A stretch of 64,000 nt of DNA, from positions 1,640,501 through 1,704,500 of the forward strand of contig NZ_FPHO01000003.1 in assembly GCF_900117455.1 (NCBI RefSeq), in the 5' to 3' direction. Position 1 is the first letter of the stretch. Each line of letters opens with the position of its first letter. This DNA comes from Hyphomicrobium sp. CS1GBMeth3. GTDB taxonomy: Bacteria > Pseudomonadota > Alphaproteobacteria > Rhizobiales > Hyphomicrobiaceae. Under the pieces are notes generated by a model. The model was not told the DNA's origin and did no database searches. It was given only the letters and a program-made list of their open reading frames with translations. The position numbers and the translations under genes were made by a program. Shown here in pieces: positions 1 to 64,000 of this stretch.

Positions 1-142
1 CACCTGGTTAAAGCGGTCCTGAGTAATCGAAGATCACCGCGTCTATAGCCACTGGGCGTCGATTCTGCGCGGTATATTGCGGGCAGCTCACCGCAACTAC
101 ACGTCCGGACGGATCATCGAAGGCGGAAGTTCTATTGAGTAG
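1..142 (+). pseudogene. Remnant of a class A penicillin-binding protein (GT51 transglycosylase domain), cut by the window edge
   Basis: The first bases read HLVKAVLS in frame 1. The reading then resumes one base later as IEDHRVYSHWASILRGILRA, followed by AHRNYTSGRIIEGGSSIE and a TAG stop at 140-142. This closely follows the PBP1-type transglycosylase block (xAVLAIEDRRFxxHxGxDxxGIxRAxxxNxxxGxxxxGGSTIT), including the catalytic-glutamate ED motif and the GGS motif. The one-base shift near base 25 and the early stop just after GGSSI show that the gene is broken. The upstream part lies outside the window. Functional loss is inferred from the lesions; the family assignment comes from motif recognition only. 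Confidence 0.6.
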
Positions 143-243
143 CCCTTGTGTTAACGTGCGCTTGAGCTAGGCCTCGAGTTTGTTGTTGAACCTGCGCACG
201 CACGAATGAGGAACCAGCGCACGTCGCGGCCGTTGCCATCTCA

Positions 244-1164
244 ATGAGTTTGGCGCGCAATTGTTCGGTCACGTTGAAAATGCCAATGGGAAGACACAAT
301 CCACTTCCGAAGCGCTCGGTAGAGCCGCGCGTACTAGGATTATTTTACGCTCTTGCGGCGTTCGTGGGCACATTTGCATTTTTCGCAACCTTCATCATTT
401 TTCTAGGTAATCTACCCAACGCCTCGAATCCGTGGCTCCTACCGGGCGTCGATGTAGGCCCGGCGATGGCTCCCGCCTGGGCATTGCTTACAAACGCTCT
501 CCTGCTCACCCTCTTTTGTCTTCAGCATTCCGTTATGGCGCGCGCACCGGTGAAGCGGCTTGTCGCCGCTGTCGTGCCGGCTCCACTCGAGCGCGCGACG
601 TACGTACACGCCGCCATCCTTGCGGGTTTTCTGTTCATCCTGTTGTGGCAACCGGTGCCGATCGTGCTTTGGCACTTCAAGAACGGCGCGGTGGAGGCAG
701 CGCTGTGGACGGCTTTTGGCCTTGGATGGCTCCTTCTCTTCGCTGCTGCCATCTCAATAAATCTGCCCGAGCTTCTTGGCCTAAAGCAAGCCTGGGCCTG
801 GTACAACGGACGAGCGCCGCAGCCGCCGAGACTGAAAACAAATTGGCTTTATCGCTTCGTGGAACACCCGATGTATGTGGGCGTCATCCTTGGATTCTGG
901 ATGACACCTTACATGACAGTTGGTCATGCGGCTTTGGCAATTCATCTGACGCTCTACATAGCAGTGGCTGTAGGTCACGAGCGGCGTGATCTCCGGAATA
1001 GATTTGGCAGCGACTACGATATTTGGCGCGGCCGCCACCCTGCTCCCGCGCTTACGATCATGCAAGTTGGAGCGGAACTGTCGCGCCGTTACCACCCACT
1101 CATCAAGGCGCCGATACCGATCGAGATGCGCGCACGCCTGGCGCAACTCGGTCCAATGAAATGA
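244..1164 (+). CDS. mddA: Methanethiol S-methyltransferase-like membrane protein (MddA/NnrU type)
   Basis: This is a 306-residue integral membrane protein with about six hydrophobic segments, resembling the MddA family, which methylates methanethiol to dimethyl sulfide with S-adenosylmethionine. Visible family features are the CLQHSVMAR segment after the second helix, the PLERATYV segment, and the C-terminal FVEHPMYVGVILGFW block followed by a conserved GHERRDL segment, the cofactor-binding region shared with isoprenylcysteine carboxyl methyltransferases. The first 25 residues are not membrane-like and no good ribosome binding site precedes base 244, so ATG codons at 280 or 286 are alternatives. 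Dimethyl sulfide chemistry would fit a Hyphomicrobium-like methylotroph. NnrU-like methyltransferases of other specificity cannot be excluded. Confidence 0.7.
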   Translation: MSLARNCSVTLKMPMGRHNPLPKRSVEPRVLGLFYALAAFVGTFAFFATFIIFLGNLPNASNPWLLPGVDVGPAMAPAWALLTNALLLTLFCLQHSVMARAPVKRLVAAVVPAPLERATYVHAAILAGFLFILLWQPVPIVLWHFKNGAVEAALWTAFGLGWLLLFAAAISINLPELLGLKQAWAWYNGRAPQPPRLKTNWLYRFVEHPMYVGVILGFWMTPYMTVGHAALAIHLTLYIAVAVGHERRDLRNRFGSDYDIWRGRHPAPALTIMQVGAELSRRYHPLIKAPIPIEMRARLAQLGPMK

Positions 1165-1307
1165 TCCGCCCAGACGGGTTGCGAAATGGGCTGCTGGTTT
1201 GTCCTTTAGCACTCCGAATGATAACGCCGCAGTCGGTGATCTCTCATGCGCTCGCCAGGGAACCCCCACTATTGAACCCGCGTTATCTCCTATTGGAGGC
1301 AAGCGAG

Positions 1308-1499
1308 ATGGATGATACCGGCTATCTGACACTTCTGATGACTTTCGTCGGTCCGATCTTGCTCGGCGTATTCATTGCCTATGGCATCTACGTCACATGG
1401 CGTCGTCGCCAAAATCCTCGTGCGGTGCAGCAAACCGAGGCCGCGACGCGCGAACTCTACGCCCAGCTGGACGAGGACCGGCAACGCCGCCAAGGCTAG
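1308..1499 (+). CDS. Small single-pass membrane protein, unknown function
   Basis: This 63-residue protein starts at an ATG preceded by TTGGAGGC, a strong ribosome binding site seven bases upstream, which decides this start over a longer in-frame reading. It has one hydrophobic helix (residues 7-29, TFVGPILLGVFIAYGIYVTW) followed by a basic RRR stop-transfer and a charged, helical C-terminal tail rich in Gln, Glu and Arg. The shape resembles small membrane subunits such as CcoQ/CydX-type proteins, but no family motif identifies it. It stands alone between the methyltransferase-like gene and the next secreted protein. Confidence 0.55.
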   Translation: MDDTGYLTLLMTFVGPILLGVFIAYGIYVTWRRRQNPRAVQQTEAATRELYAQLDEDRQRRQG

Positions 1500-1862
1500 T
1501 GAAGCAGCGCACGCCTATGCAGTTGGATCTCGACCGTGATCGCGCCCTCGCTCTCAATCAGGCAGCGCTAGGTAGTTGACGCTCGAGCGCTCGGCCGCGC
1601 GACCAAAATCTACCTTCCGCTCCGCAGCGGGCCAAGGCTCGGGTGACCGCCGCAAGGAACGACGGCATCATAGATCACAGTAACTGCGACGACTGCCAGT
1701 CCGTCGCGAACAAGTCTCCCAGCGACGATTGCAACAAGCGTAATGTCTCGCACAGACGTGGACGAGGCCGCGGACCTTGCTGTGCTCGAAGGGGACAAAA
1801 AGGAACGATCCCAACTGAGGTCGCGTTTTACCATCACGCCGGGGGGCAAAAAGGAGACGTCA

Positions 1863-2321
1863 ATGAGCAATCAAAAACCTTCAATCCTTGTGGCCGTTCT
1901 CGCCATCGGCTGCATTGGTGCATCGAGTATCGCCGCAGCAGCACCCCCCGAGCGTCGTGGTGGAGGCGACACGACAGTACAGCGTGACGGCGGCGGCGAG
2001 CGTTCTTATCGCGGCGGCCGGGGAGGCAACGGAGGGGACAGAGTCGAGCGTGGAGACCGTGGCGCTCGAAGCATCGACCGTGGCGATCGGCGAAGCGCAG
2101 ACGTCGAGATCAGGCGTCGGGATCGCGATCGCGGCTGGCGCGGACCGGGTCGCCGCGACCATATTCGAAGTGGGCGCAGATACAGCTGGGGGCCAGGGAT
2201 CGCATTCTACTTCACGGATGGATACTACTATGGCGAATGCCGGTGGCTGAGACGGCGCGCCATCGAAACGGGATCGCGGGTATGGTGGCGTAGATATGAA
2301 AGATGCAGGGACTTTTACTGA
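1863..2321 (+). CDS. Secreted Arg/Gly/Asp-rich basic protein
   Basis: This 152-residue protein starts at the ATG at 1863, preceded by AAGGAGACGTCA. A signal peptide (residues 1-26, ending ASSIAAAAP) is followed by about 70 residues of low-complexity Arg-Gly-Asp repeats with many GDRG/RGGRGG units. The C-terminal block of aromatic and basic residues includes YYYGECRWLRRRAIET and WWRRYERC. Two cysteines in the C-terminal block could form a disulfide. Similar short secreted proteins with a C-terminal YxxCxWLxxRA-type block are common in Rhizobiales, but their function is unknown to me. It is probably periplasmic or exported. Confidence 0.65.
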   Translation: MSNQKPSILVAVLAIGCIGASSIAAAAPPERRGGGDTTVQRDGGGERSYRGGRGGNGGDRVERGDRGARSIDRGDRRSADVEIRRRDRDRGWRGPGRRDHIRSGRRYSWGPGIAFYFTDGYYYGECRWLRRRAIETGSRVWWRRYERCRDFY

Positions 2322-2961
2322 GAATAGAATAGCGTCAAGCGCTGTGCCCGGTTGCAGCGCTTGAGGTTAGGAACTAATGCACACCGATCTTCCTCGAGGA
2401 GGCATTGAGAAAGTCGCGCGACTGTCTCGGGTCCACCTAACGCGGCCAGAGGGGTGAGCTCTGCGGAGTTTCTCTTAGTGACGCTTCGGGCGCCCAATCC
2501 GCGCCGACTTTTGACAATTACTCGAAAACTTCGAGTAGCTCGCTCCGCCGCCAACAAGCCGTGCCACCGGCCGATGCGTTGCGCAGCCGGGGCGGCGCAT
2601 GTCCTTAGGGGCGCTATCGTTGCTACCATCGATGCCATTGTCCGATGATGGTTGACCGGTTGCCTTGATGTCGTCGGCGTGGAAGTCGGTCTGCGCGGTC
2701 TCCGTCTGGTGGGCAGGCGAGGTGTCGGCCGCTTCTCGACAGGTGGCCGGTGAAGTTCATTGTCTGAATAGGGCGGTTGGCGCTGCAGCCCTTAACCACT
2801 TGATCGCACGACCGATTAAGGCAAAAATCTTATATGACACGGATACGGCAGAGCACGGATCCGGACTACTATCTGTAGGCGTTGAAGAACATAGAATAGA
2901 AGGCCTTAGCAATGTAGAATTTCAAGTTTTCAGGCACTCCGATACTAGAGGGTGCGTTGCA
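2322..2961. other. Non-coding stretch upstream of the histidine kinase, with a small inverted repeat
   Basis: No convincing gene was found in 640 bases. A TTGACA hexamer at 2511-2516 is followed directly by a perfect inverted repeat, ACTCGAA (2520-2526), a three-base loop, then TTCGAGT (2530-2536). This could be an operator placed inside a promoter spacer. An open frame runs from 2665 into the kinase gene, but its first 99 residues have no membrane or signal character and resemble no family, so it was treated as non-coding. Confidence 0.4.
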
Positions 2962-4317
2962 ATGCCTTTCTCGACCATTCTAACGGCCCATCCTGGCATC
3001 CAGCGTCTGCTGCAAATTCGCAGGCGCCCTCTCCTGGCCTATTCTCTCGTGCTAGTCCTGGTGGCGCTGGCAACAGTTTTACGCTTGTTGCTCGGGCCCG
3101 CTGTAGGCCTTCCCTTCATCACCTATTTTCCCGCCGTCACGGTGGCTGCGCTCACCGCAGGTCTTTGGCCGGCGATGCTGGCAACCATCCTCTCCTGCTT
3201 CCTGGGCCTACAGCTGTTTGCTGGGGACTCCCGCTGGAGCACGGGTGATCAGCTGATCTTGTCGGGGCTGTTCTTTCTGCTCATGGCAGCAATCATCATT
3301 GCGGTGGTGACTCTGCTTCACAAGGCGGTGGATCAGCTTATCGAGCAGGAGCGCAATATACGGCAACTGATTGAGACCTTGCCCACCGGCATCCTCGTGA
3401 TTGGGCATGACGGACGGATCCAGCTTGTCAATGCGAGCGCAGAACGCCAGTTCGGCTACGGCCGCGAAGAGCTGGTCGGACACGACATCGAAAGCCTTGT
3501 GCCCGAGCGCCACGCGAGCAATCACGCCCGATACCGCCAGGGGTTCTTCGCCAGCCCCGAGGCGCGTCCGATGGGTCGGGGGGAGGACCTGAGCGGGCGG
3601 CGCAAGAACGGCAGTGAGTTTCGCGCTGAGGTGGGGCTGAGCCCATTTACCAGAAACTCGCACAGATATGTGTTGGCGACGGTCATAGACGTGTCGGAAC
3701 ACCGCCGGGCGCAGGACCGGGAGAAGCTGCTGTCCAGGGAACTTCAACACCGCACGCGGAACCTATTCGCTGTGATCCAGACCATAGCTGCGCGCACGCT
3801 GGTCAAAGGCCGCACGATCGAAGAGGCTAAGGCCGACTTCGAGGGCAGGTTGGCCGCACTGGCAAATGCAAATCAGGTGATCTCGGGCGGTGCATTGGAG
3901 GGCGCGCTCCTGCTGGAGATCGTGAAGCGGGAGATGGCCGGCTTCTCCTCCGCCGTAGACATAGAGGGCTGCGACATAATCGTGAACGCACATGTGGCGC
4001 AGCAATTCGCTCTGATGGTGCATGAACTCGCTACCAACGCCGCGAAGTACGGCGCGCTATCTGACCCTTCGGGACGAATTGCCATAAGTGGCCGCATCGA
4101 GCCCGTCAAAGGCGACTTCGTGTTTTGGTGGACGGAGCGGGGCGGCCCGGCCGTGCGCCAGCCCACGCGCCGTGGCTTTGGCAGTATTGTGCTTGAGGAA
4201 GCGGCGAAACCCTTTAGCCAGAGTGTCAGACTTGTGTTCGAGAAGGAAGGCTTCAGCTACGAGCTTCGCGCGTCGCTGAATAACATTTTGATGGAGCGCT
4301 TGGCGGACGCGGGGTGA
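2962..4317 (+). CDS. HWE-family sensor histidine kinase with membrane and PAS domains
   Basis: This is a roughly 451-residue sensor kinase. The N-terminal part (about residues 20-115) has four hydrophobic helices with the LPFITYFPAVTVAALTAG signature of the DUF4118/KdpD-type membrane domain. A PAS domain follows (about 135-255; RQLIETLPTGILVIGHDGRI, then GYGREELVG and SLVPERHASNH). The kinase core carries LQHRTRNLFAVIQTIAART, the HWE-type phosphoacceptor box, and HELATNAAKYGALS, the N-box, followed by FWWTERGGPAV and RRGFGSIVLE. HWE kinases usually act in general stress or light/redox signalling. No response regulator is adjacent, so this is an orphan. The start at 2962 was chosen because the upstream extension is not protein-like; there is no clear ribosome binding site, so the start is uncertain. 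Confidence 0.85.
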   Translation: MPFSTILTAHPGIQRLLQIRRRPLLAYSLVLVLVALATVLRLLLGPAVGLPFITYFPAVTVAALTAGLWPAMLATILSCFLGLQLFAGDSRWSTGDQLILSGLFFLLMAAIIIAVVTLLHKAVDQLIEQERNIRQLIETLPTGILVIGHDGRIQLVNASAERQFGYGREELVGHDIESLVPERHASNHARYRQGFFASPEARPMGRGEDLSGRRKNGSEFRAEVGLSPFTRNSHRYVLATVIDVSEHRRAQDREKLLSRELQHRTRNLFAVIQTIAARTLVKGRTIEEAKADFEGRLAALANANQVISGGALEGALLLEIVKREMAGFSSAVDIEGCDIIVNAHVAQQFALMVHELATNAAKYGALSDPSGRIAISGRIEPVKGDFVFWWTERGGPAVRQPTRRGFGSIVLEEAAKPFSQSVRLVFEKEGFSYELRASLNNILMERLADAG

Positions 4318-4519
4318 ACCGGAGCCGACACCTTCCTTATATGCTAGGGGGAATAAGGCATAATCCGGCTGTGATTTTACTGCCAATGAGACGGATGTGG
4401 TCGGCTACTGCAAAGGGGCATGGACCACGGCAAGTTAGAAATCCGCAGCTGGAATGACGTATCGAGCTGGCTCATTTGCGCCGGAGGCAGGTCAGCCAAC
4501 CCGCGGTGATCCGTGGAGG

Positions 4520-4993
4520 TCAGCCACGCCGCGCCGCCTTGATTGCAGCGACGTCGATCTTCCGCATGGACATCATCGCGTCAAATGCGCGCTTTGCTTC
4601 ATCACCGCCCACTGCCAGGGCCTCGGTCAGCACGCGCGGCGCGATCTGCCAGGAGACGCCCCACTTGTCTTTGCACCAGCCGCACGCGCTCTCTTGGCCA
4701 CCATTGCCCACGATGGCGTTCCAGTAACGGTCGGTCTCTTCCTGATCATCGGTGGCGATCTGGAACGAAAAGGCTTCGTTGTGTTTGAATGCCGGACCAC
4801 CGTTGAGACCAAGACAAGGAATGCCGGCAACCGTGAATTCCACCGTCAGCACATCTCCTTCCTTGCCGGATGGGTAGTCACTGGGTGCACGGTGGACGGC
4901 GCCTACCGCGCTGTCGGGAAAGATCTCGGCGTAGAAGCGCGCGGAAGCTTCGGCATCCTTGTCGTACCAAAGGCAAATCGTATTCTTGGCCAT
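4520..4993 (-). CDS. PhnB-like VOC family protein
   Basis: This 157-residue protein belongs to the PhnB/DUF1338-like branch of the vicinal-oxygen-chelate fold (often named 3-demethylubiquinone-9 3-methyltransferase domain, although that activity is not established). Visible features are the N-terminal TICLWYDKDAEASARFYAEI strand-helix unit, GLNGGPAFKHNEAFSFQI, the DQEETDRYW segment and CGWCKDKWGVSWQIAPRVL, all typical of the family. The cysteine pair CGWC is family-typical. It is a complete single-domain protein with no partner gene; the substrate is unknown. Confidence 0.8.
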   Translation of the reverse strand: MAKNTICLWYDKDAEASARFYAEIFPDSAVGAVHRAPSDYPSGKEGDVLTVEFTVAGIPCLGLNGGPAFKHNEAFSFQIATDDQEETDRYWNAIVGNGGQESACGWCKDKWGVSWQIAPRVLTEALAVGGDEAKRAFDAMMSMRKIDVAAIKAARRG

Positions 4994-5553
4994 TGCGTGT
5001 CCTTTAATTGGCTACCGATCCGTTGGAATCACGAACACTCACGTCCCAAGGACGCGGCAACTCGGGCATATCCGACATCCACCGACATTTTCTCTCGATT
5101 GCGTGCTGCTCGTTGCGGCAGGTTGGCTCGCGCCACGAGTTGCGATGGATTGTGCGACTGACCGGTGTGCCCTTAGTAGCGGACATGTTTGATTGTGCGG
5201 TCGTTACTTGGTCGGCGCCGTGGGGGTGAATGCCGGCTTCGGGATCGAGCAACTAACAAAGCGCGAGGCGGCAAAATCTGCCCATCACCTCTTCTGAACA
5301 AACGCCGACATGTGCGCCGCTCAGCGATGATCTCAATGGCGATCGAGACTCTTCGGAAATCGGTCGGCTGCGAGGTCAGTTCCAGTCTGTGCTCGAGAAA
5401 CGCCTTCATACCTGCGAGGGTCCACGTGAAACCAGCGGTTGATTCGCAAACTAACTGCTAATGATAACTCATGCTTTACTTGCAACCAATGTCGTTGCGT
5501 AGAGTTTACCTGAAGGAAACAGGTAAAGCCTTCGAAGGCGCGGCCTGGGGAGA
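4994..5553. other. Intergenic stretch without a recognisable gene
   Basis: In these 560 bases both strands have open frames of 60-90 codons, but none has a convincing start, a membrane segment or a family motif. The sequence is less G/C-rich than the flanking coding DNA. Promoters for the divergent genes at 4993 (minus) and 5554 (plus) probably lie here, but no clear hexamer pair was picked out. Confidence 0.35.
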
Positions 5554-7512
5554 ATGATCCTGCGCGGGACGCGACGCAGGATCCGAAAACCTCGGAACGA
5601 TCGTAGTGGCGGCGCTTTGACCAAGTATCATGCCAACGTCGGAGTGCTCGCCGATCATATTCTAGATGAGGTCGGTAAGGATATAGCGCTCGGCCTGCCG
5701 CTTGGGCTTGGCAAGGCAAACCATGTAGCGAACGAACTCTATGCACGCGCGGCGGCCGATCGGACGATCCGGTTGCGCATCTTTACGGCGCTCACGCTTG
5801 TGCCCTTCAAGGCGACCGGTAAGCTTGAGCGTCGGTTCGTTGGGCCTCTGAACGAGCGACTATTCGCAGGATATCCGCGATTGCTATATGCGGATGCTGT
5901 TCTTAACGGCGCTGTCCCGCCGAACATCGAGGTCCATGAGTTCTTTCTGCTTGCCGGGCATTGGCTGCATGCGGACCTGGCGCAGCAAAACTACATCGCA
6001 GCTAACTACTCCCATGCAGCACGATACTTGGCGGATCATGGCCTGAATGTAATTGCGCAACTTGTAGCAAAGCGGGGAGTCGGGACCAATGCTCGGCTCA
6101 GTCTTTCGTGTAATCCAGATATCACCCTCGATCTCCTGCCAGCGGTGGCAGACAGGCGCAAGCGCGGCGAAACCTGCTTGATCGTGGGGCAGGTTAACAG
6201 CGAGTTGCCGTTTATGGGTGGGGAGGCCAGCCTCCCGGCGACGGTGTTCGACCACGTCTTGGAAGAAGACGCGTATGAGTTCCCGCTCTTCGGCGCGCCT
6301 CGCCTGCTATTGTCGGATGCCGACCATGCGATCGGGCTTCGCTGTGCATCGCTGATTCCAGACGGTGGCACGCTTGAGATCGGCATTGGCTCAGTGGGCG
6401 ATGCCCTGGCCTACGCCCTTTGCCTTCGCCACCAGCACAATGACGTGTTCTGCGAAACATTGCGCCGTCTCGACGGTGATCTTGATTCAGATCGCCCGAC
6501 TGCGACAGGGCGCATGGCGCGCTCAACCCAGCCGTTTGCAATCGGCCTTTACGGCATGAGCGAAATGTTTGTCGAAGGCTTTCTTGATATTTACCGCGCC
6601 GGGATCCTCAAGCGTCAAGTCGAGGACGGTGCCCTCCTTCACGCCGGCTTCTTTCTCGGATCGCATGCCTTCTACCGCTCTCTCAGGGAGATGCCGGATG
6701 CAGAGCGCGATCGCTTTCGCATGACAGCAATTTCTTTTGTCAACGAAGTTTACGGTCAGGAGGGTCGAAAACGTCGAGCGCGTATAGATGCACGCTTTGT
6801 CAACACTGCAATGATGGTAACGGCGCTTGGGGCGGCCATTTCCGACACATTGGAGGATGGTCGCGTGGTGAGCGGCACTGGCGGTCAGCACGATCTCGTC
6901 ACGCAGGCCTTTGCCCTTGACGGTGCCCGCTCGGTGATGACTTTGCGGGCAACGCGCGACTCCGCAGGAGGAGTGGCATCGAATATTGTCTGGAAGTACG
7001 GTCAGACTACGGTGTCACGACATTTGCGAGATATCGTCATTACTGAGTACGGTACAGCAGATGTGCGCGGTCAGAGCGATCGCGATTGCATCGACGCGAT
7101 GGTAGCCATCACCGACGCTCGATTTCAGGACTCCCTGATCGCCAGGGCCAAAAGAGCCGGCAAGCTTGAGAAAAGCTACAGGCGACCAAGCCACTTCCAG
7201 ATGAACACGCCAGACAGGGTTTCCCACGCGCTCGAACCGGCAAAGGCGAAGGGATTTTTTGATTCCCTTCCGTTTGGATCGGATTTGACCGAGGCAGAGC
7301 AAAGGTTACTGCCGGCGCTCAAGTGGCTCAAGAAGGCATCGGGTTCAAAGTTGTCGCTGGCCCGTGCGGCGCTTAAGGGCCTCTGCGCCAGCGAACTCAA
7401 TGAAAGCCAACGCGCCGCTCTTGAACGATTGGCGCTTGAGTGCCCCAACACGCTCAAAGAGCGGTTGTTGAGAGCTGTGATGATCTATGCCCTATCGAAC
7501 GCGACCGACTAA
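5554..7512 (+). CDS. Acetyl-CoA hydrolase/transferase family protein (CoA transferase)
   Basis: This 652-residue protein is of the acetyl-CoA hydrolase/4-hydroxybutyrate CoA-transferase family. The N-terminal half has LGLPLGLGKANHVANELY and the central DGGTLEIGIGSVGDALAYAL glycine-rich motif. The C-terminal half includes ISFVNEVYG, the GTGGQHDLVTQAF motif and a run ending ITEYGTADVRGQSDRD, the conserved C-terminal signature with the CoA-binding GGxxD-like loop. Enzymes of this type move CoA between carboxylic acids or hydrolyse acyl-CoA. The protein is about 150-200 residues longer than short acetate CoA-transferases; the extra length is mostly a C-terminal helical tail after position 560. 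Start at ATG 5554 after GGGGAGA. The next gene, a cytochrome, starts within 20 bases and is probably cotranscribed. Confidence 0.85.
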   Translation: MILRGTRRRIRKPRNDRSGGALTKYHANVGVLADHILDEVGKDIALGLPLGLGKANHVANELYARAAADRTIRLRIFTALTLVPFKATGKLERRFVGPLNERLFAGYPRLLYADAVLNGAVPPNIEVHEFFLLAGHWLHADLAQQNYIAANYSHAARYLADHGLNVIAQLVAKRGVGTNARLSLSCNPDITLDLLPAVADRRKRGETCLIVGQVNSELPFMGGEASLPATVFDHVLEEDAYEFPLFGAPRLLLSDADHAIGLRCASLIPDGGTLEIGIGSVGDALAYALCLRHQHNDVFCETLRRLDGDLDSDRPTATGRMARSTQPFAIGLYGMSEMFVEGFLDIYRAGILKRQVEDGALLHAGFFLGSHAFYRSLREMPDAERDRFRMTAISFVNEVYGQEGRKRRARIDARFVNTAMMVTALGAAISDTLEDGRVVSGTGGQHDLVTQAFALDGARSVMTLRATRDSAGGVASNIVWKYGQTTVSRHLRDIVITEYGTADVRGQSDRDCIDAMVAITDARFQDSLIARAKRAGKLEKSYRRPSHFQMNTPDRVSHALEPAKAKGFFDSLPFGSDLTEAEQRLLPALKWLKKASGSKLSLARAALKGLCASELNESQRAALERLALECPNTLKERLLRAVMIYALSNATD

Positions 7513-7531
7513 GCACATTACGGCATTGCCT

Positions 7532-8683
7532 ATGAATTCAACTCGTTGGCCCAGAATCCGATTGTCGGCGCGCCCTGTCGTACTTTTTGTTCAGCAGTAT
7601 TGGCGTTCGCTTCTTCTCTCCCTTGCCGCGTTTGTCACTGCGACGGTCATCGGGGCAATTTTCGTTGCTTGGATCGGAATTTACAACGTCGGTGCCACGT
7701 CGCCGCATTCACCCATCGTCACGTGGTTCTTGCACTTTACGATGCGCCACTCGGTCGCCTTCCACTCCTCCGAAAAGGTGCTCCCTGCGCTCGATGACCC
7801 CTCCAGAATATTGCGGGGTGCAAAGAAATACGAGTTGACCTGCTCGCCCTGTCACGGCGCTCCGGATCATCCGCCGCTAGCAGTAACGCGGGGAATGACG
7901 CCTCCCCCGCCGCCCCTCCTGAGCGTGGGGAATATCTTCGCCCCCAATGAGTTGTTTTGGCTCGTTAAGCACGGCATCAAAATGACCGCTATGCCATCCT
8001 GGCCGGCACTCCAACGTGATGACGAGATATGGGACATGGTTGCCTTTCTGCAGAAGTTGCCGCAGCTCAACACTGAGCGTTACCGCGAACTCGTCGGCGC
8101 GCATCCACCCTTTGCCCCGAAGGTCAGTCAAGGGTCGGTGACGGCATGCGCCTTCTGCCACGGTGCGGACGGCAACGGCCTGGGCGGCGTCTTCCCGAAG
8201 ATCGCGGGTTTGAACGCGAAATACATCGAGGTCTCACTTCGCGCATTTCGGGACGGCACCCGGCCCAGCGGATACATGCTTCCCGTCGCTGAGGTAATGA
8301 CGGACGAGGATATCAAGACCGCAGCCGTGTTCTTCTCGGGTCAATCAAGAACCTCTTCGCCAAGCTCAAATTACAGCCGAGAGCTCCTGCAGAGGGGAGC
8401 GCAGATCGCCCGATCCGAGCTCGCCATCCACGCTCCTGCTTGCCTTACATGCCACGTGAAGCAAGATGTCTTGCGGGCACCCGGCGTGCCAAACGTCGTC
8501 GGACAATCGGCGTGGTACCTTGCAGATCAACTGCGTCTATTCCGCACTGGCGTGCGCTCGGAAAGTCATAACGCTCGGGTCATGGCGCGGTACGCACGAA
8601 GACTACCGGAAAGAGACATAGAGGCCGTCTCAGCCTACCTCTCCACGCTGGAGCCGGAATCCACAACAGGCGCCGAGCAGTGA
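7532..8683 (+). CDS. Membrane-anchored tri-haem cytochrome c
   Basis: This protein of about 383 residues has one N-terminal membrane anchor (around residues 18-45, ending WIGIYNVGA) and three class I cytochrome c domains with CSPCH, CAFCH and CLTCH haem sites. Each domain has a distal methionine candidate, such as KMTAMPSWP after the first site. The architecture resembles periplasm-facing multi-haem subunits such as the cytochrome subunits of membrane alcohol/aldehyde dehydrogenases, where electrons pass to a terminal oxidase. It follows the CoA-transferase gene closely. An earlier in-frame ATG at 7487 would overlap that gene by 26 bases; 7532 was preferred because it gives a normal short cytoplasmic leader. 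The redox partner is not evident here. Confidence 0.8.
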   Translation: MNSTRWPRIRLSARPVVLFVQQYWRSLLLSLAAFVTATVIGAIFVAWIGIYNVGATSPHSPIVTWFLHFTMRHSVAFHSSEKVLPALDDPSRILRGAKKYELTCSPCHGAPDHPPLAVTRGMTPPPPPLLSVGNIFAPNELFWLVKHGIKMTAMPSWPALQRDDEIWDMVAFLQKLPQLNTERYRELVGAHPPFAPKVSQGSVTACAFCHGADGNGLGGVFPKIAGLNAKYIEVSLRAFRDGTRPSGYMLPVAEVMTDEDIKTAAVFFSGQSRTSSPSSNYSRELLQRGAQIARSELAIHAPACLTCHVKQDVLRAPGVPNVVGQSAWYLADQLRLFRTGVRSESHNARVMARYARRLPERDIEAVSAYLSTLEPESTTGAEQ

Positions 8684-8989
8684 AGGTTCGCCGCTCGCGG
8701 TGTGGCCGACAGCTCATGGCGCGACAGACAGCTACCGTCAGCATGACGGCCGCTCCACACCGAACTGCCGCCATCGAGACCGCTTTCGGCAGCTTGTGCT
8801 TCGCGTACGGACGCTTCAACGGCGAGGGTGATGAAGCGAGTCCGAGCCTAAGTAGCAGACATACCGCTCATGCCTCAAGGCAGCGATATCAGCAGCGAGG
8901 AGGGTGGCATAGCGAGCAGCGTGTGGTCGCTTTGGGCTCTGAACGAGAACCGGACTGGGATGTGAATACTGGCTCCGCACCAGCTCAGT

Positions 8990-9303
8990 TTTGACATGCG
9001 CGCGAGCGGTTCACCAATCCACTGGGTCCCGGTTGGCTTCCCTATTGATGTTAGACGAAGTAGCTCGCCATCGATGCCATCGCTTAGAAGGAGAATGGTA
9101 CCGTCGGGCGACTGGATAATGTCGCGTATGCGACGATTCATGTCTATGCGCTCTTCACCGACTATGCGATCGCCGTCGAGAGCCAACCGGATCAATGCGT
9201 TGGATGATAGCCCACCCAGCAGCGCGTTACCGCGCGAAGCGGCAATGGGCCCGTCGTAAAAAAGATAAATCCCGACGGGGAAATCGACGGGTTCCAGGAT
9301 TTT
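8990..9303 (-). pseudogene. C-terminal remnant of a PQQ-dependent aldose/glucose dehydrogenase
   Basis: On the minus strand, about 95 residues match the last blades of a soluble aldose-sugar dehydrogenase (YliI/GSDH family). They begin PVDFPVGIYLFYDGPIAASR and continue LLGGLSSNALIRLALDGDRI, VGEERIDMNRRIRDIIQSPD and GELLRLT. The catalytic N-terminal blades are missing. The frame runs open on both sides only by chance: its upstream 40 residues are antisense to the next gene, and its downstream tail is not family-like. This is gene debris rather than a functional gene. Confidence 0.65.
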
Positions 9304-9367
9304 CCGGACATTCGCGCTGGATGATTGTGGTGAGCCCTCAGAGGCCATAGCTGCACTTGGAGAGGAA

Positions 9368-9792
9368 ATGATGGAGAGTGCCGTAAGGAAACTGTTCGAG
9401 CAATATGAGAACTTCTTCAATCAGTCCCTCGGCGGCGACATGGAGCTGAATGAGGTCGCCTCGCTGTATGCGGCGGAGTTCATCGCGGCCTCACCTGCGG
9501 GTGTCATGACCGGGAGGAATGATGACCAGCTCAAGCAGGTGATTGCACAGGGATACGCTCGTTATCGAGCGATCGGGACAAAAAGGATGCGTTTACGTGA
9601 TATCCGCATCTCGCCGCTGGATGAGCTGCATTGTGTTGCCCATGTGGCTTGACAGCGACCTATGCTCGTAGGGATGGAGGGGACACAAACGAAGTCCACT
9701 ACCTCGTGTAGAATCTCGCAGGTGAGGCGAAGGTCTTCGGCTGGGTGTCGGGTGACGAGCAAGCGCTTATGAAGAAGCATGGCATCGTGTAG
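9368..9792 (+). pseudogene. SnoaL/NTF2-like protein, disrupted by a frameshift and a nonsense codon
   Basis: The frame starts MESAVRKLFEQYENFFNQSL and reads through an NTF2-like alpha+beta domain to LHCVAHVA, where TGA (9650-9652) stops it. Dropping to the next frame at that point gives TATYARRDGGDTNEVHYLV, a TAG at 9709-9711, then NLAGEAKVFGWVSGDEQALM and a natural end at 9792. The joined product is a normal, complete domain of about 140 residues. The data fit loss of one G in a TGG tryptophan codon plus a CAG-to-TAG change. Two independent lesions argue against a simple sequencing error. Confidence 0.75.
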
Positions 9793-9998
9793 CGTCCGGC
9801 TCATCAAGAAAGGGGGACACCGTTGCGCCGCATCCTCGGATTTCCGCTGCTGGCCCCGTCAGATGACGAATGACAAGCTGCCGAAACCCGCTGTTGTGGC
9901 CGTCAAAGAGTATGACCGCGACACTACTAGTAACGGACCTCTTGCCGGACGCGAACAATCCGTTTCAGAGCCATTGGGCCGTGGGCAACCGTGGTAGC

Positions 9999-10457
9999 TT
10001 ATTCCTGCTTTGGAATGGATCTCACGAAGGCTGCGATCTGCCAGATCTGCTCGTCGGGAAGGCGGCCGCGGAACGACGGCATACCGTTCGGCCGACCCTC
10101 GCGGATGGAGGAGAAGATGTGCTCGATCGAAGATCCGTAGATCCATCTATCGTCCATCAGCGCCGGCCCCATCCCGCCGCCCCCGTGTGAGTGGCATCCG
10201 ACGCAGTTCATTGCGGAATAGAGCTGCTTGCCGGCCTGGATCATATCCTCGTTTCCATCGTACTCCGCAGCGTTTGGCGACGTCTGAGAGATAGGCGCGC
10301 CGCCTCCTGGAGTGAGAGGAACCTGCGGGATGACAAGTTGCTCTTCCTCTGCCGCCGCAACGCGGCGCTGCTCCTGGGCTGGCTTATGATCCTGCGCCGG
10401 GGCTGCGCTGAGCCCGACAAGGCAGATAACACCCAGCACGGAAAGTATCTGTCTCAT
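9999..10457 (-). CDS. xoxG: XoxG-like periplasmic cytochrome c
   Basis: This 152-residue secreted cytochrome c has a signal peptide (residues 1-22), a charged Gln/Glu/Pro-rich linker, and a single haem domain with CVGCH, followed by GGGGMGPALMDDRWIYG and NGMPSFRGRLPDEQIW, where the Met is the likely distal ligand. The start codon overlaps the stop of the preceding XoxJ-like gene by four bases (ATGA). The gene order dehydrogenase, XoxJ, cytochrome matches xox clusters, where the cytochrome accepts electrons from the PQQ enzyme. The name is by position and domain; the exact cytochrome subclass was not checked. Confidence 0.75.
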   Translation of the reverse strand: MRQILSVLGVICLVGLSAAPAQDHKPAQEQRRVAAAEEEQLVIPQVPLTPGGGAPISQTSPNAAEYDGNEDMIQAGKQLYSAMNCVGCHSHGGGGMGPALMDDRWIYGSSIEHIFSSIREGRPNGMPSFRGRLPDEQIWQIAAFVRSIPKQE

Positions 10458-11281
10458 CGCTGAGCATCCTTTTGCTGAGCGGTGGGCGTGCTGCGCGGCA
10501 CATCATAGCTGTCGAGCAGCGCGTCGATTTCTGGCTTGAGCTTCGCGAGCGCCGCATCGAGTTCCGCGGCGAGAGCCACGTCATTTTTGCGAACGCCCAT
10601 AGCAATTTCGAAGCGCATGGGTTGAACGGTCTTGTCGGAAGTAGGCACAGAGGCCACGGTCAGCGGTTTGTCCTCGCGGGTCGCGAAGTAGCCTGCCTGC
10701 GGACCCCAGACGATGGCAACTTCGACCGTTCCATCAGCCACCGCCCGCATGATGCTTTCAAGCGGCGCACCCCGCGGCGGTGACTGCCCCCACACCATGT
10801 AGCCTTTGACGTGGGCGTTGATTCCGCGTGCTGCGAGTTCCTCGACGGGCGGCGTGTTGATGCCGTCGTCACCGACGAGCTGAACGCCAATTTTCATGTC
10901 GTTCGAAAGCTCGGCAAAGGAACGGATTTGCCGCTTGCCTGTTCGCGTCACGAACGCATAGCTCGAGGTGTAGTAAGGTCGCGTGAGGCGCGCCCGCTCT
11001 GTTCCGACCGCCATCCCCGGAATGACATCGCACACGCCCGACCGCAGCGTTTTGCGCACGAATCCTCGCCACTGATACATCCATACGAATTTGATATCGG
11101 CTCCGATCTCGCGCCCGATGAGCCGCATCAGCTCGTTCTCAAACCCTTGGCCGTTCTGGTGGGAGTAGGGGAGGTTGTCGGGATCGGCACAGACGCGCAA
11201 CTCACGGCCAGAGGCCTGTCCAACCGCGAGACCGGCGAGCGCGCCGGCTGCAAGCGTCGTCTTAAGGCAACGCGAAAACAT
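10454..11281 (-). CDS. xoxJ: XoxJ-like periplasmic substrate-binding-fold protein
   Basis: This 275-residue protein has a signal peptide (MFSRCLKTTLAAGALAGLAV, cleaved near ASG/REL). The bilobal binding fold begins RELRVCADPDNLPYSHQNGQ and includes GFENELMRLIGREIGAD, the typical XoxJ/MxaJ/PedB start. MxaJ/XoxJ proteins are thought to help activate the PQQ dehydrogenase apo-protein rather than to transport a solute. ATG 11281 was chosen because AGGAGG precedes it and the signal peptide begins there. The gene overlaps the end of the upstream dehydrogenase gene by 20 bases and the next gene by four, so the three are one transcript. Confidence 0.82.
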   Translation of the reverse strand: MFSRCLKTTLAAGALAGLAVGQASGRELRVCADPDNLPYSHQNGQGFENELMRLIGREIGADIKFVWMYQWRGFVRKTLRSGVCDVIPGMAVGTERARLTRPYYTSSYAFVTRTGKRQIRSFAELSNDMKIGVQLVGDDGINTPPVEELAARGINAHVKGYMVWGQSPPRGAPLESIMRAVADGTVEVAIVWGPQAGYFATREDKPLTVASVPTSDKTVQPMRFEIAMGVRKNDVALAAELDAALAKLKPEIDALLDSYDVPRSTPTAQQKDAQR

Positions 11282-13112
11282 AGAGCATGCCTCCTGCCGC
11301 GGTGTAATCGGGGAGATCGCGCATGGCATTGGCGAAACCGAGTGCGGCCGTGCCGTCCCGGCCATCGAGCTCACCCGAGACAATGGCGCCAGCCCACCCG
11401 CCCACGCCGGACAGGATGGCGACAAACTGCTTGCCCGCCGGGCCGGCCCACGTTGTCGGCTGACCGATAATCCCCGAGCCGGTCTTGAACTTCCAAAGCT
11501 CCTTGCCGCTCTTGGCGTCAACGGCCTTAAACCAACCTTCCATCGTTCCGTAGAAGACAACGTCTCCCGCTGTTGCAACCGCACCGCTCCAAACCGGAAA
11601 CTTTTCTTTGATCGCCCAGACTTCCTTTCCGGAAGCGATGTCCCACGCGGAAAATTCGCCGCGGTGTCCACCAGGGCCGGGCTTCATCCAGACGTCGGCG
11701 CCGACGTAGGGTGTTCCGGCGATATAGCCGACCTCGGTCTCGACGAGGTCCATGCAAAGATTGTTGTGTGGCAGATAGAGCAGACCTGTGCTGTGGGAAA
11801 ACGCAGCCGGCTGCCAGTCCTTGGCGCCGGGTGGAGCCGGGCAAATGTCCGTGATCTTCTTGTTCGTCTGCGGCCGCTTTTCTTCGTTGTAGAGAAGCTG
11901 TCCGGTTTCCAGATCGACGCCGTGCGAGCTGTTGACGGCATGGAATTTCTCGGCTGAAAGCACCTCGCCGTTGGTTCGGTCGATGACATAGACGTGGCCA
12001 TTGCGGTCGGGATGAACGAGCACCTTCCGCTGCTGCCCCTTCCAGTCGATATCGAGCAGGATGTTCTCGTTGACGCCGTCATAGTCGGAGACGTCGTGTG
12101 GGGAGAGTTGATAGAACCAGCGGGCCTGGCCCGTATCCACGTCACGAGCGAAGATGCCGGCAGTCCACTTGTTGTCGCCAGGCCGCATCGTGGAATTCCA
12201 CGGACCCGGATTGGACGTGCCGTAGTAGATGAGATTGAGCTCTGGATCGAAGCTGACCCAGCCCCATACGGTGCCGCCACCCTGCTTCCACATATCAGCG
12301 GGCCATGTCGTGACCCCAAGGTCTTTGCCCTTTTCCTTGTCGTAGAACGGTTTGTAGTCGGGGCCGATCAGAACCTCACTGTCCGGCCCGGTGCTGTAAG
12401 CTTTCCACACGATCTTGCCCGTCGCGGCATCGAGCGCGGTCGCCCAGCCGCGCACGCCCATCTCGCCGCCAGAGTTGCCGACGATGACTTTGTCCTTGGC
12501 CACCAGAGGCGCCATGGTGATGGTCTCGCCGACCGTGATGTCGCCGAGCTTCGTGCGCCATACTTCCTTGCCGCTTTCTGCGTCGACCGCGAGCGTCTGG
12601 CCGTCGAGTGTGTTGAAATAGATGCGGCCGTCTGAATAGGAAGCACCGCGATTGACGACGTCGCAGCAGGCAACGCCCTGCGATGCGGCTTCCGGTTTCG
12701 GTTCGAACTTCCATTTGAGCGGCATGCCGGGCTTCGTGATGTCGAGCGCGTAGAGCACGTTCGGATAGGGCGTCACGAAATAGAGCGTGGTCCCGACCAC
12801 GATCGGTGCTGCCTCATGCCCCTTGTTGAGTCCCGTCGAGAACGTCGAGACGACCTGCAGATTGGCGACGTTTTTCGCGTTGATCTGATCGAGCGCGCTG
12901 AAGCGCGTCAGTGCGGGGTTGAGACCGGGCGCATGCCATTCGGGCCCCGTGGTCGCAAAGTCCGGCGCTCGCGGCTTGACCTTCATGCCTTCGCCCGTCG
13001 TAGGCGAATTGAGCCGCGCAGTCTCTTGCGCCGCGATCTCTTGGGCGAGGGCAGGAGCAACCGTGCATGTGATGAAAAGGGTCAGCAGCGAAAAGAGGGG
13101 AACGCGTTGCAC
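11262..13112 (-). CDS. Lanthanide-type PQQ-dependent alcohol dehydrogenase, periplasmic
   Basis: This eight-bladed quinoprotein of 616 residues oxidises an alcohol (methanol/ethanol family). Visible features are a signal peptide ending APALA, the adjacent disulfide cysteines in VACCDVVNRG, the metal-ligand Glu in GNSGGEMGVRGW, the Asn in YYGTSNPGPWN, and DVSDYDGVNE. The last contains the catalytic Asp and the extra Asp two residues later that marks lanthanide enzymes. The C-terminal tryptophan-docking blades end SGVGGWAG. The start is GTG at 13112, preceded by GGAGG nine bases away; the longer reading from 13280 has no signal peptide. It leads the xoxJ-xoxG-like operon. It differs clearly from the XoxF at 24207, for example in SPHDVSDYD instead of TPFDEWDYD, so it may prefer another alcohol; ExaF/PedH-type is possible. 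Confidence 0.88.
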   Translation of the reverse strand: MQRVPLFSLLTLFITCTVAPALAQEIAAQETARLNSPTTGEGMKVKPRAPDFATTGPEWHAPGLNPALTRFSALDQINAKNVANLQVVSTFSTGLNKGHEAAPIVVGTTLYFVTPYPNVLYALDITKPGMPLKWKFEPKPEAASQGVACCDVVNRGASYSDGRIYFNTLDGQTLAVDAESGKEVWRTKLGDITVGETITMAPLVAKDKVIVGNSGGEMGVRGWATALDAATGKIVWKAYSTGPDSEVLIGPDYKPFYDKEKGKDLGVTTWPADMWKQGGGTVWGWVSFDPELNLIYYGTSNPGPWNSTMRPGDNKWTAGIFARDVDTGQARWFYQLSPHDVSDYDGVNENILLDIDWKGQQRKVLVHPDRNGHVYVIDRTNGEVLSAEKFHAVNSSHGVDLETGQLLYNEEKRPQTNKKITDICPAPPGAKDWQPAAFSHSTGLLYLPHNNLCMDLVETEVGYIAGTPYVGADVWMKPGPGGHRGEFSAWDIASGKEVWAIKEKFPVWSGAVATAGDVVFYGTMEGWFKAVDAKSGKELWKFKTGSGIIGQPTTWAGPAGKQFVAILSGVGGWAGAIVSGELDGRDGTAALGFANAMRDLPDYTAAGGMLYVFALP

Positions 13113-13253
13113 GGGAATGATCCTCCGGGCGCTTTGCACACGCGAGGAGAATGCAAGCTCATCAGGGAAGTTCCGGAAATTCGGAACGAAAATCGGAATG
13201 CGTCGTTTCGAGCGGATAACGAAAACCGTCCCGAAGCGGCACACGAGGAAACG
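13113..13253. promoter_or_regulatory. Divergent promoter region between the alcohol dehydrogenase and oxidase operons
   Basis: These 141 bases separate the outward-facing start codons of the PQQ dehydrogenase operon (minus) and the cytochrome oxidase operon (plus). Both transcripts must start in or near here, so a shared regulator is plausible. No clear -35/-10 pair or operator was identified by eye. Confidence 0.4.
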
Positions 13254-14921
13254 GTGAGAGTGGCGATGCAGTTGCGCCAAGACATCAGCGCCATTAGCCT
13301 TCGAGCAAGCCTAGCCCTCGCCGTCCTGCCCGCCGCCAGCCTGTTCGCTTCGCTTGTGCTCGGCACACTGCTGAAACTCGGCCCGCTTTCGCAGCACATG
13401 CTGGACCACATTGCGCTGATCGGAGTGGCGGCGCCGTTGAGTGCATGGACGTTGCGTAATCTCCTCCCTCGGGTGACCGGTCGGATGCTGGCCACAGCGG
13501 CCGTTGTTCAAATCGTTCTGATTTGGCTCTGGCACCTGCCGCCGGTCTTCGGCGCTGCAGTGCACGGGAGCACCACTCTGCACGTCGCGATGGTCGCGTC
13601 GCTCTACGCGGCCGGTCTCATGTTCTGGTGCGCGATCGTCGGATTGGCTGAGCGCCGCTTGTGGCAGGCCATCCTTGCACTTCTCGTAACCGGAAAGCTC
13701 TTCTGCCTATTCGCGGCCGTGCTCGTCTTCTCCCCCCGGCTGCTTTACGACGTTCACGCGGCGCACGCGCACCACGCCGGCCATGCCGCGTTCAGCGCTA
13801 TCGAGGACCAACACCTTGCCGGCCTGATGATGATCGCCGTATGCCCGCTCACTTACGTGGCCGCGGGGGTGGCCGTGGCGGCACGCTGGTTTGCGTCGCT
13901 CGAGGCCCGTTATCCGGACGTCGCACGACCTGCTGCGGTTCTAAAAAGCCCCCTGCTCATGACGTTGCTCCTCGTACTTCTTCTTCCGGGCTGCGGCACC
14001 GTACAGTCGACACTTATCCCGGCAAGTCCTGAGGCGGGTTCTGCGTTACGTCTCACGTGGCTGCTCATCATTGGATGCGCGGCAATCTTCATGCTTGTGA
14101 TGGCGTTAACCGCCCTTGCGATCTTGGGTGGAGATAGGATCCGTGCCGCGCTCGGCAGCACAGAGGCCATCGCACTTGGGGGCATCCTCTTTCCAACGGT
14201 CGTTCTCTCGTCCTTGCTCGTCTATGGGCTTTGGCTCGCCTCGGCAACGGCCGCGCCGAATGACGATGAGCAGGAAATCAACGTTCAAGGCGAGCGCTGG
14301 TGGTGGCGTGTCACCTATACAGATCCGGTAGCGGCGGCGTTCGCAAGCGCCAACGAGATTCGCATTGAAGTCGGCAGGCCGGTGCGCCTCAAACTGACCT
14401 CGCCCGACGTCATTCATAGCTTCTGGGTGCCGGCCCTCGCCGGTAAGGTCGATCTCATTCCGGGCCGCACGAACGAGTTGCGCTTCACCGCCACGCGTGC
14501 AGGAACGTACCGCGGACAGTGCGCGGAATATTGCGGCGGCCCGCACGCCATGATGGCGCTGCGCGTTGTGGCCATGGAGCCCGCCGATTACGCCGCGTGG
14601 CTTGCCGCCGAGCGGCGACCTGCCATGGCGGTTTCCGACGATCCACGGGTTGCGCGCGGCCAGGACGTGTTCCGCGTCAATTGCATCGTTTGTCATGCCG
14701 TGCGGGGAACGGATTCAGCAGGCCGCCTGGGGCCGGACCTCACACACGTGGCGAGCCGCGGGGCCATCGGCGGCGAGGTGCTGGCGATGTCGGAACAGAA
14801 CATCGCGTACTGGCTCACCGATAACGATCGGTTGAAGCCGAATAACCTGATGCCGGAGTTCCGGCACCTTCCTGCCGGCGATCTCGAAGCCGTGGCAGCC
14901 TATATCGCGAGCCTTAAATAA
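13254..14921 (+). CDS. Fusion: CtaG-type oxidase assembly domain + cytochrome c oxidase subunit II + cytochrome c
   Basis: This single frame of about 555 residues has three parts. Residues about 10-220 form a multi-helix Caa3-CtaG-type membrane domain (HMLDHIALIGVAAPLSAW; HGSTTLHVAMVASLYAAGL; EDQHLAGLMMIAVCPLTYV). Then a lipoprotein-like hydrophobic segment ending LLPGCG begins a normal CoxB: two helices, the WWWRVTY strand, and the CuA site CAEYCGGPHAMM. Residues about 455-550 are a class I cytochrome c with CIVCH and NNLMPEFRHL. Normally CtaG and CoxB are separate genes; here there is no stop between them. The lipobox-like cysteine inside the fusion suggests a former start of subunit II. 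Start: GTG 13254 after GAGGAAAC; ATG 13266 is an alternative. The stop overlaps the next gene by one base (TAATG). Confidence 0.85.
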   Translation: MRVAMQLRQDISAISLRASLALAVLPAASLFASLVLGTLLKLGPLSQHMLDHIALIGVAAPLSAWTLRNLLPRVTGRMLATAAVVQIVLIWLWHLPPVFGAAVHGSTTLHVAMVASLYAAGLMFWCAIVGLAERRLWQAILALLVTGKLFCLFAAVLVFSPRLLYDVHAAHAHHAGHAAFSAIEDQHLAGLMMIAVCPLTYVAAGVAVAARWFASLEARYPDVARPAAVLKSPLLMTLLLVLLLPGCGTVQSTLIPASPEAGSALRLTWLLIIGCAAIFMLVMALTALAILGGDRIRAALGSTEAIALGGILFPTVVLSSLLVYGLWLASATAAPNDDEQEINVQGERWWWRVTYTDPVAAAFASANEIRIEVGRPVRLKLTSPDVIHSFWVPALAGKVDLIPGRTNELRFTATRAGTYRGQCAEYCGGPHAMMALRVVAMEPADYAAWLAAERRPAMAVSDDPRVARGQDVFRVNCIVCHAVRGTDSAGRLGPDLTHVASRGAIGGEVLAMSEQNIAYWLTDNDRLKPNNLMPEFRHLPAGDLEAVAAYIASLK

Positions 14922-17476
14922 TGACCGATAAACTCGCAAGCGCCACCGCCGCGGACGGTTATCCCAATTCTCTGCCGCGGCCGCCAAGCGAACTCGAGGC
15001 CCTCGAGCGAGCCTGGGAGACACCGCGCGGCTGGCGCTCACTCACAGACATCAACAACACGCGGGTCGGCATCTGGTACGTCGGCACGGCCTTCGTCTTC
15101 TTTCTGCTCGGCGGCATTCTCGCGCTCCTGATGCGCCTGCAGTTGGCTGTGCCGAGTAACACCTTTCTGAGCCAGGAGGTCTACAATCAGATATTCACCA
15201 TGCATGGCTCGGTGATGATGTTTCTGTTCGCCGTGCCCGTTGTGGAAGCGCTTGGTGTTCTCTTGTTGCCGCAGATGCTCGGCGCCCGAGACTTGCCGTT
15301 CCCACGTCTCACCGCCTTTGCCTATTGGGCCTATACCGTCGGCGGCACTGTGTTCTTTCTATCGCTGTTTCTCGATCTCGCGCCGAGCGGCGGCTGGTTC
15401 ATGTATCCGCCCTTGACAAGTGCGGCGTACTCGCCGGGATACGGCGCGGATTTCTGGCTGCTCGGCATCGGCTTTATCGAAATATCGGCCATCGCCGGCG
15501 CCATCGAGATCATCATCGGCGTGCTGCGCACGCGTGCCCCGGGCATGACGCTCTCACGCATGCCGATCTTTGCCTGGAGCATGCTGATCTTTGCCGGCAT
15601 GGTCATCGTTGCATTTCCGGCGCTGATACTTGCCACCATGATGCTCGAGCTCGAGCGCGCATTCGGATGGCCATTCTTCATCGCGGCGAAAGGTGGCGAC
15701 CCGCTGCTGTGGCAGCACCTGTTCTGGTTCTTCGGCCACCCCGAAGTTTACATCATTTTCTTGCCCGCGGCAGGCGCCGTATCGATGATCCTGCCGACGA
15801 TGGTCGGGGTGCCGCTTGTAGGACACAGCCTGATCGTGATCGCATTGATCGCAACCGGCTTCTTCAGCTTCGGCCTCTGGGTGCACCACATGTTCACCAC
15901 GGGATTGCCGGCTCTGTCCCAGAATTTCTTCTCGGCCGCAAGCATGGCCGTATCGCTTCCAAGCGGCATTCAGGTTTTCTCATGGATCGCAACCATTGCT
16001 GCGGGTCGCATCAGGTTCACGGTGCCGGGATTGTTCGTGGTTGGCTTCCTGTTCATCTTCGTGCTTGGCGGACTTACAGGCGTCATGGTCGCCATGGTCC
16101 CCTTCGACCAACAGGTACACGACACCTATTTCGTCGTCGCCCATTTCCACTACGTGCTGATCGGAGGCATGGTGTTTCCGCTCTTCGCCGCCATCTACTA
16201 TTGGACGCCGGTCTTCAGCCGCCATCGCCTCTCTGAGAGGTTGGGCAAATGGGCATTCTGGCTGATGTTCATCGGCTTCAATGTGGCGTTCTTCACCATG
16301 CATCTGACAGGCCTCGCCGGCATGCCGCGCCGCGTCTACACCTATCCGGAGGAGGTCGGATGGGCCACGCTGAACCTCATCTCGACGGTTGGTGCTGCTG
16401 TGTTCGCCGCGGGCGTTCTCCTTGTCGTGGTCGACCTCATGCGTCGCTATCGCATCACCTCGCGAGATACGCTCGGAAACATCTGGAACGCCGGAACGCT
16501 CGAATGGCTGCCGAACGATGTGTATGGCATACGGTCTATGCCCATCGTCACAAATCGGTATCCAGCCTGGAGCGACCCTCACCTAGGCGAGGACGTCGAG
16601 GCAGGCCGCTATTACCTTCCGGGCAATCCGACCGGAGGCCGCGAGACTCTGGCCACTTCCGCCATTGATGCCGAGCCCGAGTTTGTCATGCGCCTACCGA
16701 TGCCGGGTTGGGCGCACGTGGGCGCCGCCTTGTTCATCGCGCTGATCTTCTTATCGCTCACCATAAGGCAGGTCGTCCCTGCTGCAATATTTGCGGCGTT
16801 GGCGCTGGTTTCGATTTGGATCTGGGTGTGGGACACCGACCCAGGTCCTGACAAAGGACCTGTCGAGATCGCAGAAGGTTATCGCGTGCCAAGCTACGCC
16901 ACCGGGCCGCAATCGATTTCTTGGTGGGCGATGGTGCTGCTCATGCTCGTGGGCGCCGCGCTCTACCTCGCGTTCGTGTTTTCATATCTGTACCTTTGGA
17001 CGGTTTCGCCACAGGTCTGGCCGGACCCTACACTTTCGGCGCTGCCACCCGCGCAGTGGGCATTGGCGTCTGCAGTCCTGCTCGCTGCCAGCGGCGCGCT
17101 CATTCACCTGGCGCGCCTTTATCTTCCTGAGCCCGGAAGTGCCAACGTTGCTTTTCCGCCCGTCGTCGCACTGGCCGCACTCGCACTCGCTGTCTCTCTT
17201 GCGTTTGATATCGCCGCGCACATGCGAGTGGGCGTACACCCCAGTGCAAACGCATATGCCGCACTGACGTATCTTGCGATCGGGCTGCAGGGAATGCTGG
17301 TCGTGTTGGTCGTGATCGCGGCGGCCTTCGTGATCGCGCGCTATTGGACGGGGCTACTCGACCGCGAACGCTGCCTGTCGATGCAGACCACCTATCTGCT
17401 TTGGCTCTATGCGGTCGGACAAGGGATGCTTGGCCTTCTGCTCGTCCATGGATTCCCGCGGCTTGTGGGAGGCTGA
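14921..17476 (+). CDS. ctaD: Cytochrome c oxidase subunit I-III fusion (caa3 type)
   Basis: This 851-residue protein joins haem-copper oxidase subunit I (about residues 40-570) to a subunit III-like domain (about 590-845). Subunit I shows TMHGSVMMFLF with a haem ligand His, HLFWFFGHPEVYII with the CuB His, the proton-channel Glu and the cross-linked Tyr, FGLWVHHMFTTG with the two further CuB histidines, and HDTYFVVAHFHYVLIGGMVF with the haem-a and haem-a3 histidines. The Glu in GHPEVY places it with the A1-type enzymes. The subunit III part has five or six helices. With the preceding CoxB-cytochrome c it forms a proton-pumping cytochrome c oxidase in the inner membrane. The gene is translationally coupled to the upstream gene and has a four-base gap to the next. 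Confidence 0.92.
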   Translation: MTDKLASATAADGYPNSLPRPPSELEALERAWETPRGWRSLTDINNTRVGIWYVGTAFVFFLLGGILALLMRLQLAVPSNTFLSQEVYNQIFTMHGSVMMFLFAVPVVEALGVLLLPQMLGARDLPFPRLTAFAYWAYTVGGTVFFLSLFLDLAPSGGWFMYPPLTSAAYSPGYGADFWLLGIGFIEISAIAGAIEIIIGVLRTRAPGMTLSRMPIFAWSMLIFAGMVIVAFPALILATMMLELERAFGWPFFIAAKGGDPLLWQHLFWFFGHPEVYIIFLPAAGAVSMILPTMVGVPLVGHSLIVIALIATGFFSFGLWVHHMFTTGLPALSQNFFSAASMAVSLPSGIQVFSWIATIAAGRIRFTVPGLFVVGFLFIFVLGGLTGVMVAMVPFDQQVHDTYFVVAHFHYVLIGGMVFPLFAAIYYWTPVFSRHRLSERLGKWAFWLMFIGFNVAFFTMHLTGLAGMPRRVYTYPEEVGWATLNLISTVGAAVFAAGVLLVVVDLMRRYRITSRDTLGNIWNAGTLEWLPNDVYGIRSMPIVTNRYPAWSDPHLGEDVEAGRYYLPGNPTGGRETLATSAIDAEPEFVMRLPMPGWAHVGAALFIALIFLSLTIRQVVPAAIFAALALVSIWIWVWDTDPGPDKGPVEIAEGYRVPSYATGPQSISWWAMVLLMLVGAALYLAFVFSYLYLWTVSPQVWPDPTLSALPPAQWALASAVLLAASGALIHLARLYLPEPGSANVAFPPVVALAALALAVSLAFDIAAHMRVGVHPSANAYAALTYLAIGLQGMLVVLVVIAAAFVIARYWTGLLDRERCLSMQTTYLLWLYAVGQGMLGLLLVHGFPRLVGG

Positions 17477-17479
17477 GGG

Positions 17480-17842
17480 ATGAGCGCGCGCAGGCGACAT
17501 ATTCGGGAGTTCATCGAGGCCTTGGCAGGTCCGGCGGTGTTCCTCAGCTTCTTCGGCATCGTTTACGTCCTGATTTCGGTCGCGTGCTCTTTGTCCGTTG
17601 GCAACGATCCGCTTGTGGCCGAGCCAGCGGCCGTGATTGCGGGCATGGTCTTAGGGCTGACCCTCGTCGCTTTTCTTCTTCTCGCCATTGTTTGCATCGA
17701 TGCCTCGCGTCGGCTCGTCGAAGCCGAAAACGACAAGGAGGACACATTCCTGGCGAAGGTCACGCTGGCTCTGGCGGCGCTTTCGGGGCTGGCGGTGCTT
17801 TGGACCGCTCTGCCAGCCGCAACGGTTTCATCGGTCTGTTAG
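17480..17842 (+). CDS. Small membrane protein at the end of the oxidase operon
   Basis: This 120-residue protein has three hydrophobic helices (about residues 18-38, 48-74 and 92-113) and no cofactor ligands. It starts three bases after the fused subunit I/III stop, with GAGGG upstream. The position and size suggest a small accessory or subunit IV-like component of the oxidase. No family motif was recognised. Confidence 0.65.
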   Translation: MSARRRHIREFIEALAGPAVFLSFFGIVYVLISVACSLSVGNDPLVAEPAAVIAGMVLGLTLVAFLLLAIVCIDASRRLVEAENDKEDTFLAKVTLALAALSGLAVLWTALPAATVSSVC

Positions 17843-18579
17843 AACGCACCGCCGAAAAACATGCTGGTGGAGCCGCACTTGGTGGCCAGGGGCTGACCGG
17901 CGCTGACATCCTATTGCGAAGTATTCCTGCAACACAGTTGTCTTTACCCTCAATAGCCGTGCTTACCCCGAAGTGGGATTCCGACCAGGAACCGCAAAGC
18001 CGAGGAATAAGTTGCTTCTCTACAAGTTAGGGAGGCATCGATGCCAAAGAAAATGCGAAACTTGATACCGGAGGCGCACCTCAAAGAAGAACTGATCAAG
18101 CGTCATACTTTAGAAACTGGCGAGCAATGTTCATCAGAGCCGGTCCGCCGACAGACCAAAAACCGAACTGGTGAGCGAGCTAAAGCGTCTAGAAATCGCT
18201 TTTCACGCTATCGGGTCGAGCTAGCGGCTAGCTTGGCGCCTCATTTCGGGCGTCCCACGACTTGCGGAGGCGCCCAGTCCCTTGCGCACGTTTTATCGTT
18301 CATGATGCTCGACCCGACCACGTTTGATAGTCGAATGCTGCCGCAAATGACACCGCCTGCCCTGGGGGGACCATGTTCCACAACTCGCTCCGCCTTCGTC
18401 CGTTCTGCTTATGGTGAGGGCTGATGAATGGACGCCACGTGGCATTACGTTCCTGGCCGGGTAGTCGCCATATTGAATAAGGGATGCCCGAAAGGCAGGC
18501 CACAGGATGGCGGAACAGGCCGGGACGCAAGGGGTTGCATTGAAACACTAAATCAAGACGCAGTTTTTTGGGGGAGCTG
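17843..18579. other. Mostly non-coding stretch with one doubtful frame
   Basis: These 737 bases lie between the oxidase operon and the flavoprotein gene. The only candidate is a 127-codon frame at 18041, listed separately. No terminator hairpin for the oxidase operon and no RNA gene was recognised. Confidence 0.35.
18041..18424 (+). CDS. Doubtful hypothetical protein
   Basis: This 127-codon frame starts at an ATG preceded by TTAGGGAGGCATCG, a good ribosome binding site, which is the main reason to list it. The product begins MPKKMRNLIPEAHLKEEL and is basic with no membrane segment or known motif. The second half looks random and Ser/Thr/Pro-rich, and codon use is poor compared with neighbours. 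It could be a short gene disrupted at its 3' part. Confidence 0.22.
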   Translation: MPKKMRNLIPEAHLKEELIKRHTLETGEQCSSEPVRRQTKNRTGERAKASRNRFSRYRVELAASLAPHFGRPTTCGGAQSLAHVLSFMMLDPTTFDSRMLPQMTPPALGGPCSTTRSAFVRSAYGEG

Positions 18580-19185
18580 ATGGCTCTTGCCGCGCTAGCG
18601 CTGAATTGCACCTTGAAGGTGTCCGAAGCTGTGTCTTCGACGGACAAACTGCTACACGAGGTGCTGTCTGAGCTCGGTCAATACGGGATTTCCGGCGAAG
18701 TCGTGCGAGTGGTCGATCTCAATATCAAGCCGGGAGTCACCTCCAACGAGGGCTCTGACGATGACTGGCCAGCATTGCGAAAGAAAATTCTGGCCGCTGA
18801 CATTCTCGTTTTCGGCACTCCGATCTGGCTCGGTCAGCCGTCGAGCGTCGCCAAACGAGTGCTGGAGCGCATGGATGCCTTCCTTGGCGAGACGGACGAG
18901 AAGAAGCGCATGCCGCCCTTCGGCAAGGTGGCTGTGGTAGCAATCGTTGGCAACGAGGACGGCGCCCATCACTGTCATGCCGAGATCTTTCAGGCGCTCA
19001 ACGATGTGGGGTTCACGTTGGCGGCAGGCGCCGGCACCTATTGGGTTGGCCAAGCCATGGGTGCGACCGACTACAAGGATCTCGAAACGCCTTACGACAA
19101 GACTGTTCAAACGACACGGATGCTAGCCTCGAACGCCGCGCACCTAGCAAGTCTGCTGAAGTCTAAAGCCTACGCAGGCGTCTAA
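18580..19185 (+). CDS. Flavodoxin-fold NAD(P)H-dependent FMN oxidoreductase
   Basis: This protein of about 201 residues is of the NADPH-dependent FMN reductase/WrbA-like group. It has an N-terminal strand-loop (ALNCTLK, FMN phosphate loop region), ADILVFGTPIWLGQPSS, which is the second flavin-binding loop, and GKVAVVAIVGNEDGAHHC, the third. These proteins bind FMN and reduce quinones, flavins or azo compounds in the cytoplasm. ATG 18580 follows GGGGGAG closely; the longer TTG start four codons earlier is less likely. It is a stand-alone gene. Confidence 0.8.
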   Translation: MALAALALNCTLKVSEAVSSTDKLLHEVLSELGQYGISGEVVRVVDLNIKPGVTSNEGSDDDWPALRKKILAADILVFGTPIWLGQPSSVAKRVLERMDAFLGETDEKKRMPPFGKVAVVAIVGNEDGAHHCHAEIFQALNDVGFTLAAGAGTYWVGQAMGATDYKDLETPYDKTVQTTRMLASNAAHLASLLKSKAYAGV

Positions 19186-19387
19186 GCTGCGCCGCAGCCC
19201 GCAGAGCGCTGCGTTCTCCGTGCTCTTCCTAGGTGCTGGACGTTTGACCGCGAGGGAAACCCGGAGAGCCGGGGTCCGATTGTAAGGGATGGACTCTCTT
19301 GCCTCCCTCAAGCACCTATCACTTATGACAGTTTGTCAACAAAGCCGTGCGGGATAGCTTGCAGGCGAAGGTGACTATTTAGGAGAA

Positions 19388-19696
19388 GTGCCCAGCCCCG
19401 CGAGGTTCCGAGGGTCGGCGTTCCCTTGCACCTCGAGCGAGGCATCGGTGGCCAGGAAGTTCACATTTGTGGTCAAAGCGGGCAGCGGCGGAGCACCATG
19501 GTGCCTGCTCGATGAGAGCCACAACGTTCGGATCAAACTTTCACCCCCAATCGATATTCAGCACGCGATGAAGGTAGCTGTCTTTCTGAACGCGAACATT
19601 GCGGATATTGAAGTGAAAACCGGGGCGTCCAACGCCTTGAGCAACGGCGAAACGACGACGTTTGGCGGATGCTGGGCGACGGTGTTCAACCGTTGA
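19388..19696 (+). CDS. Hypothetical protein, possibly truncated at its N terminus
   Basis: The frame has no known motif, but third codon positions are strongly G/C biased from about residue 20 onward (KFTFVVKAGSGGAPWCLLDE and on to GGCWATVFNR), as in genuine genes here. The possible GTG start sits only two bases after AGGAG, and the first 20 residues look unlike protein. The real product may be the C-terminal part of an older gene or a small protein with another start. Confidence 0.33.
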   Translation: MPSPARFRGSAFPCTSSEASVARKFTFVVKAGSGGAPWCLLDESHNVRIKLSPPIDIQHAMKVAVFLNANIADIEVKTGASNALSNGETTTFGGCWATVFNR

Positions 19697-19981
19697 GGCG
19701 TAAATGATCGTGAGTGTTCTGCTTGCCTCGTTTTACGCCTACCGGCTGCATTCTTTGCGCTTTCCAAAGATAAGCTCCCTGAGCCGTGATTCCTCGCATC
19801 ATGGGTTTTGGATCAATACTTGACGGGACAGATTCGCGAAACGCTCAAGCAGTAGCCACTCCTGGCCACCGTCTTTCGGCAGCGCGGCCCCCCTCGTCGA
19901 GAGCGACGGCGCGCCAATCGCCATTTCGCGCTTGCAAAGAGGAAGGCCTCACGTCCTAAGTTCATCTAAGCTTTACTTTGC

Positions 19982-20284
19982 CTAGTAAGGCGCGTTCGGG
20001 GGAGGGACAGGTTCAACGGGTTCGATTTCATAGCCCGCTTCGCCGGTCGATGTCCCGTCGGCGCCACCTTCTTCCCTCTCGGCCGCGTAGATATCCTCGG
20101 GTGCCGTCGGCACACGCGCTGCGGGTGTGTCCGTGCCAGGATTCGCTGGTCCGGCATTACTCGGCGCCGGCCGTTGATTGCGCTCATTGTTTGGGTCCAA
20201 TGGCGACGCGCCGGACGACTGAGCCATGGCCGGGGTGGACGCCGCTAGAAATGCACCAAGAAGGGACACGAGCAATTTTGTCAT
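19982..20284 (-). CDS. Small secreted proline-rich protein
   Basis: This protein of about 100 residues starts MTKLLVSLLGAFLAASTPAM, a clear signal peptide cleaved near AMA/QSS. The mature part is disordered, rich in Pro, Asn, Glu and Ala, ending PVEPVPPPNAPY. GGAG lies eight bases before the start. It belongs to a local group of small secreted proteins (19982-23670); the function is unknown. Confidence 0.65.
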   Translation of the reverse strand: MTKLLVSLLGAFLAASTPAMAQSSGASPLDPNNERNQRPAPSNAGPANPGTDTPAARVPTAPEDIYAAEREEGGADGTSTGEAGYEIEPVEPVPPPNAPY

Positions 20285-20341
20285 TGAAAGCTCCTTACAA
20301 TAACTCCCCACAAATTTGCGCGCACCCCCGCAACCGGCTGG

Positions 20342-20638
20342 CTATTCGGCTGGCGCGCGCGCCGGTTCGTCACGCGCATCTGCGCAATACTCTCCGTTCC
20401 AGTATTTGAACGTGCCGCAATCGTCTGGCCTCAACTCTCTCCAACCATAAACCCGGACATCTGAGTGGTCAGGGGGAACAGCGACGGCGGTGTCATCGGA
20501 GTACATCTCAACGGTGCCGCCAGCATTTGGAACATCGCCGTCGACATAAACCTCCTGAGCGAATGCACCGGCGCCAAAAGCGACGGTAGCGCAGATGACG
20601 AATAAGCTACGCACAGATTCCTCCATTCGACTTTTCAT
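20342..20638 (-). CDS. Small secreted protein with a Cys pair
   Basis: This 98-residue protein has an N-terminal signal peptide (VRSLFVICATVAFGAGAFAQ) and a mature acidic part with WRELRPDDCGTFKYWNGEYC, which carries two cysteines ten residues apart, likely a disulfide. Similar C-terminal YWNGxxCxDAR motifs occur in small Rhizobiales secreted proteins, usually uncharacterised. Start ATG 20638; ATG 20626 is possible. Confidence 0.6.
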   Translation of the reverse strand: MKSRMEESVRSLFVICATVAFGAGAFAQEVYVDGDVPNAGGTVEMYSDDTAVAVPPDHSDVRVYGWRELRPDDCGTFKYWNGEYCADARDEPARAPAE

Positions 20639-20811
20639 CTTCGCTTTGTGGATTAAATTGCGCTCCCCGCGAAAGCGTTCCCGCCTATCGGCCGCTGCGT
20701 TTGCCTTTCGCAGTCCAGACAGCCTGTGTTTCCGCGGAACATTAGGCAAAGGACGAGTGTTTAATTCTGCGCAACGTGCTCATCACAGCGAATGCTTGGA
20801 GCCAAAAAAAA

Positions 20812-21027
20812 ATGAAGAGAATAGTGTGGGCTACTGTGGCAATTCTGGCGATCTGCTCCCCCGCGATCGCTGAAGAATATTATATCGTTCGTGAAGGCGA
20901 CGATAAGGAGTGCAAGATTGTTGAGACTAGGCCTACCGAGGAAACAGTCGTGGTGATCGGCGATCGAGCCTATGTGACTCGCGAAGAGGCCGAGAAAGAG
21001 CTTGCCGTTGTTTGTGAAGATGACTGA
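20812..21027 (+). CDS. Small secreted protein, unknown function
   Basis: This 71-residue protein starts MKRIVWATVAILAICSPAIA, a signal peptide, followed by an acidic domain (EEYYIVREGDDKECKIVETR, then VVVIGDRAYVTREEAEKEL and a final Cys). TTGGAG precedes the ATG by about ten bases. The two cysteines could form a disulfide. The repeat-free beta-alpha look resembles small periplasmic Rhizobiales proteins. A strong hairpin follows at 21035. Confidence 0.65.
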   Translation: MKRIVWATVAILAICSPAIAEEYYIVREGDDKECKIVETRPTEETVVVIGDRAYVTREEAEKELAVVCEDD

Positions 21028-21034
21028 GGTCGTT

Positions 21035-21058
21035 GGGGGCGCCGACAGCGGCGCCCCC
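21035..21058 (+). terminator. Hairpin after the 20812 gene
   Basis: A perfect 10-bp stem GGGGGCGCCG / CGGCGCCCCC with an ACAG loop lies eight bases after the stop codon. There is no strong T tract, so it may act as a weak intrinsic terminator or an mRNA-stabilising hairpin. Confidence 0.6.
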
Positions 21059-21229
21059 CATCCGCTAGAGTGTCGCTGACGACAGCGCGTTCAGGTGACG
21101 AGCCGAGTTCAAAAGGGGCTGCCGCGTGGATCTAACGCCCGAACCATTCTGACGATCGGACCCATCCCGACCGCGGCGGCTATCAAATGGCTTTTCCTCA
21201 ATGTACTGAGCCGCCTAGGCAGGATAAAA

Positions 21230-21255
21230 CTGTGGGGCGCCAGCGCGCCCCACAG
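21230..21255 (-). terminator. Intrinsic terminator of the DUF1236 gene
   Basis: A perfect 11-bp stem, CTGTGGGGCGC with GCGCCCCACAG and a four-base loop, lies just past the stop of the minus-strand gene. On the minus strand it is followed by TTTTATCC, a T tract. Confidence 0.75.
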
Positions 21256-21263
21256 CCTCCGGC

Positions 21264-21995
21264 CTACGCGACGATTAGGATGTCGACGATCGCCAACGTA
21301 TCGGGATCCACGATCACCACCTTGTCTTCGAAGATGAAGTACTTGTAGCGGCGGTACTCCGGCACGATGACGATGACCTCTTGCGGCACGGTATAGAGCG
21401 TCACGCTACGTGGAACAGAGACGCCGATGTTGAGGTCGATGCTGATATCTTTGACGACGGCTTCGGACTTGTGAGACCGGAACGCGGACTGGACCTTGGT
21501 CCGCTTTTCGCCCGACAGCTGGGTTACGCTGCCTTTCGGGCTATCAGTACCGGCAGTGCCTTCGGACGCGCCCGATGTTGCGCTGCCTTCGGGTTTCCGG
21601 TCCTCTGCTGACTCTTTCGAACGTTCCTTTCGATCATCTGCTGACTTGGAGCCGTCGCGGCCTGCCTCTCCGCTTGACTCGCCCGTCGTGGCTGCATCGT
21701 CTCGACCTTTTTGCGCGTCGGCAGAACCGCCGGATCGCGCGCCGTCCATGCGCTCCATTCCTTCGGAGCGGTCTCGTCCTCGCAGGCCTTTTTCAGATGC
21801 CGGGCCACGCTCGAGTGCGGGCCCCTTGTCCGATTCCATACCCGGCGGCGCCGTCGCACCAGGTGACGGCATGTCTCTGGATGAGGGTGCAGCTCCACTC
21901 GGGCCGCCTCCATCTGGACTTTGTGCCAACGCCGATCCCGCCATAACGGAGAGAGCGGCTGCGCTTGTGCAAATGAGCAAGGTTGTCTTTTTCAT
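21264..21995 (-). CDS. Secreted DUF1236-family protein
   Basis: This 243-residue protein starts MKKTTLLICTSAAALSVMAG, a signal peptide, after CAGGAGCATCAAA. A long disordered Ser/Gly/Glu/Asp/Arg-rich region (residues 25-160) is followed by a C-terminal DUF1236 domain: VQSAFRSHKSEAVVKDISID, then GVSVPRSVTLYTVPQEVIVI and KYFIFEDKVVIVDPDTLAIV. DUF1236 proteins are periplasmic, common in Hyphomicrobiales and without assigned function. The domain is complete and has its own terminator downstream. Confidence 0.8.
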   Translation of the reverse strand: MKKTTLLICTSAAALSVMAGSALAQSPDGGGPSGAAPSSRDMPSPGATAPPGMESDKGPALERGPASEKGLRGRDRSEGMERMDGARSGGSADAQKGRDDAATTGESSGEAGRDGSKSADDRKERSKESAEDRKPEGSATSGASEGTAGTDSPKGSVTQLSGEKRTKVQSAFRSHKSEAVVKDISIDLNIGVSVPRSVTLYTVPQEVIVIVPEYRRYKYFIFEDKVVIVDPDTLAIVDILIVA

Positions 21996-22170
21996 TTTGA
22001 TGCTCCTGAGCCGAATCCCCGACGTGGAGCACAACATGCGAAACACAACGCTGTTCCAGCGATTCGACTGCGGCCTGCGCTTCCCCTGTTCAGGATGGAA
22101 TTTATTTTGGCCGTAGGAACTTTGCCGCCATTGCTCATGTTTTGCAGAAACACAACAGGAGAAAACGGCT

Positions 22171-22362
22171 ATGGCCAATAACGACCCGAACCGCCGACAG
22201 AGCGGTCAGAACGAGCGCGACCGCCAGCAGGACCAGCAGGGCGGCCAAAAGCAAACCGACGAACAGCGGCAGGCGGAAGAGCGCCGCCGGCAACAGCAAG
22301 GAGGCCAAGGCGGTCGCGACAGGCAGCAGGGCGGGGACCAGGACCCCGGCGGTCAGCGATAG
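22171..22362 (+). CDS. Small Gln/Arg-rich hydrophilic protein
   Basis: This 63-residue protein is made almost entirely of Gln, Arg, Gly, Asp and Glu (MANNDPNRRQSGQNERDRQQ and onward). ACAGGAGAAAACGGCT precedes the start, and a strong hairpin follows the stop by eight bases. Low-complexity hydrophilin-like or stress-associated proteins have this look; the function is unknown. The clean start signal and terminator support a real gene. Confidence 0.65.
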   Translation: MANNDPNRRQSGQNERDRQQDQQGGQKQTDEQRQAEERRRQQQGGQGGRDRQQGGDQDPGGQR

Positions 22363-22369
22363 GAGACAA

Positions 22370-22399
22370 AGATAGGGCGACGGTTGCGTCGCCCTATCT
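22370..22399 (+). terminator. Strong hairpin after the Gln/Arg-rich gene
   Basis: A perfect 13-bp stem AGATAGGGCGACG / CGTCGCCCTATCT with a GTTG loop. No long T tract follows on either strand. It lies between two short plus-strand genes and probably ends the first. Confidence 0.65.
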
Positions 22400-22446
22400 A
22401 TGTTCCTGGACGCAAATGGTTCGAAATCAATTCAGGCTTGGTTAGA

Positions 22447-22767
22447 ATGCAAGACGCTGACTCCACCCCTAAAGACCCGAAGGACTTGTCTGACTCCGGC
22501 ATCGCCGCAGAGCTCGGTCAGGAGGCACTCGACGATATCAAAGCGACCGCCAGGGACGTTGCGGATAGAGTATCGGAGGTCGCATCAGAAACCGCCGAAA
22601 ACATTTCACATACGGCTGAGGTTGCTTACGAGCGTCCTGCCGACTTTATCGAATACGTCTTCAGATCGACCAAGCGCTTTGCAAGGCAACGCCCGCTCGA
22701 TGCCGTCGTTATCGCCGCTGGCGTCGCATTCGTGGTGGGAGCACTTTCACAGGTCGGGCGGCGTTGA
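22447..22767 (+). CDS. DUF883/ElaB-like membrane-anchored helical protein
   Basis: This 106-residue protein has a long amphipathic helix (about residues 20-70; ELGQEALDDIKATARDVADR) and ends in a basic RST segment, a glycine-rich membrane helix (RPLDAVVIAAGVAFVVGAL) and GRR. This is the ElaB/YqjD/YgaM pattern, in which stationary-phase inner-membrane proteins associate with ribosomes. ATG 22447 was chosen because the earlier in-frame start lies inside the preceding hairpin. Confidence 0.7.
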   Translation: MQDADSTPKDPKDLSDSGIAAELGQEALDDIKATARDVADRVSEVASETAENISHTAEVAYERPADFIEYVFRSTKRFARQRPLDAVVIAAGVAFVVGALSQVGRR

Positions 22768-23240
22768 ACGTCAGACCGATTCCTAAAAACCGTTAGCTTG
22801 TTTGCCTCCCGGATGTAGCTTCGACAGTCTGCACGCTCTCGTGTCGGGTACGATTGCGGATGTCGTAGCTTGGGATCTTATTGCGAGCTGCCGTCGCGGC
22901 AAAAGCTGGCACGCAGGCCGCGACAGCCACAGTACGGCAGCTAAAGCCTTGGCTGCTCCCCTTTTCCATTAGCCCGGCGTCGCAAACAGTTTCGCACCCG
23001 AGCTTTGAGTGCTTACCGTGAAGGCAGTCTGCAAGCTCTCTGATTGCTTTGGAGATCGCCGTAGACGGCTTTATTGCTTGGAGCTTTGGCGTCGTCGCCG
23101 ATCGCGGCGAGTTCGGCGCGAAGGGCATCTCGAAACGACCTCGTCTCTGGACGGTCGCCTGGATTTCCAGATCTGCCCGAAGGGCATCTACAGCTGCGCC
23201 TTCCGGAGGCGGGGTGAGCCTCCGGGGTTAGGGGGAGTTG
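22768..23240. other. Intergenic stretch, possible small secreted-protein remnant
   Basis: In these 473 bases a minus-strand frame (about 22800-22970) reads MEKGSSQGFSCRTVAVAACV and then PAFAATAARNKIPSYDIRN, which resembles the signal peptide and mature start of a small Rhizobiales secreted protein, but it loses this character afterwards. It may be a decayed gene. Nothing else was recognised. Confidence 0.3.
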
Positions 23241-23670
23241 ATGGCAGAGAAGACCGCACCTGTTGAGACGGGCGTCATCGAACACGTGGAGGATGTTGCC
23301 CGTAACGAATTGACGAACCGTACTGTGATTGATTCCACCAAATCGGTTCTGACTACGCATGAGCGCGAACTGCGACGCGCTGGAGTCACGCCACAGAGGT
23401 TTCACGAAGCCTACGAAGTACGGAACGACTTATATCAAGCGCTCGCTAGCGATCCCGAAGTCCAAGGGATCGTCGGCCCTTGGTCCCAAGGACGAGGCGG
23501 CACCCGACATAGAATGGGAAGTGGAGCTTATGTCGCTGAAGGTAACTTCAACAAATTGGGATGTGAACGACGACAAGCGCCCTTGGAAGGGAAGAAACCC
23601 ATCTCAATCGCGATATCGCTTCTTCAGGATCGATGATTCTCAGCTCTGGCGTTACGTTCACTTAAAATGA
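23241..23670 (+). pseudogene. Hypothetical gene split by a frameshift
   Basis: From ATG 23241 (after GGGGGAGTTG) the frame reads MAEKTAPVETGVIEHVEDVA and on to SDPEVQGIVGP near base 23480, after which it becomes Gly/Arg-rich and atypical. The neighbouring frame from about 23482 reads GPKDEAAPDIEWEVELMSLK, then VTSTNWDVNDDKRPWKGRN and ends SQLWRYVHLK, with better third-position G/C. Joining the two gives a coherent protein of about 143 residues. A single inserted base near CCTTGGT would explain it. No family was recognised. It could also be a sequencing error. Confidence 0.5.
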
Positions 23671-24206
23671 GCTTTGGCGAGAATGCGGTCACTATGTTGC
23701 TATTGGCGAAGATGAGCCGATTGGTTGTGCGAACGTCGTCGGTGGAGAGGCTGACGATGATCTCACCGCGTGAGTCGCTAAGAGTCCGAGCCGTTTTGGC
23801 GCATACTGGATAGGTCCGCTCTTCGCAGTAGGCCGGTCGAATACCTGGATGGCATGAAGCATGATCATGTGATGGATTCGATGCCCGCCTTTCCTCCATC
23901 GGATTTGCTCGCCGAGCGGGCAAGGCAGAGAGGTTAATAGGGAACGGCAGCAATTTGGGCTTGTGGGAGAAGCCTCACCGGAAGCCGTCTGCTTAAGTCA
24001 ACACCTAAGTCCTAGCGGAGGACCAAGAGCAGGGTTTCAGCTGCTCCAGCCAGATCAATCGATCAGACTGACTGGCACACACGTAGCAGGCGCCTGACAG
24101 ATATCTCTGCTAAACCCTCTGCGGGGCCCACTGAGGAAAAACCCAGGGCCGGTGCAGGCGGGGATTCGACTGCACCGGCCCTCAATGCTTGTTCATTTGT
24201 TGCGGA
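23671..24206. other. Intergenic stretch downstream of xoxF
   Basis: These 536 bases hold no recognisable gene. A minus-strand frame of 109 codons (23624-23953) lacks any motif and a good start. The xoxF terminator lies at the right end and is listed separately. Confidence 0.4.
24145..24182 (-). terminator. Intrinsic terminator of xoxF
   Basis: A perfect 13-bp inverted repeat, AGGGCCGGTGCAG and CTGCACCGGCCCT, encloses a 12-base loop. On the minus strand it follows the xoxF stop by 24 bases and is followed by GGGTTTTTCC, a T tract. Confidence 0.85.
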
Positions 24207-26027
24207 TTATGGCAGCGAGTAGACCGTCAGCGTGCCGCCGAGAGCGGTGAACTCCTTCAGTCCCGCGTAGTTGCCAACCGCTCCGAGGCCGTCAGTCGGT
24301 TTGTCGAGGCCAGCGGCAAGACCGATCCCAGCCCAGCCGCCGACGCCGGAGTATAGACCGACGTACTGCTTGCCCTTGTGCTCGTAGGTGAACACGTTGC
24401 CGATTGAGCCGGAAGGCAAGCGGTGCTTGAACAGCTCTTTGCCGTCCTTTTGATCGCGGCACTTGAAGTAACCCTCAAGCGTGCCGTGACAGAAGATGCC
24501 ACCGGCCGTCGTCAGAATGCCTGACCAAACCGAGAATGGCTCATCGTGCTTCCAGACGATTTCGCCCTTGGCCGCATCCCAAGCCGTCACGTGCCCGGTA
24601 TGGTCTTGGCCCTCAGGCGGAAACATGGACAGTGTCGCCCCGACATAGGGCTGGCCGGGTGTGTACGAGACCTTGAACGGTTCGTAGTCCATGCAGACGT
24701 TGTTGACGGGAATATAGAAGAGGCCTGTCAGCGGCGAGTAGGCCGCCGGCTCCTGGTCTTTGAAGCCCAGGGCCGCGGGGCAGATATTCTTGGTGTTGAC
24801 GTCCTGACCACTAAGGAAAGTGGACTTCTCCGGGACGACCTGCGGTCGTCCATACTCGGGGCTTGACTTGTCCATGACCACGCCTGTCGACCAGTTGAGG
24901 TCCTTGTCGTAGGGCTTGGCGACGAGGATCTCCCCCGTTGCTCGGTCGAGCGTGTACCCGAAGCCGTTGCGGTCGAAGTGCACGAGTACGTTATGCTTAT
25001 TGCCGCCGATCTCCATGTCGTCGACGAGGATCATCTCGTTAACGCCATCGTAGTCCCATTCGTCAAACGGCGTCATCTGGTAGGCCCATGCGGCCATGCC
25101 CGTGTCGGGATTGCGGGCGATGATGCTCATGGTCCACTTCTGATCAATGGGCTTGCCGTCGGGTCCGGCCCGCTGCACCGGGTTCCAAGTCGAAGGATTA
25201 GCCGTCCCATAGTAGAAGAGATTGAGATCGGGATCCCAAGAATACCAGCCCCAGGTGGTGCCGCCGCCGATCTTCCATTGATCTCCGGTCCATGTCTTGA
25301 GCGAGCTGTCTTTGCCGACAGGTTTGCCAAGTGACATCGTCTTCTCGGGATCCATCAGGATCTCGTTATCCGGACCGATCGTGTAGGCGCGCCACACTTG
25401 CTTACCGTCTTTGAGATTGTACGCAGTAATGTGGCCGCGCACGCCGAACTCGGCGCCGGAGATTCCGACGATAACCTTGTCCTTGATGACAACGGGCGCG
25501 CTCGTGCCGGTTTCCCCCTTCTTGGGATCGCCGTTCACGACCTTCCACATCTCCTTGCCGGTCTTCGCGTCGAGCGCCACGACCGTCGTATCAGCCTGGT
25601 GCAGGATGATCATGCCTTCGCCGTAGGCAACGCCACGATTGACAGTGTCGCAGCACATGACCGGAATGACGGACGGATCCTGCTTAGGCTCATAGCTCCA
25701 CAGGATCCTTTGATCATTATCGAGATCGAGCGCATAGACGGGGTTCGGAAACGGACCGTGGACATACATGATGTTGTCCACGACCAGCGGCGAGCCTTCA
25801 TGTCCACGCAGGACGCCGGTGGAGAACTGCCAGACCACCCTTAGATCCTTCACGTTCTCGGTGTTGATCTGATCGAGCTTCGAATAGCGGGTGTTGGCAT
25901 AGTCACCCGTTTGCATGGCCCAGTTGGCCGGGGTCTCGGCGAGCTTCGTCAGCTCATCATTGGCGATTGCCGGTGTCGCCACGGCGGCACAGGCAAGCCA
26001 CGCATATGCGTATGCATGGTTCTGCAT
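24207..26027 (-). CDS. xoxF: Lanthanide-dependent methanol dehydrogenase XoxF
   Basis: This 606-residue periplasmic PQQ quinoprotein oxidises methanol to formaldehyde or formate. The signal peptide ends [11 protein letters not shown]. Family features are [10 protein letters not shown] (adjacent-cysteine disulfide next to PQQ), the metal-binding Glu in [12 protein letters not shown], the PQQ-stacking Trp in [16 protein letters not shown], the Asn in [11 protein letters not shown], and the [13 protein letters not shown] motif. The last carries the catalytic Asp and the additional Asp two residues on, diagnostic of lanthanide rather than calcium enzymes. ATG 26027 was chosen because AAGGAA lies six bases upstream and the signal peptide starts there. 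A perfect terminator follows. No xoxG or xoxJ is adjacent; those sit with the other PQQ enzyme 11 kb away. A small secreted protein gene lies 80 bases upstream on the same strand. Confidence 0.93.
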
Positions 26028-26107
26028 CACGGAGTTCCTTGGGTTCGATATTTGCGATGAGGGAGAACGCATCGGCTACGTTGCATCCTCCCGTGATGGT
26101 TGGCTCG

Positions 26108-26398
26108 CTACTCGGCCTGAGTCTTAAGTACCTCGCCATCCTTGACGAAGAGGGAGTCTCCGATCTGAGACATTACCGCCTCGCCGTTGGGACCGGCTAC
26201 GCTACAGCCCTCAGCACAGAACTCTTGATCCACGGTTGCGGAATCACCGGCACCTATCTTGAGCTTGTGATCCGTTCCGGCGTGACTGAGAGTGACCTCG
26301 CGCTCGTCGGCGTCCTCATTGGCAATCGTCAATGACCATGCGGGACCGGCCAGGAGAAATGCGGCCGCCGTGACGGTGGCCACCAACTTTGTGATCAT
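26108..26398 (-). CDS. Small secreted protein upstream of xoxF
   Basis: This 96-residue protein has a signal peptide (MITKLVATVTAAAFLLAGPA), then a compact beta-rich domain with SLTIANEDADEREVTLSHAG and ATVDQEFCAEGCSVAGPNGE, containing a CxxxC cysteine pair. ATG 26398 is preceded by GGAGTAGGAGCC. Acidic residues are frequent, but there is no EF-hand and it does not resemble lanmodulin. It is on the same strand as xoxF with an 80-base gap, so cotranscription is plausible. A role in methanol oxidation or metal handling is inference from position only. Confidence 0.65.
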   Translation of the reverse strand: MITKLVATVTAAAFLLAGPAWSLTIANEDADEREVTLSHAGTDHKLKIGAGDSATVDQEFCAEGCSVAGPNGEAVMSQIGDSLFVKDGEVLKTQAE

Positions 26399-27186
26399 GG
26401 CTCCTACTCCACAGATTTGTCTGCAGATGCAGACTGGTTGGGTCGACGGAAGAAACCGCCGCTGATCCGCATGTGGAGATTTGGTTCGATAGGTTCCAAT
26501 TGAACACAACCGGCCCCATGATTGAAATTTTCAATTGGCCGGAAATCGGCCACATGCCTCCAGGCGTGCAGCCGCTGTAGAAGGCGTCATTCGTAGAACG
26601 GCCAGCGGGCAAGCAAGAAGCTGAAACAATCAAGACAAGATTTGCCCTCTGTGTCGTGCGCCCTGCCAAAGGGACCGGCTGAGCGCATAGCAGCCTTGCC
26701 GCACCCAACCGCAAGAATGACGGTCAAGCCACTAGCGGATCGGTGTCGTGAACGGCTTTTGCATGCCGTGTGACGCGCACCCAGGGGCAAACCCGATCGA
26801 TGTGCTGCAGCAAAATAAGGAGACTGCGATAGAAGGAGCGATGTTCACGGAGGCCTGTGTAGTGCAGACGCACTCGCCGCACTGTACGCGCATGCATCGT
26901 GCCACGCTCTCAGCCGGTTCTTCTAGGCACTCGGGCCAAATACCGAGGTGCGCCGGACCAAATGACATACACGTCAACGCCCGACATCATTGAAGCCGAC
27001 TTTCGTATCACCGGCGGTCGTCCTCCGCGGAACTGCTCGGGGTAGGTCACATCTGCATTTCCCGGGCTCTCTAGCTCGCCGATGCTGATGTTGTTTTGCT
27101 GCGAAGCTAGCTGGAGCTCGATATTGATTCCAATTAAAATCAACCCCATCTCTCATAGAAAATAACAATGGGTAATGCGAGTAACG
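26399..27186. promoter_or_regulatory. Divergent control region between the xoxF unit and the LysR regulator
   Basis: These 788 bases have no convincing gene. The region near 26496-26538 holds nested inverted repeats: ATTGAAA-T-TTTCAAT (26521-26535, perfect) and outer CCAATTG (26496-26502) / CAATTGG (26532-26538). They lie about 100-140 bases upstream of the small secreted protein start, a plausible operator for a LysR-type regulator. The bases just upstream of the LysR gene are A/T-rich. Confidence 0.45.
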
Positions 27187-28110
27187 ATGCCTAGTCTGAA
27201 ACAGCTTCAATACCTCGCTGCGATTGCGGAGACGCACCATTTCGCCCGGGCTGCCGAGCTGTGCCACGTTACTCAGCCCACTCTCAGCACTCAGCTTGCA
27301 GCATTCGAAAAACGCCTAGGACTGGCACTTGTCGAACGGGCACAGCATGGCGCCCACTTAACGCCTGCAGGACGTCTCATCCTTGAACGCGCAGAAATTG
27401 CTCTTAGGAGCGTGGAGGAGATTCGCGAGATCGCCAGAGCGGGAAAAAAGGGCGTTGTCGGCACCGTGCGCATTGGCGTCCTGCCGACACTCGGCCCATA
27501 CATGCTGCCTGAGCTCTTGCCCGACATTCACCATGTACATCCTCAGCTCAAGCTCTATGTGCGCGAGGAACTCTCTGAGGATCTTATCGCCAATCTGCAC
27601 CGAGGTAAGCACGACGCGGTTTTCACGTCTTTGCCTATTGGGAGTACCAACCTCCAAATCCGCCCCCTTTTCTGGGAACCGATCGTGGTTGCCATACCAA
27701 GCGGTCACCGACTGTCTGAAAAGACGGCACTGTTGCCCGGTGACCTAAAAGGAGAAGCGGTTCTGACACTCGAGCCAGGACATATTCTGCATCGACAGGT
27801 TCGCGATGTATGTGAAAAGTATGGGGCAGAGCTGCAGCTCGATTATGAAGGGACAAGTCTCGACACACTAAGGATCATGGTGGGTATGGGTATGGGGATA
27901 GCGCTCTTCCCCGCGCTGTATGTGCGGTCCGAAATTCCGAAGGACGCGAATGTGAAGGTAGCCAAATTACCCGATGCTAAGACTGGACGCACAATTGTTC
28001 TGGTCTCCAGGAGTAGCTCGCCGCGCGCACGTGATTACGATGCCCTTTCCAAGTCTCTGAGGCAATTTATCAGGTCGAAGTTCTCCGATGTCGTGCGCTT
28101 GGTGTCCTGA
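27187..28110 (+). CDS. OxyR-like LysR-family regulator lacking the peroxidatic cysteine
   Basis: This 307-residue regulator has an N-terminal winged helix-turn-helix (LKQLQYLAAIAETHHFARAA, HVTQPTLSTQLAAFEKRLG) and a C-terminal OxyR-like sensor domain (TVRIGVLPTLGPYMLPELLP; LTLEPGHILHRQVRDVCEKY). In OxyR the last motif is GHCLRDQAMGFC, with Cys199 and Cys208. Here the first position is Ile while the second Cys is kept, so the peroxide-sensing disulfide cannot form. It diverges from the xoxF unit and could control it. ATG 27187 matches the usual OxyR-family start; ATG 27175 is in frame. Confidence 0.85.
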   Translation: MPSLKQLQYLAAIAETHHFARAAELCHVTQPTLSTQLAAFEKRLGLALVERAQHGAHLTPAGRLILERAEIALRSVEEIREIARAGKKGVVGTVRIGVLPTLGPYMLPELLPDIHHVHPQLKLYVREELSEDLIANLHRGKHDAVFTSLPIGSTNLQIRPLFWEPIVVAIPSGHRLSEKTALLPGDLKGEAVLTLEPGHILHRQVRDVCEKYGAELQLDYEGTSLDTLRIMVGMGMGIALFPALYVRSEIPKDANVKVAKLPDAKTGRTIVLVSRSSSPRARDYDALSKSLRQFIRSKFSDVVRLVS

Positions 28111-28718
28111 GGACGCAATTGGCTAAGAACCACGGCGGCGGGCCAAGGCGACCGCCAATAAGCTCCACCCACGCGAGCCGCACCTCACGGTGGCAGTCAT
28201 CTGTCCGCTTTCTGACGCGATGAATCATCTTCGAAAGTTCCTGGAGGGCGAGCAGGTTCGCCCGGATGTTGAGGATCTCTTCGATCTGCCCCTCTGGTCT
28301 CTCTGGTTGATCGAAGCCGAGCTGTTCCCGGACATTCCCTCAAGCACGTGGCACCATATCACCCGCGGTCGCTGTCGCTTGAACAACACCTAGTTCGGGC
28401 CCAATCGAATTCGAGTGCATCGCGGCCGAAACCTATCCCTCCACTAGCGGATTCAGCGCCGCTTCGTGAAGCGCCAGGGTTGGAAGAAAGGCCGCGCCAC
28501 GCAAAAGCACCCCTTTCGTGCCGTTCCGCACCTCACTGGCGTCAGCCCTCTTGCCGAGGCACAGAGCACCTCGAGTCCCCTAGGTATTCTCAAATCTGAC
28601 AGTGCTCCGCAAAACCTGCTGCAGATCGAATGCTGCTGTGCACGCACAGTTGAGCGCATCGGTACTACTTCCTATATCCCGAAAGTGCCCCTGGAGTGCC
28701 CCGAAGGGATGCTATGCT
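28111..28718. other. Region upstream of the Dap operon, possible small frame
   Basis: These 608 bases separate the LysR gene from the biosynthetic operon. A 58-codon frame (28220-28393) starting MNHLRKFLEGEQVRPDVEDL has high third-position G/C and may be a small gene or a fragment. Nothing else was recognised. The operon promoter should be near the right end, but no clear hexamers were identified. Confidence 0.35.
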
Positions 28719-29687
28719 ATGATTGTTGAATCGCCGCTGGATATAATTTTTCGGGACGTGTTCTATCGTCTCAGAGCCTTCGCTGGCGATCACGACGTCT
28801 TCCTGAAGCTTGAGGGCTTTAATGTAACCGGCTCGATCAAGATCAAGACCGCCATTGGACTGATCGAGGATCTGGAGCAGCGCGGCGTTGCCAAGCCCGG
28901 CGAGACAGTTATCGTTGAATCGTCATCGGGGAATCTTGGCGTCGCGCTGAGCTTGGTCTGCGCCATCAAAGGATACAAGTTCATATGCGTGACGGATTCC
29001 AATGCCACGCGCGCTAATATCAGAGGCATGGAACTCTATGGTGCCAACGTCTGCGTGGTCGACGATTGCGGCACTAACGGTGGGTTCCTTGCAAATAGAT
29101 TCAAAATCATAGATCGCATACTTGAAACGGAGCCTCACGCTGTATGGCTCAATCAGTACGACAACATCGCGAATAAGAACGTCCACGCGGAGCAAACCGC
29201 GAACGAGATCGCGCACGAGTTTGGCACCGTCGACTGGATTTTCGTCGGCGCCGGCACCACGGGAACGCTTGCTGGGATTTCCGAGCAACTACGCCAAACG
29301 TATCCCAAGATAAGGATTGTGGCTGTCGAGCCCGAAGGTTCGGTCACATTCGGAGGTCAGCCCAGAAAGCGGCACATTCCGGGAATCGGAACCAGCGAAA
29401 GGCCGAGGCTCGCCGACTTGGCTGACCCAGACAGAGTCGTAGCAATCGACGAGGCGACGACGATCGAGGCGTGCCTCTCCTTCGTTCGCAAGTATCACCT
29501 GCTCGTCGGCGGAAGCACCGGCACCGTGCTGGCCGCGATCGAGAAGCTGGCTCCGGAGTTCAGGTCCGGAGACACGATCGTCGCCATCTCCGCAGACCTC
29601 GGAGAGAAATATCTGGACTCGGTTTATGATCCCCGTTGGGTGCGGAAGGTCATTACGTCAGAAAGCAAGGTTCTTGTCCAGGCGTGA
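28719..29687 (+). CDS. sbnA: SbnA-like PLP enzyme: N-(2-amino-2-carboxyethyl)-L-glutamate synthase
   Basis: This 322-residue PLP-dependent enzyme of the cysteine synthase fold is close to SbnA of the staphyloferrin B pathway (326 residues), which condenses O-phospho-L-serine with L-glutamate on the way to L-2,3-diaminopropionate. Visible motifs are KLEGFNVTGSIKIKTA with the PLP-binding Lys, VESSSGNLGVALSLVCA for the substrate carboxylate, and GAGTTGTLAGISEQL, the phosphate loop. SbnA-type PRKRHIPGIGTSERP and GGSTGTVLAAIEKL follow. ATG 28719 matches SbnA length; the longer reading upstream is not protein-like. It is the first gene of a four-gene operon and overlaps sbnB by four bases (GTGA). 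The SbnA assignment rests on motif and context, not on a database search. Confidence 0.85.
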   Translation: MIVESPLDIIFRDVFYRLRAFAGDHDVFLKLEGFNVTGSIKIKTAIGLIEDLEQRGVAKPGETVIVESSSGNLGVALSLVCAIKGYKFICVTDSNATRANIRGMELYGANVCVVDDCGTNGGFLANRFKIIDRILETEPHAVWLNQYDNIANKNVHAEQTANEIAHEFGTVDWIFVGAGTTGTLAGISEQLRQTYPKIRIVAVEPEGSVTFGGQPRKRHIPGIGTSERPRLADLADPDRVVAIDEATTIEACLSFVRKYHLLVGGSTGTVLAAIEKLAPEFRSGDTIVAISADLGEKYLDSVYDPRWVRKVITSESKVLVQA

Positions 29688-30715
29688 GGGAACACTACGT
29701 GGCTACGGCTCCGACATTCCACGTCGTTCCAGGCTCGGCAGTAAAAAGCGCAATCGAAGGCAATCGGAGCGGAGTTTTCGCCGCCGTCGAGACCGCGTAC
29801 CGTCTCCATGCCGCCGGAAGGTCCGTAAACCCCGACAGCTCCTTTCTTCGGTTTCCGGACAGCCCGAGCGCGCGCATTATTGGGCTCCCGGCCCATCTCG
29901 GCGGGGCGGTTCAAAAAAGCGGCATCAAATGGATCTCGAGCTTTCCGGCCAACCGGGCCGGGAACCTGGCCCGGGCCTCGGCTGTTCAGATCATCAACGA
30001 CGCCGCGACGGGCTATCCCATTGGCTGTATCGAGGCGTCGCTCATCAGCGCGACGCGCACCGCCGCCTCCGCGGCCCTTGCAGCGGAGCATCTGTCTCCG
30101 ACGCCTTTTGAGGGAGAGCTCGCCGTCATCGGCACCGGCGTGATCGCCCGCGCCACCGCCGAGTGGCTGCTCTTTCGAGGTTGGAAGTTCCGAAGCGTCC
30201 GCCTCTATGACATAGACCGGAATGAGGCCGCGCGGTTCAAGGCCTGGATTCGCGACGAGAAGGGTCTAGCGGCGGAGGTCCATACTAATCTGGAAGGCGC
30301 CCTGCGGGGTGCCTCATTAATCCTCTTCACCACCACGGCGCTCGAGCCCCATCTCGCCGACGAGACACTGCTCGCGCACGCGCCGACCGTTCTGCACCTC
30401 TCGCTGCGTGACCTCTCCGTGGATGTGATCCTCGCCGCGCAGAACATCGTCGATGATATCGATCACTGCCTGAAGGCCAACACGTCCCTCCATCTGGCAG
30501 AACAGGCGACGGGACATAGGGACTTCGTAGCAGGCACTTTGGTTGATATTCTCGATCAGAGGCTTAAGTCGGACTTCGAACGGCCGCGCATCTTCTCGCC
30601 GTTCGGCCTCGGCGTGCTCGACCTCGCGGTCAGCGACTTCGTGCTTCAGGCGGCCATATCGTCCAACGCAACGCTCGCGCTTTCTGACTTCTTCAGCAAC
30701 TCGGTCCGATGGTGA
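29684..30715 (+). CDS. sbnB: SbnB-like NAD-dependent dehydrogenase (Dap synthesis)
   Basis: This 343-residue enzyme is of the ornithine cyclodeaminase/mu-crystallin family. SbnB oxidatively hydrolyses the SbnA product to L-2,3-diaminopropionate and 2-oxoglutarate. Features are the N-terminal half with GLPAHLGGAVQKSGIKWISS and FPANRAGNLARASAVQIIND, then the Rossmann domain with ELAVIGTGVIARATAEWLL (GxGxxA) and LYDIDRNEAARF, whose Asp favours NAD. The tail IFSPFGLGVLDLAVSDFVL matches SbnB. The start is GTG 29684, overlapping the sbnA stop by four bases, giving translational coupling. With SbnA it supplies Dap for the downstream NRPS. Confidence 0.85.
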   Translation: MREHYVATAPTFHVVPGSAVKSAIEGNRSGVFAAVETAYRLHAAGRSVNPDSSFLRFPDSPSARIIGLPAHLGGAVQKSGIKWISSFPANRAGNLARASAVQIINDAATGYPIGCIEASLISATRTAASAALAAEHLSPTPFEGELAVIGTGVIARATAEWLLFRGWKFRSVRLYDIDRNEAARFKAWIRDEKGLAAEVHTNLEGALRGASLILFTTTALEPHLADETLLAHAPTVLHLSLRDLSVDVILAAQNIVDDIDHCLKANTSLHLAEQATGHRDFVAGTLVDILDQRLKSDFERPRIFSPFGLGVLDLAVSDFVLQAAISSNATLALSDFFSNSVRW

Positions 30716-30722
30716 GGCAAGG

Positions 30723-31862
30723 ATGCAGGTTAGCGATCAGAACGTTTCTAGCGACGTGTTGAGCCGGACGGAGTCCCGCGCTGCCTCATCAGGGAGGGAC
30801 GTCGACCCGGCGCCGCGGGTCTGGAGCTGCAACGAGTGGGACCCGCTGGAGGAGGTCATCGTCGGCAATGTGCTGAATGCGCGCTATCCGACGCCGGACC
30901 AAAGTACGCAAGTGGCGGAGTTCCCCGACCGGCCCCTTGCTGAGATTCCGCGTGGGCAGTTCCCGCAGCGGATCATCGAGGAGACGGAGGAGGATCTGGA
31001 CGCGTTCGTCCACATCCTGGAGAAGGCCGGCGTCACTGTGCAACGGCCGGACACCTGGCCGCACGACGCCAGCTTCTCCACCATCAAATGGAAGGCACAG
31101 GGCTACTACAATTATTGCCCCCGGGACCTCATTCTGGTGATCGGCGACCAGATCATCGAGACCCCCAATGTCATCCGCAGCCGCGCCCAGGAGACGTGCA
31201 GTTATCGAACCCTGTTGCTCGAGTACATGAGGTCGGGTGCGAGATGGTACAGCGCGCCGAAGCCGATGCTGCTCGACTCTCTCTTCGAGGGCGTCGATCT
31301 CGAGAAGCCCACGCCGCACAACCACGAGCCGGCCTTCGACGCTGCAAACGTGCTGCGTTTCGGCGAGGACCTGATCTACCTCGTCAGCGCTACCGGCAAC
31401 GAGCTCGGCGGCCGCTGGCTACAGGCGTGCCTGGGGGACAGGTATCGCGTCCACTTCCTCAAGGATGTCTACTTTGGGAGCCACATCGATTCGACGATCG
31501 TCGCCCTGCGGCCCGGCCTCGTGCTCTGCAATCCCGGGCGTCTCAACGACGACACGCTGCCGCCGATCCTGAGGCAGTGGGAGGTCATCTACAGTCCACC
31601 GATGGAGAACACGGACAGGCACGATGCCGAGTACATCTCGATGAGCATCGGCAGCGACTGGATCGACATGAACGCCCTCAGCATCAATCCGAGCTTGGTC
31701 GTGGTCGACCGCAACCAGCCGTCGCTGATCAAGCTCCTGGAGAAGCACGGTCTTGACGTGATACCCCTGCAACTACGCCACTCAAAGCTGCTGGGCGGCG
31801 GCCCACATTGCATCACTCTGGACGTCCGCCGCAGGGGCACCCTTGAGCGCTACTTCGATTGA
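30723..31862 (+). CDS. Arginine:amine amidinotransferase (AGAT/GATM family)
   Basis: This 379-residue enzyme is of the L-arginine:glycine amidinotransferase family, which moves an amidino group from arginine to a primary amine. The three catalytic elements of human AGAT are recognisable: the Asp in FDAANVLRFGEDLIYLVS, the His in YFGSHIDSTIVALRPG (AGAT HIDAT), and the nucleophilic Cys in LLGGGPHCITLDVRRRG. The end, RRRGTLERYFD, closely follows AGAT. It starts seven bases after sbnB and 36 bases before the NRPS gene. In this operon the likely acceptor is Dap or a Dap residue in the peptide, giving a 3-guanidino-alanine side chain; that substrate is inference. It is the same length as bacterial amidinotransferases in natural-product clusters. 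Confidence 0.9.
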   Translation: MQVSDQNVSSDVLSRTESRAASSGRDVDPAPRVWSCNEWDPLEEVIVGNVLNARYPTPDQSTQVAEFPDRPLAEIPRGQFPQRIIEETEEDLDAFVHILEKAGVTVQRPDTWPHDASFSTIKWKAQGYYNYCPRDLILVIGDQIIETPNVIRSRAQETCSYRTLLLEYMRSGARWYSAPKPMLLDSLFEGVDLEKPTPHNHEPAFDAANVLRFGEDLIYLVSATGNELGGRWLQACLGDRYRVHFLKDVYFGSHIDSTIVALRPGLVLCNPGRLNDDTLPPILRQWEVIYSPPMENTDRHDAEYISMSIGSDWIDMNALSINPSLVVVDRNQPSLIKLLEKHGLDVIPLQLRHSKLLGGGPHCITLDVRRRGTLERYFD

Positions 31863-31898
31863 GTGTGCCCAAAGGTTCCGAGCATGTGAGGAACGACC

Positions 31899-34800
31899 TT
31901 GGCATTCGCGGCGACCATCCTGGCGGGCTTCCTCATCTTGGTGTTTCTGGCTTGGCGTCAGTATCTCTGGGCGGGCAGGTGGCGTGAGCTTGTCGACACA
32001 TGCCCCTACAGCTTGACGGACGTATTCGGCCGCAACCATTTGGCGAAGGTGCCGCACCAGAAGGGCGTGCGCTGGCTCCCGGAGATCTTCAGCCGCTCCG
32101 CCGTGCGGTACCCTGATCTGCCCGCCCTGCAGATTCCCCACACCGGCGAGACGCTGACATACGCCGAGCTCGATGCGCGCGCCGAGCGCGTGGCCGCGGC
32201 CGTATCCCCGTTCTTGACGGGACCTGACCAGGTGGTCGCAGTGGCGATGCCGCAAGACAACTGCGAGATCGTCGCCGCGCACCTCGGCGTGCTCAGGGCC
32301 GGAGGCACGCTGGTCGTCCTCGATACGACGCTACCCGACGCCCTGTTGGCGCATATGCTCGACGACGCCCGCCCGGTAGTCGTACTGACACGCGGCGAGG
32401 CAATGTTTCGCGCATTGCCCACGCTCGACCTGTTGGCGTTGCCGCAGGAACTGCCGGAACGGCGGCCACCGTCTTGGCTGGACGATCCCGCGCAACGCCT
32501 CGCCACCATCTTCTACACGAGCGGCACCACCGGCCTGCCCAAGGGCGTAGACTGCCCGCACGCCGGCTACGTGAACCTCGCGCTCACCTACGCGGACTAC
32601 TTCGACTTCGTGCCCGGCGTCGACGCGACCTCGCTCACCTCGTCGCTCGGCTACGACGGCAGCATCTCCGAGATGTACAGCGCCTGGGTCTCGGGCTGTG
32701 CAGTGGTCCTCTTGACGAAGGGTCAGGTCCGATCCGGTCCGGAACTGGTCCCCGTGCTGTGCGAGGCCGAGGTCACAGTGCTGTTTTGCCCGCCGGTGCT
32801 CCTCACTGCTCTGACGCTCACGCCCGAGGTGGATCTTCCCTATCCTCTGTGCCGCTACATCGTGCCCGCGGGCGAGGCCTTTCCCGCCGCACTGGTCGAA
32901 CCGTGGACACGCGGCCGGCGCCAGATCATCAACACCTACGGTCCGACGGAAGGCAGCACCGACACGAGCCGCCAGAGCCTACGGGCGGGCGAGCCGATCA
33001 CCATCGGCTCACCGTTCGCCAACGTCACCTACGTCATCCTCGAGGTCGACGGACTCACCCCGCTGCCGCATGGGGAGGTCGGCGAGCTTTGCATCGGTGG
33101 CGTCCACCTCGCGCGCGGCTATCGCAACCTGCCGGAGCAGACGGCCCACAAGTTCATCACTCACCCTAGGTTCGGTCGCCTCTACCGCACGGGTGACAGG
33201 TGCAGGATCGACATTCGCACCCAGCGTGTACACTTCCTCGGCCGCCTCGACGCGCAGCTAAAGGTGCGCGGCCACCGCGTCGAGGCGCACGCTGTAGAGG
33301 ATATCCTGCAGAGCGAGTTCCGAGAGATCGAGGCCGCGGTGTTAGACTACCAGAACGAGGCCCTCGTTGCGTTCGTGGCTGCGCCCTCTCTCTTCCCGGG
33401 GAAGATCCGGGCAGCCGTTCCCGCGCCGGCGGAATGGGCGACCTGCGTAACGGCGCTCCTCGCTGAGCGACTTCCGGCGCCGTCGGTTCCATCGAGCATC
33501 TACCTCGTGGAGAAGTTCGCTACGAGCCCGGTGTCAGGGAAGATCGACAGGAAGCGTCTGCCGAATCTCTCCACGCTCACAAAGCCTGCCGCACCCGAAA
33601 TCGAACCGCCGCTGGTGCGAAAGCAGGACGGGGAGCAACGGGAAACCGAGCCGCCGCGCGCGGAGGCGGCCCTGCCGCCAGGCTCGGAGGAAGTGCTGGC
33701 GATCTGCCGCGCCGTGATCGACGCGCCGCTCGGGTGGGACGACGGCTTTGCCGAGTCGGGCGGACATTCGATCGCCATCGCACGCTTGGCGCAAAGGCTG
33801 CACGCCGCGGGATGGCACGTCTCGGTCCGCGCGCTGCTGACCGACTGCAACACACCGCGAAAGGTCGCTAGAGGCGCGAGCCAGGCGCATCGTGCAGCAA
33901 CCGCCCCGACCGTTTCCGCGAGGCCCGCGGAGAGTAGGGCGAGGCGCGACGAGCATGCGGCGGAGGTGCTCCCGGTTGGATACTTCACGACCCTGCAGGT
34001 GCTTTTCGCGCTCTTCCTGTACCTCCCGGGGTTGGTCGGCTTCTTCGTCGCCTTGGCCTACATCGAGATCGGGACGTTCTTCGCCACGGCCAGCCTTGGG
34101 GCATTCATCGCCGTCGGCGGCGCACTCTATCTGCTGGGTCTCCTTCTGCCGTTCGCCGCCCTGCTTTGGGTCAGGGCGATCAAGCGGATTATGGGCGGCG
34201 ACGCCTTGAGTAACAACGTCACGCCGGGCGTATATCCCAAGTGGAGCCGGATGCATCTCCGCATCTGGTGCATCACCCGGTTGGAGAGCGCGGTGCTGCT
34301 GCCGCTCGGCGCGATGTACCGCAGCGCGCCGCTCCTGGCCTTCGCGCTGCGACAGCTCGGCGCCACCGTGGGCCGCAATCTGCAATGCGCGCATGACGCC
34401 TATCTGGCCGGACCGGTGGATCTGCTCTCCATTGGTGACGACGTCGCCATCCAGACCGGGGCCTACATCCGTACGGCGCGGCTCGTGGGATCCAACGTGC
34501 ACGTCGGCCCCATCCGCTTCGAGAGCGGTTGCAAGATCGGAATGCGCGCCGCCGTTGTCGAGAACCTGACGATTGGGCGCGGTACGTGGATCACACCGTT
34601 CACGCCCATCCTCGGCGACGTCGGCGCGCACGAAATGTGGGAGGGCGCGCCCGCGCGCCTCACCGGCCACTATACGGAGCTCACACGCACAGCGCGCGTC
34701 TGCCAGTATGCACAGCCCATATGGCTGCTCGAGACGCTCAATGTTCTGATGCAGGTGTTCATCTACTTCTGGCTCAGCCTTCTTCCCGGGGCGGCAATCC

Positions 34801-36188
34801 TATGGTTCGCGCGGGAATTCATCCCCGCCGGCGAGGCCGGGTTGTCGGATACCTATTTCCAGGTCACGCCGCTGCCGGAGATCGCCTGGCAGCTTACGCT
34901 CTACGCCTTCATCAGTGCCTGGCTCGGGGCGGTCGTGCTGTCCGTGCTCACCTGTCTCTTCATCCGCTGGACCGCCGCCGCGCCGGGGCTCTACCCCGTG
35001 CACGGGCTTCACGCCGCACTGCTGATGTACCGAATGAAGGGGATGAACAGCCTACAGGGGCAATGGACGTGGACTATCACCGGCCAGTATCTGCGCGCGC
35101 TCGCAGGTCTGCGCTTTCCGCGGGTTGGCGCGTCGGAATGCGACGTGATGTTCAACCTCGTCCCGGACGCTGCGAGCGCCGACACGCAGGTGTTCTGGGC
35201 CAACGGCTGCTTCACGAACATGCTCGACTGCAGCGCGACGCACTTCACGCTGCGTCAGCTCGAAATGCCGAGGAACTTCTTCAGCGGCAACAACTGCGTG
35301 GCGGAGTACGGGCAGCTCCCGGACAACTTCATGCTGGGTGTCTCGACGCCCGCCAGTGACATCGAGTTTCGGCGCCAGATGCGGTTGCGGCCGGGCGCGC
35401 CGATCACGGTGGCCGGCAACCCGCCGGTGAGGTTCGCGAGCGCCGCGTTCGAAGAGGAGAACAAGGCCATCAAGCCGCCCGGCTTCCGGCTGTTCCTGAC
35501 GCGGGTCCTGCTCAACGACTTCTTCAGCGTTGGGACGCTGGGCATCGCCGAAGGCTTGATCTTCACCATCCTCTTCGTCTGCGGGCTGAGGTGGGGCGCC
35601 GATCCGATCACGGGCACAATCGCTGCTCTTGTCGTTGCCGAGGCCTGCCTGATCGCGCTCTGCGTAGGGATCAAGGCGGCCCTCGTCGGCCGATGGGGAG
35701 CCGACGACGCGACGCCCTTCTGGTCCTGGAAGCACTTTGCCTATTTTTTCGCCCAGGACTGCTTCTTCGCCTGGTGCCGGGGCCCGCTCGGCTTCAGTGC
35801 CGGGACGATCCTCTCGAACCCCATCCTGCGCTGGATGGGATGTCGGATTGGCAGCCGCACAATCGTAACCCAGCCCATGCAGTGCTCTGACTGGAACGCG
35901 GTGGATTTCGGCAATGACTGCACGGTCGACGGCTTCCTACAGTTCCACAGCTTCGAGAACATGACGCTAAAAGTGAAGCGAACCCGCATCGGGGACGGCT
36001 GCGCCGTGAGCTTTGGCGCTACGGTGATGGGCGGCGCGAAAATCGAACGCGACACGACACTCTTGCCGCTGTCCCTGGTCCTCAAGGAGGTGAGCCTGTC
36101 CACGGCCACCTACGAGGGCAGCCCCGTCGAGCCAATTGAGGCTCAGTCGGGCTGCTGCGATGGGAGAAGCGGTTACCGAGCGCGCTGA
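31899..36188 (+). CDS. Membrane NRPS of the poly-lysine-synthetase (Pls) type: TM-A-T-6TM
   Basis: This 1429-residue single-module NRPS has, in order: an extra N-terminal membrane helix (residues 1-20); an adenylation domain (about 55-560) with FYTSGTTGLPKGV, INTYGPTEGSTD, LYRTGDRCR, GRLDAQLKVRGHRVE and SGKIDRKRLP; and a thiolation domain (about 600-670) with FAESGGHSIAIARL, whose Ser carries phosphopantetheine. From about 690 to the end is a region like that of epsilon-poly-L-lysine synthetase (TIGR02353-type): three pairs of membrane helices (about 692-755, 947-1025, 1205-1275) alternating with soluble domains containing left-handed beta-helix-type repeats. In Pls these domains join monomers iteratively without classical C or TE domains. 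The binding pocket, aligned by hand to GrsA-PheA, reads D-G-S-F-V-A-T-T-D-K; the Asp at position 331 suits a basic side chain. The start is TTG 31899 after GAGGAA. The monomer (Dap or guanidino-Dap) is inferred from the operon. Confidence 0.9.
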   Translation: MAFAATILAGFLILVFLAWRQYLWAGRWRELVDTCPYSLTDVFGRNHLAKVPHQKGVRWLPEIFSRSAVRYPDLPALQIPHTGETLTYAELDARAERVAAAVSPFLTGPDQVVAVAMPQDNCEIVAAHLGVLRAGGTLVVLDTTLPDALLAHMLDDARPVVVLTRGEAMFRALPTLDLLALPQELPERRPPSWLDDPAQRLATIFYTSGTTGLPKGVDCPHAGYVNLALTYADYFDFVPGVDATSLTSSLGYDGSISEMYSAWVSGCAVVLLTKGQVRSGPELVPVLCEAEVTVLFCPPVLLTALTLTPEVDLPYPLCRYIVPAGEAFPAALVEPWTRGRRQIINTYGPTEGSTDTSRQSLRAGEPITIGSPFANVTYVILEVDGLTPLPHGEVGELCIGGVHLARGYRNLPEQTAHKFITHPRFGRLYRTGDRCRIDIRTQRVHFLGRLDAQLKVRGHRVEAHAVEDILQSEFREIEAAVLDYQNEALVAFVAAPSLFPGKIRAAVPAPAEWATCVTALLAERLPAPSVPSSIYLVEKFATSPVSGKIDRKRLPNLSTLTKPAAPEIEPPLVRKQDGEQRETEPPRAEAALPPGSEEVLAICRAVIDAPLGWDDGFAESGGHSIAIARLAQRLHAAGWHVSVRALLTDCNTPRKVARGASQAHRAATAPTVSARPAESRARRDEHAAEVLPVGYFTTLQVLFALFLYLPGLVGFFVALAYIEIGTFFATASLGAFIAVGGALYLLGLLLPFAALLWVRAIKRIMGGDALSNNVTPGVYPKWSRMHLRIWCITRLESAVLLPLGAMYRSAPLLAFALRQLGATVGRNLQCAHDAYLAGPVDLLSIGDDVAIQTGAYIRTARLVGSNVHVGPIRFESGCKIGMRAAVVENLTIGRGTWITPFTPILGDVGAHEMWEGAPARLTGHYTELTRTARVCQYAQPIWLLETLNVLMQVFIYFWLSLLPGAAILWFAREFIPAGEAGLSDTYFQVTPLPEIAWQLTLYAFISAWLGAVVLSVLTCLFIRWTAAAPGLYPVHGLHAALLMYRMKGMNSLQGQWTWTITGQYLRALAGLRFPRVGASECDVMFNLVPDAASADTQVFWANGCFTNMLDCSATHFTLRQLEMPRNFFSGNNCVAEYGQLPDNFMLGVSTPASDIEFRRQMRLRPGAPITVAGNPPVRFASAAFEEENKAIKPPGFRLFLTRVLLNDFFSVGTLGIAEGLIFTILFVCGLRWGADPITGTIAALVVAEACLIALCVGIKAALVGRWGADDATPFWSWKHFAYFFAQDCFFAWCRGPLGFSAGTILSNPILRWMGCRIGSRTIVTQPMQCSDWNAVDFGNDCTVDGFLQFHSFENMTLKVKRTRIGDGCAVSFGATVMGGAKIERDTTLLPLSLVLKEVSLSTATYEGSPVEPIEAQSGCCDGRSGYRAR

Positions 36189-36191
36189 CGC

Positions 36192-36488
36192 TTAGTCGTC
36201 TTCCAATGCTTCCGCCGCCTGCAGCAGGCCCATGGCGGGATTCTGCTCGCAATGCGCTTGGATGTCCTCGGCGTCCTCCTGCGCCGCAGCAAGATCGACC
36301 TTTGCATCCTCGGGGCTCTCATCGTCGGCAAGGTAGCCGTCCAACCAAACGGCGAGCAGCCGAAGCGTCGCGTCGGGCAGCGCAGCGACCTCTTTGCAGG
36401 TGATGGTACGAACATCTATCGTTTGGGCCTTAACGGAGGCCGCCGCCAGAAATGGCACGGCCAACACAATGGCAACGGGATGCTTCAC
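36192..36488 (-). CDS. HdeA/HdeB-like periplasmic protein
   Basis: This 98-residue secreted protein has a GTG start after AGGAGAC, a signal peptide ending VKAQ, then TITCKEVAALPDATLRLLAV and WLDGYLADDESPEDA, and a second Cys in IQAHCEQNPAMGLL. The two-cysteine all-helical HdeA fold binds unfolding proteins in an acid-stressed periplasm. The mature domain is acidic. It ends four bases after the convergent NRPS gene, with no room for a terminator between them. A protective role against a polycationic product is speculation. Confidence 0.72.
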   Translation of the reverse strand: MKHPVAIVLAVPFLAAASVKAQTIDVRTITCKEVAALPDATLRLLAVWLDGYLADDESPEDAKVDLAAAQEDAEDIQAHCEQNPAMGLLQAAEALEDD

Positions 36489-37005
36489 GGCCGAAGTCTC
36501 CTATGATGGAAGGCCAGTATCGGATTGAGCGATCGGGAAACCCGCGCTTCAGGCAACTAGAATGAATGGAATTTCATCACGAAGGCGGTATTGGCTGCAC
36601 CGGGGAGGCGATACCAATAAAATCAATGACTTAACGGCCAGCGTTCAAGCCGGCGAGCGTCGTCAAACTCAGCAGTCGTATCCCGGGCCAGCGGCGAGGC
36701 GCTGCACTCATTTTACCTGCGACGCATTCTTGTTGGCCCCCTGCCGCACCAGCCCCGAGAATCGCGCTTCCGACTGCGATACTTATATCCATCCGAGCAA
36801 GCGGACTTGCCGACGCGCGGACATTACGCGAGCGTTGGCGTTGGGGGTGACGATGGGACATGATCGGTTGACGTATCCGGGACCAGAACCTGGAGGCCAT
36901 CCAGGAACGCAGGTCTACGCCTCCCCGTCGAAGTCGGCAGGCGCTCGGATGTCTTCCACTTTTTGGGAGAAATCGTGCCGCGCAGAGAGGCTTGGATAGA
37001 GCGGC
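36489..37005. other. Intergenic stretch upstream of the antiporter
   Basis: These 517 bases hold promoters for the divergent hdeA-like and antiporter genes. No convincing gene was found; frames of 90-155 codons on both strands have no motif, signal peptide or ribosome binding site. The right-most 150 bases are not obviously coding. Confidence 0.35.
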
Positions 37006-38673
37006 ATGGACACGACGTTTGCTTCCGTATTCTACGAAATCGCAATCCTGATTCTGCTTGCTTCCACGGTGGGATTTGTCGGATTGCTCGCACGGCAACC
37101 ATTGGTGGTTGCCTTCATTGCTGTCGGTGTGCTTGCCGGGCCTGATGCCCTTGGGCTGGTGAGCTCAACCGATTTCATCGAAACACTGAGCAAGATTTCC
37201 ATCGCCGTCCTGCTTTTTTTGGTTGGCCTCAAGCTCGACGTTGGTTTGGTTCGAAGCCTGGGCAAGGTGGCAGTGGCGACAGGGCTTGGCCAGGTCACCT
37301 TCACGGCATTCTTCGGTTTCTTGATATGTCTAGCGCTGGGAATCGAATGGCGAACATCGATCTACGTCGCTGTCGCGTTGACGTTCTCGTCAACGATTAT
37401 CATCGTCAAGCTTCTATCGGATAAGCAGGAAATCAGCGCCCTGCATGGGAAGATCGCGCTCGGCTTCCTAATCGTGCAGGACATCTTCGTCGTCTTAGCG
37501 ATGGTCACCCTTTCAGCGCTCGGCGTCGGGCTCGGTAACGAGTCCGGCTCATTCGCGGACGTCGCGATGGTTTTTGCCGGCGGCGCTGGAATGGTCGCTG
37601 TTATTGTGCTGTTCATCCGCTACCTGGCCGACCCGTTGCTTGGTCTGATCTCGCGCTCGCCTGAGCTTATGGTGATTTTTGCGGTGGGCTGGGCAGCGAG
37701 CCTTGCTGCTTTGGGGGATATGCTTGGGTTCGGGAAAGAGCTCGGGGGCCTGCTCGCGGGGGTGTCGCTGGCATCGACGCAGTATCGCGAGGCCATCAGC
37801 TCGCGCCTGGCGAGCCTCCGCGATTTCCTATTGTTGTTCTTTTTTATCAATCTCGGATCGTCCTTAAGCCTCACGGCGATTGGCGACCAGATCGGTCCCG
37901 CGATCGTGCTCTCGATTTTCGTTCTGATCGGCAATCCCCTCATCGTCATGGCAATCATGGGATACATGGGTTACCGCAAACGCACAGGGTTTCTGGCGGG
38001 TCTGACGGTGGCGCAGATCTCAGAGTTTTCCCTGATCTTCATGGCGATGGGCGTCGCGATAGGCCACGTCCCCGATGGGGCGATGGGGCTCGTGACCCTG
38101 GTTGGTCTCGTGACGATCGCGGTATCGGTGTACATGATCACATGGTCCCACAGGCTTTACGAGGTGTGCGAACCTTACCTCGGCATTTTTGAGCGCAGAA
38201 ACGCCCGTAGGGAGAGCGACGACGCAGCCACGTTGAAGTCGAATTCAAATTATGACTTCGTCATCTTCGGCCTTGGCCGATACGGCTGTCGAATCGGGCA
38301 TCGACTTCAAGAGAAAGGCTACAAGCTTCTCGGTATCGACTTCGACCCCGAAGCCTTGGCAGACTGGAGGCGGATGGGCATGGATGCGACCTTCGGTGAC
38401 GCAACGGATCCTGAATTCGTCGCTCACCTCAACCTGTCGGGCGTAAAGGCCGTGATATCTGCTGTTCCGAGGGAGCGGGGCGCCCTGACCGAGGCAGATC
38501 CTCAGCTCGCGCTGCTGCACGGGCTCGACGCGGCAAACTACAAGGGAAAGGTGTTTCTTTCGGTTCAGAAAATGGCTGACGCAGAGGATCTGTTGAAAAG
38601 GGGCGCAAGTGTCGTCCTCAAGCCTTTCGACGATGCGGCCGAGTTCGCCGTAGAACAGCTCATCGAGACCTGA
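37006..38673 (+). CDS. CPA2-family cation:proton antiporter with TrkA-N domain (KefB/C-like)
   Basis: This 555-residue protein has 12 or 13 membrane helices (residues 5-385), including the family motifs VGVLAGPDALGLV, ISIAVLLFLVGLKLD and FLIVQDIFVVLAM, in which QD is the ion-binding Asp site of CPA2 exchangers. A cytoplasmic Rossmann TrkA-N domain follows (about 412-540; DFVIFGLGRYGCRIGHRLQE, LLGIDFDPEALADW), which would bind NAD(H). Such proteins exchange K+ or Na+ for H+ and often respond to stress. No ancillary KefF/G gene is adjacent. The start is ATG 37006, after GGATAGAGCGGC. Confidence 0.88.
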   Translation: MDTTFASVFYEIAILILLASTVGFVGLLARQPLVVAFIAVGVLAGPDALGLVSSTDFIETLSKISIAVLLFLVGLKLDVGLVRSLGKVAVATGLGQVTFTAFFGFLICLALGIEWRTSIYVAVALTFSSTIIIVKLLSDKQEISALHGKIALGFLIVQDIFVVLAMVTLSALGVGLGNESGSFADVAMVFAGGAGMVAVIVLFIRYLADPLLGLISRSPELMVIFAVGWAASLAALGDMLGFGKELGGLLAGVSLASTQYREAISSRLASLRDFLLLFFFINLGSSLSLTAIGDQIGPAIVLSIFVLIGNPLIVMAIMGYMGYRKRTGFLAGLTVAQISEFSLIFMAMGVAIGHVPDGAMGLVTLVGLVTIAVSVYMITWSHRLYEVCEPYLGIFERRNARRESDDAATLKSNSNYDFVIFGLGRYGCRIGHRLQEKGYKLLGIDFDPEALADWRRMGMDATFGDATDPEFVAHLNLSGVKAVISAVPRERGALTEADPQLALLHGLDAANYKGKVFLSVQKMADAEDLLKRGASVVLKPFDDAAEFAVEQLIET

Positions 38674-38737
38674 CGCTGTCTCACGGAATCTCCGCATACG
38701 GGCAATGGTCTTAGGGGCGCTGGCGAAAACAAGCTCA

Positions 38738-40243
38738 TCAACCTCGCCGACGAAATCGAGGACGCGCGGAACTCACGAGCAGAACAGCGCCGACCGCCAT
38801 GCTGGCGCTGACCCAGAGCGCGGCAGGATCAGTCATGCGTCCCGCCCACATGGCTCCATGCGTCACCACGACGGCAACCGTGACAAGGCCCGTCAACAGC
38901 CGCAGCAGCCGGGCAACGGACGTTGCCGCCTCCCCTGCGGGCGCAGCGATCACGGTCAGCAGCGTGACAGCCAGATAGGATGGCAGCGCGACGGGCTCGC
39001 CGGCTGCCAGCACAGCGAGTGCGGCGACCGCAATGGCGAGCGGCTGTCCCCAGACGACGGCCGCCCAGACCTTTTCCCAATGCGGCGCCGCGCGGCCGGC
39101 GTCGCGCCGACGCGCGAGCCATATTGTGATGCCTGTCGACGTCACGATGGTGATCGCAAGCCCGAGGATGCCGTAGATGATCTTCACCGGAAAACCGCCG
39201 AACCATCCGAAATGCACGGGCTGCAGTGCGCCCAGAATTTGCTTGCCGATGCTTCCGGTCTCGAGTCCACCATCACCAAGAGATTTGCCCGAGCCATCGA
39301 AAAAGTAACTATTGGAATTGGCGAGATGGCCGGGCGTGCGCATCCCGACATTCACCACCTGGCCGGCTTTGCCCACGTGCTGGATGGACACGCTGACGAA
39401 CTCGGCATCCGGCTGGCGCGTTTGCACGTCCCGGATCATGGCCGCGATATCGGGGACCGGCGCCGCCGTTTCGTCTTCCGTCGCCATGGGCCCGAGGATG
39501 CTGGCGAAGGCCTTCTCTCTGTCGCCTTCGTATGCGGCAAGCGCCAGCACGCCGACGATCAACGACGACAGTCCGAGCAGAGCGCCTGTGGTCGAGACGG
39601 CGACGTGAAACGGCAGCCCCCACACACCCAAGCGATTGTGCAGATCCGCCTCCTGAAGGCGCCGCGATCCACCCCATCGCAAAGCGAAGGCGTCCTTGAA
39701 CAGTCGCGGATGGGACAGCAAGCCGGAAACGAGCGAGGATAGAAGCGCCACGCCGGTGAGGCCCACCAGGAATAGGCCCCACGCGCGCGGCAAATGCAGG
39801 TGCATGTGAAGGTTGCCAACGAACTGCGACCAGGGCGCATGATGCTCGACGAGCAAGTTGCCCTCGGCATTGCCGAGCCATGTCTCATGCACGTCGGTCT
39901 CATGATCGTGGAAGCTCACGATCAACCGGCTCCGGGAGGGGCTCGGCCCTCGCACGAAGATATCGTGCGCCGCGTTCGCAGCGACCGCCCTGCGGTATCC
40001 TTCGTCGAGCGCGCGCACCGCGACGTCAGCCGTTACGCTGCTGGTAACGAAGGGCGCGTTCGGTTGCTCCCAACGGTCGAACTCGTTGACGAACACAGCG
40101 AGCGTCCCGCTGAGACACACGATGTAGATCAACGCCGCGAACGCGATGCCGAGCGCCGAATGCCCGGCCAGCATGGCGCGCACGAATTCCGGTGGCAGGA
40201 ACGGCTTCTTGCGGGTTTTCGGCTGAACAGCTTCCTGCATCAT
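38738..40243 (-). CDS. PepSY-associated membrane protein, iron-uptake-linked
   Basis: This 501-residue membrane protein of the PepSY-TM family has the N-terminal helix (LGIAFAALIYIVCLSGTLAV), a large periplasmic loop with the HMHLHLPRAWGLFLVGLTGV signature, a central helix pair, and further C-terminal helices. The family includes FoxB/PiuB-type siderophore-iron reductases and is often found with TonB-dependent receptors. The start at 40243 overlaps the stop of the upstream gene by four bases (ATGA), and AAGGGAC precedes it; a longer reading up to 40693 is antisense-like. The C-terminal region has additional four-helix extensions beyond the minimal family. It is possibly linked to the TonB system at 44877. 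Confidence 0.82.
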   Translation of the reverse strand: MMQEAVQPKTRKKPFLPPEFVRAMLAGHSALGIAFAALIYIVCLSGTLAVFVNEFDRWEQPNAPFVTSSVTADVAVRALDEGYRRAVAANAAHDIFVRGPSPSRSRLIVSFHDHETDVHETWLGNAEGNLLVEHHAPWSQFVGNLHMHLHLPRAWGLFLVGLTGVALLSSLVSGLLSHPRLFKDAFALRWGGSRRLQEADLHNRLGVWGLPFHVAVSTTGALLGLSSLIVGVLALAAYEGDREKAFASILGPMATEDETAAPVPDIAAMIRDVQTRQPDAEFVSVSIQHVGKAGQVVNVGMRTPGHLANSNSYFFDGSGKSLGDGGLETGSIGKQILGALQPVHFGWFGGFPVKIIYGILGLAITIVTSTGITIWLARRRDAGRAAPHWEKVWAAVVWGQPLAIAVAALAVLAAGEPVALPSYLAVTLLTVIAAPAGEAATSVARLLRLLTGLVTVAVVVTHGAMWAGRMTDPAALWVSASMAVGAVLLVSSARPRFRRRG

Positions 40244-40821
40244 GAAAGTCCCTTCGGCAGGAAAGCGATGCCGTAGCCGAGCGCGGAGACGGCGATCAGG
40301 ATCAGTGTCGCCCGCACGAGGCGCGGATCGCTCAACGTCCAGGCCATGCCGCCACCCCACAGGATCGGAACGAGAAGGCCACCGAGGACCGCGCGGTCCT
40401 GCGGCGGCAGCGGCAGCGCGACGGCGACCGCAACGTCGAGCCCGATCGAGGCGACGCCAGCGAGCACGATGGCCAGCAGCGCCTTGGCAACGCCGCGCGG
40501 CCAATTGGTCGGCCGCTCTTCCGGATCGTAGGCCGCTTCCCGCGCCTCGCGGCGCCGGCTCTCGCGCCGTTCGAACGTGGCTGCGATCAAAGCGTAGGCC
40601 GCGAGTGAAAGCCCACCGAGCGCATACGTCGTGCCGAGTTCCGCGCCCCAGGCCTGGCCGAGCACAACAAAGCCTACGAATACAGCCAGCCATCCGCCGA
40701 TCAGCCAGCCGACGCCGCCGTTGCGGCGTGCTAGCCAGCGTTTGCGCAGCATGATGATGCCGGAAGCCAGAAGCAGGCCGCCGGCAAAAGACAACGCGAG
40801 TGGATCAAGTGTCTCGAGCAT
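40240..40821 (-). CDS. Membrane protein cotranscribed with the PepSY protein
   Basis: This 193-residue protein has about five hydrophobic helices (near residues 8-25, 38-58, 66-80, 110-130 and 145-190) separated by a charged Arg/Glu-rich loop (FERRESRRREAREAAYDPEE). It is directly upstream of the PepSY gene with a four-base overlap. Similar poorly characterised membrane proteins accompany PepSY proteins in iron-uptake loci; no specific family motif was recognised. Confidence 0.7.
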   Translation of the reverse strand: MLETLDPLALSFAGGLLLASGIIMLRKRWLARRNGGVGWLIGGWLAVFVGFVVLGQAWGAELGTTYALGGLSLAAYALIAATFERRESRRREAREAAYDPEERPTNWPRGVAKALLAIVLAGVASIGLDVAVAVALPLPPQDRAVLGGLLVPILWGGGMAWTLSDPRLVRATLILIAVSALGYGIAFLPKGLS

Positions 40822-41100
40822 TGCTCGGCAGTTGGCCCCCTAAGGCGTCAGAATTAATACGTGAAGCCGGTGATGATGGTGTGCGCCTGCCCAAACGAAG
40901 CAAATCGCCGCGCTCACGACGTAACGACTTACTTGTCCCTGAGGCTTGATCCGCACTGACGCGGAGGACAATACACCGACACGGCATAATGTCTACGCGA
41001 TAAGTCCAGAATGTGACAGTTGCGGCTTTATGTGCGTGGGCTGACCGACGTGCGGCCCGTCGCCCTTCGAGCGCGGGCACAAGCGCGTCTGGACCGCACC

Positions 41101-43551
41101 TCAGCTGCGAATCCGAGTATTGGCAGGATCGTAAAGTGCGTCGAGCGTGACGGTCGCCGGCACGCGTTCGGTCGCCACCTCGAGCTCGTAGCTGCCGGAT
41201 AGCACGAACGCGTCGTCGACGCCCTCCCCCGACCGGCGCACGTATCCGTAACCGATGGAGCGGCCCACCGTGTGGCCGAAGCCGCCGCTCGCGAGCCATC
41301 CGACACGCTCGCCGTTCCGATAAATCGTCTCACGTCCGAGCAAAACGACGGCCGGATCGGCGGTGAAGCAGGCGAGCCTGCGCGGCAAAGGCTTCGCGGA
41401 CTGCATCTCAAGCGCGTCGCGGCCTTGGAACGGCGTGTTCGACTTGAGCTTGACGGCCCAGCCGAGCCCGGCAACGAGCGGTGAATGATCGGGACTGATC
41501 TCCGAGCCCCAGGCGCGGTAACCCTTCTCGAGCCTGAGCGACTCGATCGCGCGGTAGCCGGCGTTGGCGATGCCGTGCTTGGCGCCCTCAGCCATGATCG
41601 CGTCGTAGACGGAGGCCATGAACTCGACAGGGATGTGCAGCTCCCAGCCTAACTCGCCGACGTAGGTGACGCGCAGTGCCAGCAGCGGCGCACCCGCGAG
41701 CGTGATCTGCCGGATGCGCGAGAACGGAAAGCCCGTGTTCGAAAGATCCTCGCTGGTCAGCGCCTGCAGCACGTCGCGCGAGCGCGGGCCCATCACCGAG
41801 AGCACGCCATAGGCCGAGGTCACGTCCACAAGTCGCGCGTCCAGCCCCGCTGGGATGGAGCGGCGGATCCAGTCGAAGTCGTGCGTCGCAAACCCCGTAC
41901 CGGTGACGATGTAGTAGGCATCGTCCGCGAGCCGGCCGACGGTCAGATCGCACTCGATGCCGCCCTTGCCGTTGAGCATCTGCGTGTAGATTAGATGTCC
42001 GGGCGCCTTGGCAACGTCGTTGGCCGCGATCCAAGACAGCGCTTGCTCGGCGTCTCGCCCCAGGAGCTGGAACTTTGCGAATGAGGTCTGATCGAATACG
42101 GCGACGCGCTCGCGCGCGGCTTGGTGCTCGCGGCCGACCGCACCGAACCAGTTCTGGCGCCCGAAGGAGTAGACGTCGTGCGGCTCCTCGCCGGCCGTTG
42201 CCTCCGCGAACCAGTTGGGGCGCTCCCATCCGAGCTTTTCACCGAACACCGCGCCCTGCGCCGTGAGCCGGTCGTACAAAGGCGAGCGCCGAAGCGGACG
42301 GCCCGAGTGATGCTCCTCGTGCGGCCATGCCATCGTGTAGTGCTTGGCGTAGGCTTCCATGGTGCGCGTGCGCACCCAGTTCGTGTCGAGGTGGTTGCGC
42401 CCGAAGCGGCGGATGTCGACCGGCCAGAGGTCGTAAGGTGGCTCACCTTTCGCTACCCACTCGGCGAGCGCCATACCCGCGCCGCCGCCGGCTGCGATGC
42501 CGAACGCGTTGAAGCCAGCGCCGACGAAGATGTTTCGCGCCTCCGGCGCCTCGCCGAGGATGAAGTTGCCGTCGGGCGTGAAGCTCTCCGGCCCGTTGAT
42601 GAACTGGCGGATCCCTGTCGTCTCCATGGCCGGCACGCGCCCCGCGGCAAGCTCGAGCAGCGGCTCGAAGTGCTCGAGGTCGTTCTCGAGAAGCTGGAAC
42701 GCGAACGGCTCGCTGGCCTTCGTCTCCGCCCACGGCATCGGGTTCGGCTCGTAGCCGCCCATGACGAGCCCGCCGACCTCCTCCTTCCAATATGTGAGCC
42801 GGTCCGGATCGCGCAGCGTCGGCAGGCTCGACGTCACCCCCTCGATCTTCTCCGTGATCAGGTACTGATGCTGCATCGAGACGAGCGGAATATTGATGCC
42901 GGCCAGCTTGCCGATCTGGCGCGACCACTGCCCGGCGCAGATGACGAGCTTCTCGCAGGCGACGCGCCCCTTATCGGTCACGACCGCCTGCACACGCCCA
43001 TCCTCGGTCTCGATGCCGGTGACTGTCACGTTCTCCTGGATCGTGACGCCACCCTGGCGCGCGCCCTTGGTGAGCGACATCGTGATGTCCGATGGCGAGG
43101 CCTGTCCGTCCGTCGGCAGGAACGCCGCGCCGACGACATCGTCGACCTGCATCAGCGGCCACAACTCCTGCGCCTCCTTGGGCGAGAGGAGGTGCATGTC
43201 GAGCCCGAACGACTTGGCCGTCGTCGCCTGCCGTTTGACCTCGGTCCACCGCTCGGCGTTGCAGGCAAGCCGCAAGCCGCCGTTGCGCTTCCAGCCTGTC
43301 GCAAGCCCGGTCTCCGCTTCAAGTCGGTCGTAAAGCGCGACGGAGTAGCCGAGCAGTTGCGTGATGTTGGCGCTCGATCGCAGTTGGCCAACGAGGCCCG
43401 CCGCGTGCCACGTCGAGCCGGAGGTGAGCGCGCCGCGCTCAAGCAGGATCACGTCTGTGAGTCCCATCTTGGCCAGATGGTACGCGGTTGAGCATCCGAC
43501 GATGCCTCCGCCAATAATGACAATCTTGGCCGAGGTCGTGAGGTCGCTCAT
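41101..43551 (-). CDS. FAD-dependent demethylating dehydrogenase (dimethylglycine/sarcosine dehydrogenase-like, DAO + GcvT)
   Basis: This 816-residue two-domain enzyme has an N-terminal DAO-type FAD domain (residues 8-370) with IVIIGGGIVGCSTAYHLAKM and LTSGSTWHAAGLVGQLRSS; the His in that motif is the covalent FAD site of dimethylglycine dehydrogenase. The C-terminal GcvT/aminomethyltransferase domain (about 430-810; GRQNWFGAVGREHQAARERV, LRVTYVGELGWELHIPVEF, RAIESLRLEKGYRAWGSEIS) passes the methyl group to tetrahydrofolate. Such enzymes oxidise N-methylated glycine derivatives, giving methylene-THF, useful in C1 metabolism. The start overlaps the stop of the upstream kinase gene by four bases. 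The exact N-methyl substrate (dimethylglycine, sarcosine or another) is not determined. Confidence 0.87.
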   Translation of the reverse strand: MSDLTTSAKIVIIGGGIVGCSTAYHLAKMGLTDVILLERGALTSGSTWHAAGLVGQLRSSANITQLLGYSVALYDRLEAETGLATGWKRNGGLRLACNAERWTEVKRQATTAKSFGLDMHLLSPKEAQELWPLMQVDDVVGAAFLPTDGQASPSDITMSLTKGARQGGVTIQENVTVTGIETEDGRVQAVVTDKGRVACEKLVICAGQWSRQIGKLAGINIPLVSMQHQYLITEKIEGVTSSLPTLRDPDRLTYWKEEVGGLVMGGYEPNPMPWAETKASEPFAFQLLENDLEHFEPLLELAAGRVPAMETTGIRQFINGPESFTPDGNFILGEAPEARNIFVGAGFNAFGIAAGGGAGMALAEWVAKGEPPYDLWPVDIRRFGRNHLDTNWVRTRTMEAYAKHYTMAWPHEEHHSGRPLRRSPLYDRLTAQGAVFGEKLGWERPNWFAEATAGEEPHDVYSFGRQNWFGAVGREHQAARERVAVFDQTSFAKFQLLGRDAEQALSWIAANDVAKAPGHLIYTQMLNGKGGIECDLTVGRLADDAYYIVTGTGFATHDFDWIRRSIPAGLDARLVDVTSAYGVLSVMGPRSRDVLQALTSEDLSNTGFPFSRIRQITLAGAPLLALRVTYVGELGWELHIPVEFMASVYDAIMAEGAKHGIANAGYRAIESLRLEKGYRAWGSEISPDHSPLVAGLGWAVKLKSNTPFQGRDALEMQSAKPLPRRLACFTADPAVVLLGRETIYRNGERVGWLASGGFGHTVGRSIGYGYVRRSGEGVDDAFVLSGSYELEVATERVPATVTLDALYDPANTRIRS

Positions 43552-44450
43552 TGGGTCTCCATGGTCTTGAAGCTCGTGTAGGCCGCCTCGAAGCGGGCGA
43601 GGTTTTCGGCCGTGTAGGCGGCGTAATCGAAATCGACGGTGGAATGCAGCTCCGACACCATGGCCCACAGGGTCTCGCGCAAGAGGGAGGCTGCCGTCAT
43701 GGCGGCGGCGCGCCGGCGAAGATCGTCGTCCACCGGGCGGCCGAAGTAGGACGAGATCAGCGCCTCGGCAAGGTCGGGCGGCATCTCGCTGTTGGATGCC
43801 AGTCCGCCGAGGTCGAACAGCGGTGAATTGAACCCGGCATACTCCCAGTCGAGTAGCCACAGCTTGCGGCCGTCGTCGAGTATGTTTGCGGCCAACAGGT
43901 CGTTGTGCCCGAACACGACATCGATTGGTCCCACGGCCGCTTCGAGGCGCTCGGCGCGCGCTAGCAGATCCGCAAGCGTTGGAACATGGCGGCTTCCGCC
44001 GTCGCAAAGCGTATGGCCGTAGTCGCGGACGACATGGAACGGCCAGAACATCGGCGCTGGCCCGCGTAGATGCAGCGCCACGTCGCGATGGCAGCGACGG
44101 ATGAGCGAAACCAAGCGCTCAAGGTTGCCGGGGTCGCGCACGTCCTCCGGTGAGAAAGTCCGTCCCTGGATGAAATCGATGACGAGGAGGCCCGGCTCGG
44201 CGTGAATCACCGCCGGACTGATCCCGGCCGCATGCGCGGCGCGCGTAGCCGCAAGCTCGCTGGAGCGCACGATGCCGTGGACCGGAATGTCGCCGCCCGT
44301 GCGTACGACGTAGCGTCTGCCTTGGTCGTGCACCAGAAAGTTCTTGTTCGTGATGCCGCCGAGCAGCGGCTCAGGGTCGACGCGGCCAGACCAGATGTTG
44401 AGGCTGGCGACCCGCTCAACCAGTGGGTCGTTCTGCGCATCGGCGTTCAT
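43548..44450 (-). CDS. Choline/aminoglycoside-kinase-fold phosphotransferase
   Basis: This 300-residue kinase is of the choline/ethanolamine kinase (APH) fold. It has an N-terminal lobe with LGGITNKNFLVHDQGRRYVV, the catalytic loop VVFGHNDLLAANILDDG (HxDxxxxN) and the metal-binding LLDWEYAGFNSPLFDLGGL. It is the first gene of a two-gene unit with the demethylating dehydrogenase, so a methylated amine such as choline or a related alcohol amine may be the substrate; this is inference. Confidence 0.8.
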   Translation of the reverse strand: MNADAQNDPLVERVASLNIWSGRVDPEPLLGGITNKNFLVHDQGRRYVVRTGGDIPVHGIVRSSELAATRAAHAAGISPAVIHAEPGLLVIDFIQGRTFSPEDVRDPGNLERLVSLIRRCHRDVALHLRGPAPMFWPFHVVRDYGHTLCDGGSRHVPTLADLLARAERLEAAVGPIDVVFGHNDLLAANILDDGRKLWLLDWEYAGFNSPLFDLGGLASNSEMPPDLAEALISSYFGRPVDDDLRRRAAAMTAASLLRETLWAMVSELHSTVDFDYAAYTAENLARFEAAYTSFKTMETQ

Positions 44451-44586
44451 GCCGGCTCCGCTGATTGAGCGCCTGGCCGATCAGTGGGATCTGCGCGGCT
44501 GGAAGAGACCGCCTGAGATCAAGCAGGTCTTATGCCAGATGTCGATGCTGCGATTGCTGGGGAAAATGTGGCGCGAGCATCGTTAG
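44449..44586 (+). CDS. Possible 45-residue protein, divergent from the kinase
   Basis: The frame from ATG 44449, sharing the CATG with the opposite kinase start, reads MPAPLIERLADQWDLRGWKR and ends LLGKMWREHR. About three quarters of its third codon positions are G or C, like true genes here and unlike the surrounding non-coding DNA. There is no ribosome binding site, since the upstream sequence is the kinase coding strand. It may be a leaderless small protein or the tail of a lost gene. Confidence 0.3.
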   Translation: MPAPLIERLADQWDLRGWKRPPEIKQVLCQMSMLRLLGKMWREHR

Positions 44587-44806
44587 TAATCCGGAGACAT
44601 TCCCGTTTTGCCTAAAAGACAGGCTCACCATAAGCCAGGGCGTCCGTTGCGACGGCAGGGCCGTTCCGGTAAATGCATATTCCGGAAGCAGCGGGGACGG
44701 TGGCGCACAGCCGCGACCACAAGTCCGACCCCCAATCGCAGTCAGAACGCGACAGATTTGCACAGGCCGCAAGGAGCGGTCCGGGTTGCTTTTTTGCGGC
44801 ATAATA

Positions 44807-44835
44807 TTGACAGGGCTAGTATAGTTTAATTTATG
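44807..44835 (+). promoter_or_regulatory. Candidate promoter of the exbB-exbD-tonB operon
   Basis: A perfect TTGACA (44807-44812) is followed by an A/T-rich stretch (GTATAGTTTAATTTATG) holding several possible -10 hexamers, such as TAATTT at 15 bases or TTTATG at 17 bases. It lies 40-70 bases upstream of the exbB start and is the best sigma70-like site seen in this part. Confidence 0.45.
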
Positions 44836-44876
44836 TCCTCGCAATCTCGGTCATCAGCTCGGCGGACCCTTGAATC

Positions 44877-45998
44877 ATGATGTTTTGTTCTTCGAAAGTT
44901 CCTGGTGCTCGCTACAGGACAGCGCATTCGGCAGGCGTTGTTCTGGCGGCGATACTGGCGGTAGTTGGGCCGTCGCGTGCGCAGGAGCCCGTTCCGCCGC
45001 CGTCGGATGTGACGCAATCGCAGCCGGCTCCGGCCCCGTCGACCTCTGAAACGCCCGCCGCAAACGAGGCTGCGCCAACCCCGCCGAGTGCGCAAACGGA
45101 GCCGGGCTCACCACCCGCTTTCGCGCCGACCGCACCAGCGGCCGACGCGGCTCAGCCAACCGATGCGCCGTCCGACGCGAGCCCGGTTTTGAGCCAGCCG
45201 TCGGAGCCGGCAGCGTCCGCGGCAACTGACGCCGACGTTGCCCAGGATGGGGCGGCTTCGACTGAAGCAGCTCCCGCATCCGGCCAGCCCGCCGCAGGTC
45301 CACAGCTGCCGCACGATTTGTCGCCGTGGGGCATGTACATGCAGGCCGACATCGTCGTGAAGGCGGTGATGATCGGCCTCGCCTTCGCCTCCGTCGTCAC
45401 CTGGACTGTGTGGCTGGCGAAATCGCTCGAGCTGTCGTGGGCCAAGCGCCGCGTCACGCGCGCCTTCTCGAGCATCCATGCCGCGTCGAGCCTTGCCGAG
45501 GCCGCTCAGCGCCTGCAGGGCCAGAAGGGCATTGTCCTGGGATTGATCGAGCACGCCGCGGTCGAGCTCTCGCTTTCGGCAGACCTATCCGACAAGGACG
45601 GCATCAAGGAGCGCGTGTCCTCGCGGCTCGATGGCCTCGTCTCGGCGGCCGGCCGTGACATGAACCGCGGCACGGGCGTGCTCGCCACCATTGGCTCGAC
45701 GGCGCCGTTCGTCGGCCTCTTCGGCACCGTCTGGGGCATCATGAACAGCTTCATCGGCATCGCGGAAACGCAGACGACCAACCTTGCCGTCGTCGCGCCG
45801 GGCATCGCCGAAGCACTCCTTGCGACGGCCATCGGCCTCGTTGCCGCCATTCCGGCGGTCATCATCTACAACCACTTCGCGCGCCAGATCGGCGGCTACA
45901 AGGCCATGATCGCTGAGGCTTCGGCTGAGGTCATGCGGTTGGTGTCCCGCGATCTCGACCGCGGTCTCAGGATCGCTCGGCCCCGCGCGGCGGAATGA
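44877..45998 (+). CDS. exbB: ExbB, TonB-system proton channel subunit
   Basis: This 373-residue protein energises TonB for outer-membrane uptake. The signal peptide (to about residue 36) is followed by an approximately 100-residue Pro/Ala/Ser/Thr-rich periplasmic extension, then the conserved core of three membrane helices: MQADIVVKAVMIGLAFASVV, IGSTAPFVGLFGTVWGIMNS and AEALLATAIGLVAAIPAVII. The GLFGTVWG motif is the ExbB/TolQ hallmark. The extension is longer than in E. coli ExbB but seen in Rhizobiales. It is the first gene of exbB-exbD-tonB. Confidence 0.93.
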   Translation: MMFCSSKVPGARYRTAHSAGVVLAAILAVVGPSRAQEPVPPPSDVTQSQPAPAPSTSETPAANEAAPTPPSAQTEPGSPPAFAPTAPAADAAQPTDAPSDASPVLSQPSEPAASAATDADVAQDGAASTEAAPASGQPAAGPQLPHDLSPWGMYMQADIVVKAVMIGLAFASVVTWTVWLAKSLELSWAKRRVTRAFSSIHAASSLAEAAQRLQGQKGIVLGLIEHAAVELSLSADLSDKDGIKERVSSRLDGLVSAAGRDMNRGTGVLATIGSTAPFVGLFGTVWGIMNSFIGIAETQTTNLAVVAPGIAEALLATAIGLVAAIPAVIIYNHFARQIGGYKAMIAEASAEVMRLVSRDLDRGLRIARPRAAE

Positions 45999-46006
45999 GG
46001 TGACCC

Positions 46007-46495
46007 ATGGCCGGACGTCTCGAAGACGGCGATGACCTCGCCGAGAACCATGAGATCAACGTCACGCCGTTCATCGACGTGATGCTCGTGCTCTTGATCA
46101 TCTTCATGGTCGCAGCCCCGCTCTCGACTGTCGACGTTCCGGTCGATCTGCCGGTCGCCAGCGCGAAACCGCAGAAGCGTCCGCAGAAGCCGCTGTTCCT
46201 GACCGTCAAGCAGGACATGACGCTGGCGTTCGGCAACGACACCGTCACGCGCGGCCAGCTCGGGAGCGCACTCGACGCGACCACGGGATCTGACCGTCAG
46301 CAGCGTGTGTTCCTGCGCGCCGACAAGACCGTTCCCTACGGCGAGTTGATGGTCGTGATGAACCTTTTACGCCAGGCCGGCTATCTCAAGGTCGCGCTCG
46401 TGGGCCTCGAGGAGGTTCCGACGCCAAACACTGCGCAGCCGGGCCAGCCGCAACCTCCCGCACCCTCCGGATCAGGAGCTGCCACCAGTCCATGA
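46007..46495 (+). CDS. exbD: ExbD, TonB-system subunit
   Basis: This 162-residue protein has one N-terminal membrane helix carrying the functional Asp (INVTPFIDVMLVLLIIFMVA) and a periplasmic domain (PLFLTVKQDMTLAFGNDTVT, LRQAGYLKVALVGLEEV). It forms the proton channel with ExbB. The C-terminal tail is Pro/Gln-rich. The stop overlaps the tonB start by four bases. Confidence 0.93.
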   Translation: MAGRLEDGDDLAENHEINVTPFIDVMLVLLIIFMVAAPLSTVDVPVDLPVASAKPQKRPQKPLFLTVKQDMTLAFGNDTVTRGQLGSALDATTGSDRQQRVFLRADKTVPYGELMVVMNLLRQAGYLKVALVGLEEVPTPNTAQPGQPQPPAPSGSGAATSP

Positions 46496-47295
46496 GCAAC
46501 ACCTTCGAGCTGCTGCAGTCCTCGTGGCACGGATGGCGCCGCTGGATCGGCGCCGGACTGCTCGTGCTGACGCTGCACGTCGGCGGGGCGACCGCAGCTC
46601 TTTGGAACTGGGAGCCGGAGGAGTTCGAAGAGGACCCTGAAGGCGCGATGATGGTCGAGCTGGCGCCGATGCCCATCGCGCCGGCCGAGGAACGCATCAA
46701 TTTGGCACCCGGACCGCTCTCCGAAGACTCGGTGCCCGTACCGCCCACCGAGGAGGTGAAGGAAATCACACCAGAAGAGCTTCTTCCTCCCGTCGAGGAA
46801 TCGCTAAAAGCGCCCGATCCCGAGGTGGCTCTCGAGAAGATAAAGCCGGTCGAGGAGAAGGAAGAGGAAGAAGAGAAGAAGCCGCAGGAGGAAGTGCAGG
46901 CTCAGACCGTCGCCTCCGTCGCCGCCGCGCCGCCGCCGATCGAGGCCGCTGAAAAAGGGCCGAAGCCCGCCGCGCCTCGCCAAGGGAATTCGCGCAAGCC
47001 CAACCAAGCCGAGCTCTCCTGGCAGCGCGCCCTGAACCTGCATTTGAGCAAGCACAAGCGCTATCCGGGTGAGGCCCGCAGTCGCCGCATCCAGGGCGTC
47101 GTGATGGTCAGTTTCTCCGTCGACGGCAAAGGGCGCGTGAAAAACGCCCGCATGGTGAATGGCTCAGGCTCCCCGCTTCTGGATGACGAGGCACTCGAGA
47201 TGCTGTCGCGCGCAAGCCCGATTCCGGCGCCGCCGAACATGACCGCGGCGGACGTGCGCGAGTTCACAATGCCGATCCAGTTCAACATCCGCTAA
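46492..47295 (+). CDS. tonB: TonB, periplasm-spanning energy transducer
   Basis: This 267-residue protein has a membrane anchor (about residues 18-38), a long Glu/Pro/Lys-rich rod, and a C-terminal TonB domain (about 175-267): LHLSKHKRYPGEARSRRIQG, VVMVSFSVDGKGRVKNARMV, LLDDEALEMLSRASPIPAPP. It couples the ExbBD motor to outer-membrane receptors for iron, B12 or lanthanide chelates. No TonB-dependent receptor lies in the window. A decayed apbE follows. Confidence 0.93.
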   Translation: MSNTFELLQSSWHGWRRWIGAGLLVLTLHVGGATAALWNWEPEEFEEDPEGAMMVELAPMPIAPAEERINLAPGPLSEDSVPVPPTEEVKEITPEELLPPVEESLKAPDPEVALEKIKPVEEKEEEEEKKPQEEVQAQTVASVAAAPPPIEAAEKGPKPAAPRQGNSRKPNQAELSWQRALNLHLSKHKRYPGEARSRRIQGVVMVSFSVDGKGRVKNARMVNGSGSPLLDDEALEMLSRASPIPAPPNMTAADVREFTMPIQFNIR

Positions 47296-47312
47296 TCGCT
47301 GCCAGCCACCCG

Positions 47313-47653
47313 GGCCGTTGAACGTCGCCATCGACCGCGCGCTTCGGGCGCGCTGCAACCCACCATCCTGGCGCTGGCCGGATTGTCGGTCGCGACATCA
47401 GGCGACGAGCGCCGCTACGCCCGCACGCTGGATCCGCACCGGGCACCGGTGACGCGCGACCTAGTCTCCCTCACCGTAGCCGCGGACGACTGCATGACGG
47501 CCGACGCAGCCGCCACGGCCCTCGTCGTTTTTGGGGCCCGACGAAGGCCCGGCCTTCGCCGCAGAGCATCGCCTCGCGGCGCGTTTCGTGCGCTTCGACG
47601 GTCGCTATCTGAACGAAACTCTTAGCCCTGCCCTGGTGGCGATGCTTGACTGA
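47313..47653 (+). pseudogene. Decayed apbE-like gene (FAD:protein FMN transferase), C-terminal part
   Basis: Joined across frames, this stretch reads GPLNVAIDRALRAR, then LQPTILALAGLSVATSGDER, RYARTLDPHRAPVTRDLVSL, TVAADDCMTADAAATALVVF, and after a second shift PDEGPAFAAEHRLAARFVRF ending at TGA 47651-47653. These match the ApbE C-terminal motifs (AVATSGDxRR, HxxDPxTG, ADALATALFVxG). At least two frameshifts and the missing N-terminal half show it is inactive. ApbE attaches FMN to membrane redox proteins; with the PepSY and TonB genes nearby it was probably part of an iron-uptake locus. Confidence 0.75.
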
Positions 47654-47740
47654 ACTTCACAACGCCGCCACATCTTAGGCATACAAGTAAAGCGGCAGGT
47701 CGGCTTGACCGACTGCGAATCTTCGGGTTTTTCGTTTGTT

Positions 47741-48145
47741 ATGCGCCGTTTGGCTCGCCAGGCCCTGAGTTTCCTGATGGTCGCCGCCGTTCTCGTGGCC
47801 GGCGGCCTGAACGGCTATGGCTCCGCGTTGGCGGCTTTCGACAAGCATGAGCACGGTACCCATGGCCTGCACGATCACGGTGCCCACGACCACGCGGGTC
47901 ATCATGATCACGTCGACGATAGTTCGGATGTCGCCGATGCAACGCAGGATGGCGACGACCCGTCCTCGAAGTGCGGCCTGTGTACACACTTTCACGTGCA
48001 TGGATGCTGCACCTATGCAGTGCCTGCCGCAGATCTCACCTTGAAGCTGGCCCATCGGCACGACTCCGTTCCGGTCGCTGCCTCGCACATTCCGCTTGGC
48101 CAGCTCGCAACCCCTCTTTTCCGCCCGCCGCGCGCCATCGCCTGA
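47741..48145 (+). CDS. His-rich secreted protein, metal-related
   Basis: This protein of about 134 residues starts MRRLARQALSFLMVAAVLVA, a signal peptide or anchor, then a His-rich stretch (DKHEHGTHGLHDHGAHDHAG, HHDHVDD) and a cysteine cluster CGLCTHFHVHGCCTYA. It lies just upstream of a metal-efflux RND set, so it probably binds Zn, Cu or Co in the periplasm. A TTG start 12 codons upstream is possible; no clear ribosome binding site precedes either. Confidence 0.65.
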   Translation: MRRLARQALSFLMVAAVLVAGGLNGYGSALAAFDKHEHGTHGLHDHGAHDHAGHHDHVDDSSDVADATQDGDDPSSKCGLCTHFHVHGCCTYAVPAADLTLKLAHRHDSVPVAASHIPLGQLATPLFRPPRAIA

Positions 48146-48316
48146 CCATGCCTTCCATCGGCTGCATTCGGCAGCGGACGCGAGGCATTGCGACAGGCAA
48201 CCGATAGGCGCGGTGATGTGCTGCCTCTGGCTCTCGCGATCTGCGTAGCCGGGCGAAAATAACGATCTCCCACCCGTCGCGTTGCTCGAGACTCCTCAAG
48301 GATTCCGAGGCGCCAA

Positions 48317-50026
48317 ATGACCCGTTCTGCCGTTACGGCACTCATATTGATGTTTTTCACTGCCTTCGCCGGCCCCGGCCACGCTCATGGAGATGGCGGG
48401 CATGGAGAAGCAAGCGCGACCGCGGCACCGACAGTGCCGAGGGTCGTCGCAGAAGGATCGGACATAGAACTCGTCGCGACAGCCGACGGGCACACGTTGA
48501 CCATCTATCTCGATCGCAAAGATACGAACGCGCCGGTCGACGGGGCGACGGTCGAAGTGATGGGCGAAGGCGTCCCCCAGGCCTCCGCAAAGGCGGTCGG
48601 CAATGGTGTGTACGCGATCGAGGGCGAGTGGCTGGATGAGCCCGGCAGCAAGGCGCTGACCTTCGTCGTCACGGCCGACGGCGTGCCGGACCTGCTCGCA
48701 GGCGTGATCGCGATCCCTGCTGAAGCGTCGGATGACCACGGCTCCGCATCCTGGTGGTCGACGCTGACGACGCGCCCGGAGTTGTGGCTGCTGGCGCTCA
48801 CCATCGGGCTCGGCGGCTTCTTTCTGAGCTTCGCGTTCCGCCCGGTGCGCCTTTCGCCGGACGACACAAGTGCTCCTGCCGCCGTGCCGCCGTCGCGGAA
48901 GTTCAAGAGCGCGGCAGAGATCGTCCTGATCGCGGCGGTGGCCGCAGCCGCCCTCCCCGACCGCGTGCGCGCCCACGAAGACCATGATCTCGGCAGGCCG
49001 GCGGCCCCGGCGCAAGCCGGCGGCACTGCGCCGGTCAAGCTGCCCAACGGCGAAGTCTTTCTGCCCAAAACCACGCAACGCCTGCTGCACGTGCGCACGG
49101 CGCCAGCCGTCGTCGAGAAGGCCCAACCGTCGACGGAGCTTGTGGGGACCGTCATCGCAGATCCGGCTCACGAGGGTCGCGTACAGGCACCGATGGACGG
49201 CCAGATCGAGCTCGGCAAGAACGGCGTCTCTTTTGTTGGCCAGAAGGTGAAAGCCGGAGATGTTCTCGCCCGGCTGGCGCCAGCCATGCCGGTTTACGAG
49301 CGCGGCACGCTGGCCCAGGTCACGGCCGACGTTGAAGGCAAGCTGCGCATCGCCGAGCAGAAACTCGCACGGCTCACGCGCATTTCCGGCGATTACATCC
49401 CCCAACGCGAGATCGACGACACCAAGACGGAGATCGAAAGCTTGCGCGCCCAAAAGCGCGTTCTCGAACCGAAGAACGCGGAGCGCATGGAGCTCACGGC
49501 CCCCGTTTCGGGCATCATCTCGTTGGCAACCGTGCGCGCTGGGCAAGTCGTCTCGGCGCGTGACACGTTGTTTGAGATTGTCGATCCGAAACGCATCTGG
49601 ATCGAAGCCATCGGCATCCCGGGAACGGATGACGAGAACGCCGTTACCGAAGCAACCGCAGTCGACGCCGAGGGCCACAAGATCCCATTGACCTTTGTGG
49701 GTCGCGCGCCCGCCCTGCGCCAGCAGGCCCTCCCTCTCCTGTTCCGTGTCGACGAGCCACACGCTTCGCTTGGCATCGGTGCCACGATCAAGGTCCTGGT
49801 CCGCCATGGCGCCCCTGTTGAGGGCATCATTGTCTCCGATGGAGCCGTCGTGCGCGCCCCGAACGGCCTGTCGCAAGTGTGGGTCAAGGTGGCGCCAGAG
49901 CGTTTCGCCCCGCGCACGGTGCGAACCGTGCCGCTCGATGGCGAACGCGTCGTGGTGACGGCCGGCCTCGAAAAAGGCGACCGCATCGTCATCAAGGCGG
50001 CTGGCCTGATCAATCAGGTGCGGTGA
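48317..50026 (+). CDS. RND efflux periplasmic adaptor (CzcB/CusB-like) with N-terminal extension
   Basis: This 569-residue adaptor has an unusual extension (residues 1-220) of a His-rich signal region, a beta-domain (TADGHTLTIYLDRKDTNAPV), a membrane helix (WLLALTIGLGGFFLSFAF) and a second cleavable-looking segment with HEDHDLG. The HlyD/CzcB core follows: VQAPMDGQIELGKNGVSFVG, a coiled-coil hairpin (VTADVEGKLRIAEQKLARLT), MELTAPVSGIISLATVRAGQ, and C-terminal barrels. It should link the inner-membrane pump to an outer-membrane channel. The pump gene follows; no outer-membrane (CzcC) gene is adjacent. Confidence 0.85.
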   Translation: MTRSAVTALILMFFTAFAGPGHAHGDGGHGEASATAAPTVPRVVAEGSDIELVATADGHTLTIYLDRKDTNAPVDGATVEVMGEGVPQASAKAVGNGVYAIEGEWLDEPGSKALTFVVTADGVPDLLAGVIAIPAEASDDHGSASWWSTLTTRPELWLLALTIGLGGFFLSFAFRPVRLSPDDTSAPAAVPPSRKFKSAAEIVLIAAVAAAALPDRVRAHEDHDLGRPAAPAQAGGTAPVKLPNGEVFLPKTTQRLLHVRTAPAVVEKAQPSTELVGTVIADPAHEGRVQAPMDGQIELGKNGVSFVGQKVKAGDVLARLAPAMPVYERGTLAQVTADVEGKLRIAEQKLARLTRISGDYIPQREIDDTKTEIESLRAQKRVLEPKNAERMELTAPVSGIISLATVRAGQVVSARDTLFEIVDPKRIWIEAIGIPGTDDENAVTEATAVDAEGHKIPLTFVGRAPALRQQALPLLFRVDEPHASLGIGATIKVLVRHGAPVEGIIVSDGAVVRAPNGLSQVWVKVAPERFAPRTVRTVPLDGERVVVTAGLEKGDRIVIKAAGLINQVR

Positions 50027-50091
50027 GGAGAGCGTGCGCCCGGATGGCCCAGCAGTGGTTGTCCGCGCGATGCAACGCAAAGGAAAAGCTC

Positions 50092-53000
50092 ATGTTCAAC
50101 GCAATTGTTCGCGGCAGCCTTGCCAACCGGCTCCTCGTGTTCGTGGCCGCCATTGCGGTCAGCATCTATGGCCTGATCACGCTCGCCCGCCTGCCCGTCG
50201 ACGTGTTTCCTGATCTCAACCGACCGACCGTGACGTTGATGACCGAGGCGGAAGGGCTTGCGCCGGAAGAGGTCGAGCAGCTGATCACCTTCCCGATCGA
50301 GACCGCCATGAACGGCATGGCGGGAGTCTCGCGCGTGCGCTCGGTTTCGGGCGTTGGCCTCTCGATCGTCTACGTGGAATTCGACTGGTCCGCCGAGATC
50401 TACCGCGCGCGCCAGCAGGTCGCCGAGCGCCTGCAACTCGTACGCGAGCAGCTTCCGCCGAACATCTCGCCGCAAATGGGACCGATCTCATCCGTCATGG
50501 GCGAGATCATGCTGCTCGCCATGTCCAGCCAGAAGCCAGACGTCGTCGATCCAATGCAGTTGCGCGAGATCGCCGACTTCACCGTGCGTCCGCAACTGCT
50601 GACCGTGCCCGGGGTATCGCAGGTCATCCCCATTGGCGGCGAGGTTCGCCAATACCGCGTAGTCCCCGATCCGCGCCGTATGACAGGGCTAGACATCAGC
50701 TTCGAGGCCATCGAGCAGGCCATCAAGTCATTTGGCGCCAACACCGGCGGCGGATTCGTCGACCAGAAGACGCGCGAGTACCTGATACGCAACATCGGCC
50801 GCTCGACGCGCATCGATGACCTCAGAAATCTCGTCGTTACCTATCGCAACGGTCAGGCGATCACCCTGAGCCAGGTCGCGGACGTCGATTTCGCGGCCCG
50901 CACCAAGCGCGGCGACGCGGGCTTCAACGGCAAGCCGGCTGTCATCCTCGGCGTGCAGAAGCAGCCTGGTGCCGACACCGTCACTATCACGCGCGAGATC
51001 GAGCGCGTATTGCCAGAGTTGCAGCGTGTGATGCCGGACGGCGTGAGTGTTGCGGACATCCAGTTCCGCCAGGCGACGTTCATCGAGACGTCGATAGACA
51101 ACGTGAAGCGGGTGCTGGTCGAGGCGCTGATCGTGGTCGCCATCGTCTTGTTCGCCTTCTTGCTTAACTGGCAGACGACGCTGATCTCTTTGCTCGCCAT
51201 CCCGCTCTCGGTGTTGACTACGGTCATCGTGTTCCAGTTCATGGGGCTTTCGATCAACACCATGACGCTCGGCGGATTGGCCATCGCCATCGGTGCGCTG
51301 GTCGATGACGCCGTGGTCGACGTCGAGAACATCTATCGCCGTCTCGGGCTGCACCGCCTCGCGGGCGGGCGCGACCGGCGCTCGATCGAGGGGGTCGTCG
51401 GCGACGCCTCGATCGAGGTCCGCACTGGCATCCTGTACGCGACGGCGATCATCGTGCTCGTGTTCCTGCCGCTGTTCGCGCTCTCGGGCATCGAAGGCCG
51501 CCTGTTTGCCCCGCTCGGCATCGCTTTCATTATTTCGATTCTGGCCAGCCTTTTGGTTTCGATGACCGTGACGCCGGTACTCTCCTATTGGCTGCTGCCG
51601 CGCATGAAGAGCCTTGCGGAGCACGAAAGTCCACTTCAGCGCGTATTGAAGCGCTGGCAAAAGAGTGGCCTGGAATGGTGCTTCGAGCGGCCCACCTTCG
51701 TCATCGGCATGCCGGTTGCGGCCGTGCTGGCGGCCGTCGTAGCCGGATCGATGTTGCCGCGCGCCTTCCTGCCCGCCTTCAACGAGGGCACGGTCCTCGT
51801 CGGCTTATCGCTCGAGCCCGGCATAAGTCTCGCCGAGTCGGACCGCATCGGCCGCTTGGCCGAGATGATCATAGCAGCCGTGCCGGAGGTGCATTCCGTC
51901 GGTCGCCGCACCGGGCGCGCCGAACTCGACGAGCACGCAGAGGGCGTGCACGTGAGCGAGCTGGACGTGGACTTGAAACGCTCCGAACGCAGCCGCGAGG
52001 AGGTTCTCGCCGATATACGCGGACGCCTCTCGGTGTTGCCGACTTCGATCACCGTCGGCCAGCCCATCGCCCACCGTCTCGACCACATGCTGTCGGGCGT
52101 GCGCGCGCAGATCGCGCTCAAGATCTACGGCGACGATTACGACACGTTGCGTGCACTCGCGGCCGACCTCGAGACGCGCCTGCGCCGTATCCCCGGCATG
52201 GTCGATCTGCAGACCGAGCGTCAGGTGCGCATCCCCGAGCTGCAGGTTCGCGTCGATTACGAGAGGGCGAAGCGCTACGGGCTGAACCCGAGCACGATCA
52301 CCGAGCAGCTTGAGACGCTCTCCAACGGCCGCGTCGTCTCGGAGATCATCGACCAGCAGAAGCGCTTCGACGTCGTGCTGCGCCTGTCGGATGCCGATCG
52401 CACGACGCGCGCGCTCGGCGACATGCTGATCGAGAGCCCGGCCGGCCGCATCCCGCTGCGGGCCGTAGCCGACGTCACCGAAACCGACGGTCCGAACCAG
52501 ATCCTGCGCGAGAACAGTCGCCGACGCATCGCCGTGCTCGCGAACACGGATGGCTCGGACATGGCACGCATCATCGAGGCCGTCCGTGCTGAGATCGCCT
52601 CCGCTCCGCTGCCGCAGGGCTACTTCACGCGCCTCGAAGGCCAGTTCCAGGCGCAGGAGGAAGCCTCGCGTCTCATCGCGCTGCTCTCGCTGGTCTCGCT
52701 CGCGCTGATTTTTGTCGTGCTCTACACGCGCTATCGCTCGACCGCGCTTGCCCTGATCATCATGGGCAACGTGCCGCTGGCGCTGATCGGCAGCGTGGCA
52801 GCGCTATGGATCGCAGGCCAGCCGTTCTCCGTCGCGAGCGCCATCGGCTTCATCACGCTGACCGGCATTGCCACCCGCAACGGCATCCTGAAGATCAGCC
52901 ACTACATCAACCTCACGCTGTTCGAGGGCGAGCGCTTCGGCCGCGAGATGGTGATCCGCGGCACGCTCGAGCGCCTGACGCCCGTCTTGATGACGGCGCT

Positions 53001-53217
53001 CGCCGCCGGCATCGCACTTCTGCCGCTGATGATCGGCGCCGACGAGCCGGGCAAGGAGATCCTGCATCCGGTCGCGATCACGATTTTCGGCGGCCTGTTC
53101 ACAGCCACCATGCTCGACGCGTTTCTGACGCCGGTCCTGTTCCTGCTGTTCGGCAGGAAGCCGCTGGAGCGGTTGCAAGCCGAGCAGGCCACTGCCGTTC
53201 ACGCCGAAGCCTTCTAA
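50092..53217 (+). CDS. Heavy-metal RND efflux pump (CzcA/CusA family)
   Basis: This 1041-residue inner-membrane pump starts at ATG 50092 after AAAGGAAAAGCTC; a longer frame extends upstream but overlaps the adaptor. It has 12 membrane helices with two large periplasmic loops. Family segments are LARLPVDVFPDLNRPTVTLM, the porter-domain WSAEIYRARQQVAERLQLVR, and the helix-4 motif IAIGALVDDAVVDVENIYRR, with the proton-relay Asp residues. ITLTGIATRNGILKISHYI and the GxxxP-type end are typical of HME-RND. The metal cannot be set from sequence; the VDDAVVDVEN form differs from the classic CzcA DFGxxxDGA motif. The adjacent His-rich proteins fit Zn/Co/Cu-type substrates. Confidence 0.92.
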   Translation: MFNAIVRGSLANRLLVFVAAIAVSIYGLITLARLPVDVFPDLNRPTVTLMTEAEGLAPEEVEQLITFPIETAMNGMAGVSRVRSVSGVGLSIVYVEFDWSAEIYRARQQVAERLQLVREQLPPNISPQMGPISSVMGEIMLLAMSSQKPDVVDPMQLREIADFTVRPQLLTVPGVSQVIPIGGEVRQYRVVPDPRRMTGLDISFEAIEQAIKSFGANTGGGFVDQKTREYLIRNIGRSTRIDDLRNLVVTYRNGQAITLSQVADVDFAARTKRGDAGFNGKPAVILGVQKQPGADTVTITREIERVLPELQRVMPDGVSVADIQFRQATFIETSIDNVKRVLVEALIVVAIVLFAFLLNWQTTLISLLAIPLSVLTTVIVFQFMGLSINTMTLGGLAIAIGALVDDAVVDVENIYRRLGLHRLAGGRDRRSIEGVVGDASIEVRTGILYATAIIVLVFLPLFALSGIEGRLFAPLGIAFIISILASLLVSMTVTPVLSYWLLPRMKSLAEHESPLQRVLKRWQKSGLEWCFERPTFVIGMPVAAVLAAVVAGSMLPRAFLPAFNEGTVLVGLSLEPGISLAESDRIGRLAEMIIAAVPEVHSVGRRTGRAELDEHAEGVHVSELDVDLKRSERSREEVLADIRGRLSVLPTSITVGQPIAHRLDHMLSGVRAQIALKIYGDDYDTLRALAADLETRLRRIPGMVDLQTERQVRIPELQVRVDYERAKRYGLNPSTITEQLETLSNGRVVSEIIDQQKRFDVVLRLSDADRTTRALGDMLIESPAGRIPLRAVADVTETDGPNQILRENSRRRIAVLANTDGSDMARIIEAVRAEIASAPLPQGYFTRLEGQFQAQEEASRLIALLSLVSLALIFVVLYTRYRSTALALIIMGNVPLALIGSVAALWIAGQPFSVASAIGFITLTGIATRNGILKISHYINLTLFEGERFGREMVIRGTLERLTPVLMTALAAGIALLPLMIGADEPGKEILHPVAITIFGGLFTATMLDAFLTPVLFLLFGRKPLERLQAEQATAVHAEAF

Positions 53218-53241
53218 CCCAGATCACAAAGGAGTTTTTTG

Positions 53242-53649
53242 ATGATCAGACCATTCGTTGCCGCTCTTGCCGCGCTCGCCATCGGTGCGGGATTTGCCTT
53301 CGCCGACGAGGGGCACGACCACGACCATGGCAAGGGCCATGATCACTCGGCGAAGCACGGTGGCATCGTCGAGCACACGGAGCACCATCATTTCGAGCTC
53401 GTCGCCAAGGGCGGCACGCTCGAGCTCTACATCACGCATGAGGACGGCGATGCGGAGGACACAAGTCGCGCCAAAGCAACGGCCACCGTGCTCGCCGACG
53501 GCAAGACCGAGCAGGTCGCGCTTGCCCCGGCCGGCGGGAACGCACTCAAGGGCTCGGGCGGCTTCAACGCCGGCAAGGGCACGACCGTCGTTGTGTCGCT
53601 CACCATGCCAGACCACGAGCCCGAACAGGTTCGCTTCAAGCTCGACTAA
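53242..53649 (+). CDS. Small His-rich periplasmic protein of the efflux operon
   Basis: This 135-residue secreted protein starts after AAGGAG, with signal peptide MIRPFVAALAALAIGAGFAF. The mature N terminus is a His/Asp cluster (EGHDHDHGKGHDHSAKHGGI, VEHTEHHHFELV). A beta-sandwich-like domain (GTLELYITHEDGDAEDTSRA; VSLTMPDHEPEQVRFKL) follows. It ends the RND operon and is probably a periplasmic metal-binding or chaperone protein. Confidence 0.75.
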   Translation: MIRPFVAALAALAIGAGFAFADEGHDHDHGKGHDHSAKHGGIVEHTEHHHFELVAKGGTLELYITHEDGDAEDTSRAKATATVLADGKTEQVALAPAGGNALKGSGGFNAGKGTTVVVSLTMPDHEPEQVRFKLD

Positions 53650-53997
53650 GTCGGGAGGGAGGACCGTACCCAGCGGTTCTCCCATCCTGTCACGTCACGT
53701 CTTCATCTGGCCCAAATCCTGCCTCTTAATCACCGTGAGTGACGAGGTCACATATTGCGTTGCGCCATTCTGCGCTCCCGCTCCTCACGATGCTGAGGAA
53801 CTACGATTTTGGGAGCGAGGCCGCAGGTATTTGATGTGTCAAGCTATTCCATTGATCCATCGCAAGTTTGAGCTGTCATGGTGTATTGCGCACCCGGATT
53901 GCGTTCAGTAAGAAATGAGGCGCCGATCTCTGAGGGGGGCGGCCGATCTCTGTGACTCTCACGCTTTGAATGCCTTCTTGTGCGGGACAGCGGCCTG
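53650..53997. other. Intergenic stretch between the RND operon and the AsmA-like gene
   Basis: These 348 bases have no convincing gene. A hairpin-like segment, CCTCA, six bases, TGAGG, framed by GCTCCC and GGGAGC (about 53777-53818), may be a repeat fragment or terminator. Nothing else was recognised. Confidence 0.3.
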
Positions 53998-55854
53998 ATG
54001 ACCGGCAAAGCTGATAGGCGTCGCCCATTGCTTGTGGCGATCGGATTGATCGCTGCGATCGGCGCAGCCTTGGTGGCGCCCGTCATGGTCGGAGCGCGCA
54101 AGGGTGAGCCCATTCCCGGCACCACGGTGCGTGCGGACTCGCGCGAGAGGCTGGCCATCACCGCGCCGATCGCGTTGTTCCAAACCCCCTCTGTTGTCCT
54201 CGAAAAAGGAACCGTCGCGCTGGTCGGTCCCGCGGCGGGCGAGAACCGCATCGGCGCACGGCTCTACGCACTGATGACGGGCGGCACGGCGGATCTCGTT
54301 CTCGATGGCGCCCGGCTGATCGTGGACCGCCGCGGTCAGTCTGCAGCCTCCGAAACCTCTGCTTCGCCGGCGGCGTCCACCACACATGCGGATGCGCCCG
54401 CCTTGTCCGAGGATCTCCGGCCCGTCGCTGCTTCTCTTTCCGCCTTCAAATTCCGCAGCCTCACGATCCTGGACTCGACGCTGGTCTTCGAGACGGCGAG
54501 CGGAGGTCAGGAGACGGTTTCGCTCGTGAACGTCGAGGTCGCTCCTGCCCGCGGGGGCCTTCTGAATATGAAGGGGCAGATCGAGTTTCGCGGCGAGCCG
54601 CTCACCGTCGACCTCACGGTCCCGGATCCGCAGACGGTTGCTCCTGGCACCCCGGCGCAGATTCGTGCCGCGGTAAAGGGCGAGCACGTCGCGCTGGCAT
54701 TCAATGGCCGCCTCACCTCGGGAGACGTGGCACAGCTCACGGCCGACGGCGCCGAGCTGTCGATCACGGATTTACGCTCGGTTGCGGACTGGGTCGGCCT
54801 GTCGTGGCCTAGCGGGCCGGGCCTCGGCGCCTTCAGCGCACGCGGTCGCCTGACCCTGGATGAACGCTCGGCGTCGTTCGAGCACGCCGAGTTCACGCTG
54901 GACGGCAATGCCGCAACGGGCGCCTTGATGATGAAGCTCGGCGCCGAGCGACCGTCCGTCGAGGGCACGCTGGCATTTTCGGCGTTCGACGTCGCGCCCT
55001 ACGCCACGCCCTCACGCCCGTACGCCCTGGCATTGGCGTCCGACTGGGTCTCGAGCCTGCGTGTTCCTGGTCTCGTCTCGCCTTCTTTCCTGCGCGATCT
55101 CGATGCTGATATCCGCCTCTCGGCCGCGTCCGTGACCAGCGGCTCGGATCGCCTGGGGCGCGGCGCCGCGAGCATCTCGGTGCGCAATGGCAAGCTCTAC
55201 GGCGAGATCGTTGAGCTGGAGCTCGAGCAGGGCGGACGCGGAGAAGGCCAGTTCACGATAGATTCCACGGGGGCCGAACCGCTTTACACGCTGCGTACCG
55301 AGCTCAATGACATCGATCTGGCAACCGTCGCCGCGCCGCGGCTCGGGCCGGCTGCCCTGGACGGCTTGGGCGACATCCGCCTCGACGTCCGCGCCTCAGG
55401 CTCGAGCGAAGCCGACATCGCGAAATCGCTGGCCGGAACCATTGCACTCGACATGAGCGAGGGCGGCCGGGTCGGGCTTAATCTCGAGGCGCTTCCGGCT
55501 GCAGCCGCTGCCGCACCGGCGCCCCCGACCGACGGCTGGCGCGCCGTCGGTGCCGCCACCACGACCGTGAGCACGCTGACGGCGCGGTTCACGGCTGCCA
55601 ACGGCGCCCTCACCACCGACAAAGTGGAGGCGACTGTCGACGAGCGCGTGGTCACCGCCACGGGAAGCGTCGATATCGACAAGGGCGCCGTCGATCTCGT
55701 ACTCTCGATCACGCCGGCGCCAGCCGCCGCTGGGGCATCCAACAAGGCCCTGGGAGCGTTTAAGATCGAGGGGCCTTGGTCCGCGCCCACGATCAGCCCG
55801 GCCGTGCCTGGCAAAGCCGCCGACGCCACGCCCACCAGCAAGGATCCCGGCTAA
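53998..55854 (+). CDS. AsmA-like protein
   Basis: This protein of about 618 residues has one N-terminal membrane anchor (about 10-30, IGLIAAIGAALVAPVMVG) and a long periplasmic region of repeating beta strands. Typical AsmA features are the early RLAITAPIALFQTPSVVLE segment and the C-terminal DIRLDVRASGSSEADIAKSL and GTIALDMSEGGRVGLNLEAL block. AsmA-family proteins are thought to move lipids between inner and outer membranes. A GTG six codons upstream (53980) is an alternative start. It stands 78 bases before the MoeB-like gene. Confidence 0.78.
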   Translation: MTGKADRRRPLLVAIGLIAAIGAALVAPVMVGARKGEPIPGTTVRADSRERLAITAPIALFQTPSVVLEKGTVALVGPAAGENRIGARLYALMTGGTADLVLDGARLIVDRRGQSAASETSASPAASTTHADAPALSEDLRPVAASLSAFKFRSLTILDSTLVFETASGGQETVSLVNVEVAPARGGLLNMKGQIEFRGEPLTVDLTVPDPQTVAPGTPAQIRAAVKGEHVALAFNGRLTSGDVAQLTADGAELSITDLRSVADWVGLSWPSGPGLGAFSARGRLTLDERSASFEHAEFTLDGNAATGALMMKLGAERPSVEGTLAFSAFDVAPYATPSRPYALALASDWVSSLRVPGLVSPSFLRDLDADIRLSAASVTSGSDRLGRGAASISVRNGKLYGEIVELELEQGGRGEGQFTIDSTGAEPLYTLRTELNDIDLATVAAPRLGPAALDGLGDIRLDVRASGSSEADIAKSLAGTIALDMSEGGRVGLNLEALPAAAAAAPAPPTDGWRAVGAATTTVSTLTARFTAANGALTTDKVEATVDERVVTATGSVDIDKGAVDLVLSITPAPAAAGASNKALGAFKIEGPWSAPTISPAVPGKAADATPTSKDPG

Positions 55855-55932
55855 CGGCATCGGGGCGCCCGGCAACAAGCCGGTCACGGAGACGCCGCGA
55901 GCCGCAGGCGTCCGTTCACGAAAGCGAAAGCG

Positions 55933-56766
55933 ATGGCACTCACGCCGGAGGAAATTCAGCGCTACAAGCGCCACCTCGTGCTGCATGATATCGGCGGCCA
56001 AGGGCAGGCGAAGCTCAAGGCTGCGCGCGTTCTTGTCGTCGGCGCGGGCGGTCTCGGCAGCCCCGTGCTGCTCTACCTTGCCGCGGCAGGCGTCGGCACC
56101 ATCGGTGTCATCGACGATGACGAGGTCTCTCTCGACAATCTGCAACGGCAAATCGTGCACGCGACGGACACGGTCGGCGTGCCGAAGGTCGAGAGCGCAC
56201 AACGAACCCTTGCCCGCCTCAACCCGCACGTCGTGGTCGAGCCGCTCAATATCCGCCTTGATGCGGAAAACGCCGCAGACATCATCGGCCGCTTCGACGT
56301 AGTGGCCGATGGATCCGACAACTTCGCCACGCGATACCTCGTCTCCGACGCCTGCTATTTCGCCCGCCGCCCGCTGGTCCACGCCGCGGTCGGCCCGTTC
56401 GACGGCTATCTGACGACGCTGAAGCCGTACGCAACGGCCGGCGACAGCATGCCGTACCCGAGCTATCGCTGCATTTTTCCCGAGGCGCCACCTCCGGGGA
56501 CGGTGCCCAACTGCTCGGAGGTTGGCGTCCTGGGCTCGGTGGTCGGCGTGCTTGGCACGCTGCAGGCAACGGAGGTCATCAAGGAGATCACAGGCGTCGG
56601 CGAGACCTTGGCCGGACGGCTGCTGCTCTACGATGCCAAAGAACCCCGCTTCGAGACCGTGCGTGTCGCCTGGGATCCCGACAACCCGTTGACAGGACGC
56701 ACCCCGACGATCCGGGATCTGTCGGGACACGCGGCAGCCAATAGTGTTCCTGCCGGAACTGAATGA
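55933..56766 (+). CDS. MoeB/ThiF/HesA-family adenylyltransferase
   Basis: This 277-residue E1-like enzyme activates the C terminus of a sulfur-carrier protein (MoaD or ThiS) by adenylation. It has MALTPEEIQRYKRHLVLHDI, the ATP loop VVGAGGLGSPVLLYLAAAGV, IDDDEVSLDNLQRQIVHATD, and the DGSDNFATRYLVSDACY core. Single cysteines occur in SYRCIFPE and TVPNCSEVG. The first of the two zinc-binding CxxC pairs of E. coli MoeB is reduced here (SYRC instead of CYRC) and the second is not evident, so it may lack structural zinc, as in some HesA/ThiF forms. The choice between moeB and thiF cannot be made from sequence alone. Confidence 0.85.
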   Translation: MALTPEEIQRYKRHLVLHDIGGQGQAKLKAARVLVVGAGGLGSPVLLYLAAAGVGTIGVIDDDEVSLDNLQRQIVHATDTVGVPKVESAQRTLARLNPHVVVEPLNIRLDAENAADIIGRFDVVADGSDNFATRYLVSDACYFARRPLVHAAVGPFDGYLTTLKPYATAGDSMPYPSYRCIFPEAPPPGTVPNCSEVGVLGSVVGVLGTLQATEVIKEITGVGETLAGRLLLYDAKEPRFETVRVAWDPDNPLTGRTPTIRDLSGHAAANSVPAGTE

Positions 56767-56823
56767 GGCCGCCTTCCGGGACATGTTGCTTCGGCCTCCG
56801 AGACCAGCGATAAGCCTTTCCCG

Positions 56824-58017
56824 ATGACCTTCCTGGCCGATCTCCTCCTGAGCCTCTACTTTTTTGCGCGTGGCCTCGTGGATGCGCTGCTTGGCCGCCG
56901 CCGTCGGCGCTATGTCAACGCGATTGCGATCAGGGCCCCGCGCGACGTGGTCTGGAGCGCCGCCTCCGCCAGCTCGATCACCTTTGAAGGTCTCGTCCCC
57001 ATCGAGATCAGGACGGCGCTACGCCCCGGCTCGACCGAGATTTACGAGGGTACCGTTCGCGTTGGTGATACCGAATTTCCGATGGCCTTCCGGGAGGTCG
57101 AAAGCAGGCCGCCCGTGGGCCAGGTTATCGAGGTGCTGCGGGAAGGCAGCGCGCCCAACATCGCGCCCGGCACCGATTATTTCGTCGTCTGCACGCTCGA
57201 GGAAGACGGCGACGGCACGGTGATGACCACCGCGCACGAGCTGACCCACGAAACGTTCGCCAGCCGTTTTCTCATTCCGCTCGGAGCCCGCCAGAATAGC
57301 CGCCGGCTGCGCGACTACTGCGAAGCCAAGGTCGGCGCGCCACCGCCTGCAAGGAACCGGCTAGGCGCCGCACTCGTCACAGGAGCGCTGACTTACGCGA
57401 GCTTCGGCTACCTGTTCGACTGGATCTTCGCCGCGATCCTATTGCTCTTGCTGATCGTGCACGAGGCGGGCCACGCGCTCGCCATGCGCTGGGTCGGGCT
57501 TCCTGTGCAGGGGATCTACTTCATCCCGTTCCTCGGGGGCGTCGCGGTCGCCGCCGCCCCGCACCGGAGCGAAGGCGAACGCGGCTTCGTTGCCTTGATG
57601 GGCCCCGGCCTGAGCCTGCTTTCCACCGGCGCGTTCCTCGTCACGGCCTATGCCACAGGTGAGCAGCTCTTTCTGCATCTGGCGTTTGCGAGCGCGGTGC
57701 TGAACGGTCTGAACCTCGCGCCCGTGCTGCCGCTCGACGGCGGCCACGTACTCGATTCAGCGCTCTCCGCCTCGGATCCCGAGTTCGTCGCCATCATCAA
57801 CATGTTGGCGCTGATGATAGGGATCGGCGCCTCGGTCTACCTCGGATGGTATGTCCTCACCGTCCTCTTGCTGCTGACGGCGCCGGTACTGGTCCACTCC
57901 GGCAAAGCGAAGCGACGCGCGGAGTTGATCACGCCAGCAGGACGCAACTGGCTGGTCGCAGGCTACTTGGCGACAATCGCCTTCTACGTCGCCGTCATCG
58001 CTCACTACATGGCATAG
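56824..58017 (+). CDS. Membrane M50 (site-2) protease with N-terminal START-like domain
   Basis: This 397-residue protein has an N-terminal soluble SRPBCC-like domain (about 30-165; RAPRDVVWSAASASSITFEG) and an M50 protease domain. The latter contains the zinc motif LLIVHEAGHALAMRWVG (HExxH near residue 214) and the second motif NLAPVLPLDGGHVLDSAL with the third zinc ligand Asp. About five membrane helices are seen. Such proteases cleave membrane-bound anti-sigma factors or other small membrane proteins. The fusion with an SRPBCC-like domain is less common. Confidence 0.8.
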   Translation: MTFLADLLLSLYFFARGLVDALLGRRRRRYVNAIAIRAPRDVVWSAASASSITFEGLVPIEIRTALRPGSTEIYEGTVRVGDTEFPMAFREVESRPPVGQVIEVLREGSAPNIAPGTDYFVVCTLEEDGDGTVMTTAHELTHETFASRFLIPLGARQNSRRLRDYCEAKVGAPPPARNRLGAALVTGALTYASFGYLFDWIFAAILLLLLIVHEAGHALAMRWVGLPVQGIYFIPFLGGVAVAAAPHRSEGERGFVALMGPGLSLLSTGAFLVTAYATGEQLFLHLAFASAVLNGLNLAPVLPLDGGHVLDSALSASDPEFVAIINMLALMIGIGASVYLGWYVLTVLLLLTAPVLVHSGKAKRRAELITPAGRNWLVAGYLATIAFYVAVIAHYMA

Positions 58018-58021
58018 AAAA

Positions 58022-58054
58022 GCCCATGGCCGGCGCGACAGCCGGGCCATGGGC
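58022..58054 (-). terminator. Intrinsic terminator of gyrB, possibly bidirectional
   Basis: A perfect 10-bp stem GCCCATGGCC (58022-58031) / GGCCATGGGC (58045-58054) sits between the convergent M50 and gyrB genes. On the minus strand it is followed by TTTTCTATG, giving a T tract. Confidence 0.8.
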
Positions 58055-58084
58055 GGAAGCAGTCAGATCGTATCGACGTCAGGT

Positions 58085-60613
<2,529 letters not shown>

Positions 60614-60692
60614 TCACTCAGTACTTATTTTGTATTAAAAATCAGCGATTTGGCGGGGTGCGTCGGCAAGTCCGAACGAGGTCTGAAAAAGC

Positions 60693-61892
60693 TCAGTCCG
60701 AACGCACCACGGAGCCACCTGCGACTTGCCAGAATTGGGCCCGTCCGACGAGGCTGGAAAACGACTGTCGGTCGGTACCCGTCATCCACGCCTGCGTTCC
60801 GAGGCGTACGAGTTCGTCGAACAGCGCCGCGCGTCGGTCCGCATCGAGATGCGCCGTCACCTCGTCGAGTAGCATAAGCGGCGCCAGGCCGTCGCGTCGG
60901 GCCGCGACCAGCTCAGCGTGCGCCAGGAGAAGGCCCATGAGCAGCGCCTTCTGCTCGCCGGTGGAGGCGTGGCGCGCAGCCGTTGCCTTGGGCCCGTGCA
61001 TCACGGCGAGGTCGCTACGGTGCGGCCCGTCGAGCGCGCGGCCCGCGGCGCGGTCGCGTTCGCGCACGCCGCCCAGGAGCCGTGCATAGCCGTCCTCGAC
61101 GTCGACGGCCGCGCGCGAGGCGAGATCATTGTCGATGGCGCCCTCGAGGCGCACCTCGCTCCAGGGAAACGGGCTCTCGGGATCGCGGGCCCAGCGTGCC
61201 TCGATGACGGAGCGCAGCGCCGCGACGGCCTCGGCGCGCGCCGCGGCCACGGCCACGCCCATCTCCGCCATGACCACTTCGAGCCCGTCGAGCTGCGCAC
61301 CACGCGTCACGCCGTCCGAAAGCAGGCGGTTGCGCTGCGCCATCGCGCGCTCGAAGCGGCCCGCCCGCGTACGGTGCCCGGAATCGAAGCACACGATGAG
61401 CCGGTCGAGAAAGCGCCGCCGCTCGGACGCGGGGCCCGTGAAGAGGCCGTCGGTGGCGGGCGTCACCCAGACCATTTCTACGTAGTCGCCAAGGGTGCCC
61501 GAACCGGACTTCGCGTCCCCGTCGATACGCACGAGGCGGCCAGAGGCGCGCTCCCCGCCGCGATCGGAGGCAGCCTGCCCGGTGCCGATGGTCACGGGGC
61601 CGAAGGCCGTATGCACCCGCGCCGAGACCGACCAGGCGCCATCGCTGCCGGTATGCGCGAGGTCAGGGAGTGGCGCTTGGCGCAGCCCCTGCCCAGGCGC
61701 CAGCAGCGAGACGGCTTCGAGCACGTTGGTCTTGCCGGAGCCGTTGGCGCCGGTGAGCACGACGGGATCGGCTGAAAGCTCGAGCGCCAGCGATGGATAG
61801 CTGCGGAAGTTCGCAAGCGTCAGTCGCTCGACCCAGAGCCGGGGCGAGGTCTGTGGCGTGGGGCGCGTGTCCTGGTCGATGGCCGAGGCCAA
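60693..61892 (-). CDS. recF: DNA replication and repair protein RecF
   Basis: This 399-residue SMC-like ATPase helps load RecA at gaps. It shows the Walker A loop VVLTGANGSGKTNVLEAVSL, the RecF signature HRSDLAVMHGPKATAARHAS, and Walker B PLMLLDEVTAHLDADRRAAL. It is flanked by gyrB (170-base gap) and dnaN (222-base gap holding a palindromic element). Confidence 0.95.
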   Translation of the reverse strand: MASAIDQDTRPTPQTSPRLWVERLTLANFRSYPSLALELSADPVVLTGANGSGKTNVLEAVSLLAPGQGLRQAPLPDLAHTGSDGAWSVSARVHTAFGPVTIGTGQAASDRGGERASGRLVRIDGDAKSGSGTLGDYVEMVWVTPATDGLFTGPASERRRFLDRLIVCFDSGHRTRAGRFERAMAQRNRLLSDGVTRGAQLDGLEVVMAEMGVAVAAARAEAVAALRSVIEARWARDPESPFPWSEVRLEGAIDNDLASRAAVDVEDGYARLLGGVRERDRAAGRALDGPHRSDLAVMHGPKATAARHASTGEQKALLMGLLLAHAELVAARRDGLAPLMLLDEVTAHLDADRRAALFDELVRLGTQAWMTGTDRQSFSSLVGRAQFWQVAGGSVVRSD

Positions 61893-61931
61893 ATGCCGTG
61901 CCTCTTTGTTTCGGGTGGTACACGTGGCGCC

Positions 61932-62085
61932 CCCTCATCCGGGCAGCGCCCTGCGCGGTCTCTCCCGCAAGGGAGAGGTGGAAGGTGCGGCCCGGTCTGG
62001 CCATACCTCTCGCGTTCGGGAGAGGTCGGAAGCGATCGGTCATGGCGGAGCCATGCTTCGCATTGACTTCGCTTCCGGATGAGGG
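61932..62085. repeat. Palindromic intergenic element
   Basis: This 154-base element lies between dnaN and recF. It is bounded by a perfect inverted repeat, CCCTCATCCGG (61932-61942) and CCGGATGAGGG (62075-62085). Inside are CTCTCCC-GCAA-GGGAGAG (61960-61977) and CATGGC-GGA-GCCATG (about 62041-62055). It looks like a member of the palindromic repeat families seen in Rhizobiales intergenic DNA (CCCTCATCCG...TCTCCCGCAAGGGAGAGG type); copy number cannot be seen here. Confidence 0.75.
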
Positions 62086-62113
62086 AACGCGAGACGCTGC
62101 CGGCGCCTGCCGC

Positions 62114-63232
62114 CTAGACGCGCATTGGCATCAGCACGTAAAGCGCGTTGTCGTCCTCGGCGCTGCGGATCATCGTTGGCGACCCGGGGTCGGCAAGAAG
62201 GAACCGCGCCTCGTCCCCTTCGAGCTGGCCGGCGATATCGAGCAGATATTTCGCGTTGAAGCCGATTTCGAGCGGCGTCGACGAATAGTTGACGCCAATC
62301 TCTTCTGTCGCGCTGCCGCCTTCCGGGTTGTTGACCGAGAGCACGAGCTTGTCGCTGGCGAGGTTGAGCTTCACCGCGCGGCCGCGCTCGCTGGCAATCG
62401 TGGAGACGCGATCGACGGCGCTCATGAAGTCGGCGTTGGCAACGCGCAGCTCCTTGTCGTTCCCCTGCGGTATGACGCGGCCGTAGTCGGGGAAAGTGCC
62501 GTCGATGAGCTTCGACGTCAGCGTCACCGAGCCGATCTCGAAGCGCACCTTCGAAGTAGAGACAGCAACCGTGACGGTCTCGGCGCTCTCTTCGATCAGG
62601 CGTTGCAACTCGTGCACCGTCTTGCGCGGGATGATGACACCCGGCATCGATTCCGCGCTCGGCGGACGCGGCAGCTCGGCCTGCGCCAGCCGGTGACCGT
62701 CGGTGGCGACAGCGCGCAGCACCGGTGCCTTTCCGGTCTCGGCAATGTGCAGATAGATGCCGTTGAGGTAGTAGCGTGTCTCCTCGGTCGAGATCGCAAA
62801 GCGCGTCTTGTCGATGAGCCGCTTGAGATCCTTGGCGGCGATCTCGAACGAGGTGCCGAGATCGCCGGCATTGAGATCCGGAAAATCTTCGGGCCCGAGT
62901 GTCTGCAGCGCGAAGCGGGCCTGCCCGGCGGCGAGCGTCAGGCGCTCCTTCTCGGCGTCGCGGCGGATATCGATCTGGCTGCCTTCCGGGAGCTTGCGAA
63001 CGATGTCGTGCAGAATGTGGGCCGGCACGGTGACGGCGCCAGGCGCCCCAACCTCGGCCCGCACCTCCTCGATGACCTCGCGCTCAAGGTCCGTAGCCTT
63101 GAGCTCGAGCGCCTGTCCGGACGCCCTGAGCAGCACGTTGGAGAGAATCGGAATGGTCGTGCGGCGTTCGACGACGCTTGCCACATGTCCGAGCGCCCTC
63201 AGAAGTTCACCGCGTTCGATCACAAGCCTCAT
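62114..63232 (-). CDS. dnaN: DNA polymerase III beta subunit (sliding clamp)
   Basis: This 372-residue ring clamp has three repeated domains. Typical segments are RLVIERGELLRALGHVASVV at the start, ERRTTIPILSNVLLRASGQA, and the C-terminal LLDIAGQLEGDEARFLLADP with MLPMRV-type ending (YVLMPMRV). Its order and orientation between dnaA and recF are canonical. Confidence 0.96.
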   Translation of the reverse strand: MRLVIERGELLRALGHVASVVERRTTIPILSNVLLRASGQALELKATDLEREVIEEVRAEVGAPGAVTVPAHILHDIVRKLPEGSQIDIRRDAEKERLTLAAGQARFALQTLGPEDFPDLNAGDLGTSFEIAAKDLKRLIDKTRFAISTEETRYYLNGIYLHIAETGKAPVLRAVATDGHRLAQAELPRPPSAESMPGVIIPRKTVHELQRLIEESAETVTVAVSTSKVRFEIGSVTLTSKLIDGTFPDYGRVIPQGNDKELRVANADFMSAVDRVSTIASERGRAVKLNLASDKLVLSVNNPEGGSATEEIGVNYSSTPLEIGFNAKYLLDIAGQLEGDEARFLLADPGSPTMIRSAEDDNALYVLMPMRV

Positions 63233-63580
63233 CTGTAGCCTCGAAGTTGACGATCCCGCCTCTGGGCGGGGTCAAAGGTGGGAGAAGTGTAGCCCGTCGG
63301 TCCTCCGCTCAGCAGAGGGGTGCAGAAACTCAGCCTTCTTCATGGATGAAAGCAATGGCGTGCGAGCACAACTTGCCCCGATCACGCCTTGGATTTCAAG
63401 GGGGCGCAGGCCCTTCTAAGGGGTTTGCGCCCCAAAGCCGTGCTTTTTCTGTCCTGGCCCGATGAGACTTCGGGAGCGGTATCCGAAGACGCCGCTCCCG
63501 CCCCGCTCGAACGTGGCGCCGATCTCCCTCGAAACGCCACGCTCCTTGCTCAAACTCTGTGGCTTATCAGCCTGTTGGAA
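63233..63580. other. dnaA-dnaN intergenic region
   Basis: These 348 bases contain a hairpin-forming segment, GGGGCGCA (63401-63408) with TGCGCCCC (63426-63433) and an inner CCCTT/AAGGG. No exact DnaA box (TTATCCACA) was found by eye, so this is not proposed as the origin. dnaN probably has its own promoter here. Confidence 0.4.
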
Positions 63581-64000
63581 TTAGTGGCTAATAAGCTTCT
63601 TCAGCTCGTCGATCTCGTCGCGCAGGCTGGCATCATCGGCGATCACGCCCTCAATCTTGCGGATGGCGTGCAGAACCGTGGTGTGATCGCGATTTCCGAA
63701 GCGGCGCCCGATCTCGGGCAGCGACCGGTGCGTGAGCTGCTTGGCGAGATACATGCCGATCTGGCGCGGCCACACCACCGAGCGATGACGGCGCTGCGAC
63801 AGCAGATCTCCCTTCGAGACGCCGAAATGGCGCGAGATGATGCGCAGGATGTCCTCGATCTTGATCCGGCGCGGCTCGACACCCTGGTAGAGGTCACGCA
63901 CCACCGTCTCGGCGATGTCCGGCGTGATCGGCGCCCGCATATGCTGCCACGTGAGGTAGAGGCGGTTGATCGCGCCTTCGAGCTCGCGCCCGCTTTCGGT
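63581..64000 (-). CDS. dnaA: Chromosomal replication initiator DnaA (C-terminal part; gene continues beyond the window)
   Basis: The minus-strand frame is open to the window edge and encodes the last 139 residues. They include the ESGRELEGAINRLYL segment of the AAA+ domain and the complete domain IV, which binds DnaA boxes: the RRSVVWPRQIGMYLAKQL-like helix-turn-helix (here RHRSVVWPRQIGMYLAKQLT) and the signature GRRFGNRDHTTVLHAIRKIE. This is the 3' end of the gene; the start lies to the right. Confidence 0.97.
   Translation of the reverse strand, partial: TESGRELEGAINRLYLTWQHMRAPITPDIAETVVRDLYQGVEPRRIKIEDILRIISRHFGVSKGDLLSQRRHRSVVWPRQIGMYLAKQLTHRSLPEIGRRFGNRDHTTVLHAIRKIEGVIADDASLRDEIDELKKLISH

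Follow-up and report, generated by a model that had tools for sequence, protein, structure and literature searches.

A predicted guanidine-rich peptide pathway in an operon that joins SbnA/SbnB-like genes, an amidinotransferase and a Pls-like membrane synthetase

What would a Pls-like membrane non-ribosomal peptide synthetase (NRPS) make when its operon also carries an amidinotransferase gene and genes for the supply of L-2,3-diaminopropionate (Dap)? The question is raised by a locus in the window, the 64,000-nucleotide stretch of DNA that was analysed here. In the literature excerpts consulted, bacterial cationic homopolymers are amine-bearing isopeptides of diamino acids. The guanidine-rich peptide predicted below would be new among described natural products; if the prediction is true, guanidine chemistry would join the Pls-like enzymes, with oligoarginine-like cell-penetrating and antimicrobial potential, and an amidinotransferase in a Pls-like operon would force a linkage unlike that of the known homopolymers. 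The preliminary description of the locus had regarded its composition as undescribed; indeed, our literature search found no paper on a combination of SbnA/SbnB, an amidinotransferase and a Pls-like NRPS.

Results

Positions 28719–36188 of the window hold four intact, complete open reading frames on the forward strand, which form a single operon encoding an SbnA-like and an SbnB-like enzyme, an amidinotransferase and a Pls-layout membrane NRPS. The genes, and the parts of their products discussed below, are as follows.

28719..29687, + strand: SbnA-like PLP enzyme, 322 aa, ATG start (TIGR03945 and solved-structure match 5d87)
29684..30715, + strand: SbnB-like dehydrogenase, 343 aa, GTG start (TIGR03944 and solved-structure match 4m54)
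30723..31862, + strand: StrB1-type amidinotransferase, 379 aa, ATG start (match to 1bwd and conserved catalytic residues)
31809..31811, + strand: codon of the predicted catalytic Cys363 of the amidinotransferase (conserved in 76 of 76 rows)
31899..36188, + strand: Pls-like membrane NRPS, 1429 aa, TTG start, with adenylation (A), thiolation (T) and membrane acyltransferase parts in that order (domain matches)
31899..31955, + strand: hydrophobic segment before the A domain (hydropathy window; found in 37 of the 47 family rows and in none of the 17 comparison rows)
32088..33122, + strand: A domain core, code DGSFVATTDK (PF00501, residues 64–408)
33690..33872, + strand: T domain with the GGHS serine Ser624 (PF00550, residues 598–658)
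33966..36140, + strand: C-terminal membrane part, built of three left-handed beta-helices plus membrane helices and predicted to carry the condensation site (predicted model)
35946..35948, + strand: codon of His1350, which together with Glu1353 may catalyse condensation (shared invariant)

The first two genes overlap by 4 bases, and gaps of 7 and 36 bases separate the SbnB-like gene from the amidinotransferase gene and the latter from the NRPS gene; an open-reading-frame check found the coordinates and spacing of the preliminary description exact to the base. The SbnA-like frame stays open 5′ of its ATG, back to a GTG at 28602.

Dap supply, the role earlier given to the first two genes, is still their best reading. 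Both products exceed the curated NCBIfam cut-offs (SbnA-like, TIGR03945, 368 bits against 350; SbnB-like, TIGR03944, 376 bits against 327) and their genes are adjacent, which together mark an SbnA/SbnB Dap pair. The best solved-structure match of the SbnA-like protein is SbnA (5d87, 208 bits), and that of the SbnB-like protein is 4m54 (109 bits), an entry named as a putative ornithine cyclodeaminase that we take to be S. aureus SbnB. SbnA and SbnB are the staphyloferrin B supply genes; they and CmnB/CmnK of capreomycin are among the solved structures matched, but the operon pair adjoins an amidinotransferase and a Pls-like NRPS rather than siderophore genes (staphyloferrin B) or cyclic-peptide genes (capreomycin). 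By family, the SbnA-like enzyme is predicted to build, from O-phosphoserine and glutamate, the precursor of Dap, and the SbnB-like dehydrogenase to release L-Dap. Two enzymes homologous to SbnA/SbnB also provide Dap for poly-Dap in S. albulus, where the in vitro substrates of the supply pair were serine and ornithine (consulted part of PMC4668381), so the donors of the present pair may differ.

The third product passed no Pfam cut-off and had no NCBIfam match. Its solved-structure matches were StrB1 (1bwd, 372 bits), the closest, then SxtG (216 bits) and human AGAT (205 bits), no AGAT entry exceeding the last value; the former label ‘AGAT-like’ was therefore right about an amidinotransferase but placed it too near AGAT. 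Since the enzyme is StrB1-like, glycine, the acceptor of AGAT, is weakened as a candidate. Asp135, Asp206, His254, Asp256 and Cys363 are identical in all 76 amidinotransferase rows, and Arg273 in 74 of them; these presumably correspond, in AGAT numbering, to the catalytic and arginine sites. The Cys-His-Asp catalytic residues and the arginine-site residues of an arginine-dependent amidinotransferase are thus present, and the guanidino product that had been predicted from the gene is supported. For this enzyme, Dap is the predicted acceptor of the amidino group and arginine the predicted donor. Its acceptor loop aligns without gaps to 2jdx, the AGAT chain compared there, which we take to be the Met302 deletion mutant. 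In a quick tree the enzyme falls within a 62-row group (support 86, not starred) that contains, besides, a few rows lacking the NRPS. Homoarginine is lysine with an amidinated side chain. McyK of the microcystin pathway, which shares its family name with StrB1 (inosamine-phosphate amidinotransferase), is listed as a homoarginine route in the consulted part of PMC12283262 and so offers a precedent; the acceptor predicted here is Dap.

The NRPS gave Pfam matches to AMP-binding, PP-binding and hexapeptide families. Like the Pls/PosA synthetases of epsilon-poly-lysine, delta-poly-ornithine and poly-Dap, it has the A-T order with the T-domain serine (F617, G621, H623 and S624 are common to classical Pls rows), followed by three tandem units between membrane helices, which adopt a beta-helix fold in the predicted model and carry the His/Glu in the third unit. 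Against TIGR02353 (Pls/PosA), however, it scored 167 bits and three relatives 127–150, short of the 423 bits required; as controls, two classical rows reached 555 and 540. The earlier assignment as a Pls-type NRPS therefore holds for layout and predicted fold, but not for the family score or for the pocket Glu discussed below, and by these sequence measures the synthetase is a branch separate from Pls/PosA. In its C-terminal domain, 37 residues are invariant both in the family (at least 95% of 43 rows) and in all 14 classical rows, and His1350 is the sole histidine among them; together with the modelled three-beta-helix fold, these residues, which include Glu1353, make iterative condensation plausible. 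A structure search with the modelled domain matched mainly its first beta-helix, the solved Pls entry found by sequence covers the A domain only, and the best 60 of 109 matches of a C-terminal profile search were hexapeptide proteins only.

The A-domain pocket is nearly invariant. The code DGSF(V/I)ATTDK occurs in 47 of 48 distinct NRPS rows, with the window row counted once; the remaining row, L083, is split and without the first two positions. Position three is Ser in those 47 and Ala in L083, whereas 16 of the 17 comparison rows carry Glu there (L018 is the exception). Among the best 120 of 1031 NRPS clusters, the window's included, the exact code is found in 100, position three is Ser, Pro or Thr in all 120 and Glu in none, and Asp stands at position nine throughout. 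According to the consulted part of PMC10522769, the Glu at position three binds the side-chain amine and is shared by every known cationic homopolymer synthetase, and smaller residues at position two go with longer substrates. Neither the operon NRPS nor its family has this Glu, and position two is Gly in nearly all family rows but Phe in the poly-Dap synthetase. A pocket without the Glu and open at the Phe position makes poly-Dap an unlikely product, and we rejected this form of the homopolymer proposal.

The pocket also bears on a guanidino substrate. In most codes that activate arginine, positions three and four are Glu and Asp (consulted part of PMC12283262), where the operon code has Ser and Phe; only Asp at nine fits, and the missing acidic residues count against guanidino-Dap. 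Modest arginine activation was reported for a homologue from Bdellovibrionales in which the Glu is retained (consulted part of PMC10522769), so guanidine binding is possible with Glu present. None of the sources consulted gives the code DGSF(V/I)ATTDK. The family thus departs from Pls/PosA in its score, in Ser for the pocket Glu, in Asp at nine, in an N-terminal hydrophobic segment in most rows, in its amidinotransferase neighbour and in its predicted alpha-linked product.

Which of the four genes belong together was judged from 80 amidinotransferase loci, 72 of which, with at least 700 bases downstream, entered the next-gene count; two loci with unrelated NRPS matches (L087 and L093) were left out. 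A homologous NRPS gene comes next on the same strand in 52 of the 72, and the gap between the two genes is at most 112 bases in 55 of 57 measured cases. The amidinotransferase and the NRPS are thus a conserved pair in several phyla, beyond chance. Its 58 loci comprise Pseudomonadota (44), Acidobacteriota (5), Thermodesulfobacteriota (2), Planctomycetota (2), Verrucomicrobiota (1), a cyanobacterial bin (1) and 3 with no phylum assigned, so the pair is not confined to proteobacteria. A search of the plasmids gave no NRPS match at 1e-100.

SbnA and SbnB are both within the fetched stretch in 29 of the 58, so the co-occurrence anticipated for all four genes held across genomes for the pair and for the full set in only half of the loci; the core unit is the amidinotransferase–NRPS pair. 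That the genes belong together is nonetheless supported, with SbnA and SbnB nearby in 16 of the 25 fully covered loci. An SbnB above the cut-off is rare overall: among 398 genomes from the phylum, this one and two others have it. Beside the same core, SbnA/SbnB belong to three distant lineages: median identities between types I and II are 77% for the amidinotransferase, 35.5% for SbnA and 40.6% for SbnB, and in a quick tree two SbnBs from genomes without a detected NRPS are neighbours of types I and III, separate from each other. Such distant lineages at one core argue for a genuine link to Dap. The four non-metagenome pair-bearing records among the 80 loci (NaphS2, Zhengella, HTCC2080 and HTCC2148) all have SbnA/SbnB nearby; the SbnAs of NaphS2 (339 bits) and HTCC2080 (276 bits) lie below the cut-off of 350, and the SbnBs of both pass. 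Sixteen genomes, all metagenome assemblies by title, were taken from the 29 pair loci without local SbnA/SbnB, and 15 of them had no SbnB above the cut-off. SbnA/SbnB were likely lost in one Luminiphilus group; at locus L074 SbnB is broken. Locus L051, at first taken to favour amidination of free Dap, was set aside, its neighbour being only distantly SbnA-like (26% identity, 282 bits to a custom profile, no NCBIfam family at 1e-40).

Discussion

We tentatively propose, with somewhat less than even confidence, that the operon converts L-Dap into L-2-amino-3-guanidinopropionate and this into a guanidine-rich oligomer or polymer, likely linked through the alpha-amine. As judged from their families, the SbnA-like enzyme would join O-phosphoserine and glutamate and the SbnB-like enzyme would free L-Dap; the amidinotransferase would then amidinate free Dap at its side-chain amine, taking the group from arginine and releasing ornithine. 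Amidination would precede activation, and the pocket suggests that the A domain would adenylate the resulting 2-amino-3-guanidinopropionate and load it onto the T domain. The membrane-embedded triple beta-helix domain, from its predicted fold, might form the amide bonds as in Pls/PosA. Once amidinated, the side-chain nitrogen has lost its nucleophilicity, and any chain would therefore have to grow through the alpha-amine; a unit of this kind is unable to form an isopeptide bond, and a polymer would be alpha-linked. To our knowledge, Pls-type condensation yields isopeptides only, which leaves alpha-linked growth without precedent among Pls-type enzymes. The arginine-like polymer of the preliminary description accordingly survives in its guanidino part, its homopolymer part being unproven. 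The same guanidino-Dap unit is the core of TAN-1057 and related antibiotics.

The same barrier to isopeptide growth would suit an enzyme that makes no polymer at all, in which guanidino-Dap forms one amide bond to another acceptor, or the guanidine attacks the thioester and frees the unit as a six-membered cyclic guanidine. The distance of the NRPS from Pls/PosA (127–167 bits, where the cut-off is 423 and classical rows reach 540 and 555) is in line with such chemistry, and the TraX-like or DUF418 membrane proteins encoded next to the NRPS gene, or in the TraX case fused to the synthetase, could supply or alter the acceptor; since the C-terminal domain keeps, in the model, the three-beta-helix fold together with 37 residues common with classical rows, we consider this outcome rather unlikely. 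A different doubt concerns Dap itself. The pair might use another amine or amino acid, with SbnA/SbnB feeding a second building block or being accessory, given that the pair is kept in the 15 of 16 genomes without an SbnB above the cut-off, that those of them with a full-length NRPS row retain the pocket, and that the SbnA/SbnB types are distant while the pair is closely related. The genomes in question are all metagenome assemblies by title, though, and if Dap played no part, different SbnA/SbnB lineages at the same core would be difficult to account for; we regard another acceptor as unlikely.

If instead the NRPS polymerised Dap, the amidinotransferase would guanidinylate the finished poly-Dap or serve a side path. 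The nearby SbnA/SbnB fit this, as does the S. albulus poly-Dap synthetase, which has the same layout and homologous Dap supply enzymes (consulted part of PMC4668381). Against it stand Gly at position two where that synthetase has Phe, the absent Glu, and an amidinotransferase gene that is kept with the NRPS even where SbnA/SbnB are missing, and we hold it to be improbable. A Dap siderophore operon of the staphyloferrin B kind, which the established role of SbnA/SbnB would recommend, is hardly credible: among 13 Pfam-scanned neighbour proteins (8 from related loci, 5 from the window) there was no siderophore synthetase or receptor.

Returning to alpha-linked growth of guanidino-Dap, a bolder version is that the synthetases of several phyla make alpha-linked poly-(beta-guanidino-L-alanine), the first isopeptide-free Pls-type product, capped at the membrane in Acidobacteriota by a fused TraX-like acyltransferase. 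We think this version doubtful as a whole. TraX-like membrane proteins (above their Pfam cut-off) or DUF418 membrane proteins do adjoin the NRPS, and in four Acidobacteriota loci the TraX-like domain is fused to the synthetase. With counting thresholds of >300 bits for TraX-like and >140 bits for DUF418, 25 loci divide into 5 with the former, 16 with the latter, none with both and 4 with neither. Despite this mutual exclusion, the two profiles are unrelated (hhalign probability 0.3), so their equivalence as acyltransferases is a guess that we rejected. The custom TraX profile contained an NRPS tail, and its matches of 30–152 bits inside NRPS rows are artefacts. A search run without a positive control found no TraX-like gene in this genome or three relatives; TraX-like, S41 and dedicated PPTase genes of other loci had no close match in this genome, and no exporter gene was identified.

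The near-invariant pocket and the multi-phylum association point to a single clear substrate prediction. The synthetase is no rarity in sequence databases: a search at E ≤ 1e-100 matched 1031 protein clusters, and where the best 120 of these carry a name, it is a generic NRPS, AMP-binding or TraX label.

The operon and the amidinotransferase-NRPS pair

The four genes are a real, conserved biosynthetic operon, and the NRPS that closes it represents a new Pls-type branch. The preliminary description had claimed an overlap of 4 bases and gaps of 7 and 36 bases between them, and this layout is borne out exactly. The features of the region are as follows.

27175-28110 (+), LysR-type regulator, about 600 bases upstream of the operon
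28719-36188 (+), operon: SbnA-like, SbnB-like, amidinotransferase and NRPS genes
36192-36488 (-), HdeA/HdeB-family protein, convergent with the NRPS gene and 3 bases from its stop codon

No sigma-70-like site is listed between the LysR-type gene and SbnA. The SbnA-like and SbnB-like assignments hold, both proteins scoring above curated cut-offs; among solved structures the first is nearest to SbnA (5d87) and the second to 4m54, S. aureus SbnB. The third gene, described earlier as AGAT-like, indeed encodes an amidinotransferase with the catalytic residues present, but among solved structures it is closer to StrB1 (372 bits) than to SxtG (216) or human AGAT (205). The fourth protein is an NRPS of adenylation, thiolation and membrane parts.

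Relatives of the amidinotransferase were sought in a genome collection, and the best 80 of 90 loci were retained. The NRPS gene comes next on the same strand in 52 of the 72 loci with at least 700 bases downstream, and the gap is at most 112 bases in 55 of 57 measured. Among the 20 loci without it, two (L022 and L034) carry the NRPS on a different contig of the same genome, one (L033) has an NRPS tail upstream, and 14 hold more distant amidinotransferases (identity at most 63%); at E 1e-100, no NRPS was found in the genomes of L047, L051 and L053. The nearest locus in the collection, L021, is from a Hyphomicrobium metagenome assembly (amidinotransferase identity 86%). The NRPS matches 1031 protein clusters at E 1e-100 and is patchy: at E 1e-150 it occurs in 2 of the 397 genomes scanned for the order and in 1 of the 398 for the phylum, the window's genome (4.03 Mb, three contigs) counted.

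Probable supply of Dap

SbnA and SbnB are both present in 16 of 25 fully covered neighbourhoods, while SbnB exceeds the cut-off in 3 of 398 genomes of the phylum. Three kinds occur: type I genes are closely similar to the window's and lie on the same strand; type II genes share that strand but are distant; type III genes are on the opposite strand, mostly beyond the NRPS gene and, in L052, before the pair. Across 31 loci including the window, the amidinotransferase has a median identity of 77% between types I and II, against 35.5% for SbnA and 40.6% for SbnB; within type I the medians are 80, 73 and 71%. In a quick SbnB tree with long branches, one SbnB from an NRPS-less genome falls beside type I and another beside type III, a lead that may signal repeated pairing. 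Since repeated pairing of SbnA/SbnB with the same core is otherwise hard to explain, Dap supply appears to matter.

The expected co-occurrence stood for the amidinotransferase and NRPS, but less so for SbnA/SbnB: in 29 of 58 pair loci at least one of the two is not seen in the fetched stretch, some of these stretches stopping at a contig edge. Sixteen genomes from those loci, all metagenome assemblies by title, were searched on contigs of at least 3 kb, and no SbnB above the cut-off was found in 15. The sixteenth (L049) has two SbnA/SbnB pairs on other contigs than the core; L048 and L049 belong to one planctomycete assembly, which holds the core in two copies. Absence is common to related Luminiphilus, and in one such assembly (L074:16619-17216) SbnB is split into two frames, several relatives lacking SbnA/SbnB; loss in this group is therefore likely. 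The poly-Dap supply genes of S. albulus are likewise unlinked, according to PMC4668381. Two SbnAs score under the 350-bit cut-off (NaphS2, 339; HTCC2080, 276), and the SbnBs of both pass.

Two further loci were noted. In Actinomadura sp. DC4 (L093), a stretch of 21 kb combines a distant amidinotransferase with an SbnB-like gene and an NRPS, possibly another Dap/guanidino pathway. In a Gemmatimonadota chromosome record (L051:8162-11104), an amidinotransferase of 76% identity follows a 544-residue PLP-fold protein with only distant likeness to SbnA.

Predicted substrate and product

The pocket codes come from a motif-anchored alignment, with positions numbered as in GrsA. Of 48 distinct family rows, 34 read DGSFVATTDK and 13 DGSFIATTDK; in the remaining one, which is split, positions one and two are missing. 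Codes of the comparison rows (e.g. DAESVGTVVK, DGESVSVVNK) contain Glu in 16 of 17 and resemble those reported for lysine- and beta-lysine-type enzymes. Among the best 120 of 1031 clusters, the window counted, the window's exact code occurs in 100, Asp is at position nine in all, and the pocket Glu is absent from all. The window's genome also encodes a second, classical Pls-type synthetase (L105, G000:C3:279140-283045) with the lysine-type code DAESVGTVVK, scoring 555 bits against the Pls/PosA profile TIGR02353 (cut-off 423).

According to PMC10522769, the pocket Glu is conserved throughout known cationic-homopolymer synthetases, and longer substrates go with a smaller residue at position two, which is Phe in the poly-Dap synthetase. 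A Dap homopolymer is thus an unlikely product, the pocket having Gly, not Phe, at two and no Glu; judged from the code, the Gly together with Ser at position three and Asp at position nine points to a side chain that is longer yet still cationic. Arginine itself matches in part: the code survey in PMC12283262 gives it Thr or Asp at position nine, together with Glu at position three and Asp at position four, neither of which is present here. The same source names McyK, a relative of StrB1, as supplying homoarginine to the NRPS-type microcystin pathway; homoarginine's structure implies lysine as the acceptor. By analogy, this route is the precedent for the predicted amidination of free Dap ahead of its activation. 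Guanidino-Dap would fit the whole picture best and is our best reading of the NRPS substrate; an alpha-linked homopolymer is the boldest product consistent with it. The preliminary description knew of no described proteobacterial pathway of this composition, and a literature search among open-licence papers found no account of this gene combination.

Partner genes at related loci

A PPTase occurs in 14 of the 25 covered loci, DUF418 and TraX-like membrane proteins in 16 and 5, an S41 peptidase in 6 and a small exported protein in 18. TraX-like and DUF418 proteins never share a locus, nor do the S41 peptidase and the small exported protein; equivalence of TraX and DUF418 gained no support from profile comparison. 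In Acidobacteriota homologues of about 1700 residues (L023, L029, L036 and L097), the NRPS carries the TraX-like domain as a C-terminal fusion, with Pfam TraX above the cut-off in both fused proteins tested; elsewhere the TraX-like protein has a separate neighbouring gene. Lengths exceed 1650 residues in 14 of the best 120 of 1031 clusters. The small exported protein (about 126 residues) occurs at 38 loci (e.g. L040, L043, L046, L067 and L073) and accompanies the majority of the gammaproteobacterial ones, besides a small number from other groups; two tested had no Pfam match, and a ferredoxin-like alpha/beta fold is predicted. None of these five partners lies beside the window's operon; PPTase-family genes are present elsewhere in its genome and could serve the NRPS.
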